A DNA stretch of 64,000 nt, from contig NC_079487.1 of assembly GCF_020520425.1 (NCBI RefSeq), forward strand, positions 112,564,141-112,628,140. The letters run 5' to 3'. The translations under genes were made by a program, and so were the position numbers. Source of the stretch: Spinacia oleracea. Taxonomy: Eukaryota; Streptophyta; Magnoliopsida; Caryophyllales; Amaranthaceae. Shown in pieces: positions 1-64,000 of the stretch. Within the stretch, counting starts at the first letter, position 1. Each line of letters begins with the position of its first letter. Below the pieces are notes generated by a model that searched no databases, was not told the DNA's origin, and was given only the letters and a program-made list of their open reading frames with translations.

Positions 1-1309
1 GGTATGTTGATCAAGGAATTGTAGCCTCAGATTCAGATGGCTCATCTTCTTTCCGAAAAACATTACATAGGCAAGAGGAGAAGTGGTGGCTACCGGTACC
101 TCGGGTACCTGCAGGTGGCCTACAAGAGAATTCTAGGAAGCAGCTTGATCATAAACGTGAATGCACCCACCAAATACTCAAAGCAGCCATGTCTATCAAC
201 AGCATGGTTTTAGCTGAAATGGATGTTCCTGAATCCTTCTTGGAAACCCTTCCAAAGGTCTCAATTTTTCAAATTGTTTATCAACCTAGGGTATTATTAT
301 TATGACTTATTATTTCTGAAATCTGATATTGGCAAAAATTAATGATATCTTCAGAATGGAAGAGCATGCCTAGGAGACATGATATACCGGTATATCACAT
401 CAGACCACTTCTCTCCTGATTGTTTGCTTGATTGCCTCGACCTATCATCTGAGCATGTTGCTCTTGAAATAGCAAATCGTGTGGAAGCAGCTATATATGT
501 CTGGAGACGAAGACACCATCCAAAACCCGTTACTAATAATCCCAATCGAACCACCACAAAATCATCATGGGGAATGGTCAAGGATCTAATGGCTGATGGA
601 GGAGATAAAAGAGAGCTCCTCGCTGAAAGAGCTGAAAGGTTGTTGCTATGCTTGAAGCAGCGGTTCCCTGGCCTCACACAAACTTCTCTAGATACTAGTA
701 AAATCCAGTTCAACAAGGTTAAAATTTCATGTTCCTTGTACATTTTGCATTCATTTTATTTATCTTCATCCCCCTAAATGAAATTCCTTGTTGCAGGACA
801 TAGGAAAATCCATTCTGGAAAGCTACTCAAGAGTTTTGGAGAGCTTGGCTTTTAACATCGTGGCACGCATAGATGATCTGCTATATGTTGATGACTTAAC
901 AAAACATACAGATAAGTTATCCTCAGCACCGAATGTGAGTGTCATGGCTCATAAGAAGGTTTCAATACCACATTCCGTGCCTTCCTCGTGCACACCATAT
1001 GGATCATCTATTAACACTCCGAGCTTCTCACCTGCACATCTAATCAGCCCAGCAAGGGGTGTAGACAGAACTCCTTTTGTTAACCGCGAGATTAGTAAGC
1101 CTCACAAGCGCGGTATTGGGGTTAAGAGAGTACTCACTAACTACCTAGGTGGTGAGTTAAAGCCAAAGAGTTCTGCAAACCAAATAGAAGCTAGTCTTCC
1201 TGCAACAAAGTCAAGTATTGGGTCACCTGCATCATCTCTTGATGATGCAGAGAACATTGATCCTCAGAGAGTCTCGATAACCCACCAGAAACCAAGCAGA
1301 TTTCGATGA
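1..1309 (+). CDS. ROPGEF: Rop guanine nucleotide exchange factor (RopGEF, PRONE domain), 3' part
   Basis: PRONE-domain proteins load GTP onto plant Rho GTPases (ROPs) at the plasma membrane in polar growth and signalling. Three phase-0 exons are visible: 3-257 (5' end outside the window), 355-717 and 797-1309, with GT..AG introns 258-354 and 718-796; the stop is TGA 1307-1309. About 376 residues are encoded. Family-typical PRONE stretches are [76 protein letters not shown] and [20 protein letters not shown]. After the PRONE core comes a variable tail rich in Ser/Pro, with a basic [12 protein letters not shown] motif near the end, as in several RopGEFs where the C-terminus is regulatory. Nothing looks broken in the visible part. 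Identity as a RopGEF is firm; the paralogue number is not determined. Confidence 0.95.
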
Positions 1310-1872
1310 AATCTACAAAAGGTTTCTTGTTTAACTGACACATAGTGATCATATTTAAAATATTTTCAGGATTTTTTTGTTTTTTTTGATTGGGAGGTTT
1401 TAGGATACTGTCATGTTGTTTGTAGTTCCCTTGTGTGTTGAATTTATTTGTCCAAAATATGTATCTATGTAGAGTTCATATTGAGAATATAAAGATCTTT
1501 TGCTTGTTCATTGCAAAATTTGTGGCTAAGAAGAAACATACCAAAATCCTGTATCCATTCAAGGGTTAAAAACCATTTGATTTAAAATAAATACGCTTCA
1601 GGCTGCCTCATTATCTATTTTACTCCGTACAATGACAATAATTTTAAACTAATAGTAAATCATGGCGGTTCGAGATTTGCAGTTTTAGTTTTAGTATAAA
1701 GGCTCCTTGGCAGGAACAATTTGTACCACCTTGCCGGAGGAGGGAGGACGTTCGAGGAAGGGTGTCATCTAGGGAAAGTCAATTTTGCAGCGTTCTAGGC
1801 ACGTACATTTACTATATACGAAGTATATAAGTATATTTATAGTAGTATAAATTGAAAAAAGGAAAGTATATA
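1310..1872. other. RopGEF 3' UTR and spacer
   Basis: AT-rich sequence. The RopGEF 3' UTR probably ends near 1490-1520, after an AATATAAAG-type poly(A) signal. A T-run on the minus strand at about 1855-1861 can serve as the Pol III terminator of the adjacent minus-strand tRNA. No coding signal seen. Confidence 0.5.
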
Positions 1873-1944
1873 GGGGCATTTCGAGAATCAAACTCGGGAC
1901 CTCTCGCACCCTAAGCGAGAATCATACCTCTAGACCAAATGCCC
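1873..1944 (-). tRNA. tRNA-Pro (anticodon AGG), possibly degenerate
   Basis: The reverse complement folds as a 72-nt tRNA: acceptor stem GGGCATT/AATGCCC, D-arm region GGTCTAGAGGTATGA, anticodon stem CTCGC..GCGAG with AGG, and discriminator C. Two departures weaken it. The T-loop reads TTTGATT instead of TTCGATT, so the near-invariant C56 is lost, which also weakens the B box. One T-stem pair is mismatched (C-A). It may be a decaying copy of the tRNA at 3387-3459. Confidence 0.75.
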
Positions 1945-1992
1945 TTTTGAATTAAATATTTCCCATATATGACAAATAAAGGTGGTCCCCAC

Positions 1993-2999
1993 TAGGAATG
2001 GCAATGGATCGAATTCGGGTCGGATGTAGTAAGATCCGAATCCGATCCATTTACTAATCGGACCCCAGATTTGGCTCCGAATCCGAGTCCGACTCCGAAA
2101 CTCCTAAATCCGAGTCCGATCCGACTACTCTTGTAGGAGGTCCGAATCCGACCCGATCCAACGGACCTCCGACAAGATCCGAAAGCATCCTAGTAAACCT
2201 CCAACAATCTCAAATACTACTAAAAAGAAATGAAAAGTATGATAGTTACTTTGTTTTCATTAATTATTTCTACAGGCTGCTTGTAAATCGGATAAATATT
2301 AATGCAATGTCTAATATGCTTATATGTTTACATCCCTTTAAACTAGAATTCGTAATAAAATTGAGACAAAACATAATCACCATGCCTACAAATTATTCGT
2401 AATAAATGGAGTGTTGAGTAATCATCTAGTTGTATCTTTCAATTGAAGAGAAGATCTAGTTGTTTTCCTTGAATAACTTGAAGAAGAAAAAAGATCTACA
2501 TGTTTTCCTTAATAACTTGAAGAAAAATAGATCTTACATGTTTTTCATACGAAATACTGCTATCAGTCATATATTTCCAGAGTACTTCATGTTTGGGTAG
2601 AATTGCATTAGTAGAGGAGAGAGGGAGGAGCTGTAAACTTGTAATACAGTAGAAAGAAATAGGAGATAGAAAGTAGAGGAGAGAGAAAGAGGAGGAATGA
2701 AGAAGAGATGTTCCGTATGTACAATGTAGGCGGCGTGAATGAGTAAACAAAATAGGGTTAGGTACTTTGTATCACAGACATATGCACGGCCCATTTATAA
2801 AATAGCAGTTTTCTAATGGTGGATTCGGACTCGGGTAAAACCCGATGGATCCAAACCAGGATCCATATCCGATCCGACTCCTATTCGGATTTGGGTTTTT
2901 TTTATCGGACTCGGATTCGGATTTTTTTAATTTGGATCGGACTTTTTTCTTCGGATCGGATCGGACTCGGATCGGACTCGGATTGAATTGCCATCCCTA
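1993..2999. mobile_element. non-autonomous hAT element, 1007 bp
   Basis: An exact 8-bp duplication GTCCCCAC flanks it (1985-1992 and 3000-3007). Termini are TAGGAATGGCAAT and, inverted, TAGGGATGGCAAT, the hAT-type end. Both subterminal regions are packed with GATCCGAATCCGA / TCGGATCGGACTCGG motifs in opposite orientations, which are plausible transposase-binding repeats. The AT-rich centre holds no transposase; its short open frames look accidental. It interrupts the spacer between two tRNA-Pro copies. Confidence 0.9.
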
Positions 3000-3386
3000 G
3001 TCCCCACACACTTCTTTAATTAACTTTAGTCTTCTCTCTTTGGACCGTTCATTCCTCCGTCCAAACCACTAATCCTCCACCGTTGGCACTTGGCAGTTCA
3101 CTCTCCACTAAATAAACCACCAGTCCACCACCTTTGACGGTTCACTTTACTCTCATCCTTGCCCTTCTTTCGCTTTGGCAAGCTGTGCTCCGCCGTTTGA
3201 CATCTTTTTCTAGGTGCGTTTTTCATGAATCATGGTGTTAGTTTCTCTTTCAAAAATAATGTGAATTTTTGGTTGTGGGTTAAACTTCGTTTATTTAGGG
3301 TTATCACCTAAATTGGAAAATTGTGTTGCATTTTATATAAGGTTTTGATAAGATGAGGGATGTTATAAAAAAACGTAAGTGAAAAA

Positions 3387-3459
3387 GGGGCATTCTGAGA
3401 GTTGAACTCAGGACCTCTCGCACCCTAAGCGAGAATCATACCACCTAGACCAAATGCCC
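3387..3459 (-). tRNA. tRNA-Pro (anticodon AGG)
   Basis: The reverse complement is a complete 73-nt cloverleaf: acceptor GGGCATT/AATGCCC, D-arm GGTCTAGGTGGTATGA, anticodon arm CTCGCTTAGGGTGCGAG (AGG), T-arm CTGAG-TTCAACT-CTCAG fully paired, discriminator C. A and B boxes are intact, and a T5 Pol III terminator follows at once (A-run 3382-3386 on the + strand). This copy looks functional. Confidence 0.93.
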
Positions 3460-4267
3460 ATGTTATTTTATTATTACTCCAATAAAATAATTAAAACGTG
3501 GGCCCACTTCCTTTACCGGGGGAAATATTTCAAAAATTAAAATAGGAACCAACTCAGCAAATCGTAGTTATCTTTTTTCTTAAAAGAAGGGGATGTATAC
3601 TTCGTATAGAGTAATTATTTAGAGCATCTCCGTTGTAGTTAGGGATTTGCTTGCAATTTTTATAAATTTTAAGTTACTAGCTTGATCATTGGAGTTGAAA
3701 TAATAAATTAGTTTGGCCAAGCAAATTAACTTATTTAGAGCATCTTTAATGGTCAGTAAAATTGGTAAGTTGCTTTCATTTGCCACATTAGATTTTCAAG
3801 CTACTATTTTTTCATGTGTATTTTGCTCCAATGGTTATCAAGTTGCTTGAATTTTTTAACCATCTTTTAACTTATTTTTATTATTCATTCACATGTTTAA
3901 TATAAATATTTTTTTTCCGTTACTTTTTTCCCAAGCTAATTAGCTTTGTAGAGCTAATTTGCTTAACTTGGCTAATTGTTCATATGTACTCCAATGGTTG
4001 GCTAGTAGCTTAAAAATTTATGAAAATTGCAAGTTAGTCCCTACACGTAACCATTGGAGCTGCTCTTAAGCTAATTTGCTTGAAAAAATTTGGCCAATAA
4101 AATAATATTAAATTAAATTAAAATATTGATTGACAAATATGACTACATTAAATATCAAGCTAGTAGCTACCACTAGGGTACTAACTAGCTAGAAATGAAA
4201 TTAGCTTGAAATATTATGTGGCATGACAAGCTAATTTATAAATTAGCTTATCATTTGAGATGCTCTT
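3460..4267. mobile_element. nested MITE-like inverted-repeat elements
   Basis: An element at about 3621-4067 has roughly 60-bp imperfect terminal inverted repeats. The left end begins AGAGCATCTCCGTTG and runs on to TTACTAGCTT. The right end is its reverse complement, ending AACCATTGGAGCTGCTCTT. A second pair of AGAGCATCT-type ends at about 3737 and 4256-4267 overlaps it, suggesting nested or composite insertions. The interior is simple AT-rich sequence built from AAGCTAATTTGCTT-like words. No coding capacity. Confidence 0.65.
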
Positions 4268-4392
4268 ACCAAATAACAAACTAAACCGTATACTCCCTTC
4301 ATTTTGAAATGATGGGGACAATTTTCGCGTTTTCCGATGTAAATATTTGTACATTAATAATCTAATTTTGTATTCGTAAAAATTATAAAAAG

Positions 4393-5640
4393 TTGATACT
4401 CCCTTCGTCCCTTAATACCATATATAAGGCCATTTCTAAATTATTAGTCTCCCGTCTCAGCCCCATTTTACAGCAGCACATTAGCTCTTTCCAGAATGCG
4501 TTTACTCCGGAGAGAACGAATCACGATAACTTGTTACTGATCCAGGAAATCCTTAACGTTGTCAAAAAGTCTAAATCCAGAACAGGATGGTGTGCTCTAA
4601 AATTAGATATGGAAAAATCCTATGATAGGATCGAATGAGATTTTTTATGGATAACCCTGCAGAAAATGGGTTTCCCATATATTTGGATTAAATGGGTTAA
4701 AGCTTGTATTGCTACTGTTTCATACGGAGTACTAAATAAAGGTCAATGGTACACGTACATCACATTTTACCTCGACTAGAGGTCTAAGGCAAGGGGACCC
4801 CCCCGGTCCTCCTACCTTTTTATCATCTATATGGAAGTTCTAATTTTAATGCTATGCAAAACCTGTTCTAAAGCTGCCTCGATACGGTATTGGCTTTAAA
4901 GTCGCTCCTCGAACCCAAAAAATCCCATGTCTTATGTTTGCCGACGATAGTCTTCTTCTATGTAAAGCAACTAACTCAGCTTGTAGTAGCCTTCTAAATG
5001 TGATTCAAGAATTTGTTCCATGCCTGGGCAACTTGTTAATTTCCATAAATCCGCAATCATCTTCTGGAAAACCATTAATCACCAAAAAAGGGACACGCTT
5101 GCCGGATTTTTAACATGACGAAATCGTGTTCGTTGGGACGTTATCTTGGTGCCTATTTCTCAGGTTTCTTTCCCAATATATCGGATTATGCTTTCATTAT
5201 GCAGAAGAACGAATCTCGTATCAACGCGTGTTATGTAAATTTTCTCTCAAAAGCTGGGAGAACGGTTCTTATCCAAAGTAACTTAGAAGCCCTCTCAGCT
5301 TACATTTGTTCTTCTTTCTTGTTGCCAAAGAAGTCTTGTCCCAATTGGATAGTGTTCATCGCAAATTCTTTTGGAATCAATCACTGGAAGGAAAGTCAAT
5401 CCCGTTGATTGCTTGGAATAAAATTACTTCTTCAGCAGTTCCATAGTGTTCATATTCAGCATATTTACAAAGAAGCGAACAAAACGGCAAATGGATAGCA
5501 AATGTAGGGCATATTCTTGCCCATCCTATGTACTTCGTATATTGATACTTGTAATAACCCGCAGTTAGAATCCATTGTTAACCATACTTAGGAGTTACCC
5601 TTGTACGGAGGGGCTCCTAAAATTTTCTTCTTATCTTAAA
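4393..5640 (+). pseudogene. decayed L1-type LINE reverse transcriptase
   Basis: Pieces of a plant L1-like reverse transcriptase lie in three frames: SLNTIYKAISKLLVSRLSPI, FQNAFTPERTNHDNLLLIQE, CALKLDMEKSYDRIE followed by a stop where the family has Trp, GLRQGDP near 4782, and the catalytic-loop motif FADDSLLLCK near 4937. Further on are YLGAYFSG and INACYVNFLSKAGRTVLIQS. Frameshifts, internal stops and missing flanks (no endonuclease, no RNase H) show a dead, 5'-truncated copy. A short A-run near 5638 may be a remnant of its tail. Confidence 0.85.
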
Positions 5641-5730
5641 AAAAAAATATGTAGTGTCCTGTACTAAAACACGGAGTAGCTTTTAGGATAACATTCGGAT
5701 AATCGTTTCCGAGTACAAAAGCTTTTGTGT

Positions 5731-6124
5731 AAGACCGTCTAACGGTTAGACCACTTTTTTTGGTACTAACTAAACTAGTGTAAAACATAACTATAAGTAA
5801 TAAAATAATAACTAATTGAATAACGAAATAGTTAAGGTATAAAAACAAATAGTTAAATTTATGAGTCGAATAGTTATTATTTTCGAACAAACTTATTAAT
5901 AACTAAAACTCATAAAATCTTAACTAATTGATCTCATTGATTAACTAATAAGTTTTATTGTTTAACTAATTGGTTCAGTGCTTAACTAATAGGTTCGGTT
6001 GCATAACTATCTGGTTTTGTTGCTTAACTAATTGAATTTTAAACTTAACTAATTGGTTTCATCGGTTAACTAATTAGTTAAAGTGCATGCATAAAGTAGT
6101 CTAACCGTTAGACCGTCTTTCCTA
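5731..6124. mobile_element. MITE-like element with internal short repeats
   Basis: The ends are inverted copies: AAGACCGTCTAACGGTTAGAC at the left and, inverted at the right (about 6099-6119), AAGACGGTCTAACGGTTAGAC, one mismatch in 21. The interior repeats words such as TTAACTAATTGGTTC and TAATTAGTTAA many times. No open frame of interest. The exact ends and target duplication are uncertain. Confidence 0.6.
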
Positions 6125-6373
6125 AAAGTTTGTATTCCGAGTATATGGGAAACGGAGTCGGAATCGATATCAAATTCAAAGTCAAACTACTAATTGGTTC
6201 GGTTTTGAACCCGACCAGATCCGATGTGAGTTCGACCCGTATCTTTCCCAAGACAGACAGACAGACAGTATACTTCTCCCTCTTGGTTCGTCCGATTCAC
6301 TCAGACTTACACAATACACACTGACATTCCAGTCACACCAGTACACTGTACACCACCAACAGATCTAGTAAAA

Positions 6374-6910
6374 ATGTCAAACCACCAGAGCTACCTCCAA
6401 AAACCCTTAGGAACCTCCATACACATCACCGCCTTAGACGGAATCATCCACGTAAACTCCATCTTCACCCTCGCCGTCTTTATCGGGCTATCATGGAACC
6501 CAAACGACCCATCAAACACCCTAATCACAGACCCATCTTGTACCTCCTTCAACACCTCCATCGCCGAAAATATAGTCGCCTTCCATGTCTACTCCTTTTC
6601 TTCTTTCCTCTTCTCTAGCCTCGTCGCTCTGGGCCTCAAACAGGCCTTCCGCATCTCGGCCCACCACGACTCTCACTGGGCTTTTATCCATACTTCGGGT
6701 CTTCGTGTTGGTATGCTTGTCTCCGCCATTGGATCTGTTTCTGGGTGTGCTTTTCTGATGTTGGCGTTGATCAATGTGGCACAGATTAAGCTGGGGAGTT
6801 TGTCTTGTGGAAGTTCTCATACTTATGCTGCTGTTGTTCCTCTTGTTATTTTGGTGCCTTCTGCTCTTCTTATTTATATCGGATTTGTTCTTTATGCTTT
6901 TACTCGTTAG
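6374..6910 (+). CDS. four-helix plant membrane protein, unknown function (possibly MEE60-like)
   Basis: Intronless 178-residue protein with four predicted membrane segments (about residues 22-40, 64-88, 108-135 and 150-175) and a short polar N-terminus. Conserved-looking blocks include HITALDGIIHVNSIFTLAVF, IAENIVAFHVYSFSSFLFSS and LVALGLKQAFR. From memory it resembles the family annotated as 'maternal effect embryo arrest 60' in Arabidopsis; I cannot confirm this without a search. The start is the first ATG after an A-rich leader (AAAAATG), and codon use is more C-rich in the first half, as in a real gene. A 5' leader with CACA-rich sequence precedes it and TAG 6908-6910 ends it. The protein sequence shows no enzyme motif. 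Intact and probably expressed. Confidence 0.85.
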   Translation: MSNHQSYLQKPLGTSIHITALDGIIHVNSIFTLAVFIGLSWNPNDPSNTLITDPSCTSFNTSIAENIVAFHVYSFSSFLFSSLVALGLKQAFRISAHHDSHWAFIHTSGLRVGMLVSAIGSVSGCAFLMLALINVAQIKLGSLSCGSSHTYAAVVPLVILVPSALLIYIGFVLYAFTR

Positions 6911-7930
6911 TTAGTTAGTAAGTTAGTGTAACCATTATTTCCAAGCGGAATTGTTCTTTATGGAAGTCAATTGTTATTGATTACTTGATTTGGTAATAAT
7001 TTGTTGCTCTTTAAAATTGATTATTGTGTTTAGAAGACGAGGAATTGTGGTGATGTTATATCAAATAACTAAGGTGGCAAAACTCTAACCGAAAATGAAT
7101 ATTGGGTTGGTTTACTGGAAGATGTTTGATTTCTAAATTTAGTATTGGAAGTTATCAATGTGCACTTTTGTAATGAGATTCAACCATGGAACTCATCATA
7201 GCAATGTTGTATAAGGGATCATTTAGTCAGACATAGGGAGTACTGTTAAGCGTTGTGCAGCAATGTATCAAATCCGTCACTCCTTAAACTCGAAGCAGAT
7301 GACACTAATCTAAGCTTAGAAACTTGAGAAACTACGTTTTGATTTAGAAAATTAGAATTACAACTTACTAGAGCTGTTTACTTTGGTTACTGAGGTGGTC
7401 AATGAAACGAGCTAAGACTCGTGGTCTCTGACTTCGAATTTATAGACTCTTATTGCATTTGTTAGTGTTGATAATAAATGTTTCAATATCTGAATCTTGC
7501 AAGTTTGAGTGTCATTCTTCGTAGTCAGATTGCAAAGTAAAGATTAACTACTGATGGGTTAGATTTCAAGAACTAATTTCCCTCTCAGCTAGATTGCCTT
7601 GGATTAATACTGGGTTATGATTTGTGTTTGTTTTAGTTGGGGGTGGGAGGGTTAGGTGAATGACATTACAGAAGGGAACAGCATTCTAGAAACTGGTAAA
7701 TGCAGTAGTGAAATCTCGGATGATAGCATTAGCATTTGCTGTACTTTAATTATCCTGTTAATATGAGCCAAATCCCTACATGAAATGATTTTTCAAGCCG
7801 AAAGTGCAGCACTATGTCTTTCTATCCCAGATTTGTTACTCACTCTACTCTTATAATGTTTCCTCCACTATATAATGGAGCACATTATAATATTTCACTT
7901 ACCATTACCAATATGAAGCTCCCTCCTTCC
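6911..7930. other. intergenic: 3' UTR of membrane-protein gene and upstream region of DIR1-like gene
   Basis: No open frame, repeat or RNA gene that I can support. AT-rich with no recognisable transposon ends. Confidence 0.5.
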
Positions 7931-7932
7931 CC

Positions 7933-7940
7933 TATATATA
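7933..7940 (+). promoter_or_regulatory. TATA box of the DIR1-like gene
   Basis: TATATATA sits 81 bp upstream of the ATG at 8021, in a CT-rich context (CCTTCCCCTATATATAAC). Transcription should start near 7965. Confidence 0.65.
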
Positions 7941-8020
7941 ACTACACAAGTCTTTGATAACAATCATCCAACACATATAACTTCATTACAGTGAGAACTG
8001 AAGGAACAAAAGCTCCTAAA

Positions 8021-8475
8021 ATGAAGCACATAATTCTGTCTGCTTTGGTTATTGTTGTCTGTATTGCAGAGTTTCATGGGGTGAATGCTGGTGGTGAGTG
8101 TGGGAGGGCATCCCCGGAAAGAGAGGCATTTAAACTAGCTCCCTGTGCCATGGCAGCAGAGGATGAGAATGCCTCAGTTTCAGACCGTTGCTGTGCTAGG
8201 ATTAAACAGTTGGGTCAAAACCCAAGCTGCCTTTGTGCTGTAATGCTCTCTCACACTGCCAGAAGTGCCGGGGCTAAGCCTGAGGTTGCCGTCACAATCC
8301 CTAAGCGATGCAACCTTGCTGATCGCCCTGTTGGTTACAAGTGTGGCGGTGAGTTTGAAATTTATTTTCATTTTTTTAAATCATAATTATCGCCATCTTC
8401 TGTGGCTGTTCCATATACTGGTGTCTGACTGACAAGTTTCTCTTTTTTTGCATTGAAGATTACACATTGCCTTGA
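8021..8475 (+). CDS. DIR1-like lipid-transfer protein (LTP2 / AAI-LTSS superfamily)
   Basis: Two exons, 8021-8348 and 8459-8475, joined over a GT..AG intron (8349-8458), give 114 residues. Residues 1-25 are a hydrophobic signal peptide (ILSALVIVVCIAEFHGVNA), so the product is secreted. The mature part carries the eight-cysteine pattern: C, C in APCAMAA, CC in DRCCARIK, CLC in NPSCLCAVMLS, C in IPKRCNLA, C in GYKCG. The PVGYKCGDYTLP end matches the DIR1 family, whose members bind lipids in a hydrophobic cavity; Arabidopsis DIR1 is needed for long-distance signalling in systemic acquired resistance. The 17-nt last exon encodes only the final residues; reading on into the intron would replace the YTLP end. 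I chose Met 8021 because it begins the signal peptide. AATAAA at 8581-8586 fits the poly(A) signal. Confidence 0.93.
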
Positions 8476-8766
8476 AGACTGCAAGTTGAAGAACCCCATC
8501 TTATTATATCAAGCTTCCAATAAGTTTGCTTCTGTGCTTTGCTTTCTGTTTTCTAATGTAATACAACTTTGATCAATATGAATAAATGTATTGTTTTCAG
8601 TTTAGTGTTTTTGTTCATTTCATAATGGTCCTGTTTCCTTTTAAGAAGAAGAAAAATAAGCTTTAACAACAAACACCTCCCTGAATCCCTGATAGCAAAT
8701 AACGCGCTGATGGAACATGTTTCCATCTTTGGTCATGAAAACCTACTTTAGGAGGGCGGAGAGACC

Positions 8767-9026
8767 AATATCTGATATGTATTTCAAGATACATATCACT
8801 CCACTAAATGACAAAATAGAGATAAGACAAAAATGAAAACAGGTGCCATTTTTCAAAGAACATATGCCATTTTGGAAAAATGGATGCCATTTTTCAAAAA
8901 CCAATGCCATTTTCCAAAAACGGATGCCATTTTCAAAAAAAATTGATTTTGTCCTTTAGCGTTTGTCTTATCTCTATTTTATCGTTTATCGAGTGATATG
9001 TATTTGTAAAATACATATCAGATATT
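8767..9026. mobile_element. foldback MITE with hairpin ends
   Basis: Inverted repeats of about 65 bp: the left arm starts AATATCTGATATGTATTT and includes AAAATAGAGATAAGACAAA; the right arm is its reverse complement. Each arm itself folds, because GATATGTATT pairs with a nearby AATACATATC. Between the arms, ATGCCATTTTTCAAAAAC-like units repeat about five times. No coding capacity. It lies downstream of the DIR1-like gene. Confidence 0.75.
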
Positions 9027-9400
9027 AATTTATACTTCCTCCCTACATTAGTAACATCACTAGCTACCGTAAATTTCTAATCCCACAACGAGATTTACTT
9101 GAGAATCCTACAAAATTTATATAATTGTTCTTTTAAGGTGAGAATTCATCTGCTTCTGGAAAAAAACAAACTGCTTCTTGAGTATCCTACAAGATTCAAC
9201 ACTTGTTCTTTCTCTCTGGTAGAAGGTCAGAACTCAGAACTTCATCTAGATTCATATTACTGAGAAGTCCTCTTCAAGTTTGTAAATTGTTGAAACGAAA
9301 CAGCATAAAATCATGATCAAAGCAATAGCTCCTTACTAAGCAAATTAACATTAGGGTATATTAATTGTAATTAACAACTCGGTCTGTGTACAGAGGAGAA
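9027..9400. other. intergenic, convergent gene ends
   Basis: Short AT-rich spacer between the DIR1-like gene (+) and the end of the minus-strand serine-rich gene. No feature recognised beyond the probable 3' UTR of the latter from about 9400. Confidence 0.4.
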
Positions 9401-9696
9401 GTACAGAGTCTGGGATATAGTCATATACTAAATATAAGCATTAAAAGTATAGTATACTATATGTCAGACACAGCTGATCCTAGGAAATGAAAAGCTAATA
9501 AGCTAAGCTAAGCCCTCCAAGGAAGCTGGGAGCAAAAACAAACCCCAGCCAAGTTGATTCAGGCTTTAGCTGATCTAAGACTAGTAAGATTAAAAGCTGT
9601 TTACGCAACCAACTTATACGGTATATTCGTCGTTTCTGCTACAAGTCATAACTTGTGAAGATCGATAGCTATCAAGAAGCAGTCCCCCACATATCC

Positions 9697-10045
9697 CTGC
9701 AACAAAAATGGGGTATAAAGGGAACATTTTTAGCATTTGCAAAAGTCAAAACTGTTTGGGACAAATTGAAATTAACCCAAACGAATAAATAATGCAACAG
9801 AATACAGAATAAGTTGAAAAAGATTGAAAATTATTTGCAGATTCTTCACTTATTCATACTACACTACTACTCTCACTTAGACCATATATGCATGATGTAT
9901 GCCATGCAGATTCTAGACAAGTTGTTATATATGCTTTGTTTCTTTGCTTATTTCTTATGCATCAGGTTATGCAACTAAAACAACTGCATGAATAATCTAA
10001 TGACAGATACTAGCTTAAATACTGCTACAAAACTTGTAAGTGTAC
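9697..10045 (-). other. probable 3'-UTR intron of the serine-rich gene
   Basis: On the minus strand a donor CTAAG|GTACAC at 10046/10045 and an acceptor TTGTTGCAG|GGATAT at 9697/9696 bracket an AT-rich intron after the stop codon. The stop (last base 10090) is 44 nt upstream of this junction, just under the roughly 50-nt spacing that usually triggers nonsense-mediated decay. Inferred from splice signals only. Confidence 0.5.
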
Positions 10046-10089
10046 CTTAGTTTCCAAGAGGGGACAGCTGACTCTTGTAGAAGACGCGG

Positions 10090-12988
10090 CTAATAATATG
10101 CTGACCCTGAGGAACAAGTTTAAACAACGGATATAATCAGTAAACAAAATTACAGGAAACTGCAAATTTACTCCCTCCGTTCCAGTACTTAGGACCATAA
10201 ACCCTTTTTAGTAGCTAATTTTTCTCTTATGTTAACTTAGTATAGGGACGGAGGGAGTATGTTACTACTTACTAAGTAAAAGAAATAGATGAAAAGCAAA
10301 TAAATCAATATAATCCGAACCTTGCCACCAATTTCCTCTAAGAGCACTTTTGGGATCTTCCTCTACTACTGGTTCACCCTTCTGTAAATATGAGTGTTAA
10401 TTAGGACATATTCGGTATGGTGTAGTACATGAGAAGAGAAAGTTGGAAAAAGATAGATCGAAAATAATATGTACTACACTTACATGAGATTCACCTGGAC
10501 GCGTAGTAGGAGAATAAACTTCGTCTTGTCCACCATAGTAGATTGAAGAGGTGTAATAGCAAGGCTGATCAACTTTTTGTTGTTGATAGTAAGAATACTT
10601 GCTATTCTCCCCTTTGCTTACTGGTGCTCCATTGTCTAATTAAAACATAAAAACACTAATCAACCACTTGTATATATATATATGCATGATTGCAACACAA
10701 TAAATATGGCAATCAAGCGAAAGAGATGTATATATTTTACCAATAAGTTTGTAATTAGAGAAATAATAATTAATCATTAAATTTAAGTTTTATTTTACAA
10801 ATTACAGATTGAATGTCAACTACTCCGTAAAAAGAATATTTAGGAACAGATGGAGTATAAATATTACGTACCATGCTTGACATTCCCAACATGGTGAGTT
10901 GAATCTCTTCCTTTTCCCTAGATTGACATCAATTTTAAATTAAAGTAAGAAACATGGGACATAGACATAAAATATAAACACTAAAAAGATGTAAAGTAAG
11001 TAGGCAAAAAGATGATTACTTTCTATTATCCAATTAGATCAAATAACTCAAGTTAATTAAGCTATAAAATAAGGGAGTTTAGTGGATTAGCGCGTATAAA
11101 ACACACGATAAATATGTGATAAAGTACCTAATAAGGTTTGTATTAGTAATTAGTAATTGGTCACTAGTGCATAAACTGCTAGATTTTGTTGAATCTCAGC
11201 TAGCTCCTTGAGCATTTTTTGAAGTGACTAATGATGCAGCAATGTTTTGACAACATCAACTGATCAAGTATCAACCATTAAAAAGATTATCGTTATAGAG
11301 TCATTTTCATTTCATGTGGGTCTAGAGAACAATTCAAGCATCTAAATTTTAATGTAGGAACCCACTTGTGTACTTGGTTCAATTCCTTATGTCACTTAGT
11401 AGATGATATTAACACTTTAATAAAGTCGCCGTATAAAACGATTTCACAATATGAAATACTCAAATTAAGAACACAAAATTAGTGTGAGACAGTTTCACCT
11501 AAAAGTGGCAAAGAAGTCAGAAATAAGCTAAGACAATATCACCTAAATGATTCTTTATTACCAACCCAAAATAGGAATGAAAAAAAAAAGGTTGGAAACT
11601 TTAGTAAAATTAAAATAATAATAATAACTCCATAGAAGTGTATCATATGAAAGCTTGGAATTTGAAGATAAAACTTTGATAAAAGGTCGGCAACTTTATG
11701 ATGTAGCCCAAGAAAAGTAAAAACCAAATCAAGCAAATTTTGGACTCTTTGAACACTTAGATAGCTTACTAGCTTACGTCTCTTCCCACTTCCCACTTCC
11801 CACCTTAACCAAAGGTCCCAAAATAACTTCCAAACAAAAACCAAAAAGAGGCATCAACATTCAACATAATCATCTTTGAAATTTTTAGTTTTTATTTTTA
11901 CACCAAAAGACAAAATTACAAGAAGTGGGAACAAATTCTGTGACTTGTGAGATCACACGGATATGTTCGGCAATAGCGTTTAAGGTAATGAGTAACCGTT
12001 TTAAAGTTATAACACTATTTGTAAAATTTAGAAGTGTTTGATAATGTAGCGGTATAGATAGCCGAACACGGCCAAAAGACATACAAATGAAGTCAAATAA
12101 ATGGTTAAAGAGATCGAAATTTAGAATAAAGGCAAGGGCAAATAAAAGAATGACGAAATTTCAAATACTTGCATGCATGCTCCTACTGCTTCAAATAAAC
12201 TTTTAACACCTTCAATTCACATAATACCATGAAATAAAACCCCCTTTTGAACAAAACATACACTCTAATTTCTATAACGTATGGAGTAAATTATTTAATT
12301 GGTGCAATATTTAATAACCCTAACACACACAAAAAATCCGGATATTGGAGTAACAATTTCATCTTAAAAACCAATTATCGGGAAAAATCACGATAATTAA
12401 TTAATACCACCCTTCTTTTTGCACCCAATATCTTAACATTTCTCAAAGAAACTTCATTTCTATCTCCTTTTTCCAATTAGTTACACGATATCAGTCATTA
12501 GTACAACGGTTGCACTAAACACGTACAATGGACTAAACCCCACAAAACACTAATGTTTATGACTAATACCAATGAGGTTTTAACATACGCCGTATTAGGT
12601 AGCGTAATTAATACTGGGGTCTATGTATAATATGTCTAAAGTTTGATTTTTCCCGTCCCATTTGTAATTCGATGTTTAGGCTTTATTCGCACCCAAAAAA
12701 CAAAGTCAATGACTAATATTGGGTGCGACCATATATTTGTGTAAAAAAAAAGAAAAATTATGCACAAAAGCAAAAAGTTAGTATATCAAGAGTAATTAGT
12801 AAACACACGAAAAGAAAAAGAGTGGGTAGTACGAATACCATGGAAGGTGGACCAAAGACAGAGCTAAACAAGCTGGGTGAAGAAGAAGTTGAAGAAGAAG
12901 GATTTGGACCAAAAAGGTCAGCAATGGTGGAACTACCAGATGAAGAAGACGACCCACCAACTTGCTTTGATGATGAATTCTTTGCCAT
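10090..12988 (-). CDS. small serine-rich plant protein with C-terminal RGNWWQGS-x-YY motif (uncharacterised family)
   Basis: Five exons on the minus strand: 12988-12839, 10917-10872, 10635-10484, 10381-10321 and 10106-10090. All have GT..AG borders and the frame is kept throughout (426 nt, 141 residues). The N-terminus is serine-rich (KQVGGSSSSSGSSTIADLFG) followed by SLFSSVFGPPSMGKGRDS; the middle has CYYTSSIYYGGQDEVYSP; the end is RGNWWQGSAYY. This order matches a land-plant-specific family of about 140-150 residues whose members end WWQGSLYY. I associate it, with low certainty, with the salt-induced serine-rich (SIS) group of Arabidopsis. No enzyme motif, signal peptide or membrane segment; probably soluble and partly disordered. 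Intron 1 is 1921 bp; intron 4 carries an 87-bp Stowaway-like element. The upstream in-frame ATG at 13036 is unlikely, since the family starts at MAKNSSS. Confidence 0.9.
10171..10257. mobile_element. short Stowaway-like MITE in an intron
   Basis: CTCCCTCCGTTCC at the left end and its inverted counterpart ending GGACGGAGGGAG at the right, flanked by TA on both sides. 87 bp long, inside intron 4 of the serine-rich gene. Confidence 0.75.
10918..12838 (-). other. intron 1 of the serine-rich gene (1921 bp)
   Basis: Long AT-rich first intron. I see no transposon ends, RNA gene or open frame that I would support in it. Confidence 0.6.
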
Positions 12989-13134
12989 GATTTTTTTTTT
13001 TTTAATTTTATATAAATTTATGAAAGGAACTAACAAATCTTAACTATAAAAACTACTGAGACCGACAGGAATTGGGGTGTAGGCAGAGGAAACAGAGGGA
13101 AGAACTAAAGAGGTGGAATATATTTATTTATTTA

Positions 13135-13263
13135 TATAATTAAGAGAGAGAGAGAGAGAAATGAAGGAAAGATCAAATGGGTGGCAGTTTTGTTGATGTG
13201 AGAAAACACGTGAAGCTTTGTGATGAGGGGAGCTATACTGTAACGGCCTCCCTTGTATTTATA
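13135..13263 (-). promoter_or_regulatory. core promoter and leader of the serine-rich gene
   Basis: On the minus strand TATAAATA (complement of 13256-13263) lies about 270 nt upstream of the ATG. A CACGTG G-box core lies at 13207-13212 and a (CT)n tract at about 13144-13160. Such CT tracts are common in plant 5' leaders; a G-box would suit stress or light control. Confidence 0.55.
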
Positions 13264-13361
13264 AGCCACCCAAATTTATTTTCATTTTTTTTGATTTTTT
13301 TCCTTTTTGCCCATATTTCTTTCTTATTTCCCATGTGCCCTCATTTAATTAATTTTAGCAC

Positions 13362-13645
13362 TGTATCCTATCGATTTGTGTATCAAAGTCCGAATCCTGA
13401 TTCCTGTATGGATCAATCCAATCTGAATTTAGTCAGTGTATCCTATCGATATGTGCATTAAAGTTGGAATTCTGTATGGATCAATCCAACTCGAATTTAG
13501 CCGGTGTATCCTATGATATGTATATTAAAATCGGAATTTTGTATGGATCAATCCAGCCCGAATTTAGCCAGTATATCCTATCGATATGTGTATTAAAGTC
13601 GAAATCATATACGGAGTATGAATCAATCCAACCCAAATTTAACAG
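13362..13645. repeat. four-copy tandem repeat, period about 66-74 bp
   Basis: Each unit contains GTATCCTATCGATATGTG, then AAAGTCGGAATTC, then TATGGATCAATCCAACC and GAATTTAGCC, with 10-20% divergence between units. The array sits directly upstream of the promoter of the serine-rich gene. Confidence 0.85.
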
Positions 13646-14730
13646 ATCACACTTTTTAGAAGTGAGGGAAAGATAAGAGATCACCACCCAAAGTGCCCCC
13701 ATTATATAGGTTAAAAATACAATCCTTATCAATATACAGCAAACGAAGTTAATTTAGAGCTTTGTATGCTATGAACTACTCCACAAAGATGGTCAAAAAA
13801 AAAAAATCGTGGATTTAGACTTGGGATCAAATCATATTTATAAGTTTACATGATTACTCTTTTCAATCTTGGTTCTCTTTGTCCATGTTCTTCTGAGTTT
13901 TATTATACTGAATTGAATTGAATTGAACGAGCTTAATAAAACGTAGTGAAACTAAATACGGAGTATGAAGTACATAATAAATAATAAATGATAAAAATAA
14001 AAGATAAAAATGAATAACAAACAATACATAGTAATAAATGAATAAAATATAACAAATAACAAATACTCCGTAATAAATGACAAATAAAAAAATAAAAATA
14101 ATGAATAACAATTAATACGAAGTATATAATAAATAAATACATAATAAATAATAATTAAAATAATTATAATAATATGAATAACAATAATATTTATTTATAA
14201 TATTAGTAGTAGTGGAAATAATAATAAAGATCATTTTTTTTGATAGGTAATAATAAAGATCATTATTATTACTATTATAATAATAATAATAATAATAATA
14301 ATAATTATTATTATTATTATTATCATTATTATTATTATTATTATATATACAGAGTAATAATTTTAACATTACAATAATAAAAAAAAAAAACTAGTAAAAT
14401 AAGACTATTTAAAACACAGATAAACACAACCCGTTCTTTTGAGTTGAAATAAACTAATCGAACTGAAATAAAGTCCAAAAGAACAAGTTTTGTATAAAAA
14501 GAAAAAATGGTGTTAACAATTAAGGGTTTTCCTTTTCCCTTAAGATGTTTTTTTAGGGTCAAAGATTAGTGCATATTATTAATCAAGAGTTTTGTATCCT
14601 TTAGAGTTCTAAAATAACTCCATAAGGTAGAGTTTGAGCAATATCAACCATTGCATGAAAGATCAATGATTCATATATTATTTTTCCAAATTCCCCCCCC
14701 CCCTTTTTTTTCCTTCCCATTAATACGAGT
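13646..14730. repeat. AT-rich spacer with (AAT)n/(ATT)n microsatellite
   Basis: No gene. From about 13975 the sequence is built of ATAATAAATGA-like words. At 14258-14345 an (AAT)n run meets an (ATT)n run head to head and could form a long cruciform. Poly-C/poly-T at about 14692-14710 lies just before the retrotransposon. Confidence 0.8.
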
Positions 14731-15156
14731 TGTTTGGGCTCCCAATTGATTCTCAATTGGGCCACTAAGTCCAAAGCCCAATGGCTCTAAACAAACAGCA
14801 TCAAACCTACCAATGGCTAGTCAGCCGTCCATCAAGGCCCAAGGCCCAACAGCAATAAATGACCTATGGGCATTTATTATGCAAACACTATAAATAGGCC
14901 GCCAAGGCTCACACCTCAAGGTACGTCCAATTTATCGCCTTAAGACTACTCTTCTAGAGAACTTCTCTCTAGAATCCGAGCATCGTTCTTACTTAGGCAT
15001 CGGAGGGGCTTTCCTCGGAAACACCCCCGAGGCTAGTGACTTTGCTCTTGTGCAGGTGAATTCGGACTCTACTCATTCAAACAAGCAAGATCTTCAACAC
15101 ATACGAAAGGGCCTTCATTCGAAGCCCATTGTTTCCATCTTTACAACACCGGAACA
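14731..15156 (+). repeat. 5' LTR
   Basis: 426 bp, beginning TGTTTGGGCTCCC and ending ACACCGGAACA. It has a TATA box CTATAAATAGG at about 14889-14899, so transcription should start near 14925. It differs from the 3' LTR at one site (C14882 against A26009). Confidence 0.95.
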
Positions 15157-15159
15157 ATT

Positions 15160-15177
15160 TGGCGCCGTCTGTGGGGA
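15160..15177 (+). other. primer-binding site (tRNA-Asp type)
   Basis: TGGCGCCGTCTGTGGGGA begins 3 nt after the LTR. Its first nine bases are complementary to the 3' end of plant tRNA-Asp (..ACGGCGCCA), and later bases match in part. Confidence 0.75.
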
Positions 15178-15226
15178 AGAACACTTCAAAGCCTTTTGAA
15201 AGACATTAACCACCTCTTTCTGCAAA

Positions 15227-18200
15227 ATGGTTAATGATGTTATCAACAACGATGATGACGATATGATAGTGCGGTCAGATTCGGAATCTGACGAAGAGGA
15301 GCACCCTCAATCGATGGCGAGGTCGCAGCCAAGCAGAGCTACGACCGCCACAAACGCAGGACCTCCGATTCCAACTAGGGAAGAGCTCACTGCGGCCATG
15401 ACCATCATGCAAAACTTCCTCTTCAATGAGAAGCAGCAAGGATTGGCAAAAGACCGCAGAGAAGAGAGGAGGACTAGGCGCAGGCTGAACGAGCAGCCCA
15501 GTGTAGAGGTGTCCAGACCCGAACGAGAGCTCCTCCCCTTGACAGGAACACACCTGACGTCGAAATGGATGGAAAGCACGTGGCACACCCAAAAAAGGGC
15601 ACAACAGCAACCAGATTGGTTTGCAAAACTATCGCCTACTCCAACAGCTCTCCAAAGCGAATCGACTACTCGTAACACTCGGATCCGAAGCTCGGTGCTC
15701 AGCAGGTTGAGGCCATCGGTCCACTCAAGGCTAAGACCCTCGATCCATACGAGACTCGGGGTAGGCGAATCAAGCAGATCTGGCGAACGACCCGAGGTCA
15801 GTAGCCGAGAAAGAAGAAGAGACAGGAGGCATGATCGAACCCCTAGCCCCCATCGTACGCCCGAACGTTCTAATCACAGAACCTCGGCGAACGAAGGCAT
15901 CAGGGCTAGACTCGGGAAAAGAATCATGACTCCCACGTCATCCCCTTTCTCGGACGAGCTGATCAGGGAAGAGATACCAAAGGTAAGACTGCCAGCACAC
16001 CTGACGTATAGCGGAATCACTGATCCAAGGGATCATGTCATCTCCTACGAGCAACAAATGTTCTTGAGCCCCTACTCCGAAGCATGTTGGTGTAAATATT
16101 TCCCAACCACGCTAACCGGAGTAGCGGGAGAATGGTTTAGATCGCTGCCGAAGGGATCGATCAAAAGCTGGAAGAAGCTGAAAAAGAGATTCTGCACACA
16201 GTTCGTGAGCAACAATCGCCCCGAGCGAACCACGGCAGAACTGACCTCGATTCAACAAGAAAAAGACGAAAGTCTAAGAGAGTTCATGGCCAGATTCATG
16301 AAGGAATCAACAAGCATACCAAACTTGCAGCCACATGTGGCCATCTTCGCCTTGAAACACGCGCTCCAGGAGGGGAAATTTCGTGATAAGCTCTCGATGA
16401 AAAACCCCTCCAAAATAGCCGACGTACTCCAAATGGCTGATGCGTTCATCAGAACCGAAGAGTTCAACAAAGCCGCTGCAAGGTTGAAAGGATCGTCGGA
16501 TCCGAGAGAAGGAAAAAATACCCAGAGCAAGCCCGAGGGCGGCTCAAGGAAAGGGAAGGAGAAAGTAGGAGTTAGAGAGACGAGCCCAAAGAAAGACGGG
16601 AGAAGGGGTGAACTTCAACCCAGATACACTAACTACACTCCACTAACTCTGCCCCGAAAAGAAATCTTTAGCCTCAACAGAAATGATGAAAAGTGGAAAC
16701 TACCTGGGAAGCTCAAGTCCAACCCAGCTCGGAGAAACAAGAACAAATGGTGCGAGTTCCATGATGACTTCGGTCACCACACCGAAGAATGCAACTCGCT
16801 GAAAGACAACATTGAGGACCTCGTTCGCCGAGGTTACCTGAAACAGTACTTGTTAGACCGAAGGGAGGAAAAAGAAAAGGCCACTAGTGGCAAACAACAC
16901 GAGCAACCCCAGAAAAGGGTCTACGAAGCAACAGGGCACAAGAAGAATGACATCCTAGTGGTGTTCGGGGGACAGAAGTCTGGCCAGGCCAGCAAGAAAT
17001 ACCTAAGAGCTCTCTCCCATCGAGTCAACTTCAGCACAGTGGGAGACAACCAACCACACCCCCCGAACATGACCTTCACTGCCGATGATTGCTTCGGAGT
17101 CCAGTACAAACATGACGATCCTCTAGTCATTTCCATGGACCTCAATAACCACAACGTACACCGAGTGTTGGTCGACGGAGGGAGTGCCGTCAACATCATC
17201 TTCAGAAACTGCTTCGAGCAGCTGATCCTCGAAGAATCAGAGGAAGCACCGGCGAAAGTTAGTTACCCCCTGATCGGATTCAACGGATCCGCAGCCATCC
17301 CTCGAGGAAAGATCACCTTGCCAGTCACAGTGGGTGAAGGCCAGGCAGCAAAAACCCTTCGGGACGAATTTCTGGTGATGGACTGCGACTCCGTATACAA
17401 CGTAATCATGGGAAGAACCATGATTCACAAGATGCAAGCAGTCCCCTCCACATACCATCAGCTGAGGATATACGTCTCGGACGCAGGATTCGCCGAACGA
17501 ATTAGAGGTGATCAAGAGGTTGCAAGAAGAACCTGCCACACCGCCGTCCGAAATCCCAAATTAGGAGACAGTTCCGAGGCGGAGAAAGATGCTCCAGGAG
17601 AGGAGAGTGAGGCAAAAAGGAGGAAAGCAGGCATGAGCAGCTTATCTCCCGCAGAGGTCGATGCCCGCCCCGAAACCCTGTCTCCCGAACCAGATCAGGA
17701 AATGGAAGATATCTTCCTCGAGGAAGGTTCAGACAGGAGCGTCCGAATAGGCAAGGGCCTAAGCTCGGGGCTCCGAATCGATTTGATCCAACTACTCAGG
17801 GATCACAAAGACATTTTTGCATGGTCGGCAGCAGATATGCCAGGGATAAATCCGAAGCTGATTTGTCACAAGCTGGACGTCAACGCCGAAGCTCGGCCAA
17901 TCAAAAAAAAGAAGAGGAATTACTCCTCGGAGAAAAACAGAGCCATCGCCGAAGAGGTGAAAAAGTTGCAAGAGGCCGGATTCATCGAGCCATGCATGTA
18001 CCCAAAATGGTTGGCCAACGTGGTGATGGTCAAGAAAGCGAACGGCTCCTGGCGAATGTGCGTGGATTTCACAGATCTGAACCGAGCCTGCCCCAAAGAC
18101 TGCTATCCCCTGCCAAGGATAGATCAATTGGTTGACTCCACCAGCGGCCATGCACTGCTCAGCTTCATGGATGCCTTTTCAGGCTACCATCAAGTGTTCA

Positions 18201-20980
18201 TGCACCCCGACGACAGGGCAAAGACAGCATTCATCACAAGCGCAGGAGTGTTTAACTACAAAATGATGCCTTTCGGCTTGAAAAATGCCGGAGCCACCTA
18301 CCAGAGGCTAGTTGATCACGTCTTCGCCGACCAGAAAGGGAGGAATGTCGAGGTCTATGTGGATGACTCCATCGTAAAAAGCATCAAGGAGGAAGACCAT
18401 GTCAAAGACTTGGCAGAGACCTTCGGAAATCTGAGGAAATACAGCATGAAGCTGAACCCAAAAAAATGCATCTTCGGGGTGAAGTCAGGGAAGTTCCTCG
18501 GATTCATGGTGAGCGAAAGAGGAATCGATGCGAACCCAGACAAAGTCCAAGCGGCATTGGATTTACCTGAGCCGAAGACCAAGAGAGATGTGCAGAGGCT
18601 AACCGGCAGGTTAGCCGCACTAACAAGGTTCATATCAAAAGCCTCGGACAAGGGAGCCCCCTTCTTCAAAGCACTGAAACCAAAGAACCTCCCCGGAGGA
18701 GAAGCAGAACCAGTCAAGAAAAAGGGGGTCCCGAGGAAGGTGGATCCCGAACTGATATGGGAACAGGAGCAGAAAGAAGCTTTTCAGCAACTCAGAGCCC
18801 ACCTAGCTCAACTGCCGACACTGGCCAGACCAAAGGAGGGGGAAACCCTATACCTATATGTCGCAGTCAGCCCTGGAACCGTCAGCGCAGTGCTTCTTCG
18901 GGAAGAAGAGAAGAAGCAACAGCCAATCTACTTCACCAGCCGAACACTCACAGGGGCCGAGACTCGGTACCCGCTCATCGAGAAAGTCGCATATGCAGTA
19001 GTGGTAGCTGCACGAAAACTGAGGCCATACTTCGACTCCCACCAGATCACAGTACTAACTGACCAACCGCTCGAGAAAGTACTCGACAAAATAGAGAGGT
19101 CAGGAAGATTGGCTGCCTGGGCCTTCGAACTATCAGAGTTCGGCATCAAATATCAGCCGAGGACCGCAATCAAAGCACAGGCGTTGGCAGACTTCTTGGC
19201 CGAGTGCTCATACCAGGAAATGCTGGATGATACGAAAAGCACTTGGGAGGTCTTCACTGACGGATCTTCCACAATAAACGGCTCAGAAGCAGGAGTTGTA
19301 CTAATCCCCCCGACGGGGAAAAGCATAGAGTATGCATTGAAGTTCGGCTTCAAAGCAACTAACAACGAGGCCGAATATGAGGCCGCAATCGCAGGGATAG
19401 AGCTTTGCTTATCCCTGGAGGCCGAGCATGTTTGCCTCAAAACTGATTCCCAGCTTGTAGCCAACCAGATCCGAGGGGAGTATGAGGCCAAGTGGCCCAG
19501 CATGACAACTTACTTAGCAAAAATTAAATCCTTAACGTCAAAGTTAAGATCCTTTGAAGTCATTCTCATCCCCCGAGGACAAAACACGCAAGCAGACGCA
19601 CTGTCAAAACTCGCAAGCTCAACACTCATCGACCTAAACAGGTCGGTCCACGTGGAAGTTCACCAAGAGAGAAGCATTGACTTGCTACCCACCACAGTAT
19701 GCAGTTTACGTACCGAACCCAGCTGGATGGACGCAGTAGTTGCATACAAAGAAAGGGGAGAACTTCCCGAAGATAAGCTGCAGGCGAGAAAACTGAAAAG
19801 ATTCAACAAGTGGTTCATCATCAGCGCCGAAGGAGAACTCATGAGGAAATCATTCTCCGCTCCGCTGCTAAAATGTGTGGGTCCAACAGACGCTGACTAC
19901 ATCCTAAGAGAAATCCACCTCGGGATATGCGGAAACCACATCGGAGGCAGGACATTGGCACATAACGCCCTTCGGGCCGGATACTGGTGGCCCACTATGG
20001 TTTCCGAGGCAAAGCAGATGGCAAGGAAATGCGAGAAATGCCAAAAGTTCGCACCAGCCATCCATCAACCAGCTCAAACCCTACAATCAACACTGTATCC
20101 CTTACCATTCGCACAGTGGGGGTTAGACATCATTGGTCCCTTCCCCTCAGCTACGAACCAGAAGAAGTGGTTGATTGTAGGAGTCGACTATTTTAGCAAA
20201 TGGATCGAAGCTGAAGCTGTCTCCTCCATCACCGAACCTCAGGTCCGCAAGTTCATATGGCAGAACATCATCACAAGGTTCGGCATACCAAGACTGATGG
20301 TCTTAGACCACGGGAAACAGTTCGACAACACCCCGTTGCAAAAATGGTGCAAACAGTTCGGCATACACCTAGCTTACTCGGCAGTTTGCCACCCACAAAG
20401 CAACGGGCAAGCCGAAGCTGCTAACAAACTCATCCTCAATGCACTCAAGAAAAGAGTCGAGGATGACAAAAACAAATGGTTAGAAGAGCTACCCGGAACG
20501 CTATGGTCCCTTCGGACCACTGAGAAAGAAGCTACCGGGCAAACACCGTTCCACCTTGTATATGGATCCGAAGCTGTCATCCCTGTGGAAATCGGAACAG
20601 AAAGCTTGAGGATCCAGGCATACAACAGGTATGATGGGCTCCAAGGAGAAAGCAATAACCAACTTCTGTCCGAAGCTCTCGATCTACTGGACGAAGCTCG
20701 GAACGATGCGAGGACACTCAACGCAGCTTATTTGCAGAGGGTCAACAAGCATTACAACCGAAGAGTCAACGCCAGACCCCTAAAAGTCGGTGATCTAGTA
20801 CTCAGAAACGCCGCCTCGGTTCAGAAAGGACGGATCCATGGCAAACTCTCAGCCACTTGGGAAGGACCATACATCATCCATTCCGAAAGAAGGCCAGGCA
20901 CGTTTATGCTGAAACAGTTAGATGGAACAATTTTGAAGAACCATTGGAATACCGATGTTCTCAAGAAATATTTTGTATGA
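15227..20980 (+). CDS. gag-pol polyprotein of the Tat-type retrotransposon (1917 aa)
   Basis: One uninterrupted frame encodes structural and enzymatic functions for reverse transcription and integration. Domains in order: basic, Arg-rich N-terminus; retrotransposon gag domain at about residues 285-380 (TGVAGEWFRSLP); a Cys/His knuckle CEFHDDFGHHTEEC at about 507-522; aspartic protease with VDGGSAVNIIF at about 648 (DGGS at the active site); reverse transcriptase at about 915-1090 with MCVDFTDLN and YVDD; gypsy RNase H at about 1208-1280; second archaeal-type RNase H at about 1340-1465 starting FTDGSS; integrase HHCC zinc motif at about 1563-1605, then the DDE core (LDIIGPFP, LDHGKQFDN, NGQAEAANK). 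ATG 15227 follows the leader and gives the full gag. Fusion of gag and pol in one frame is usual for Tat elements. No defect visible. Confidence 0.96.
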   Translation: MVNDVINNDDDDMIVRSDSESDEEEHPQSMARSQPSRATTATNAGPPIPTREELTAAMTIMQNFLFNEKQQGLAKDRREERRTRRRLNEQPSVEVSRPERELLPLTGTHLTSKWMESTWHTQKRAQQQPDWFAKLSPTPTALQSESTTRNTRIRSSVLSRLRPSVHSRLRPSIHTRLGVGESSRSGERPEVSSRERRRDRRHDRTPSPHRTPERSNHRTSANEGIRARLGKRIMTPTSSPFSDELIREEIPKVRLPAHLTYSGITDPRDHVISYEQQMFLSPYSEACWCKYFPTTLTGVAGEWFRSLPKGSIKSWKKLKKRFCTQFVSNNRPERTTAELTSIQQEKDESLREFMARFMKESTSIPNLQPHVAIFALKHALQEGKFRDKLSMKNPSKIADVLQMADAFIRTEEFNKAAARLKGSSDPREGKNTQSKPEGGSRKGKEKVGVRETSPKKDGRRGELQPRYTNYTPLTLPRKEIFSLNRNDEKWKLPGKLKSNPARRNKNKWCEFHDDFGHHTEECNSLKDNIEDLVRRGYLKQYLLDRREEKEKATSGKQHEQPQKRVYEATGHKKNDILVVFGGQKSGQASKKYLRALSHRVNFSTVGDNQPHPPNMTFTADDCFGVQYKHDDPLVISMDLNNHNVHRVLVDGGSAVNIIFRNCFEQLILEESEEAPAKVSYPLIGFNGSAAIPRGKITLPVTVGEGQAAKTLRDEFLVMDCDSVYNVIMGRTMIHKMQAVPSTYHQLRIYVSDAGFAERIRGDQEVARRTCHTAVRNPKLGDSSEAEKDAPGEESEAKRRKAGMSSLSPAEVDARPETLSPEPDQEMEDIFLEEGSDRSVRIGKGLSSGLRIDLIQLLRDHKDIFAWSAADMPGINPKLICHKLDVNAEARPIKKKKRNYSSEKNRAIAEEVKKLQEAGFIEPCMYPKWLANVVMVKKANGSWRMCVDFTDLNRACPKDCYPLPRIDQLVDSTSGHALLSFMDAFSGYHQVFMHPDDRAKTAFITSAGVFNYKMMPFGLKNAGATYQRLVDHVFADQKGRNVEVYVDDSIVKSIKEEDHVKDLAETFGNLRKYSMKLNPKKCIFGVKSGKFLGFMVSERGIDANPDKVQAALDLPEPKTKRDVQRLTGRLAALTRFISKASDKGAPFFKALKPKNLPGGEAEPVKKKGVPRKVDPELIWEQEQKEAFQQLRAHLAQLPTLARPKEGETLYLYVAVSPGTVSAVLLREEEKKQQPIYFTSRTLTGAETRYPLIEKVAYAVVVAARKLRPYFDSHQITVLTDQPLEKVLDKIERSGRLAAWAFELSEFGIKYQPRTAIKAQALADFLAECSYQEMLDDTKSTWEVFTDGSSTINGSEAGVVLIPPTGKSIEYALKFGFKATNNEAEYEAAIAGIELCLSLEAEHVCLKTDSQLVANQIRGEYEAKWPSMTTYLAKIKSLTSKLRSFEVILIPRGQNTQADALSKLASSTLIDLNRSVHVEVHQERSIDLLPTTVCSLRTEPSWMDAVVAYKERGELPEDKLQARKLKRFNKWFIISAEGELMRKSFSAPLLKCVGPTDADYILREIHLGICGNHIGGRTLAHNALRAGYWWPTMVSEAKQMARKCEKCQKFAPAIHQPAQTLQSTLYPLPFAQWGLDIIGPFPSATNQKKWLIVGVDYFSKWIEAEAVSSITEPQVRKFIWQNIITRFGIPRLMVLDHGKQFDNTPLQKWCKQFGIHLAYSAVCHPQSNGQAEAANKLILNALKKRVEDDKNKWLEELPGTLWSLRTTEKEATGQTPFHLVYGSEAVIPVEIGTESLRIQAYNRYDGLQGESNNQLLSEALDLLDEARNDARTLNAAYLQRVNKHYNRRVNARPLKVGDLVLRNAASVQKGRIHGKLSATWEGPYIIHSERRPGTFMLKQLDGTILKNHWNTDVLKKYFV

Positions 20981-22006
20981 TCTCTGTCTGTAAACCAAGT
21001 AAGTTGTTTAATGAGAAGAGGAAAGCCATTGGCACCATGTGTTTCATTAAACTTATCTCTATATTTATTGTCCCTTTATATATACATGCAGCCTCGGATC
21101 TGATCAATCCGAGACTAAAAACAGGTTGACTTTGACCATTCCTTGATAAAATGCAAGAAATGACCAAATCATACACTTCAGGGAATCGTCCAGAATCCTC
21201 GGATTCGCGATACCCAGATAAAACTTGTTCGCAACAAACAGTCGCTCGAATCAAGTTATAAAACTTCGGCTCAGATCCACGGATCGCCGAAGTCATAACT
21301 AAGAGGCAGACTAGCGATCTCTTGCCCAGGTTTCCGAACCACAAGAGATCGGAAGAACAATCCAGACCTCTGAGCAGATCGACGGATTTGAAGAGTCTGG
21401 AAATTAAAGAGTCTCTTAGCAGATCTACGGATTTGAAGAACTCGCAAAATTAAGGAGTCTCTTAGCAGATCTACGGATTTGAAGAACTCGCAAAACTAAA
21501 GAGTCTCTTAGCAGATCTACGGATTTGAAGAACTCGCAAAGTTAAAGAGTCTCTTAGCAGATCTGCGGATTGGAAGAGCTCGCAAATTAAAAAGTCTCTT
21601 AACAGATCTACGGATTTGAAGAGCTCGCAAGATCAAAGGGTTTTTAGCAAGTCTACAGAAAGAAGAGCTCGAAAAATCTACGGATTCAAAGACTTAAAAT
21701 TGCGAAAGTACAAAATTGAAAAGAAGCAGCCAAGTAACAAACATTCATTTTTCATTCAATATTTGGGGGAAGTACAAATACATCAAACAAACTCGGTACA
21801 TACCCGAGGACCCTCAAAAATTGAAAACAAAATGAAACAGTTAAAATCGGCAGCCATCAACAGACAATACCGGCCTACCGAAGTACTAAGAAAGCAAAAA
21901 GAAATAGTACAACGCAGCGCCGAGGCAAAAGGGGGAAAGGCAAGCTCACATTCGGAAGTCCTCAACTGGAACCGACCGACTCTGAAGAAGACGACTGCCC
22001 GAATCC
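20981..22006 (+). repeat. 3' non-coding region of the retrotransposon with tandem repeats
   Basis: Between pol and the antisense gene. At about 21375-21680 a unit of about 52 bp (GAGTCTCTTAGCAGATCTACGG then ATTTGAAGAACTCGCAAAAT) repeats about six times, decaying at the right edge. Hypervariable tandem repeats in this position are a known feature of Tat elements. Open frames here are incidental. Confidence 0.85.
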
Positions 22007-25000
22007 CTAACTCTTGGGAGTCTCAGGAGCAGCCCCCAGGGGAGCATCCTTCGAAGAACCCCCAGCAGTAGTGTCACCTTCGGAAGTCGCCTTCTGGGCC
22101 CGAGCCTCTGCAAGAGCAGCTTGGCGTTCAGCTTCAGCTTCGTCTCGATCGGCCTGGCACTCCACCAAGTGATCCTGGGCCCTCATCCAGAGAGGAACCT
22201 TCTCATTCCAAGGGAAATGAGGCATATGCTTCGCAAACATGCGCCGAGCACCCAGGATGCCATTCCAGTATTGCTCTCTACACTGATCAGCAGTGTAGAG
22301 GTCAACTCGCTCTTGCTCCAACTTCCGAATGGCCGCATCCTTCTCTCGGATCTTCAGCTGGAGAACGGGCACCTTGTCAGCTTGATTCTGAATAATCTCC
22401 CGATGCTTGACAAACTGCTGAAGCCTCGCCTCCGCTTCCTGGCTCTGCTTAATGGCCGCCTCAAATTTAGACGTCATCTCCTTGAGAAGACTGTCTTTTT
22501 CTTCAAGTTCGCTCGCAAACTTGGCGGCCATTTCTTTCCTCTCCTTGTCGAAGGAAGCTATCTTTTCAGCATCCTCTTCGACTTGGAAAGTGAGCTTCCC
22601 AACTTCGGCCCCGATCTGTTCAGCCGATTCCCTAGCCTCACGACTGTACTGAAGGTACAGTTGCTTGACCTCCACCAGCTCGGTGAAGAGCTGCCCAGCC
22701 TTCTGGTCCAAAATAGGGATATCACGAGCATAAGCCTCCTGATATCTCCTCAGTTGTCTCTCCTCAACCGAGCTACACTCGGAAGCGAACGAGGACCAGA
22801 AAACAGCCTGGGAGAGAAGGAAGGATGAGGAAAAGTAGAAAAAAACATAAAACAAAAACGGAACTCAAAAGAGAAAATCCAACACTTACCTCATTCAGAT
22901 AGTATTGGGCCATCATAGCTGGGTTCCTCTATTCAGCTCCAGGAACCCTCCACTGCGGGTTGGCCCGAAGAAGATTCTCCCGAGCAGCTTCGGGACCCAC
23001 CAAAGATCCCACATGAGCCATGGGGTTCTCCCCCAAAACCGGAGCCCTAGCATAGCGAGCCATCGCCTCCCTTACCTCCTCGGGGATCCGTTTCAGCGGA
23101 ACATCCGAGCAAGGGTCAGCGTGGATCAGTCTATCCAAGGCCGAGGTCGAAGTAGAGCCCAAGGTCGAGTGGCGTCTCTTCCTCGTCAGACCCTGTTCGG
23201 GCTGCTCCTCCTCAGCAGAAGGGACCTCCTTCTCAGCTTCGGGAACCTCAATGTGTGCTTCGGTGAGGTCCACCATCTCCTTATCTGGACTTTTCTCTCT
23301 TTCGAGAGAAACGTCAGCAGATTCCCTCTTCTGCTCGGCCACAATAGGGACATCAGAGCCAGGAACAAGGCCGGCTTCAATCGCCTCCATCACCTTGGTG
23401 ATATCCTGAATCTCGATCCCTAAAGCAGCAGACGGCTTCAGCGGAGAGGGGATGGTATCTTCCTCAGCCAACGGTTGATCCACGGGCGGCGGTTCCGCAA
23501 CCACCACACTCTTTAACTTCTGCCCTGGCAAGGGCATGAAGTGAAGGAGATTCTTGGGAGGAGGCATGTCTTCCGAAACCGTTTCCTACAAAACAAGCAT
23601 TCAAAGGTCAGCTTCGGAAAAGGGAAGGACGGACTACAAAAACTCCAAGTCAGAGCAAACACCTTCTCCGAGGACTGAGAAGCCTTCGCTTTCTTCGGAT
23701 GCGCGGAAGGCCTCAAAAGAGTGCTACCCTTCCTTTTTCTTTGATCCTAAAAAGGGGAGACCAAGGGTCAATAAATGTAAAAGAAGACAAAGGAAGAAAT
23801 AAAGAAAAAAGCGTGAAGTACCCGGTTCCTAGATAAAGAAATATCTATCCGAGCCGGAGATGAAACCGAAGGAACGGCACGTGGCACAGCGTCAGTCCCA
23901 GGACCCTAAAAAGATGGTCCAGGACCAAGACGTTAGCCGACGGCCAATCAGAAAGAAAGACAAACAAAAAACTTCGGGATATAGAAACACTCACCGGATC
24001 TGAGGTTGTCCTCAAATCAGGAAGCACGACCTTCACTGGAACAGCTTCGGGAGAGGAGGCAGAATCCCACGGATCAGCTCGAACTTCAGATATCCGAGCG
24101 ACACCCGAAGGAGACAGCACGTAATCCTTCAAGCGAGGATTACGAGGATTCTCTTTCCCGAACTTGTAATCAGGAGCCGAGTCGTGAATAGTCTTCAGAT
24201 CCAAAGAGATGCCCAAAACCACAGGATCAATGCAGCTAAAGCCGTACTCTGCAGAAACAAAGCACAAAACAAGTCAATAAAACGAGACAAAAAGGAGGAG
24301 GACAAACTCACTGAAGCACGGTCCCAGCCGAAAGACACCTACCCCTGTCAAAAATCCTGCTGAGACCGGCAACAGCAAGAATGTCCTCCCGCAAGATATA
24401 GTTGAGGTTCGGGAGCCAGCTAGACGGCAGTTTGTAGTTGTCCTCCCGAGCCAAAAACCACTGGAGGAGATCCACGTAGTGGTGATGGTTCCGATCCGGA
24501 GCAGCCACGCTTCTCATATCAGGATCAGGAGTCACAAACCACTTCGGAGGGCGATAAAAATTGGGATGCTTCGGATCTGTCGGCACACGAACGAGCAACC
24601 ACTCCGTCTTCCAATTATGGTCAGAGCTGAGGTAAGGGTAGGCCGTAATGTAGTTCGGCACCCCCTTCCTTCGGGACTTTTTGTTGATGATGGTCCACCA
24701 ACCATACCCATCCCCCTTGGAAGCGTGATTGAAAGACAGATCGTGGAGATCCCGAAACAAGGCGACAGAACAGGGAAAGTTAACAAAATCGCACACCCAT
24801 CTAAATCCGATGATGTGCCTCATAGATTTGGGTGTAAGTTGGGCCAAACTGATGTTGTACGACACCAGGAGCTCGGAAATGAATGGATCCAAGGGAAAGC
24901 GGAGACCGTTCTCCAAGTGATGAGTATACACAGAGATGAACCCCCTCGGCGGATGAGTCACCCGAGGACGCTCCTGATCGGGAAGCTCGCACCAGTACCC

Positions 25001-25417
25001 CAAGGCGTGCTGGATTCCGTATAACTCCTCGGCCCTCCGATGGTAGTTCCCCAGCTTCGCCTCCACCAACCAGTCACCACTGACCGATTTCTCCAACGGA
25101 CCATCGATCTTAGTGGTCTCATGCAAGATCGGGGCATACTTGCCCTGCGGATCAGCTTCAGTCCAATGAACTGGAAACTCAGGGTAAGGACGGCGCACAC
25201 CCGAAGAACCAACTTTCTTACCAGAAGTTGCGCGTTCAGACACGCTAGACCCGCCAACAACATCATCTTTGGAAGCATCCCAACCAGTCGAACGCCTCTC
25301 CACCGGCCTCTCCGAAGGCCGACCCCTCGAAGTTTTCTGTAACCTTCCCGAAGGCACATTCTCCCTCTCACTAGAGGAGCCAACGACGAACTTGCTTTTG
25401 CCCCTATTCTTTGCCAT
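22007..25417 (-). pseudogene. antisense accessory gene of the Tat retrotransposon, spliced, one nonsense codon
   Basis: Minus-strand gene with five exons: 25417-24343, 24248-23995, 23746-23663, 23585-22890 and 22807-22007. All GT..AG borders fit and the frame is continuous (970 codons including the stop) except for one TAG at 22929-22931, near the end of exon 4, where the downstream codons stay in frame. Exon 1 contains a region resembling the Pfam 'putative gypsy type transposon' domain (GFISVYTHHLENGLRFPLDP, SLAQLTPKSMRHIIGFRWVC). Exons 3-4 are charged and disordered (KRKGSTLLRPSAHPKKAKA). Exon 5 is a long coiled coil (EEDAEKIASFDKERKEMAAK). Antisense extra genes are known in Tat elements but their role is not established; nuclear or structural roles are only guesses. 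As it stands the product would be cut about 280 residues short, losing the coiled coil. Confidence 0.82.
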
Positions 25418-25670
25418 GGTCGCGAATTCTCGGTCTAGGGTTTAGATTGAGGAGTAGAAGGAAGAACGAAGAAGTAAGGAGAATTCAGAAACAAATTACC
25501 TTTTTCCGAAGCGGAATTCGCCGATAAAACGAACAACACAAGTTCCCGAAGTCTAAAGCTGGCCGAATTTCGTAGATCTGAAGAAACTCAAAAACCGCGA
25601 TCGCCGGGAAAAGAGAGGAAGTTTGTTTAAAAGAGAGAGAAAGTAAAGTTTGAATGAAGTTTAGCGCCCG

Positions 25671-25680
25671 GTATTTATAG
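25671..25680 (-). promoter_or_regulatory. TATA box of the antisense retrotransposon gene
   Basis: CTATAAATAC on the minus strand, about 255 nt upstream of the antisense ATG (25417), is followed by a CT-rich leader (CTTTCTCTCTCTTTT). This gives the antisense gene a promoter separate from the LTRs. Confidence 0.65.
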
Positions 25681-25842
25681 AAAAGGGAAACGCATCAACT
25701 TCCTTTCGACCCATGATCTCCACGACACAATACAACTCCCAACACTTGTCATCAATGCAAATCATCCCTTTTCAAAAAAAAAGAGGGAACTTTTGGACTT
25801 CTGACAACTGGAAACCCACCCATTTAATTCTAAATGGACCGG

Positions 25843-25857
25843 GTCTGGGGGGCATGT
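25843..25857 (+). other. polypurine-tract region
   Basis: A G-run (TCTGGGGGGCATGT) sits immediately before the 3' LTR, where the plus-strand primer is expected. Confidence 0.55.
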
Positions 25858-26283
25858 TGTTTGGGCTCCCAATTGATTCTCAATTGGGCCACTAAGTCCA
25901 AAGCCCAATGGCTCTAAACAAACAGCATCAAACCTACCAATGGCTAGTCAGCCGTCCATCAAGGCCCAAGGCCCAACAGCAATAAATGACCTATGGGCAT
26001 TTATTATGAAAACACTATAAATAGGCCGCCAAGGCTCACACCTCAAGGTACGTCCAATTTATCGCCTTAAGACTACTCTTCTAGAGAACTTCTCTCTAGA
26101 ATCCGAGCATCGTTCTTACTTAGGCATCGGAGGGGCTTTCCTCGGAAACACCCCCGAGGCTAGTGACTTTGCTCTTGTGCAGGTGAATTCGGACTCTACT
26201 CATTCAAACAAGCAAGATCTTCAACACATACGAAAGGGCCTTCATTCGAAGCCCATTGTTTCCATCTTTACAACACCGGAACA
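25858..26283 (+). repeat. 3' LTR
   Basis: 426 bp, identical to the 5' LTR by eye except A26009 in place of C. Followed by the target duplication CGAGT. Confidence 0.95.
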
Positions 26284-26288
26284 CGAGT

Positions 26289-26972
26289 CATTCATTTTAA
26301 TATGTATGATTTAGATATACAACTCTACATTGTAGAGTTTTATTAAAACTAGTACTCTAGAGGATCCGGACTCGCAGCGAAATTGACATCCCTTTAACAT
26401 GATATACCAAACAATACTGAGTACATGCATAACTCTTTTCTTAATGGCCCGTTTAGTAGCCGGTCATAAATGGTGTGAATAGGAATGAATTTGCATGTAC
26501 ATTAATTTGTAAGGAAAATCAATATCCATTCGTAATGCTAGTTTACTCAATATTATCTCTTTTTCTTTATAGATTTCCATTACCATCCATTATCATTTGG
26601 GGAGTGGTATTAGGTGAGAATGCAAATTTATGAAGAAAAACACAAAGTTTGTGACAAAATTTCATTACCATGGACATCATAATGTTATTTTTTTTTGCCA
26701 AATAACACTTAAATTTATTTTTATTTATTTTTATTCCCACCATTTATTATCGACTACCGAACAAGTTGTAAGTATATTTGGCTCTTTTCTTTCTTTTGGC
26801 CATAAGTAAATTAATCTCTTCTGGTTCTTAACTTAAAAAAAATATTTATTCTTTAGGGGGGCGTCTATTATGCACCGCTAGATGCATCCCTATTCATTTT
26901 CTTGCTCCCATGCTCATGCATATGTAATAACTAGTTAATGTCCAAGCCATGCTCAATTATACAAACAAAAGG
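26289..26972. other. intergenic, with one probable MITE
   Basis: No gene. At about 26446-26767 the ends GGCCCGTTTAGTAGCCGGTCATAAATGG and its approximate inverse ending CGACTACCGAACAAG suggest an old hAT/PIF-type MITE of about 320 bp. The rest is AT-rich and unrecognised. Confidence 0.45.
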
Positions 26973-27324
26973 TCTTGCGCACATAAGGTGTACAATAAAT
27001 TTATTGTACACCAAGATAACTTTTATGCAGTTTTTTGTAACTTTAACCTATTTTTCTGTAACTTTTATATTAAAAAATTAAAAAATTGATAGATAAAAAT
27101 TTTAAAGGGTTAAATGATTAATTTATACATTATTAGTGATTTTGAAAAAATAATTTGTATTCAAATGAAAAAATTTATCATTAAAAAATAGATAACTTTT
27201 ACATATATAAATGTAACTTTTAAGCATTTTGAGTAACTTTTACTCCGATATACAATATTTATTGTACACCCATTATAAATAAATATTTATTGTACACCCA
27301 TTATAAATAAGAATTTGTGTTATC
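26973..27324 (+). mobile_element. MITE-like repeat, copy 1
   Basis: Starts TTGCGCACATAAGGTGTACAA, with a palindromic TGTACAATAAATTTATTGTACA, continues with AACTTTTA-rich sequence and ends with TATTGTACACCCATTATAAATA (the last part duplicated). A diverged copy in inverse orientation is at 49410-49812. Confidence 0.6.
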
Positions 27325-27737
27325 CAAATCCATACACAATTAAACAATTCAATATTTAGTCAACACAAATTGTCATTAATTGTTGTTATATATACCTCGT
27401 ATATTTGTTTAGGGAATACTCGGCAACTCATACGATACACAATATTTTCGCAAAAATAAATAACTCCAAATTCTTATATGAGACTGTCCTCACCATCAAC
27501 TGATGGTGAGACCAGTTCACACTTGCGAATTTAGGTCTGTTACTTCTATAGTGTAGACATGTTACTTTGTTTTATAATTTTAGATGAGGTACTTTTTTAG
27601 TTTAGGTATGTTACTTCTATAGTTTAGACATGTTACTATTTTTTATACGGAATAGTTTTAGGGGAGGTACATTTTTAGTTTAGGTATGTTACTTCTATAG
27701 TTTAGACATGTTACTTTTTTTTTATATACTAGTTGTT

Positions 27738-27763
27738 GGACCGTGCGCTAGCGCGCACGGTCC
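27738..27763 (-). other. Helitron 3' terminal hairpin
   Basis: GGACCGTGCGC and GCGCACGGTCC pair over 11 bp around a TAGC loop, nine bases from the CTAG terminus. It is the only strongly GC-rich stretch nearby. Confidence 0.85.
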
Positions 27764-29014
27764 CCCAAGATATAAAAATATGTTATGTGAATAGGTTTAT
27801 GTAAAAGATTGGTGCAAAAAATATGTCGTAAATGCAATCATATTTTCAATGATCAAGCTTGGACTTGAAGAAAAATATACATACAAAATATAATTTATAT
27901 TGGGCCCTTCAGTATATCTTACAATTCGTATCCACCCTTCAGTGACATATCAGATCAAACGTATACTTTATTATGGGAGTCCTTCTTCCTAAACATATTT
28001 GATGTAGTCTAACCATTGTATCACGTAACCAAACTTCGATACATACAACAACAAAAAAAATCGTGGAAAGTAACAAGGACTAACAACTCTAATACAATAT
28101 CAATGTATCTAAGGAGGTTTGTGTCCAACAAATTAATTACCGGAAGTCATTATACAAAATGTGATAATGCTAATTATGACAGATTATGCGTCTTTTGCTA
28201 TGTTATGAGAAGGTTCTAATTTACTCCCTATGTTCCATTACTAAACAATGAGAATTGTGAGATTTTTAAAACTCCCTGTTAGTGTCTCCTTGTTTTTCAT
28301 TTGATGATTCACGTATAAAAAACCATTGATGGATATACGGTCAGATAATCTTTAAGCAGAAATAGGCTTTCGATTATTTTTCCCATATATGTGTCAATTA
28401 TAGCATATTTTTCTCCGGCGCTCCTTTGTTATTTGTTATATTGATTAAGTGCTCATCTGTATTATCTTTTCCTGCAATTCTTCGAATTTTAGCACAATAA
28501 AAAAAAAACCAACTTTTACTAATTTCAATGTTTTGAGACATTTAGGTGACCTTTTCCATACTAAACTTTCTTTCAAGGTTTTTTCTATTGTTCCTTCCAG
28601 AAAATTACAAATGCGAGTTGCACTTTTGTCTTCCATTTTAACCCGTCGATAACATGATCTCCCAACTACAGATGTCAATTTCATAAATCAAAACACATAA
28701 ACATGAAAACAAATTTTAAACAAGGAAAGACCCCAAAATAAACTCATTTTAGTATCTAAAGTATTGGCAAAAAATCAAGTTAGAAATTATGCTGTAAATA
28801 TTTCTTTCCACTCTAACATGGCATATACATCTATGTGTAAAAAAAATAAGCATCGTATATACATGGTTTGGGAACTGAATGAAGCGTCTGGATTGCTGAA
28901 AACTATTACTTACCATTGTGTTGCTTTAGTTGGAGCTCTCCCCTGTGCTTAAAATTACGAAAAAGGGAACCAAGAGCAATATTTGATTAAAAAAGAGATT
29001 CGCCAAGTCACTTC
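27764..29014. other. Helitron interior, unrecognised
   Basis: AT-rich sequence with short open frames in both strands (for example 28445-28684, minus). None resembles a family I know, and I support no gene here. Confidence 0.4.
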
Positions 29015-29526
29015 TTAGCTCACAATATTGAGCAAACCAATATCAATCTTCTCAACTTTCATAACAGCTGAGCTACGTGGAAAAACTTCAGTAATACACT
29101 CCTTGAGCTGAGAGCCTATTGATTAGTCTATATGAACTTGTCATGAACTGTCACGTATACAGTTAAACAGACCCAAACAAATGGACATCAGTCTAGCTTG
29201 TAGAATACAATCTTACATATTACGGCATATTGGTATTTAAAGCTACATAATAATTGTAACAAAACTCGGCTGTGATTACAGTGCTTTACAACCTTCAAAG
29301 TATAGCCAACGATTCCCATTCCAAACTGCATATAAATATGTAATTTCCTGCAGGACAGTATAAAGATGGTTAGGTTGAGATAATTAGTCTGTTCAATGCT
29401 CAGTACATTCTTCCTTTCAACTGAATTTTTAGTTACCAAAAAGCTCACTTACATAGTGATTCTGCTTGTTAATGTCAAAGCTGTTGATGGCAAAGGGTTC
29501 TTCCAATAGTACAAATGTTTCTGCAC
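29015..29526 (-). pseudogene. unidentified captured exons in the Helitron
   Basis: Two minus-strand stretches look like real protein with splice signals. One, 29526-29453, begins after TAATAG and ends at a GTAAGT donor, encoding AETFVLLEEPFAINSFDINK. The second, about 29115-29015, encodes QLKECITEVFPRSSAVMKVE and ends at a TAA. I do not recognise the source gene and cannot tell whether both come from the same one. Confidence 0.4.
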
Positions 29527-31160
29527 CTATTAAGCACATGCAGCAAAAAAATCAGACTGGTTGAAGTTTCTTAGAGCTTTATATACCCGACTCTTAAATG
29601 AAATCAAAATTGACATTAAGCTTGATTACTCGGCCACATCTGATTCAAGCTCATTTTAAAGGAATTAAGTTAAACCAGTGTAAGTTTTCTTTTACAATCT
29701 TAGTTAAGATAATCAATAAGGGCAATACGGAGCATAAGAAACTTTAAAGTTTAACCTGCTAAACTTAGAATTTGGCCATTGTTTTAGGGACAGAGAACCA
29801 TCTCCCAACTTCAAAGTGGAAGTTTCACTCTACATTCAAAATTTTCGGAAGAAAAACATGGTAAAGACTTTTAAGTATGAATTCTTCTCTTTTCAGGATA
29901 TTAATGATGTACCTAGCTCAAGGACTGCAAAAATTCCATCTACTGAGCACATCATAACATGTATCATCCACGAAGACATACTGCCAGTTTTTTATGACTG
30001 CAAATGACAGTCAGACTGCACCTCCTATACTTCACTTTCTGAAATTTGATTGGATGGTCTCTCGCCAATCCCAACTCCAAAGAGAACAATTGACTGTTGT
30101 GGCCACCTTAGCTCCCAAGAAAACACAGTAGAGGAACCTCCTGTCTTCAAACATTATTCAATAAGAAACTATAACAGGAGAATAACAAAGATTTACTTAA
30201 ATTAGATTATGTAGATACATTAGTATTAAAATTAGAATCTTAAAGTGATTTTGTAAGATCCAGCATAAGAAAGAATTAGAAAAAATCTTCCTTAATCTTA
30301 AATAACGTAGTGTGTGCCAGTGTTTATTATCCATGAATTATGTGCATAATTATCTGTGGAGATCTGATCTTGTAGTTCAGTAATAAAAAAAACAATACAA
30401 TTTTAAGGACTATGACTACAATAATGTCTATCATACCATTTACAGGCCAGCCTATTTAATAAGGGTGAGGGTGACTGCGGAGAAATGAACCTTTTAGTGC
30501 TCCAGATTCTAATATCGACATATTCACCACTTATTAAGCGGGGAGATACGTACAGAAGAAATAACCTCAAGAATTTTTAAGAATGGATATGAGAATAATG
30601 AGATACTTACAAATGGTTAAAGTTGCTCTTCATTTTGTCACTACACAAGGCTCCTTTGCAACATGTTTTAGTTAAACCTAAAAACAAGAAAGTAAGCTTG
30701 CTACGTAAATATCACACTCAGATAAATGATCTCTGAAATTCAGCAATGAACAATCTAGTCTAAAGGTACCTTTTTTTTTTTTAAAGTAAGCAGTTGTCTT
30801 AAACAATATCACTTGAACTTGCATCATCTCTGAAATGCGACAGATTGAGCATATGCTTTTTGCTCCTTTCATAGTTAATAAGCTCCTCATCGAATGTCGG
30901 GTCCACTTCCCTCAATGCAAGATGATTACCATCAAAATTCTTATAGCAACCTATATACAAAAAACAAAATAAAAAAAGATTAAGGAGTTTCATAGCTTCA
31001 ATGCAGTTCAATCCAAATGACAACATGCAGATAACCCTAAAGCTAACTTTAATGTTGACAAAATCAATGATAACAAACTCTTCTTTGAGAAGTTGCAAGT
31101 TGAAAGCACGACATATTCTAGAATCAAAGGAAAATACGAACTCCTGATAAACTATCTTAC
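29527..31160. other. Helitron interior, mostly unrecognised
   Basis: AT-rich. A minus-strand frame near 30799-30956 ([20 protein letters not shown]) looks protein-like and may be another captured exon of unknown origin. The rest carries nothing I can name. Confidence 0.35.
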
Positions 31161-31387
31161 CTTGCTCTTATTGCAGTATTTTTGTTTAGCCCTCATACGG
31201 GTAATCTTTCTCAGTGATGCCCATGGTTATCTATAACAAACTGGTTTGCGTAGTCCATGAGCCCACCATCACAATCTTCATTTTAGCTTCTATCGCAATC
31301 TATTAACTCCTTCTCATAAAGGTTGTCCAGAGAGCTTGTAACCGTCTTGTTTATACCTCCTTGTTGCTGCGAAAGAGCAACAAGCAC
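31161..31387 (-). pseudogene. captured exon of a papain-like (C1A) cysteine protease
   Basis: Minus-strand reading gives KELIDCDRS, a stop where the family has Tyr, then CDGGLMDYANQFVIDN, and after a frameshift ITEKDYPYEG. These match the RD21-type segment around the 'ELVDCD..CNGGLMDYAF..TEKDYPY' conserved run. Acceptor (TTTTTCAG at 31388) and donor (AAG|GTAAGA at 31161/31160) are kept. The piece lacks the catalytic Cys and His regions and carries stops, so it is non-functional. Confidence 0.82.
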
Positions 31388-32685
31388 CTGAAAAACAAAG
31401 AAAGGCTCATTTATGAAGGGAAAATAAGAGTTAATTCTGCACAAACATAACATAGCTCCTCAATAATAGCATCCACATCCTTAACAAAGAGCTAATACCC
31501 CGTTTGCTTTCTACTTTTCTAGCTACTTAAGTATTTTTACCTAATCCTACATTTCTAGTAAAAGGCACTTCTCCACTATTTTAACAAATCGATTCCAGAT
31601 AAAGACAAATTAGCATGTCCATGTCATCCAATAAACTAAGGGATAAAAAATGCACATTCAACAGTAGCACACTCAATGCAGATTCCATGCAATCAATAAT
31701 CAGAACTTAAGTACCATAACATATAGACCTATTGTTTAATAAAACAACATATAGAGGCAAAAAATAAAACAAAATGCAAGAACTGAAGCCAAAATTCTAG
31801 AAAATATTTAACTTTTAAACCTTTTGATCCTCTTCAAAGGATTCTTATCAACCTCCTCCTTATCGGAAGGGTCATGCCTCTTCTACAACACCTCATGCCC
31901 CCACTTTAACCGACCATTGGTGACATCCCCGCACCACGGAATCCCTTTGATCAGGTGCCCTTACCCGGCATCAATAAACTTAGACACAGACCCACCAGAA
32001 ACTAAATAAATAAATAAAGGCAAATCAACCAAACACTCCATGTCTTGGGCCTATCAGATGTATAGACGCTGAAGCAAATTCGAGGTGAGCTGCTAGTCAA
32101 ATGACAAAGAAGAGTCACCACACAAGAAATTTAATTAAGTCCTTTGTTGAAAAGCATACTGATCCTGAACATGAGAAGCTGAAAGAAAAAAAAAGAAAAG
32201 GTATGTTCCTTTAGCATGCAAATCTTTCCTACACACTGCTGGAAGATCAACTCCCCATGTTTTCGATGGCCTATGCATAATCTGTAAATTATAGTCTGCG
32301 CATTTGGGGTGTATGTGCGGGGCTATTCCATAATGAGGGCTCTGCTTATAAATATGCTCTGCAAAGAAGAGAGGTGTAATGGTAAAATTCGGATTTTCTT
32401 GATTTGTATGTCATAGAAAAAGACATCCTACGCCCAAATGAAACAAAAAAAAAGACTTCTCAGTAATTCCACTATATATCTTATTGTGATCAAAGCATCC
32501 AATATTTGGAAAGTTCTCACTGTCTCATTGGCAACCAGAAAAACCGTGTCTTCTTGTCCAGGCTTAAATAAGGCCAAGCTAGGACCGTAAGACAGATCAT
32601 TAGTTGTTTCCTCTGTCAAAATAAGAAAATTATCTCAAGGTACAATCTTAATCCCTGAATTAATGAGCTTACTGTGTATTTTTAG
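31388..32685. other. Helitron interior, unrecognised
   Basis: AT-rich. A minus-strand stretch at about 31820-32010 reads as protein with stops (LIKGIPWCGDVTNGRLKWGH) and could be another captured fragment of unknown source. No supported gene. Confidence 0.35.
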
Positions 32686-34160
32686 ACATGGAGGAGAAGA
32701 AGAAAAGATTACTGAAACTTGCGGAGAGCAACGAAGAAAGTGATGAAACAAAAAGGGGGCCTCTTGCTGAACATGTTGAGGATTTCCATAAACAATATGA
32801 ATCACTCTTTTCTCAATATGATAATGTAACTGGAAAACCCGAAGGACAAAATTAACAAGCCACAACAAAAGAAAGAGAAGTTATGTTCCTCCTCAAAATA
32901 AGGGTCTGGCTCCGATTCAAGGGAAACGACACCAAAAATGGATGAAAGAGGAAAATGAAACACTGATGGACTTCAACAAGAGCTTAATACAGTAACACTT
33001 AAAGTTGCAGATCTCGAAAATGAGCCGGCAACAATATGCAATGAGAAAATCTCGATTGAATCAAAGAACAAGACGCTACTGACAAAACAACAAGATTCAG
33101 ACAGAAAGGCGGAAGATTTGAATGTAGAGGTTCAAAGATTGGATTCCGAGAAATCAGAAATCCTGGAAGAAAAAGAAGAGTTGAAGTCAAAATTAGAGAA
33201 CTTTGTGAAGACTGAAGCCGAACTGAATCAACAAATTGAAGAATTGATCAGAGATAGAGATAATTAAGCCGAGGAGAAAGAAGATTTTATCAAAAGACTT
33301 GAAGAAGGGAACCACATTGTAGATAATTTGAAAGGCGAAGTCAATCAGCTGCAGAGTGAGAGAAAAATCCTTGAGTTTGAATTAGAGACAGCTGCGCAAG
33401 AAATCTATCGGATAAAACTGGAGTTAGGCTCGTCGAAGTAGGAAACAGAACACTTAAAGGAGACTGTGAAAGTTGTTGAAGAGGAAAAAGTGTCTCTTTC
33501 TTTGATAATGTCACAAGTGACTGATGAGCTCAAGCAGGCCCAAGATTCCATGGAAGAGCTGAAAGCAGAGTCTATCGACTCAAATGATAAATTGGCTGAG
33601 CGGGAAAGAGAGTCTTATCCCTAAGGGAGATGCAGGATGCCCATACAACTGGAACATCCGAACAAATGAAGGCTTTGGAAGAGTAGACAAACAATTTGAA
33701 AGTCGAACTGGACTCATCAAAACAGGAAATAGAAAACTTGAAGGAATCCAATGAAACCTGCTGAAGAAGAAAACAGTTCTCTCTCTTAGAAAATCTCACA
33801 ACTGACTGATGAACTCCAACAAGCACACAATACCCTGGATCAGCTGAAAGCAGAGTCTAACAACTAAAAAGAAAAATTGGTTGAACGAGAAAGGGAATTC
33901 TCATCCCAAAGGGAGATGCACGATGTACATTCAACTGGAGCTTCAGAATAAATAAAGGCACTGGAGGAAGAGACAAGCAGTTTGAAACTCGAATTAGAGA
34001 CAATGAGTAGTGAGAAAAGGAGAAAGAGGAGCAGTTTGGCAATAAATCATAGGAGCAGACATGTGGGTGAGGAGGTAGAAGAGTTTATTGCTCTAAATAG
34101 TCTCGTGGAATCATACCATCTTATTCGATTAAATGTCTCTCGAATGCACTTTCCATAGTT
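32686..34160 (+). pseudogene. captured COP1-interactive-protein-1-like coiled-coil gene fragment
   Basis: After an acceptor (TTTTTAG at 32685) the plus strand reads LAEHVEDFHKQYESLFSQYD, the N-terminal signature of CIP1-like proteins. It continues as long heptad-rich coiled coil (KLENFVKTEAELNQQIEELI, DELKQAQDSMEELKAES). A unit of about 270 bp with SSKQE.E.LKE..K..EEE and QVTDELQQA repeats about three times, typical of the repetitive CIP1 coiled coil. Several stops (for example after DRDN and ELGSSK) and frameshifts make it a pseudogene. It runs opposite to the Helitron orientation. Confidence 0.75.
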
Positions 34161-34459
34161 ATGCAGAGAATCAAGGCAACATTGTTTTGCTTTTCCTTGT
34201 GAAAGAATGCATTCGGTTTTCCTTGTAAAAGAATGCATGAACTAAAAATTAGGCATAATCAGGTTCCATAATCTAATTCATATTGTATTGAACAAACACG
34301 AATAATTCAAAGCGAGCAAGATGTAGACAATATGAGCAAACACGAATATCCAAGTCTTACCAAACTGTCAAAACAACCAGAGAAATCAGGTTCCATCAGT
34401 TGATCGCGCAAACGAATAAATCAACAGCAGCAACATCCACAATATGCAACGAATAAATC

Positions 34460-34519
34460 AGCAGCAGCAGCCACTTCTTGGTTTTTTCAAAGCTTCTCCT
34501 TGGCATTTTCAAGCAAAGG
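34460..34519 (-). pseudogene. captured CTP synthase exon (second piece)
   Basis: After an acceptor TTTATTTGCAG, the minus strand reads PLLENAKEKL then a stop, matching the residues that directly follow the previous CTP synthase exon. Similarity fades after about ten codons. Confidence 0.6.
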
Positions 34520-34709
34520 CTGCAAATAAAATATTAAAAATTACACATCGTCCTTTTAAGTATCGAGAAGATTAAAACTCTTCGAAGAGGTTGTCTAATG
34601 AGAAAAGCTCATTCAAACTGACAAGTAACTGAGAATCCGAAGGAGATAAGCAATAAGTTAATTAGGTTTGTCTTGTTATAGTGGATACAAAAATTAGAAA
34701 AAATCCGAC

Positions 34710-34793
34710 CTGTGCAGATCGACATGCAAGCAGATGAAGAGTCAAGCCTAATGCCCTCAGTTCTTGCACACGATGTTGAGTAGGCTTCGTTTT
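34710..34793 (-). pseudogene. captured CTP synthase exon
   Basis: An 84-nt exon with intact acceptor (TATGCAG) and donor (CAG|GTCGGA) encodes 28 residues including KTKPTQHRVQELRALGL and HLLACRSAQ. This is the conserved CTP synthase segment 'QKTKPTQHSVR.LR.LGL.P.ILACRS' in the N-terminal synthetase domain. With the next piece it preserves the original exon order of the donor gene. Non-functional alone. Confidence 0.85.
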
Positions 34794-34799
34794 CTGCAT

Positions 34800-35686
34800 A
34801 ATAATACAAGAGTCACAACTCACCCAACAGACACAAAAGAATATGCTCTGAGAAAAAGAGACATTAGCAAAAGTGGTATGTGATAGAAGATATTGTCAAT
34901 CAAGGATATTAACCGCCACAAATCCGAACTCTCTGCTCCTTCCAGTCAATTTATCATATATAACCTTCATTAACCCAACAACTATCTCTTATCAGTTTTA
35001 CCCAAATGATAAATCTTTCAAGTATTACCCAAAATCACATTTAAACATCAAATATTACAAAGTATAAGCATAATCTTGACAAAAATACATAAACTCTTCA
35101 ATAACTGTTAACATTAAACCAACATTAACAATTTACCCATTAAAATTAAACAAAAATTTCAAAACCAACTTATCCACAAATTCAACAACGACGAAAGGGC
35201 AACAATCACTCCAACAAGAATTACAATACCCAATTGAAAATAAAAAAACTGTAAATTAAATAAACAAACAAAATCATCATACAAACACAAAAAGCCAGAA
35301 AACTTCATCATCAACTTAAATAACCCAGAAAAATTATCATTCAAATTCACTATAAAATTCAAAACAAAAACATTATAACATGAAATCTACGATTAAGCAT
35401 GAATTAACATTGATAAAGATGAAAAAATTTAAGAGAAACTTACATTGTAAATCAGAGGATTGTTCCGAGTTTTATTAGGGGTTAAGGGAAAGTGGCAGAG
35501 TAGGGAAGCAGGAGTTTGGAGGGAAGAGAAGTTAATGGGTTTGAGCGTTGATAAACCCTAAATTGGACTGAATGGAAAACAAATTCAATAAATAACATAT
35601 CTTTGGGAACTCACAAATTCAATAAAGAACTGTCAGTAAGAACAATTAGATTAAACCCTAACAACGTTATCTTATCGTAAACTCAC
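34800..35686. other. Helitron interior, unrecognised
   Basis: AT-rich sequence with no supported coding, RNA or repeat feature. Confidence 0.4.
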
Positions 35687-35827
35687 CTCAACCATTTCAA
35701 CGGTACCAGCAGCACCGAACAACCCATCGCGCTCAGCACTGTCAACATTAAATGGAAGATTACGCACCAAAATCTTAAGGTCAGGGAAGAAGTGAGGTTG
35801 TTGTCCGGAATCAATTTGCAAATTCAA
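35687..35827 (-). pseudogene. captured RRM exon of a chloroplast-ribonucleoprotein-type gene
   Basis: A 47-codon minus-strand exon with acceptor ATTTTAG and donor GAG|GTGAGT reads ILVRNLPFNVDSAERDGLFG then AAGTVEMVE. This is the RNP2 motif and first helix of the RRM of 28-33 kDa chloroplast ribonucleoproteins ('LFVGNLPFNVDS..LA.LFE.AGTVEMVEV'). RNP1 and the transit peptide are absent. Upstream on the same strand, a small open stretch starting ATGGAAGATGGGATC (about 35981) with its own GTATGA donor may be the first exon of a chimeric transcript. Confidence 0.78.
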
Positions 35828-36500
35828 CTAAAATCAACCCTAATTAATTCAACAATTACAAGCGAAAAACATAACCCTAATTTTAATAAAAATACAGAAG
35901 AGAGAATCATACCAGGGAAAAAGAAGACAAAGTGAGAGTGAGGAGCTTCAGAACTCGGAAGTTTCTGATCCCATCTTCCATGGCTGAGAGTGCACAGAGA
36001 AAATAATGAGGAGAGAGGAAAGAGCTGATAAGCAAGAATGCATGATAGTAGAAGACGAAAGGGGAAAGAGTCAGAGCTCATCCAAGAAAACGGAAGGGTA
36101 AGATGCAAGAACGTGGCATAATCTGGCAGAAGGGCAAACCAGTAGTAAAGAGTGAGAAGCGGGGGCAATATCGTCACAACACTATTGCTGCAATAGTAAC
36201 TTGAACTTTGCATGTTTTAAAGTGTTAGGATAATTTTAGAGAATGTACTTTTTTAGTTTAGGTATGTTACTTCTATAGTTTAGATCTGTTACTTTTTTTT
36301 ATAGTTTTAGGGGAGGTACGCTATTGGTTTCGCGCTCGTCACACCATCAATTGATGGTGTGACTGGTCTCACAGGAGACGCGCTGATAAATAACAAGGAA
36401 AAATACGATAAAAAAAGAAAGTACAGTTTGGTGTATTTAATAATTGAGATGGTAGTAAAAGCAGAAATTAAAAAACAAAAGAGATTATATTCTACTAGTA

Positions 36501-36854
36501 CTCCCTCCGTCTCTTTTTGTTCTTACGTTTTCCTTTTTTGGTATTTTAAAATGTCTTTGACATTTCTTTTTATATTATCACATAAATGACTTAGTATTCT
36601 ATCAAAATTTGTGTCCAATTATTATTTTAACCAATTAAATTCATTAAGTCATTTAATCTCTCACACTTTTCCATTGTGACATTAATTTTTTTTCTCATTT
36701 CCCAATATCATAATTTTGATAAAAGTGAAAACATTATGAATAAACGTAATTTATCTTGTTTAAATAAAAAAATTGAGGAATCTCGATGCAAATTAATTAA
36801 TCGTTAAAACGCGTGAAAATATCAAACGTAAAGAACAAAAAGAGACGGAGGGAG
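36501..36854. mobile_element. Stowaway MITE (354 bp)
   Basis: Termini CTCCCTCCGTCTCTTTTTGTTC and its inverse ending GAACAAAAAGAGACGGAGGGAG, with TA on both sides (36499-36500, 36855-36856). The ends resemble those of the 6.2-kb mariner at 38948-45151, a plausible source of transposase. Confidence 0.9.
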
Positions 36855-36856
36855 TA

Positions 36857-38947
36857 GTTTATAATGTTGTCATAAAGTTTGTTGGAAATGTAAAATTACT
36901 TTACTATTTCCAAAATTAACTAAATTGTTTTTTTTTTAAATTAGGAGGGAAAGTTATGCCCTAGGATAGTCGACTATAATGATGTCCACTTGACTCAATC
37001 CTATTACACTGCAATAAATATATTAGATAATGGGTAAGTAAGGGGGTCGAACTCTCGGGGATCAAACATTTTCTATACTAGCTACAAACATGTAACTACT
37101 AGCACACTTTACTTCAATAAACAATCGTTGGTTTTGACTTGTTCCTACAACTTGTCACTAATCGGGCGAACGGTATAACCTATGCGAAAGAATAGGTCTA
37201 TAAAAGTGGGATTCCACCTAATATAGTCATGGCGAATGAAATACTCTCCTACTCTACTCATATATGAACACAAGGAAATTTATTTGCTAATCTTGGGGCT
37301 ATTGCGCAATAGCACAAAAAATCCTCACATGATGGTCACAATGTACATGTGGTTCAAAGAATCTAGTGTTGTGTTTTTGATTTCATATCTAGGCTACGGT
37401 CGGTCTCCCGAAAAAACAAAGGCTGATGAGGCTCAACACATACTATAGCCACTCTCCTATGGTCAACATGAAGAACAAGCGATTTTCCGTGTCAAATGGA
37501 GCTTTTCGGTGTCAACTACTCCGTACTCAATGCCTATGTAGGAGAACCGCCATAGACCCATAGTCTATGTATCCCACTTTTCCTTAGGTTTGGAACAAGA
37601 CAACAAACAAGCAAGATTAACCTAAGTTCATCTAATATGCTCAAAAATCCATCTCAAGGAAAGAAATAACATCACAACAACTAGCAAAGACTAGCATACA
37701 CCAAGATTAGATACAAGTAAACAGAGAGGGAGTCTTCATGCCATAATTATAGTACTTAAACCTAGAAGATCTAAGAAAAACATACATGAAAACATGATAT
37801 TCTATTTTGGGTAAAGAAACTCAAACTAGAAGATGAACGCCAAGAACATATAATTTTGGGTAAAAAAAAAACTCAACCTCAAATCATGAACTACATTTTC
37901 AGAACATGTAAATAAAACAATAAAGGAAAGCAATAAAGAGGTAAGTTAAGAAATTATACTACTTAGTGCAGAATTGAAATAACTAAATAGAAAATTAAAC
38001 CAAGATAAAAGTGTTTAAGAAAAATTAAGAAAGCAAAATAAAGTGGTGAGAGTGAGAGAATCCCTTGGAGCCTAGGATTCTCCAAACTTCAGAAAATACA
38101 CTCCACACCTGTTGGCTCTAGGGTAATATTCTATTTATTCAAGGGGGAACATGTTACCAAGAAGCGGGGGCAGACGTCAAGTAAGCACAATGCTCAATAA
38201 GTCTGCAAGGGGACCATAAAACTTTACGTAGGGTGGCATAGCAAAGATTGTACAGTCCGTGGGGTGCCTTGTGCAAGGTATGTCAGACAGTTCGTGCAAA
38301 GACGTTGCGCAACCCATGCAAGATGTTGCACGGTCCGTGTCAATGCTCTCCAGAGATGTTGAACGGTGCGTGTTAAGACTGTGCCCCTAGCTACTCCACT
38401 TCTCTTCTTCTCTTCTCCTTTGAATAGAAGTACTCCTTAGCCCTTGGTCTTGACTAGCTTGATGGGAGCTTTCTATTCCAACTCCTCCTCTTTCATGCGA
38501 GTCCTTTGATAATGGTGATGAAGGGGGAAATGAGGAGGTTGCGGGGCTATACTCGTTGCTCATGATCGTGGTTTTTCTCTCATTTGGATAAACGGGACAT
38601 TCATATTTTGTGCGTCACTTTAGCTTAACCTGAAAATAGGGAGAGAGAAGCTATCCATATATAGAAAACAAGAAAAGAACTCATTTTATGATATAAATAT
38701 ATTATTTTCTTAAACTATGTGCCAAATGGAGCCGCACATGCCAATTATTGCAAAACGGAGAGAGTATGTAGAAGAGGGTTTCTCCATTTTTGACTAGAAA
38801 AAATTGAGATTTTTGACTAGAAATAGTATTTATACGGAGTTGTTGCTACTCTTTTATACAAGTAGTACATGTTGGCAGACGTGTTTTCATTCTTTCTTCA
38901 AGCAGAAGCATTGTCAAAGGAGTTATAAATAGTATCTGTAAGAAGTA
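36857..38947. other. intergenic, unrecognised
   Basis: No gene supported. Mixed-composition sequence with short open frames. At about 38230-38380 a short degenerate motif related to GTTGCACGGTCCGTG repeats. It may be remnants of an old retroelement, but I find no diagnostic motif. Confidence 0.4.
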
Positions 38948-39365
38948 CTCCCTCCATTCCTTTTTGTTGTACCCATAAGGAATGTTGGGGGTATTTTAAG
39001 AAAACTGAATCTTGGGTTGTATTGGGATATGGGTAATGATTGGGTGTAAGAATAATGATTGTGTGTAAGAAAAAGAATAAAGTAAAGAGAGAGAAAGTAT
39101 TAAATTAATTGGGGAAAAAGTAGATATTTATTAAAGTATTGAAATAAATCAGCAAATAAATTCAGTCACATGGGGCCATGGGACCCATCTGAGATTACAT
39201 TGACCAATAAGAAAGCAGCAAACAATGAATCACGTTTTTTTGGCTGGAAATTTTGGCCAAACTGTTGACTTTCACTTTTCCCTCCAAAATTTTCCCAAAA
39301 TAAAAAAACAGGGGATTACATTTTTCCCTCCAAATTTTTGAGGGGTTGTAAAAGTGAATTCCCTT

Positions 39366-39373
39366 TATAAATA
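39366..39373 (+). promoter_or_regulatory. TATA box of the MLE transposase gene
   Basis: TATAAATA, 111 bp upstream of the transposase ATG, inside the left end of the element. Confidence 0.7.
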
Positions 39374-39483
39374 GGGTCACTTTCTCCCACAAAAGAACAA
39401 AATCTGACTAAAACCAAGTTCAATAAATACACCAAAATTTCTTCCTCAATTCAGCATTAAAGAGCAAAAAAACAGGGGACTTA

Positions 39484-41130
39484 ATGGCTTCAGATCAAGA
39501 GGATGACGATTTCCTCGGTTTTTCTGATGATGAAGGCGACGGCATTAACTCCGATTCTGACTCGGAGGAAGGTGATGATGCTGCTGACTTGGTACAAGCT
39601 TCTCAAAATACTGCTGCTGAATTTGGGGACATTGGGTTTAATGAAGATGTACCAAACAGCACTGAATATGTACAGCAAGTACCAGAAGTAGAAGGGGAAG
39701 GGCAGCAGCAAACTACCAACTTTCAAGAGGTACCCTTTCTTTTTGATTTGAACTTTCCACCACCATCAGAAAATGCATCACCTCATCATCATCAAACAGC
39801 AACACACACAACAGATCATCACAAGCCAAGGACTCCAAGAATAAATAATGAATTGAGGCTAGAAATATTGGTGTTCCTGCTCAATAGAAAGATTCCAGAT
39901 TCAGAAACTTTGTTGTATGGGGCAATAAGGGATGCAGTCATAGAATATGATTACACCAGAAAAACCATAGGCAAAATATGGGACAAAGCAAAGAAATAGA
40001 AGGCAGCAATGAATTCATATATTGTGCAAAGCCAATATCACAGATGTGGAAGGAAAAAGGTTCAAGTCTCCTATGACTCAATTGCAAAAATAGGCATGGG
40101 GGACAGAACATGCATCGTAGATCTTGCAAGAATGCTGAATTTGGGACCAACAACAGTATGGAGGCTCATCAAGAGGAAAATTATAAAGCCACACTCAAGT
40201 CCCTTGCATCCAGGCATTTCAGAAGCATGCAAAATGGCAAGGATAAGGTGGGCAATCAGACTGATAATGGACTACACTATACCACAAGAACCAACCTATT
40301 ACAGCATGTATGACTTCATTCATATTGATGAGAAGTGGTTTTATTTGACTCAAAAAAACCAGAGAGTTTATCTTGCAAACAATGAACCCTATCCACACAG
40401 AAGTGCAAGTTCAAGAACCAAGATACCAAAATTCATGTTCATGGCAGCAGTAGCCAGACCAAGGTGGGGTGAAAATGGGGAATGTGAATTTGATGGTAAA
40501 ATAGGCATATTTCCATTCACAAATGCAATTGCAGCCAAGAGGACATCAAAAAACAGACTCAAGGGGACCATTGAAACAAAGCCAGTGAAGTCTGTAAATC
40601 AAATAGAGACAAGGGCAATGATGATCAACAACCTACTTCCAGCAATCAAGGCCAAGTGGCCACCACATGAAGGGGAAAAGGTCATCTATATCATTCAAGA
40701 TAATGCAAAGGCACATATATTGCAAAGTGATCCTGAATGGCAACTACACTACAAACAAGATGGGTTCACTTTTGTGTTGACTCAACAGCCAGCAAACAGT
40801 CCAGATTGCAACATCTTGGACTTGGGATTTTTCAGGTCAATACAATCACTTATGCACAAGAAAATGCCTAAAACTGTGGAGGACTTAAGTGGAGCAGTGT
40901 ATGATTCTTTTAATGAGTTGCATCCTAAGACATTGTCTAATGTGTGGATGACATTACAGTTTGTTTCTAATGAGATTCTAAAACACAAAGGCAACAATGA
41001 TTACCAACTTCCACACAACAAGAAGAAGATTTTAGAAGATGAAGGCAGACTGCCAGAGCAAGTCAAAGCACCTATATGGGCAGTTAATGAATGCATGCAA
41101 CTCTATGATGAATGGAAAGCAAACCAGTGA
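39484..41130 (+). pseudogene. mariner-like transposase (DD39D) with one in-frame stop
   Basis: 549 codons in one frame, broken only by TAG 39997-39999. The first 171 residues are an acidic N-terminus (DDDFLGFSDDEGDG) then a helix-turn-helix region (INNELRLEILVFLLNRKIPD). After the stop come a second HTH (LNLGPTTVWRLIKRK) and the catalytic core: first Asp in HIDEKWFYL, second in IIQDNAKAH, third in ILDLGFF, with exactly 39 residues between the second and third. This DD39D spacing is diagnostic of plant mariner-like transposases, which cut and paste at TA. All catalytic residues are present. The stop would separate the N-terminal HTH from the rest unless read through, or unless translation restarts at the Met at 40009. 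Confidence 0.93.
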
Positions 41131-41319
41131 AGCAAAGTGAAAACAATTAGATAACTTTTTGTGTTTTGGGGACATGTTTTTAAAATGACAAGTAAAACCA
41201 CTGTGTCACTTTTGTAAGCTTAAATGCAAGCATAACATGTAGGCAAAACATTTTGTAAGCATATCTTTTGGAAGCATCAATGAATGAATCTCATGTTTAA
41301 GTTTAGTAAAGTTTTTTTT

Positions 41320-41475
41320 CTTCATTCTTATTCACATCAACATAGAGTAATCAAGGCAAGGCAATAAACAAGGCAGCATTGGCAGAAAAAGTACAAGGCA
41401 CAAGAGGTAAGGCAGCATTGGCAACACTATAAACAAGGCAGCATTGGGTTCTTAAGAACAAGGCAGCATTTGCAA
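41320..41475 (+). repeat. degenerate AAGGCAGCATTGGCA repeats
   Basis: ACAAGGCAGCATTGGCA-like words occur about five times just downstream of the transposase, before the hairpin cluster. Confidence 0.6.
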
Positions 41476-41488
41476 TATCACAACTCTA

Positions 41489-42911
41489 AACACATCGGCT
41501 TCAAAATGGAAATAAATAATAATATCACATCATTTTCAGATGGAAATTATTCCCATTTTGAAACCGATGCGTCAAAAGATGTAATTTTGACAAAAACAAT
41601 CAATTCATCATTGATAACACATGGAATATGCCTCACATAAACAAAGAATCATAAATATCTCAGAATGTCCCCAAAAATCATTGAATCAAACCCTTTCCAA
41701 TTAAACTTAGCTCCTGAAAAACATCATGGATGCTAATGGTGCATGAGTTTGATTGAAAAACAAAGGGTTTGACACTCATAAAATGAAGACTCATCACAGA
41801 TCACAAGGCATAAGTACAAAAACTTTATCACATCACATCTCTAAACACATCGGCATCCAAATGGAAAGAATGCATATCACATCATTTTCAGATGGAAATT
41901 CTTCCCAATTGGATGCCGATGTGCCAAAAGATGTAATGGACAAGGAAACAAGAACAAAGCAGCAAAAACAAGGAAGCAATGAACAAGGCAACATCATTGA
42001 ATCTCAGTTAAGTTGTTTTACATCATTGACAGATTTGTTTCTAAATGATTTACAACCTCACCACCAATTCACCAAAGGGGATACTAGATCAATCAATGAT
42101 GTGACATGATCTGTATTCCCTTTGGTGATTGGTGGTGAGGGACATGTTTAGAATCAAATATCTCAGGTTATCAACACATGCATCACAGAATATCAACACT
42201 AACATCATTGAATATCAGAAACACATTATACATGTTTTGCAATACATGAATTGCCTCTCCTGTCTAACCTGACATAAGATCTCAGAATGTCCCCAAGCAT
42301 CATTGACACAAACCCTATCCCCTAACACTTAGCTCCGGAGGAGCATCAATGATGCTAATGGTGCACAAGTGTTATTGGAACATTGGGTTTGAGTCTCAGC
42401 AAATGAAAGACACATCACAGATCAAGCATAACAATAACAATCAACAATGCATCAGATCACCATGAACTGATCAAAACATAGGGTTTGAACCTCATCAAAT
42501 GAAAGACTCATCACAGACCTCCACTGATTCATGGGACATGAAGCATTAAACAGATCATTAACATGTAGGGTTTCATTTCTCAGACATATTGACACACATC
42601 ATTGATCAAGTAGTTTCAATACTATCATATCTTTAACATTCTTCTGCCGAACGAAATGATTGATATTCACATTCCATTGTGTGAAATGACATTCACTCCG
42701 TTCGACAAAAGAAGTTAAAGGACAATTATCAAAACAAAGATCTCAGAATATCAACAATCACATCATTGAAGATCACAAACCTCCTAATATTGATCTCAGA
42801 ATGTCCCCAAGCATCATTAAAACAACTCCAAACCACAAACACTTAGCGCCCGAGAAATATCATTACTGATACTAATGGCAGCACGAGTATTTGTGGTTAG
42901 TTGGACTTGTT
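41489..42911 (+). repeat. cluster of at least seven imperfect hairpins inside the MLE
   Basis: Foldbacks of 79-116 nt with stems of about 25-40 bp: 41489-41573, 41683-41775, 41845-41923, 42038-42153, 42306-42395, 42631-42720 and 42821-42911. The first and third share CACATCGG and an ATGGAAAT-type arm; the second, fifth and seventh share the preceding motif CTCAGAATGTCCCCAA. Between related hairpins the two arms change together (ACATCGGCTTCAAAATGG pairs with its own complement, ACATCGGCATCCAAATGG with its own). The fourth pairs CCTCACCACCAATTCACC with GGTGATTGGTGGTGAGG. They resemble miRNA-like precursors in size. Function unknown. Confidence 0.8.
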
Positions 42912-43434
42912 CCTCAGCAAAAAAAAGACTCATCATCGATCACAACAAATAAAGGGACATTATTGTATCCTAAAGGGACATGCTTGGACATTAAGCATTC
43001 AACACCAGGCCACACTGAGAGGACTGAAATAACCCAAACCCTATCCCCAAATTATGTTCATTTCATGCCTTTACTAAACCAAAACATAGTTATACTGATC
43101 AAATCTCATACTCACCAAAGCATCATATTTATCATACACAAAACATACCATAAAACAGGGGACATTAAGCCATCAAATCATGTTCATCACACAGACAACA
43201 TTCCACAAAATTTCATAACCATATGGAAACACCATCATCCAATCATCATTATCAATATCAATTTCATAACATCATTATCTAACATCAACATCCATACAAC
43301 TAATCACAACATCATCATCCAAACAACAACACCCCTGGCCAACAACAGATCACAGTTGTTGGCATCCACCTTATGACTCCACAGCTAGCCAGCATTCAAT
43401 AAAATGAAAAAAGGGAGAAAGGAGACAGACTTAT

Positions 43435-44621
43435 CTAAGCATCATCAGACGCTGAAGCCGATTTTTTTCCCTTTTCTCCTTTCTTTGAGGAGGGATAACC
43501 AGATGAAAGTTGTCCTGGAGACCCAACAGCATCACCATTCTCATTTTCACACTCCCCAACATACACCAGATCAAATGAATCATACCCACTTGGTTCCTTG
43601 CAATCAATAGGGGACAAACAACATGATTAGTGCCCTCATAAAATAACAGGGGACCATGAATTAAAATCAGATTTAATCAAACAACTCAAAATAAAGTTCC
43701 AAATAATTTCAGATCACCATGGTTACCACATGCAATGAGATAAATGAGAGCAAATCACACAATAATTCCATTAAAATCCAACTAATTATCCGAATACATC
43801 CAGATCCCATTTTTACCCAAAAAATGTGAAATAATATCCCAAATACATCCAGATCCCATTTTTAACCACATGCAATGGGAAATCAGATCAACAAAACACA
43901 TGAATATTCCGATTTTCTTCAAATAATTTCCAAATAGCTCCAAATAAAATCAGAACTCAATTTTAACAACATGCAATGAAAAAACAGAGCACAAAATACA
44001 ATCAGAACTCAATTTTAACAACATGCAATGAGAAAACAGAGCAAAGAATAACATAAAAAGCCCGAATGAATCCAACAGATCTCCAAAAAATTCCCAAAAA
44101 TTTCGAAATAATACCAGATCTGCATTTTTAACACATGCAATGGGAAATCAGACCAACTTATCCAAAAAATAATCCGAGTTTAATGAACAATACTCCAAAT
44201 AAATCCAACATTAATCAAATCCCACTTTTTTAGACATGCAAACAATCATCAAACCATTTTAATAAAACCGACATCAATAACCCTAAATAAATCGCAAAAA
44301 ATCAAAAGTAATACCTCATCGGAATCTCCTTCACCGAAAAAAACGCAGATCTGAGGGAGTGGGTTTCCGATCGTCATATTTTGACTCAACCTCCTCTCCT
44401 GGCTCCACTTCCCTCTTCCGAAACCATTCTTCCAAATAGTTTCGAGTACTCGTATTTTCTTTTTGGGCCAAATACAGATTGTTTTTATATTCGGCGGAGT
44501 AGGAATGCTCGTTATTGGGACAGTTGCACTTGGATCCCCAATCACAGTTGGAATCGGGGATTCTTTGACCAGAAGTTCCCACCCCAGAATCACCTCGAGT
44601 TCTAGACAAAGAAGAACCCAT
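43435..44621 (-). pseudogene. second, convergent gene of the MLE, unknown function
   Basis: Minus strand: exon 1 at 44621-44315, exon 2 at 43596-43435, linked by a GT..AG intron (donor GATGAG|GTATTA, acceptor TTGCAAG|GAACC). Exon 1 starts MGSSLSRTRGDSG, has a Cys/Trp cluster (NCDWGSKCNCPN) and a charged helix (LEEWFRKREVEPGEEVESK). Exon 2 is acidic then Lys/Ser-rich (DSFDLVYVGECENENGDA, KKGEKGKKSASASDDA) and ends at TAG. A run of seven A's at about 44337-44343 shifts exon 1 out of frame with the donor. With a run one base shorter the acidic GEGDSDE segment would lead in phase into exon 2, so this copy seems to carry a single-base frameshift. I recognise no family. The gene model is inferred. 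Confidence 0.5.
43720..44240. repeat. ACATGCAATG-centred repeats in the intron of the second MLE gene
   Basis: CCACATGCAATGGGAAATCAG / AACATGCAATGAGAAAACAG words recur about six times at irregular 70-130 bp spacing, separated by CCAAATA..CCAGATCCC sequence. Confidence 0.65.
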
Positions 44622-44925
44622 AAAGTACCAGAAAAACAGAGATCAGCGACGATTAGGGACCAAAAAGGGGACAAAAATAGAGGGGATCTGATCGGAAAAT
44701 GAATCTGAGTAATTTTTATGAACGTTTTTCGGCGAAAACGTTTCAGATTTGTGAGATTTGGAGAGGAAAACCCATATCAGAGGCGGAAAACCTAGGGTTT
44801 TCTCAAGAACAGGGGAGGAATTTTAAGAGAGAGAGAGAGTGAAATAAGAGAGAGAGAGAGATCCGAAGAGGTGAGAGAGATAAATCAGAATGAGAGGTGA
44901 GAGAGGGATTGTGAGATAGGGACGG

Positions 44926-44933
44926 GTTATAAA
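44926..44933 (-). promoter_or_regulatory. TATA-like box of the second MLE gene
   Basis: TTTATAAC on the minus strand inside the right end of the element. A (CT)n leader (44829-44862 on the plus strand reads as GA repeats) lies between it and the ATG at 44621. Confidence 0.5.
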
Positions 44934-45153
44934 GGGAGGGGGGTGGGGTTAGGTTAATTAATTAAATAGGGTGGGTGGGGTAAAAGTGGGTGGGAAAGGG
45001 TAGAATCTTAGGGTATTTTTTGTAAATAGTGGGGAATCTTAGGGTAAATTGGTAAAAAAACTATGGCCAAAAATAGTAAAGATTCAGTAGGGGAACAACA
45101 AAAAGAAACGCCAAAAAAGGAAATGGGAACAACAAAAAGGAATGGAGGGAGTA

Positions 45154-45994
45154 GTATCTGTTGGCAGGCATGTTGCTACTTTGTGTTTCCCCTGATTTTG
45201 AGAAACAGGCTGATGTTTTGATGTTGGTGCCGTATCATAGGATATTCTAGTGGAGTTGGAGAACCTCCTTTTAATTTGGTTGCTCTTATATGTTAAATTA
45301 CCTATTATTGGTGACAAATTAATTGTTCTTATGTTTAGGACTTATCGGACTTGGCAAGCCAACAACAAAGGATCTTGAAAGTCTCTAAGATGGAAAGAAC
45401 TTGCAGTAAGATTTAATTATCTTGCTTATTATTTTATCGTAATTTTATTCATATATATGTTAATCTTTAATTTAATGTGTATTATATTTGTGTCTTAGTG
45501 TTCTCGCCAACCGAAAATGTTTGAATGTGGCTATTAAGTCATAGAAGTACATGTATCAAATAGTTTTATTTGGATTACAAAGTATATGTAATCTGGAAGA
45601 GGTACGTGTATTTTTGTTTTTATAGCTTTATCGATCATTTTTTTTACTATGCGCTAGCTTTTATCCAAAGTTACTAATTATACATTATTTTGTTGAAGTA
45701 CATATATTTTCTCCAAACCCGTACACTCAAGAGGAGATCGACGATGTTCGAGGGAAATGTAGCATATATTTTATTAGTAGTTGTTTGTGGTCATTTTCTA
45801 GTTTTCAGAGATAGAAAACTATAACAAATTGTTGGTTAATTTTTCGGAATACATTATTTATACTAGTTGAACCAACTTTCTTTTTTGAATTAATTGAAAT
45901 TATGCAACTCTCTGTTTATGTATTTTGTGAATTTATTATTTATTTTATTAAGTATGTAGAAATAATTTAAATTCGTGAGAATTAAAAACATAAA
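45154..45994. other. intergenic, unrecognised
   Basis: AT-rich spacer with no supported feature. Confidence 0.4.
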
Positions 45995-46686
45995 ACACAA
46001 TTTAGGTGTCGCCTCATATAATTACACGCGACTCCTAATGGTTAATAAATTATTTTTTGTAAAAATAAAAGAACACTTTTCGTGTCGCCTTTTGGTATAA
46101 TAGGCGACTCAATGGGTAAAAAAGGTCAAAAAATAATTCGGAAAATATTTTTTTTGTCGCCTGTAAACTTAAGAGGCGAATCTAAAGGTAATTAGTTTAA
46201 TAAAATAATTTTGCAAACATCTTTCGTGTCGTCTCTTAGTATGTTAGGCGGTCTCGATTATTAATAAATTTAATAAAAGATTTCGGAATTTTTGTTGTTG
46301 TGTCGCCTATAAACTTTAGAGGCGACTAGTATAACTAAAATAATGTATAAAAATAATCCCGGAAAATATTTTTCGTGTGGCCTATAGAAATTAGAGGCAA
46401 CATTAAAGGTTAATTAATTCTTGTAAAATAAATAAAAAGTACCTTTCGTATCGCCTCTGAGTATAATAGGCGACTCAGAATGATTAATTATTATTTTATT
46501 TTTTAAAAAAATATGTCTTTTTTATCGCCTCTCCTTAGTAGGTGGCTTGTATAATAGTATTGGTATCGCCTCAAATAGGCGATCCTAAACCACCAAAATT
46601 TTAGAGTCCCTAATTTCAAAGACGCTGCATAGACGACACTTAAAATAATTTAGAGGCGACCCGCAAAAGTATTTTTTGTAGTAGTG
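45995..46686. mobile_element. CACTA-type transposon terminus with subterminal repeats
   Basis: The right edge reads ..TTTTTTGTAGTAGTG, the inverse of a CACTACTACAAAAAA end. Inside it about seven units of the type GTCGCCTCT..TATAATAGGCGACTC recur every 90-130 bp in mixed orientation, as in CACTA subterminal regions. I see no opposite terminus or transposase, so it is a remnant or a small non-autonomous copy. Confidence 0.7.
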
Positions 46687-47049
46687 CATGTGAAATACTT
46701 CGTCCACCTCGTTTCTTTAATAACGTGTTAAGGTCTAATTCTAGAAAAAGGTTATTAAAAAATTATTACGTAATGTGCAATTATTGTGAGCCATTTGGAC
46801 TCCACTTCGGTTCTGTACTCGTTGATTTCGTTTTCATTCCCACACAATTTACGCGCACCACCAAGTTCTTACCTCATTCACCGTTAATTACATTGAAGTT
46901 TTAGATAATTGCGTGTGCATCATCTGTTAACAGCCTTATTTATTTATTTAGATTGATCCCCTTGTAGATCGATGTATCCTACCTACTCAATCCATATTGC
47001 TCGTAGTATAATATATTAAAAGATATTTATAAGAGCGTCTATATACTAT

Positions 47050-47221
47050 TTTTTTTTGGTGTTAGCACCCGTTTCACCCTTAGGGTTAATTCGAATTCGG
47101 GGCGAGTTCTGAGTGGATAGGTTCCAGTCCCCTCCCAATTGTTATTGCGGGGGATCGAACACGAGTTCTCCCTACCAAGTTCAGCCTCAATCACCACTGA
47201 ACCAACAGACAATTGGTAGCT
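47050..47221 (-). mobile_element. tRNA-derived SINE (Au-like)
   Basis: Minus-strand sequence begins TGTCTGTTGGTTCAGTGGTGATT (A box) and has GTGTTCGATCCCCC (B box), then GGGAGGGGACTGGAACC, ending in an A-run. A 12-bp target duplication TCTATATACTAT flanks it (47038-47049, 47222-47233). It matches the widespread angiosperm Au-type SINE organisation. Confidence 0.85.
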
Positions 47222-47233
47222 TCTATATACTAT

Positions 47234-47732
47234 GAATGTCTATATACCACTTAAAACCTGAACTCTGTCTAAACGTTTCCAATTCTTCCTAAATTGTTTA
47301 AGTGTAGTGCCATACTTAGAAATGAATTGTGACATGAATTATTTGGTCATCGTTTAAATATTACTACTATTAGAAAAGTGCAAATTCTTTTGAAATGCCG
47401 TATGACAGTACTCCATACTAAATTATCAAACGTACAATATGTCACATGATCACCCACCTCTTAACCAACTGGCATAGTATGAGCATGATATGACCATTAA
47501 GTAATTGTCAGACAGTCTAATATAATAGTATGAGCATGATATGACCATTAAGTAATTGTCAGACAGTCTAATAGAATACGGAGTACTAGTAGTAGTTAGT
47601 GTGTGCCTTTTTCCTGCAAGTATAGGTATGCTATTATCGTGAAAGAGTGTTATGCCCTCATCACCTACAAGGATGAGTTAAGTTGTCCTTCCTTAAAAGT
47701 CTGACCTATTAACTTTTCTTATCAAAAATAAA
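47234..47732. other. intergenic with a direct duplication
   Basis: A block of about 50 bp (ATAGTATGAGCATGATATGACC to CAGACAGTCTAATA) is present twice in direct tandem at about 47475-47525 and 47526-47575. No gene. Confidence 0.6.
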
Positions 47733-47939
47733 CACTACAAGAATTTGTATCTTTAATGACAACCTAATTACGACGGGTCAAAAATCATGTCGCAAATTGC
47801 GACGGAACTAACAACCCAACAAAGACGGGAACAAACGTCGCAAATGTCTTTTACGACAAGTTAACGACGGCCCCTTTTATGACGGGTTCGTGACTGAAAA
47901 TCCCGTCACTAATCAACAATTACGGGGTCTATAGTAGTG
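47733..47939. mobile_element. mini-CACTA element, family copy A
   Basis: Starts CACTACAAGAATTTGTATC and ends ATAGTAGTG, with CGACGGG-type subterminal words (TAATTACGACGGGTC). 207 bp, no coding capacity, no clear target duplication. Same family as 54815-55093 but inverted. Confidence 0.75.
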
Positions 47940-49155
47940 ACCAACACTATCTTTTCCTGATCATCAATAAATAAAATGAAATTAGTGTTATGTATGTATG
48001 TTTATTTTTATTTTTTTGAAACCAAGTGTTATATATGCACGTCTAAATGAACAATAAAGCTAGATTCCTTTACATATTTGCTTCGTAATTATTAGTAGTT
48101 CAACCCTGCATTGCACACTTGTTTAATGATGATTTATAAGGATGCATGACTAATGCAAATCTTTGCAGTATTAACCAATGGTGATATTACAGGTGGGTTT
48201 GTGAATAAAAGCCAAGTGGAAAATGAGGCATTAGTAAGGGCATGTGTCTTGAAGAAGAAAGAACATGGTGTTAGATGCATATCCCTGACTCTATGTTATG
48301 GCCGGTCCCTTAATTCGATTGTATAGATTGATGAAGACACATTTTTTTTTTTGGATAAGGGTAGTTGCGCACTTGCGCTTCCGCCCCCCCACTTGTCATT
48401 TTAGGTTATTCGGATATGTTTTTGGAATACCAGGCCACCTTATTATGATTATTATTATTATTAACCTCCAATAAATAATTAAATTAAAAAAAAAAAAAAA
48501 AAAAACATGAGTTGACTGGAAATATTATTATTCTATGACTCTATGTAACTTGAATTGCCTCTAAGGCTTTTGTCATTCACATACAATGCAACATATTAAA
48601 TGCTCTTTCATTTTCATTCTTCCCCTTTTAATTAATTTGTTCTTTAACGATTCTCTTTGGACAATAATAGATTCTAGGGTGAAAAAGAGAGAACATACAC
48701 TATTTATGACAATTTAATGGCTAGGGTACGCTAGATAGATTATTGAATATGTCGGATTGAGTTATTCTTGTATTAGACGTAGTGATTGATGAAATATGGG
48801 TGAATTTTTGTAGAATATAAAGACGACTAACTAAGTAGAAGATTATGTACGTAGTTACTTTTATTGAGAATAACGGGGTGATATATTTCATTTTGCACTT
48901 GAGAAGTATGTTGACCGATTTAAATCGGTTATGTTATTATTCCGAATTTAAGATGGTGCTTTTGTGATATATATATACATTCTTTTTTTCTTTATTAAGT
49001 TTCACCCATGGAGTATATATACCCTCAAGAGTCGAAGAGTATATGTACCAAATAAAATAAGTATATATATAATATATTTGGACTTTTTGTATTTTCAACT
49101 CTTTCTAGGAATTTTGGTCCAATAATATATGGGACTTCGCACTTGAGATGTTTTT
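47940..49155. other. intergenic, unrecognised
   Basis: AT-rich. It contains a poly-C stretch near 48385 and a 21-A run at about 48486-48506, the latter perhaps the tail of an unidentified retroposed sequence. No gene. Confidence 0.4.
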
Positions 49156-49172
49156 AGGTCAACCTTGTCTAT

Positions 49173-49275
49173 TTTTTGGTGCAAATGAGCTACAAGGGCG
49201 GAGGATGAGAATCGATCCCAGGATCACCTGGAACCGGGATGGAAGCTCTAACCAACTGAGCTATCCATTACTCTC
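49173..49275 (-). mobile_element. short tRNA-related SINE
   Basis: The minus strand has an A box TAGCTCAGTTGG and a B box GGGATCGATTC and ends in an A-run. A 17-bp duplication AGGTCAACMTTGTCTAT (one mismatch) flanks it at 49156-49172 and 49276-49292, proving retroposition. It is not a tRNA gene: there is no cloverleaf anticodon arm and no closing acceptor stem. Confidence 0.8.
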
Positions 49276-49409
49276 AGGTCAACATTGTCTATAAATGCGC
49301 GCAAGTCTATATTCTCTACACTTGGTTTTATTTTATTGGATTTGAATTACTTCAATTCTTACTTTTAATCATTAAAATGAACTAACATATTTTTATTTTT
49401 ATCGATAAC

Positions 49410-49812
49410 AAATTCTTATTTACAAGTGAAATATTATACACCGGAATAAAAGTGAATTAAAAAATGCTTAAAAACTATCTATTTTTATAGGGATAACATG
49501 CATTTTTATCTTTTATAAAATATTATTCATTTAAAATGAATAATAAAAATTAATAATTTAATCCTTTAAAATGCTAATTTTTCAATTTTTATATTATAAT
49601 AAAAGTTACTCAAAACATAATAAAAGTTATTCTGGTGCACAGAAAATTTATCATGTAGTACAAAAGAACTAGTTATCATGGAGTAATAAATAACTAGTTA
49701 AAGTTATCTTGGAGTAAAAAAAAACTAGTTAAAGTTATCCTGGTGTACAAAAAAAAACTAGTTAAAGTTCTTGGTGTATAATATATTTATTATACACCTT
49801 GTGCGTGCAAAA
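49410..49812 (-). mobile_element. MITE-like repeat, copy 2 (inverse of 26973-27324)
   Basis: Its reverse complement starts TTGCACGCACAAGGTGTATAA and ends GGTGTATAATATTTC..AAATAAGAATTTGT, matching copy 1 end to end with divergence. The internal ACTAGTTAAAGTTATC-type word is repeated three times. Confidence 0.6.
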
Positions 49813-49919
49813 CATTTGTATGCCGATTTACTAGAAGAGATCATTACCAATAATGTTTTTTTTTTTTACATACAGTAAAAAGTACTAAAAATAAAAACAA
49901 AAGAAAAAAACTAGTCGGG

Positions 49920-50600
49920 TTTCAAAGCAAAAGTAGTGAAGGTTGCGCCTCCATTAATTGCCATATGTGCCAACGCATGGGCCATACTCACCTGTTCTCG
50001 GTCAACTTTACGAATGTCGCAATGTGTAAAATCTTGTCCATGTCAAAGAATGGTGGTTAGTGTCCAATGCATCTGTATGTCATATATAAGAGCCACCATC
50101 AATAAGATTAGCCACATGGTTCGTTGAGTCAGTGTAGATAGTGATACTTGTCATCGAACAAGAGAGATCACATTCTATTCCCTTCAAGCACGCTAAAGCC
50201 TCTGCTTGTGTTGTTGAGCAAGCCATACCTAAAGTACAACCACCAACGATATTTCCATTGTTGATGCTATGCTAACCTAACCTCCAACCCATACCCGCCC
50301 TTTTAGTTTGTTTCTTCCAAGCTCCATCCACTTAAATACGGGTAGAATTTGAAAACCTTTGTTGTCTCCCAATATCAATATGAAAAAACCCTGGGGGGTA
50401 AAAGGTTCCACCCTGTGGTTGATATTGATCTTCCAAAGACCTTTCTTTGAAGTCGAGAAGATACTATAATGTTGTAGAGCTTCGTTGATGCATGATTGTA
50501 TTGACGATGTATCTCTAGTTTGTCCCCTAAAGATGTGGTTATTCCTCGTAACCCACAATGCCCATAACGTACAAGGAATTATGGTAGTCCGTTCCCCTCC
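49920..50600 (-). pseudogene. LINE relic: linker and RNase H region
   Basis: The minus strand reads WVTRNNHIFRGQTRD, then after a frameshift an RNase H-like segment with ending motif ITIYTDSTNHVANLI and an internal EALACLKGIE (the 'EA.AL..G...A...G....VE.DS' pattern of plant L1 RNase H). Stops and frameshifts interrupt it, and the reverse transcriptase is absent. A T-run near 49858-49867 on the plus strand may be its A-tail. A 5'-truncated dead LINE. Confidence 0.7.
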
Positions 50601-50660
50601 TTTCCATTGGTTTAAAAAAACCAGGATATAGTAAAGAATCCATTATGTAAGATTTAGATC

Positions 50661-51074
50661 CTCATTATGATTTGAGTGGATGTCTAAAGATCCACTCCTC
50701 CAAACACGCTGCGCTAAAGAACAAAAACGAAACAAATGTTGTCAAAAAAAAAAAAATGAAAATTGATAAAATTCTCCGCTGTTCTACGCCACTAATGTTA
50801 ATCACTTATACATCATCGTTAAAAATTAATTGCCATGTATTTACGTACTTTCTTTGTTAAAAAATTGTCTTGTACGTAGTATTTACGTACTTTCTTTTTT
50901 TGATAAGCAAGTAGTATATTAGATTATCAAACAATTACAAAGTGTGCAAGCCTAGAGGACAGACCCTCAAGGCAACCAGAACAAACGGGCTAAAACCAAA
51001 ACCACTACCCTGTAAACAGGGTTGAAAACCATTTGTGATCCCTATTGTTAAGTATTTACGTACTTTCTTTGTTA
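50661..51074. other. intergenic
   Basis: AT-rich. At 50900-51050 a stretch beginning TTTTTTTGATAAGCAAG with GGACAGACCCTCAAGGCAACC resembles the 3' end of a retroposed element, family unknown. No gene. Confidence 0.4.
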
Positions 51075-51401
51075 CTCCCTCCGTCCCGGAATACTTGACC
51101 TGTTTTCCTTATCGGGCCGTCCCTTAATACTTGACCTGTTTCTAAAAATGGAAATATTCTAACAATATTATATTATTTCTCACTCCACCCCTATTAACCT
51201 ACCTACCCCCTACTCCATACAAAAAATAATTAAAAATTCAACCCCTACTCTCCCCCAACCCCACCTCTTAACCCACCTCCCACTAACTACATTAAAATAA
51301 TACCCACTATCAACTACTACCTATTAAATTAAATAAGTCAATTCAAGTCCCTTAAACTCTGTGCCGGTCAAACCGGGTCGAGTATTCCGGGACGGAGGGA
51401 G
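51075..51401. mobile_element. Stowaway MITE (327 bp)
   Basis: Termini CTCCCTCCGTCCCGGAATACT and its inverse ending AGTATTCCGGGACGGAGGGAG, flanked by TA (51073-51074, 51402-51403). The interior repeats AATACTTGACCTG. Confidence 0.9.
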
Positions 51402-51487
51402 TACTAAAGAAGTAATTTGTATGTAGTACTATCTGTTAAGTTTATTATTGAGGGAATATGATTATTATTATTATTATTATTTGGGTG

Positions 51488-51819
51488 ATGATAAAGGTCG
51501 CAAGTTGCGACAACATTTAGTTGTTGCAATCTTACGTGTCGCAGTTTAATTGGTACATATATGCGCCACGTAGACTATCCGTCATCAGAATATTTTTACT
51601 ATCAATTCAATATTTTTACTATGAAAATATGTAAATAATGAAGTCGATATAAAGAAGGAAACAAATTAGAATATTAAGATTTTCTTACCCTTTTATGAAA
51701 CATGTATAATAGGTTATGTAAGTTAAATATTTTAGTTTCCAATTTATATCATGCCACATAAATATGCAATGTCATCATTGTGACACGGCTTAAAGGTCGC
51801 ATGTTGCGACCTTTATCAT
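51488..51819. mobile_element. MITE with ATGATAAAGGTCGCA ends
   Basis: The left end ATGATAAAGGTCGCAAGTTGCGAC is mirrored at the right by GTCGCATGTTGCGACCTTTATCAT; each end is also a short hairpin (GTCGCA..TTGCGAC). The interior is AT-rich with no coding. Confidence 0.75.
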
Positions 51820-53800
51820 TTTCGTTATTATTTTAGTGCGAAGGATTAGTGGGTTTATGATGATTAGTGACGATAAACACACACTCTATCTGATTATCCT
51901 CTCTTTAATTAGTTACAAATATAATATGGTTGTTGGCAAATGATAATCTATCTGTAAGTATGGTACGTCTAACATGATCAAAATACATGATTGTAAACGT
52001 TAAATGATTGTACTTAAATTAGTGGATGATGGACCGATATGGACCACCAACCTCAATCCAATATGTCATTTTCGATGCTTGTAAAAGATAAGTGAAGAAC
52101 TCATAGACGAAAAGTGTCTACCAAGATCAAAATAATTGATGGATCGATTATTTATATATTAATTTGTATATATTTAATGTGATCCTTTTATGTTCTCTTA
52201 TTCCACAATCCATAATGGCATTTTAAGATGTGGAGTATAATTTTAGATGCGTTCTACTAAATTGAATTTTATAAGATTGGTCCCAACGTATATAAAATTG
52301 GTCGGCTAATTCAATTATAGCCAGAGTATCATCTGGCGTGGGCTCGACGACTTAGGCAAAGATACATAGAGTCTTAGAGATATGATTCAAAGCTACTAAA
52401 CATTGAACATATGATATCCAAGCTTGGAATTGCGGCTGAATAAGAGTTATACTCCCGTATCTTTTACTCAAAGAAGATTTATGAAAATCAAATCATATAA
52501 AATAATACTTTTATTCTTTGAAAGAATGAAGTTAGATAAACATTGATCGACCTAAATTAGAAGATAATGTTAATGAATTGTCGATCATGACCCAAAAAGT
52601 AATAAAAACAGCGAAAAAGCTGAATGTTAATAGTTGTAAGTTCATTGTCTTTCCTATTTTTGAGCAATGCCTAAAAGATAAAGTTGGAAGATGATATGAT
52701 CTAATTATATAGTGTTAGGGGATTGTAGTCAAAAGGGGAATGGAAGTTGGCTGCCGAATCAAATCAGATTTACGTGTAGAATGTTTATTTGATTTAAATC
52801 CCATATATAATTGTGGTATATGCGTTTAAGTATATATAGATTTAATTAATAATTTTGTTGATACATTAATAAGTTCCAAAAGTTGCCTTTAGATAGGGTA
52901 AGGATAAGATGATACCACTAATATATAATCTCCTTTCCATTCATATTGATTTGTCAATACTCAATAGAAGTGTCATGCCTATGTATTGCTTTTATGCATA
53001 TATATTGTTTTTATCCATATGCGTGTTTGCATTCAAACTTATACAAAGTATGTTCTTAAAGACATGTCCACATAGCATAGCATAGCATAGCATAGCATAG
53101 GTCGGTATATATAATTGTGATGCACACGTCTAAATGTCTAATACACATTTTTGTGCGATAGAGAGTGTTATTCAATTCATCAGGTGGTATGATAAATTTG
53201 CGTCCAAAGTATGATTATTAATTGAAAACTCACAAATCACAATAATTAACATCACACACTAATCAATCGTATAGCCTTGCCGACTCATCTTTAATTTCAT
53301 CTTTGCCTTTTGAGCCGACCTTTAATACACTAAATATTTCTGTAGTAAAGGAATGCTTTTAGAGTTTTATAGTTGATCTATATATTCTATTGTTGTAATT
53401 TATTTTAAGGTTGACTTGGGAGTAGCAATCATATATACTTAATACTTTCTCTGCTTTTATTTAATTGACATAAGTTTCTAGTCACGTTTTTCAATATATA
53501 TTTTTTATCATTATTATCTTTAATTATATAAAAATAAAAAAGAATCGAGGAACTATCAAAAAGAGTTATCTAATACTAAATTATGCCAACTAAATAAGAA
53601 TCGAGGAACTATATATAAAAATAAAAATAAAAACGTGTGAGGAAGTACTAATTAATATGATTACGCTTTTCCAGAAAGAGTTATCTAATTTCTAAAACAT
53701 GAACGTATTTTACTATTTTTCATTATTATGTTTTCATCTTTTTTAGGTGTGTAGGTTAAACAATCATTTTTTATACGTATTATTTTAGGCCATGTTTAGT
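51820..53800. other. intergenic desert with (CATAG)6
   Basis: About 2 kb of AT-rich sequence without supported genes or element ends. A pentanucleotide repeat (CATAG)6 is at 53071-53100. Confidence 0.5.
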
Positions 53801-53814
53801 TCACCTTATTTCTC

Positions 53815-55240
53815 CTGATCTAATCTTATCTGATATGATCTGAACTGGTCTGATCTGAACTTATTGTTTCTGATCTGATCTGATCTGATTTTTCATAATT
53901 AAGATTTAAATAACAAAAACTACAATTATTAATATTTAAATGATTTACACGTAAAATACATTTTATTCAAATTTATAATATTGTTATAATTATAAATTAT
54001 TTATTTGACTTTAGTCATTATTTAACTATTTCATATATTAGATAGACTTGGAAATGGTTTGGATACATCAGTTCTAATCTGGACATAATTTGGATATACC
54101 GGTTTTGATATGGACATAATAGTCCTAACGGTTCTAATCTGGACGTATGGGTTCTGATTTCGAAAGATTGGTTCAGATTGGGACATAATCTGTACAGATC
54201 GGTTCTAATCTGGACATGATCTCTAATCTGGACATGATCTATATATACATATGGGTTCTGATCTGGATATTATTTGTACAGATCGATTCTAATTCGGACA
54301 TGATTGGCACATAGCAGTTCTGATCTAGCTGGACATAATGGTTCTGATTTGGACATGATCTGCACATACCGATCATACCAATTCTGATCTGGACATGAGT
54401 TGTACATATCGGTTTTTGTCTAGACATGATCTGCACATACCGATTCTGGTAATAATATAATGGTTCTGATTTGGACATGATGGTTCTAACCTGGACATGA
54501 TCTGCACTTACCGATCATATATACCAGTTCAAATCTGGACGTACATATCGGTTCAGATCTTGACATGATCTGTATAGATCAATTCTGATGTGGGTATATC
54601 GGTTCTGATATGAACATGATTAGTACTGGTTGGTTCTGATCTTCACATGTCGGTTCTGATCTGGACATGATCTGTACGGATTGGCTATGATCTGGACATA
54701 CAGGTCATAATATCGATACTCTAGACATGGTCAATAGAGATCGGTTCTGATCTAGACATGATCTTTACAAATTAGTTCTGATCTGGACATATCGATCTGA
54801 TCTGCACATAATGTCACTACAAGAAATTATACTATTAACGACGGGAAATCCCGTCGCGAAAGACCAATAATCGTTGATTAACGACGGGATTTCCTGTCGC
54901 GAACCCGTCATAAAAGGGGGCCGTCGTTAATAGAAATCCCGTCGTAAATCTGTCGTAAACCCGTCGTAAAAGACATTTGTGACAGTAATTCCCGTCATTG
55001 TTTGGTTGTTAGCCCTGTCGCAAAAGGCTTTTGCGACGGGATTTTTGACCCGTCGTAATTAGGTTGTCGTTAAAGATACAAATTCTTGTAGTGTGTGTAC
55101 ATATTGGTTCTGATCTGCATATAATTTGTACATATTATTTATTATCTGCACATGATGTGTGCAGACCAGTTATGATTTTGACATGATCTGATCATACCGA
55201 TTTGATCAGGACATATTAATTTAGATTTAGACAACAACAT
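53815..55240. repeat. degenerate satellite of GGTTCTGATCTGGACATGATC units
   Basis: Starts with a (GATCT)n-like block (53815-53890). From about 54040 units of about 25-40 bp, GGTTCTGATCTGGACATGATC then TGTACAGATC or GCACATACC, recur more than 20 times up to 54811 and resume after an inserted mini-CACTA (55097-55240). Open frames through it are repeat artefacts. Confidence 0.85.
54815..55093. mobile_element. mini-CACTA element, family copy B
   Basis: Starts CACTACAAGAAATTATAC, ends AAATTCTTGTAGTG, with a 3-bp target duplication TGT on both sides. The interior is dense in CGACGGGA/TCCCGTCG words. 279 bp, non-coding. It interrupts the satellite array. Confidence 0.88.
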
Positions 55241-56037
55241 TTTTCTTATTAGACGATAATTTACATCGCCGACCTGTTGAGGATAACAACGTTATCCTAG
55301 AGGATAATATGATACAATCTGAAATATTGTGACTCACATGCATGTTCTCATCGGTTTCTTTTGATCAAATGTAAGGCAAAATCAAACAACATCGTGGTCG
55401 TGGCTTTATCTTTGCTAACAATGATTATTTGTATCATATGTCAAAGAAAAAATAAAATATTGCAAAGAAAAGAAATTATGGTTTGAAGATATAACGACGT
55501 AATTATTATTTTGTGAAGGTTGAAGATATAACGTAATTAGTGCAAAGGAGTACCAAAAAGAAGGAAAAAAAAGGGTAATAGATCGATAAGGAAACAAATA
55601 AATGGAAATAAGAAGATTTTATTGTAGGGAAAAACTCACCTTAGTTAGTTATGAATAAGTTTTTTTTTTTTTTTTGATATTCAATTGCTTAAAATGCTCA
55701 TATAATGGTTGCTTAACCTGTGTATAAGGTGTATAAGTTGGAAAATTCATTATTTTTTATAATAAAATTAAAATTAAGTTGTTAAAAAGTCATACGACAT
55801 CTACAAAGATACGGAGTACTTAAATTTAACAAATATTATGTACATAACAACATTAACTTATATAAATATAAAATAAATTAAATTAATTAATAAATAATAA
55901 TACATAATTATTAATTATTAATTGATATTAATTATTAATTAATGTAATTATTAATTAATACTTCCTCCATTTTTTAATAATTGCACCATCTTGGTTTTAG
56001 AACTATTCTCATATTCTTAAATAGTTATTTTTTGTGA
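55241..56037. other. intergenic
   Basis: Very AT-rich, with TTAATTAATTATTAATTA blocks near 55870-55960. No gene or element end supported. Confidence 0.5.
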
Positions 56038-56045
56038 TTTATATA

Positions 56046-56948
56046 GGGGCTTACTATTTACCGCCCCATATTACTCAAAACCGCCCTAATATTTTACCCA
56101 TATACCCCCTTTATTTACCCCCTCATTTTAGCATTTACCATTATCCTTTACCTTTTCCCTTTTTACCGCCCACCCTAAACATAATGTGAAATAATTTTTA
56201 CATGGCCGAGACTACCGGTGGAACATCAAATTCACAAGAGGACTTTTTTTCGGAAAAAAAATTCAGAAACTTATGCATTTCTAGTTTGTACCATGGTACA
56301 GACTTATGAAGTTTAAGCCTGTACCATGGTACAGACTTATGAGTTTTGAGCTCCGACCATGGTATAGACTTATGTAGTTTAAGCTCGTACCATGGAAGGA
56401 GCTTAATTAAACTTCATAAGTGTATACCATGGTCGGAGCTCAAAACTCATAAGTCTATACTATTTAATGTTTTGATTTGTTGTTGAATTTGATGTAATTT
56501 GTTTCGGAGAAAAGATTAAGAGACTTATGCATCTTAAGCTTGTACCATGGTACAGCCTTATGAATTTTAAGCTCGTACCATGGCAGGAGCTTAAAATGCA
56601 TAAGTCTATGCCATGGTGTGAGCTTAAAATGCATAAGTCTATGCCATGGTGTGAGCTTAAAATGCATAAGTCTCTACCATGGTGTAAACTTAAAATGCAT
56701 AAGTTTGTGGAATCAAAATTAAATTAGTATTTTTTTAATTTATTGATTAATGTACTTATTGACAAATAAAATTGCTTGGTTTAAATAATTTTTTTTATGG
56801 GTGTATGGTGGTGGTTTGGATGAAGATACTTTATCTCTTCAAAATAGATGGGGTAATTAATTTGGGAGAAAAGTTTCATTATATAAGGATATTAAAGTAA
56901 AATAGTGGGGCGGTTTTGAGTAATGTGGGGCGGCTTTTAGCGCTCCAC
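56046..56948. mobile_element. TIR element with internal CCATGG array
   Basis: Imperfect inverted ends of about 50 bp share CCGCCCCATATTACTCAAAA. An 8-bp duplication TTTATATA flanks it (56038-56045, 56949-56956). At about 56278-56710 a 30-35 bp unit (CATAAGTCTATGCCATGG, then TGTGAGCTTAAAATG) repeats at least 12 times, some units inverted. Both strands stay open through the array, giving repetitive frames that I do not regard as genes. An 8-bp duplication would fit a hAT or Mutator-like origin. Confidence 0.78.
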
Positions 56949-56956
56949 TTTATATA

Positions 56957-57360
56957 TAAGGAAAAATATACATTCATGTGAGATCTTGTTAGATTCGTCT
57001 CAAAATATACTTTCAAATTATCAAATTGTTATAATTTTTTAAAATGTATAATAAGAGATATTAGTGGTTAAAAAAGTGCATTGACAAGCGTGAAATCTCA
57101 GATGGTGCAATTAAAAAAAAGGAGGAAGTATTAGTTATTAATTAATAATATTATTATGACGGAGTATTATTTATTTATTATAATTAATGATTAATAATTA
57201 TTAACAATTATTAATTAATACTACGTATGAATCAGTAATTATTAATTATTAATTAATAAATAATAATAACAAATTAACGAAGTACTCCGTAGTAATTAAT
57301 AATAAATTAATAGTAAATAATAATTTATATATAATAATAATATAAATGATAGTAATAATG

Positions 57361-57419
<59 letters not shown>

Positions 57420-57439
57420 TAAAAATAGTAATAATAATA
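56957..57439. repeat. AT-rich spacer with (AAT)n and TTAATTAATT blocks
   Basis: Low-complexity TTAATTATTAA sequence followed by (TAA)n/(AATA)n at about 57345-57439, which borders the first LINE 3' end. Confidence 0.7.
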
Positions 57440-57619
57440 ATGTTGTTGCATTGTTGAAGCGGGTTCAGAAGTTCTCTAGGACTCATGACATAGGGGCTCG
57501 TGCTACTACTCATGTTTTTTACCAGGATAGACTTTGCTATAGATAGGGGAGTGGGGGCCCAGATTGTATCTCGGCTTCTCACTAATTATTTTTAAAATGT
57601 TTGACTTTGTTAGGATTTG

Positions 57620-57620
<1 letters not shown>
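57440..57620 (+). pseudogene. LINE 3'-end fragment 1
   Basis: Encodes the C-terminal end of a repeated plant LINE-type protein (LLKRVQKFS, DIGARATTHVF with a frameshift, GVGAQIVSRLLTNYF) plus a short 3' UTR ending TTGTTAGGATTTGA, then (TAA)n. 5'-truncated. Confidence 0.7.
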
Positions 57621-57650
<30 letters not shown>

Positions 57651-57651
<1 letters not shown>

Positions 57652-57752
57652 CGTTCTTTTCTTTTTCATCGTTTGTGTTTTGCTTTGAATAAGGGTGTCG
57701 GAGCCCAATTAGTGGCTAGGCTCCCATCCAACTTTGTGTAATCGTTTCTTTA
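57651..57752 (+). pseudogene. LINE 3'-end fragment 2
   Basis: A 100-bp fragment with NKGVGAQLVARLPSNFV-like coding and a short 3' UTR, again followed by (TAA)n. It belongs to a subfamily different from fragment 1. Confidence 0.55.
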
Positions 57753-57797
57753 TTATAATAATAATAATGATAATAATAAAAAAAATTAAAAAAATAA

Positions 57798-57846
<49 letters not shown>

Positions 57847-57847
<1 letters not shown>

Positions 57848-58425
57848 CGGCATAATGTGGTACGGGATACCCTTGCGGTGTCATGTGCTGGCATCGTGGG
57901 TATTAAACATCGGCATAATGTGATACGGGATACCCTTGTTGATGTTTGTTATCGCTCTGGGATTTCAGCGTGGAAAGAGGTTGATATTGGTCTATCTGGA
58001 GGGAACGAGGGGGCTCTCCGACCAGCAGACGTGTTGCTCTACTCTTGGGATCGGGCTGTGATGTGTGTGTGGACTTGACGGGATCATCCCCTTTGACACA
58101 GTCTGGGTTGGCTGGATTTGTCCCGGGCCGGGTTGTGGCTGATGCGGCTATTCGGAAGCGGGTCAAGTACGAAGCACGTTGTAGGGCCATTGGTTATGGC
58201 TTTCTTCCGTTCTCTTTCTCTTCTTTGGGGGAGCTGGATAAGGATGTTGTAGCGTTGCTGAAGCGGATTCAGAAGTTTTCTACGACACAGGACATTGGGG
58301 CTCGTGCTGCTACTCATATTTTCACCAGGATAGGCTTTGCTATAGCCAGGGGAGTGGGGGCCCAGATTGTATCTCGGCTTCCCACTAATTATTTGTAAAA
58401 TATTTGACTTTGTGAGCATTTGATT
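57847..58425 (+). pseudogene. LINE 3'-end fragment 3 (longest)
   Basis: Reads SCAGIVGIKHRHNVIRDTLVD, ISAWKEVDIGL, LRPADVLLYSWD, then by frameshift DVCVDLTGSSPLTQSGLAGF, VKYEARCRAIGYGFLPFSFS and ARGVGAQIVSRLPTNYL with a stop. The spacing of the PAD and CVDLT motifs recalls the PD-(D/E)XK endonuclease fold found C-terminally in some non-LTR elements; that link is inference. A 28-bp piece (GGCATAATGTG..GATACCCTTG) is duplicated at its 5' end, as after template switching. A (TAA)n tail follows. Confidence 0.7.
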
Positions 58426-60239
<1,814 letters not shown>

Positions 60240-61017
60240 TAGGCGGCAAATGAGCCGAGCCGAGCCGGTCAATAAAATAATCGGGATCGGGCTCGTTTAA
60301 AGCTCGTTCATGTTCGTTCATTTATTAAACGAGCCGAGCTTGAACAACTTTTGAAACTCGCTTAATAAACGAGCTTGAACATGAACATATGTATGCTCGT
60401 TCATTTAAGTTCATGAACAACTCGTTCATTTATGTTCATGAACAACTCGTTCATTTATGTTCGTGAACAAGCTCGTCTACTTATGTTATGTATCATATGT
60501 ACCATATATACGCTTTTTAAATATTGATAAAAATCATGTTTTGACTTTTGACATCTAGTTATGGTATGTATCATATGTACCATATATACTCGCTTGAGGA
60601 GCTGAGTATTCTGTAGGACATAATTTAAGTTTTTATAATGTTATTTAGGATTGTTAATTTAAATTATTAGTTTGTTTATCAAATAAAGTAATGTACTTTA
60701 ATCTTTATTACGGAGTATTAGATATGATTATAAATTGTTAGATTTTCAAGTGGTTAAACTCTAAAGCTCGTTTAAGAAAACTCGTTTTAGAAAGCTCGTT
60801 CATGAAAAAAGCTCGTTTATAAACTTGGCTCGATTAATAAATGAGTCGTTCACGAACAGTTCGCGAACACAAAATCTCTCAAACGAACCGAGTTTGGACA
60901 AATTTTTGAGCTCCGTTGAAAGCCTGGGCTCGGCCTCGAGCTCGTATAAGTTAAATGAACATGAACATGAACAGAGAAATACTCGGCTCGGCTCGGCTCG
61001 GCTCGTTTGCACCCCTA
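60240..61017. mobile_element. non-autonomous hAT element (778 bp)
   Basis: Ends TAGGCGGCAAATGAGCCGAG and, inverted, TAGGGGTGCAAACGAGCCGAG. An 8-bp target duplication ATTATATA/ATTACATA (one mismatch) flanks it. Subterminal GAGCTCG, GTTCATGAAC and GGCTCGGCTCG words are abundant in both orientations. No transposase. Confidence 0.85.
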
Positions 61018-61025
61018 ATTACATA

Positions 61026-61496
61026 AATGAAAAAAAAAATTGACAACCTACCTACGTTTTGAGTAGGAGTACGTTGTTATATTTCTACTGTATAAGGGAA
61101 CGCATGAGGCGGCGTAAATAGTGATTGTTTATTTTACCTTTTATTAAAATTAAAAATAAATTAAACACAAAAGTATTTGATATTAAAATATAAAAGAGAA
61201 TTAATTTAAAAATATATACTAAAATCACAAACTATTAAAACTAAGAAAAAAATATAAAAAGGGGCAAAAAGAAATTACCTACATAAATATTATTCTGTGT
61301 ACGTTTTTAAATTACAATCACTCATCGCGTGTATAGAAAACTAGCTTTGATTAAGTGATCTCCTTAAAAGGGGTGACAATCTAAGGTGTAAGACGTACTA
61401 TTACGTGTAATTATATATAGTAATCCGTACTACTACGTACGTGTGATCGATGATTAGATCAACATGTTTTGTACGTACGTAATTAGATGCTTAATC
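61026..61496. other. intergenic
   Basis: AT-rich spacer between the hAT element and a CACTA end. Nothing recognised. Confidence 0.45.
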
Positions 61497-61800
61497 CACT
61501 AGTGCAAAAACATTTAATTGCATCGCTGCATTTGCATCGCCAATCTAAACATGTGACGCAAATGATAAATTTTAGCATAAAATTTAGTCATTTGCGTCGC
61601 AGCTTTATTAAACAGCGAGGCAAATGACTCTAAAATGCTCCCAGAGTCATTTGCGTCGCAGATTAGTAAAACAGCGACGCAATTTAATCAATCAAGTGCG
61701 TCGCAGTTTTATTAATCTGCGACGCAAATGACTCTGAAAACATCTTAGAGTCATTTGCCTCGCAGTTTAATAAAGCTGCGACGCACAGGTGTTTGTGAAT
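61497..61800 (+). mobile_element. left terminus of a CACTA transposon
   Basis: Starts CACTAGTGCAAAAACATTT. Subterminal units ATTTGCGTCGCAGATTAGTAA and their inverse GCTGCGACGCAAATGACTC alternate about six times at roughly 40-60 bp spacing. The right terminus is not in the window. Confidence 0.75.
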
Positions 61801-64000
61801 TTAATTTTTTCTCAAATTTGCGCTCACCTTTTAATTGTTTTCTTCAATATTCTGACTTGCTCCAAATGACCTAAATCTATCGAAACCAGTTAAGCTCAAT
61901 ATTCACCCTTCCGTTTACCAGCTTCACTGCCGTCGTCTTCCCTCCTTCTGCGTCGTTCTCTCCTTCCCCTGCGCCGTTCAACTTGTTGTTCGTTCTCCTC
62001 TTCAACCTGCTGCTCGTTCTCTTCTTCCCCTGCGTCGTTCAACTCAAACTAATCAGTGTCGCTGCTCCGTGTTAACGCCGCCTTCCACGGCAGCCGCCCA
62101 CGCCGCCGCCCACTCCTCCGCTCCTGGTCACTGTCTTCTCTCCTCTCCTAGGTATATTTAAAGATTGAATTTTAATTTTGATATTAAGATTGAATTTTTG
62201 TGGATATTGAATTTTAATTGTTCATTTTAATTTGAATTGTGCATTGTCTCTTGACTGTTAAGGTTTTGAGTTCGTTTGATTTTTGACGGAAAAATGCACT
62301 GATAATTCTTAGAATTTCGTTGTTTAGAATTTTACTTTTTTGGCATTGGACTACTATTCTGTAGGTTTTAGGCACGGAATTGCTATTATTTTGTGAGATT
62401 TGGATGTATTTGGGAGAAATGTGTTATGATTTTGATTGTTGTTTAAATTAATTTTCAGCTTTACCCTTATATCCTTGTAGTATTGGTCTTCTGACTTGTA
62501 TTGGTCTGGTTTCCTGAAAAAATCAAAATGTTGAGAGTGAAGTGCAATTTCTCTTGCTGCAATATATTTTTTATATCATCAAATGTATGGATAATATTAA
62601 TGCAATTTGCCAAATTCGGTTGCTCTCATTTTTGTACTCCATGTTTTAATTGGGAACTTGTGAAGAAACCCTTTCGTTGGCAACTTGGCATTATTTTCTT
62701 TATTTTTCTTTCAGGTAAAGAGCTTCACTATTATTTTCTGTTATGTTAAATACTAGATGTTGTTAAGGTCCCGTAAGGATTTTCATGTGGTTGCCACAGA
62801 AGCTGTTTGGTAATATGTGCTTGAATATTACGTATACTACCTCCGTAGATGCTGAAGATAACATACAAGAGTTGTTTGTGTTAGGTGTAGAAGCAATCCC
62901 GGATTGACAGAGGTTTCCTCTAGTTCTGTTGGCTTCTCCTTTTTGTGTTCTTGTTTTATTTATTTTCTTCAAATTTTGTGAAGACTTAACAAAAGATAGT
63001 TGTCGAACACTTGCATATCATTGCATTGAACATGATCGAACACTGTAATTTTCAATTGTTGTTGGTAATTAGATCACGAAACTGGTGATTTGGCAATTAG
63101 ACATGTAACCAATGTATAAATTTCGTAGTTATGAAGTGGACTCGGAGCAGTTGTCTTGGCATATGCTCCTTTTGGTGATTAAAGTTTCTACACGACCTTT
63201 CTTTCTGTGGCAATTTGGAATTACTTATTAGTTACAATCGTTGTCAGAAACTCTGTGGAGTTGGATGTTTTAATAGTGATTTATCGCTTTTTAAATTGGA
63301 GTTCACTCTTTGAATAATCTATAATATGTAGACAGGGCACTGACGTGTCTCTGAAGGATCTTGACTACCTTTTGTCTCTACTTGAGGAAAAGAAGAGAAA
63401 GATGGCCGGAGCAAGAAGAAGCTAGGGTTTGAAGCCAGTAAACTCGCTAAGAATACAAGGAAATGGTTAAGATTGAAGCCAGTAAACTCGCTAAGAAGCA
63501 TCCACGTGTCTTGCAGATGGAATGAGCTACTAGGACGGTGGTTGACTGGTACTTTCATTCCGGCAGAAATATTAAAAGTACAAGAGGTTGTGTCAATGAG
63601 ATCAATCAGTATATTTCGCAACATAATCAGCTTTTGTTGGATCACATAACTGACCTTTGGAGCTCTCTGATGCCCAGTTTGTGTTCTGTGATGTTTACCA
63701 AGGCTTCATGCGTATCTTGTCCAACCCTAAACACTATGGTAAGCACTTTCATTACATTACATTGGTGGAACTGTTTTTAACCTATGATCTTGTAACAATG
63801 TTGGTTATAATGTTGTACAATACTTAGTGTTACTTATGCAGTTATATATGCATAATTATGTCTCTAAGCTGATTCTGTTGTGATGTTGGTAGTGATGGTA
63901 TGTGAATTTTTGGGTGGTAGGCATCAAGGAAACAAGAGGAGCATGTTGTGGAATAGGGTGGCATGGAGCAGCATCGGGGTGCGACACCATGGAGATGGTT
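61801..64000 (+). other. interior of the CACTA element or adjacent unknown transcription unit
   Basis: At about 61880-62150 a CT- and CCG-rich stretch resembles a 5' leader, ending at CTCTCCTAG|GTATAT (a possible splice donor). Further on, short open stretches such as 63538-63780 (VDWYFHSGRNIKS, INQYISQHNQLLLDHITDLW) look protein-like and could be transposase exons, but I cannot place them in a family. The element or gene runs past the window end. Confidence 0.35.

Follow-up and report, generated by a model that had tools for sequence, protein, structure and literature searches.

The 64-kb window analyzed here (the whole stretch of DNA under study, 64,000 nucleotides) contains a mariner-like element with seven fold-backs at about 41466–42929. 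Judged by folding, strand asymmetry and paired changes between copies, these hairpins very probably constitute an RNA structure under selection. The array is probably also a set of Dicer-cut, pri-miRNA-like small-RNA precursors. That the resulting small RNAs would be guides against host silencing or defense is a more tentative proposal, for which the odds are somewhat adverse.

A Mariner-Like Element Carries Seven Hairpins between Converging Genes

All seven fold-backs that the initial annotation had placed inside a mariner-like transposon were located (H1 to H7; Table 1). The element combines CTCCCTCC-type terminal inverted repeats (TIRs) with a TA duplication (38946–38947 and 45152–45153), one of the criteria by which plant Tc1/mariner elements are recognized. 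TA also lies on both sides of most other element copies among the matches listed; the flanks of one truncated copy (L021) are TA and TT. The transposase frame is open in 26 of 35 full-length copies, which comprise 34 of the 39 fetched copies plus the window copy. Compared with DDE_3 and HTH models, the transposase remained below all cut-offs (DDE_3 E value 0.015), and its part from 40009 had no match among PDB sequences. By eye, it has a D..D arrangement with 39 residues before the last D, which lies in LDLGFF; DD39D spacing is the signature of plant mariner-like transposases.

On the opposite strand lies a predicted second gene, ORF2, with one intron. The predicted product is 155 aa long in the four copies read. 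Of 35 copies, 31 retain an in-frame exon 1; the frameshift, shared by the window copy and 3 of the other 34, is one base in a T run. Acidic in character, the predicted protein includes the stretches CDWGSKCNCPNNEHSY.. and LEEWFRKR. ORF2 matched no Pfam family above the cut-off, the weak matches (E values 0.016–0.021) being far below the cut-offs. ORF2 is a possible accessory or anti-silencing protein. The predicted ORF2 is followed on the same minus strand by the hairpins in the order H7, H6, H5, H4, H3, H2, H1, such that the array sits between two converging genes, the transposase (plus) and predicted ORF2 (minus).

Table 1. Positions in the window of the element, its predicted genes, the hairpins and cassette remnants
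Feature	Position	Strand	Remarks
Mariner-like element	38948–45151		6.2 kb; TIRs CTCCCTCCATTCCTTTTTGTTG..., CTCCCTCC type; from TIR match and reading
Transposase frame, 548 aa	39484–41130	plus	In-frame TAG at 39997–39999 in the window copy
ORF2 exon 1 (predicted second gene)	44315–44621	minus	One extra T shifts the frame in the window copy
ORF2 intron (predicted)	43597–44314	minus	GT-AG ends
ORF2 exon 2 (predicted)	43435–43596	minus	C-terminal end ..KKSASASDDA*
Hairpin H1	41466–41597	minus	Grouped with H3
Hairpin H2	41667–41790	minus	Cassette type
Hairpin H3	41825–41943	minus	Grouped with H1
Hairpin H4	42056–42140	minus	Single type; weaker pairing out to 42033–42159
Hairpin H5	42281–42420	minus	Cassette type
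Hairpin H6	42631–42720	minus	Single type
Hairpin H7	42803–42929	minus	Cassette type
Constant 3′ flank of H7 cassette, AATGATGCTTGGGGACATTCTGAGATC	42792–42821	minus	
Other copies of constant 3′ flank	42278–42307, 41656–41685	minus	
Degenerate copies of constant 3′ flank	about 42741–42767, 42183–42209	minus	
Decayed cassette	about 42440–42535	minus	5′ flank and arm only
Decayed cassette	about 43028–43055		One arm
Leftover arm of lost hairpin	42249–42267	minus	Whole hairpin present in old copy L056

The Hairpins Fold Better Than Shuffled Sequences and Are Mostly More Stable as Minus-Strand RNA

Each hairpin was folded against 300 dinucleotide-preserving shuffles. The fold-backs surpassed these controls, with minus-strand z-scores from −2.4 (H2) to −11.2 (H3); in the order H1 to H7, the values were −9.5, −2.4, −11.2, −9.1, −3.1, −8.4 and −5.1 on the minus strand and −6.1, −2.8, −8.1, −9.1, −3.1, −5.1 and −3.3 on the plus strand. 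The energies of H2 and H5 are the weak ones, and the case for these two rests on the cassette they have in common. We also scanned positions 30–54 kb of the window (481 windows of 120 nt, 20 shuffles each). On the minus strand, z fell below −6 in 3 of 31 array windows vs. 1 of 450 others, and on the plus strand in 2 of 31 vs. 0 of 450; at milder cut-offs, the two strands were alike within the array. The shuffle z-scores and this 24-kb scan rule out chance fold-backs.

Six of the seven hairpins are more stable as minus-strand RNA (−57, −39, −66, −61, −48, −44 and −46 kcal/mol for H1 to H7) than as plus-strand RNA (−34, −32, −48, −67, −40, −30 and −30 kcal/mol), the exception being H4. Relative to its own shuffles, the minus strand is ahead for H1, H3, H6 and H7, equal for H4 and H5, and slightly worse for H2. 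Arm mismatches were counted with an alignment that treats both strands alike, and the transition mismatches yielded 42 G.U on the minus strand vs. 10 on the plus strand (P = 4.5e-6 against equal odds); in H4 the count runs opposite to that of the other hairpins (1 minus vs. 2 plus). G and T are more frequent on the minus strand, a composition skew that accounts for part of the G.U bias (67% expected), so that the bias was also computed against base composition (P = 0.023). The case for the minus strand, opposite to the transposase, as the strand that would form the RNA is thus good but not beyond doubt.

Three Hairpins Are Built as Cassettes with a Variable Lower Stem

The proposal that the hairpins form at least two related groups plus single ones was confirmed, the groups being H1/H3 and H2/H5/H7, with H4 and H6 single. 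H2, H5 and H7 differ in the lower stem, while the loop-side stem (..GCTAAGTG..) is common to all three, as are the flanks on the 5′ (GATGAGTC..) and 3′ (AATGATGCTTGGGGACATTCTGAGAT) sides. The arm pair CATCGGCTTCAAAATGG/CATCGGCATCCAAATGG quoted in the initial annotation is correct, as is the sequence of its common lead-in, CTCAGAATGTCCCCAA, which on the minus strand is each cassette's 3′ flank rather than a lead-in. Among H2, H5 and H7, 6–12 pair cells are changed on both sides with pairing kept when read on the minus strand and 6–13 on the plus strand, and 15–19 (minus) and 18–26 (plus) changed cells are broken; these ranges vary with the structure used, and the structures come from the minus fold.

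The constant 3′ flank matches 614 genome places at up to 3 mismatches (control, 0). The motif TCAATGATG occurs nine times in the window, always within the array and seven times on the minus strand, where 1.15 occurrences would be expected by chance. Arm 21-mers had no match to the transposase, ORF2 or the TIRs at a penalty of up to 3.5, which rules out that the arms were copied from the transposase or the TIRs. Outside the array, 13 arm matches were found in the window, and those within the element all lie on the decayed arm at about 43028–43055.

In a separate observation, GGGGAC occurs 24 times in the window vs. 13.7 expected, a count reached in 0 of 100 shuffles. Twelve of the 24 are inside the element (39475–44672): 9 are plus-strand occurrences beyond the cassettes, and the 3 minus-strand ones belong to cassette 3′ flanks.

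The Array Spreads with a Young, High-Copy Family

The genome searched has 894,210,420 bases in 242 contigs, and the matches fell on six chromosome-sized contigs. BLAST found at least 40 array copies that are 99–100% identical (40 of 284 candidates scored). Whole-genome pattern matches at 124 places for H7 (control, 0) and 154 for H4 (control, 1) suggest that array copies number 124 to 154. As in miR820-type cases, the array is carried by an autonomous DNA transposon and multiplies as the element spreads. Each of the 39 fetched copies (L009 to L047), which were picked for full-length array matches, has all seven hairpins. In one further copy, L048, chosen for three scaffold matches and read as far as H3, a 558-bp tandem duplication has doubled H5 and H6.

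Across 40 young arrays, 39 of 636 paired columns vary, vs. 52 of 865 unpaired columns. Twenty of the 39 stem variants keep pairing and 19 break it; variants that pair on one strand only number 14 for the minus and 8 for the plus strand. Most stem variants are confined to one copy and thus probably arose after insertion. In young copies, changes to the stems appear nearly neutral, and pairing is not visibly guarded. Nucleotide diversity (π) is about 0.0025 for H2, H4, H5 and H7, 0.0065–0.0094 for H1, H3 and H6, 0.011 for the transposase, 0.022 for the ORF2 intron and 0.0008 for one spacer. The low values of H2, H4, H5 and H7 lend weak support to constraint, given that the copies were picked as best array matches, that H1, H3 and H6 are higher, and that one spacer is lower still.

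Two features of these copies lie outside the array. The stretch 5′ of the transposase (38990–39483) has a π of 0.10 between copies vs. 0.001–0.026 for the rest, as if subfamilies had exchanged 5′ ends, or as would result from an alignment artifact. In L020 and L040, the element match begins only at element base 1993 or 2188, with repeat-like DNA before it; the array and the ORF2 side are present.

In an Older Lineage Both Arms of H4 Have Changed and Still Pair

An older copy at C4:92980282 (L053, L056), located through a near-match to an H4 arm, shares 93% identity with the young copies across most of the array, falling to 87% across the H4 stretch. Both arms of its H4 differ in sequence and the fold is retained, with less stability (−45 vs. 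−61 for the young H4). Of 169 pairs in H4 to H7 compared between this one old copy and the young consensus (5 pairs with gaps were set aside), 152 are the same, 6 single changes keep pairing and 5 break it, and all 6 double changes keep pairing. Permutation at paired sites gave a mean of 0.65 kept doubles, and 0 of 20,000 trials reached 6; five of the six doubles are in H4 and may represent one or two events. The H6 double change turns a GC pair into CG. In H4, two of these changed pairs, out of five, have become U.G, which simple DNA-level arm copying would not produce.

Read as minus-strand RNA, 6 of 11 single changes are kept; on the plus strand, pairing survives in 4 of 6 doubles and in 1 of 11 singles, a comparison that leans to the minus strand because the pairs were taken from the minus fold. 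In the old copy, folding favors the minus strand for H5, H6, H7 and one additional hairpin, and the strand energies of its H4 are mixed (−57.0 vs. −49.7 for 201 nt and −38.0 vs. −42.8 for a 130-nt window). Together, G.U on the minus strand where the plus strand has A.C, and the compensatory changes, argue for a structure at the RNA level rather than for a feature of DNA binding or replication. Thus, among the small-RNA precursor, transposase-binding and replication-linked roles initially considered, the first is the best supported and the DNA-level options are disfavored; the strand bias rules out transposase-binding palindromes as the main role. The alternative posed at the outset, selection on structure or recent copying of one arm from the other, is decided in part: the six paired doubles of the old copy speak for selection, and the near-neutral young variants do not. 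Compensatory changes, the test proposed for related elements, were found in one old copy; among young copies, about half of the stem variants break pairing.

Rates of change differ between the hairpins. H4 has changed faster than the spacers and upstream stretch (17/96 vs. 43/603, P = 0.0015), and H5, the most conserved of the four hairpins compared, more slowly (2/127, P = 0.014). As wholes, H6 and H7 have rates like the spacers and upstream stretch (P = 1.0 and 0.70). On its loop side, H7 has no changes in the old copy.

Exact matches to both arms of the rewritten H4 core (13 and 14 nt) were located at 7 places, spread over five chromosomes (control, 0). One of these was read and three others are close to other element matches; we infer that they represent a lineage that transposed. 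The extra hairpin of the old copy lies in the H5–H4 spacer (−49), and the young family keeps one arm of it. As read from these copies, the array is one whose hairpins are gained, duplicated and lost.

All Seven Hairpins Have miRNA-Like Duplex Geometry, and Scans Gave No Convincing Target

The criteria for a plant miRNA gene allow up to 5 mismatches and up to 3 asymmetric bases in the duplex of a single-stranded precursor. With these limits, all seven hairpins provide at least one acceptable 21-nt duplex with a 2-nt overhang on the minus strand (111 registers, H2 with one register only), as do six of the seven on the plus strand (52 registers). Searches of Rfam returned 10 matches at E values up to 1, all to miRNA families and all on the minus strand. 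No match reached its Rfam gathering score, so the array corresponds to no curated miRNA family there, and names such as MIR1509 and MIR5649 are rejected as identities, reflecting resemblance of shape only. Four arm fragments are absent from the main text of a spinach study with 3402 novel miRNAs (PMC9029227).

Target sites were sought in the whole genome with seven arm 21-mers from H3 to H7, one register per arm, at up to 3 mismatches including four flank positions designed to exclude the element; 4-mismatch sites would be missed. H6-5p and H6-3p each had one match (controls, 1 and 0), which for H6-5p is the element's own arm letter by letter and for H6-3p is the element. H4-5p had 24 matches (control, 1), of which 21 have a common motif (CCTCACCAAAGG..) and resemble a repeat family; its match at C4:92980282 is the old lineage of the element. 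Six of the 7 matches of H5-3p (control, 0) look like the element by letters and place, the other being C4:181681586. H3-5p had 26 matches (control, 0), of which 23 belong to a single repeat family (L054), at two sites in its coding sequence. The best H3-5p site, C4:59588270, has 2 mismatches and lies in a KUP/HAK potassium-transporter exon (PF02705, E value 2.9e-17); as a target it was taken to be a chance match. H5-5p had 5 matches (control, 4), the best at C6:120390083 with 2 mismatches, and H7-3p had 39 (control, 16), all with 3 mismatches and some in element copies. Across the seven 21-mers, no site outside the element had fewer than 2 mismatches with flank positions counted, and the excess over controls consists mainly of repeat families or element copies, that of H7-3p standing apart. 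In the search for arm targets among host and MLE genes that had been advised at the outset, the seven 21-mers gave no convincing host site, and within the element the transposase, ORF2 and TIRs were free of matches at the penalty given above.

The L054 repeat family (C1:4377844–4378044 and eleven further places) appears coding by eye, with ELDADLAILDVPLGV/ELDANLPIPDVPLGV, and has no Pfam family. Two of its sites, 57 bp apart, match the H3 arm with 3 mismatches.

Small-RNA Precursors or Structure without Guides

Constant flanks, 21-nt duplex geometry in all seven hairpins, clustering, and duplication and loss are what is expected of a polycistronic pri-miRNA. We envisage a second transcription unit opposite the transposase, with the predicted short spliced ORF2 followed by the seven hairpins, whose minus-strand transcript would be a polycistronic pri-miRNA-like RNA. 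Host Dicer-like enzymes would cut each hairpin into duplexes of about 21–22 nt, and the small RNAs would work in trans; their likeliest targets would be host transcripts that restrain the transposon, in the way that rice miR820 targets OsDRM2. A variable stem within constant flanks would let guides change while the processing signals stay; indeed, a stem that changes on both arms within a constant scaffold is as guide change would look. The fullest version of this model, a mobile arsenal of a cut-and-paste transposon, in which a multi-guide miRNA array and an accessory protein share one transcript and individual stems are rewritten inside constant processing scaffolds as host targets or defenses change, so that a single element would conduct an RNA arms race, is possible but on the unlikely side.

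The scans without a convincing target lower the guide reading but do not remove it, as plant miRNAs may tolerate up to four mismatches in their targets. The same scans, together with the position of the array between converging genes, agree with a selected RNA structure that provides no guides and would end, protect or insulate the minus-strand ORF2 transcript, for example through Dicer cuts that stop antisense read-through into the transposase. Only pairing would matter to such a structure, as the strand-specific pairing, the rewritten stems and an H4 that outpaces the non-hairpin stretch (P = 0.0015) would allow. The nearly frozen H5 (2/127) and the unchanged loop side of H7, however, exceed the needs of bare pairing, and seven separate hairpins of different kinds seem too many for this purpose; we regard it as unlikely, if the strongest of the alternatives. 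It is a good deal less probable that the hairpins supply siRNAs directed at the element itself, as a Muk-like autoregulator would, or serve as decoys for the loading of Dicer and Argonaute: the long near-perfect stems of H1, H3 and H4 would also be good siRNA substrates, but the lack of arm 21-mer matches to the transposase, ORF2 and TIRs at a penalty of up to 3.5 counts against self-direction, a point that spares the decoy form. A DNA-level origin with no RNA role (template switching, arm-to-arm conversion, nested MITEs or transposase-binding sites), similarly improbable, would suit the clustering of double changes in H4 (5/6) and the lack of clear pairing constraint among young copies, but not the G.U bias to one strand in a strand-neutral count, the U.G pairs among the changed H4 pairs, the clean GC-to-CG change in H6, or the better minus-strand folding of H5, H6, H7 and the extra old-copy hairpin.

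Relation to Known Transposon-Encoded miRNAs and Anti-Silencing Proteins

Small-RNA precursors in an element of this kind would have their closest precedent in the miR820 family of rice CACTA transposons. There, miR820 represses OsDRM2, its guide and target site have co-evolved, and its precursor resembles this host gene (PMC3459959). The likeness lies in a fold-back precursor inside a DNA transposon whose numbers rise as the transposon spreads (PMC3459959). Unlike miR820, the present array comprises seven hairpins of several kinds in a mariner-like element, and the scans found no host source or target. Osa-miR437, miR812 and miR818 are described as derived from Stowaway/mariner MITEs, which likewise makes Tc1/mariner DNA a hairpin source (PMC10004981); there, the MITE and its terminal repeats themselves form the hairpin, whereas here the hairpins are internal to a full-length element that has its own transposase frame, and they have no TIR match. 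The same source describes MIR395 as an example of clustered plant MIR genes, with several related precursors adjoining (PMC10004981), but these are host genes with conserved mature sequences, whereas the present cluster moves with a transposon and its stems differ. VANC proteins, the anti-silencing proteins of VANDAL transposons (PMC10398659), provide a parallel for a second gene beside the transposase as a possible counter-defense; in contrast to VANC, a DNA-binding protein, the 155-aa ORF2 is without a recognized family and accompanies an RNA array. By titles and abstract openings, no mariner-like element with a hairpin array was found in the open PMC literature among the matches listed.

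With miR820, a transposon that sets a single kind of miRNA against a silencing gene of its host is already known. If the precursor and guide readings are true, an array of structurally selected hairpins that turn over in a high-copy, recently active element would make transposon-encoded counter-silencing a multi-target system, and would offer a natural scaffold-plus-variable-stem design for the study of how plant Dicer reads precursors. If the hairpins are not guides, they would still be an unexplained, apparently selected RNA structure in more than 100 copies of a plant genome.

Elsewhere in the window, a 1917-aa open frame at 15227–20980 resembles, by eye, an LTR-retrotransposon gag-pol.
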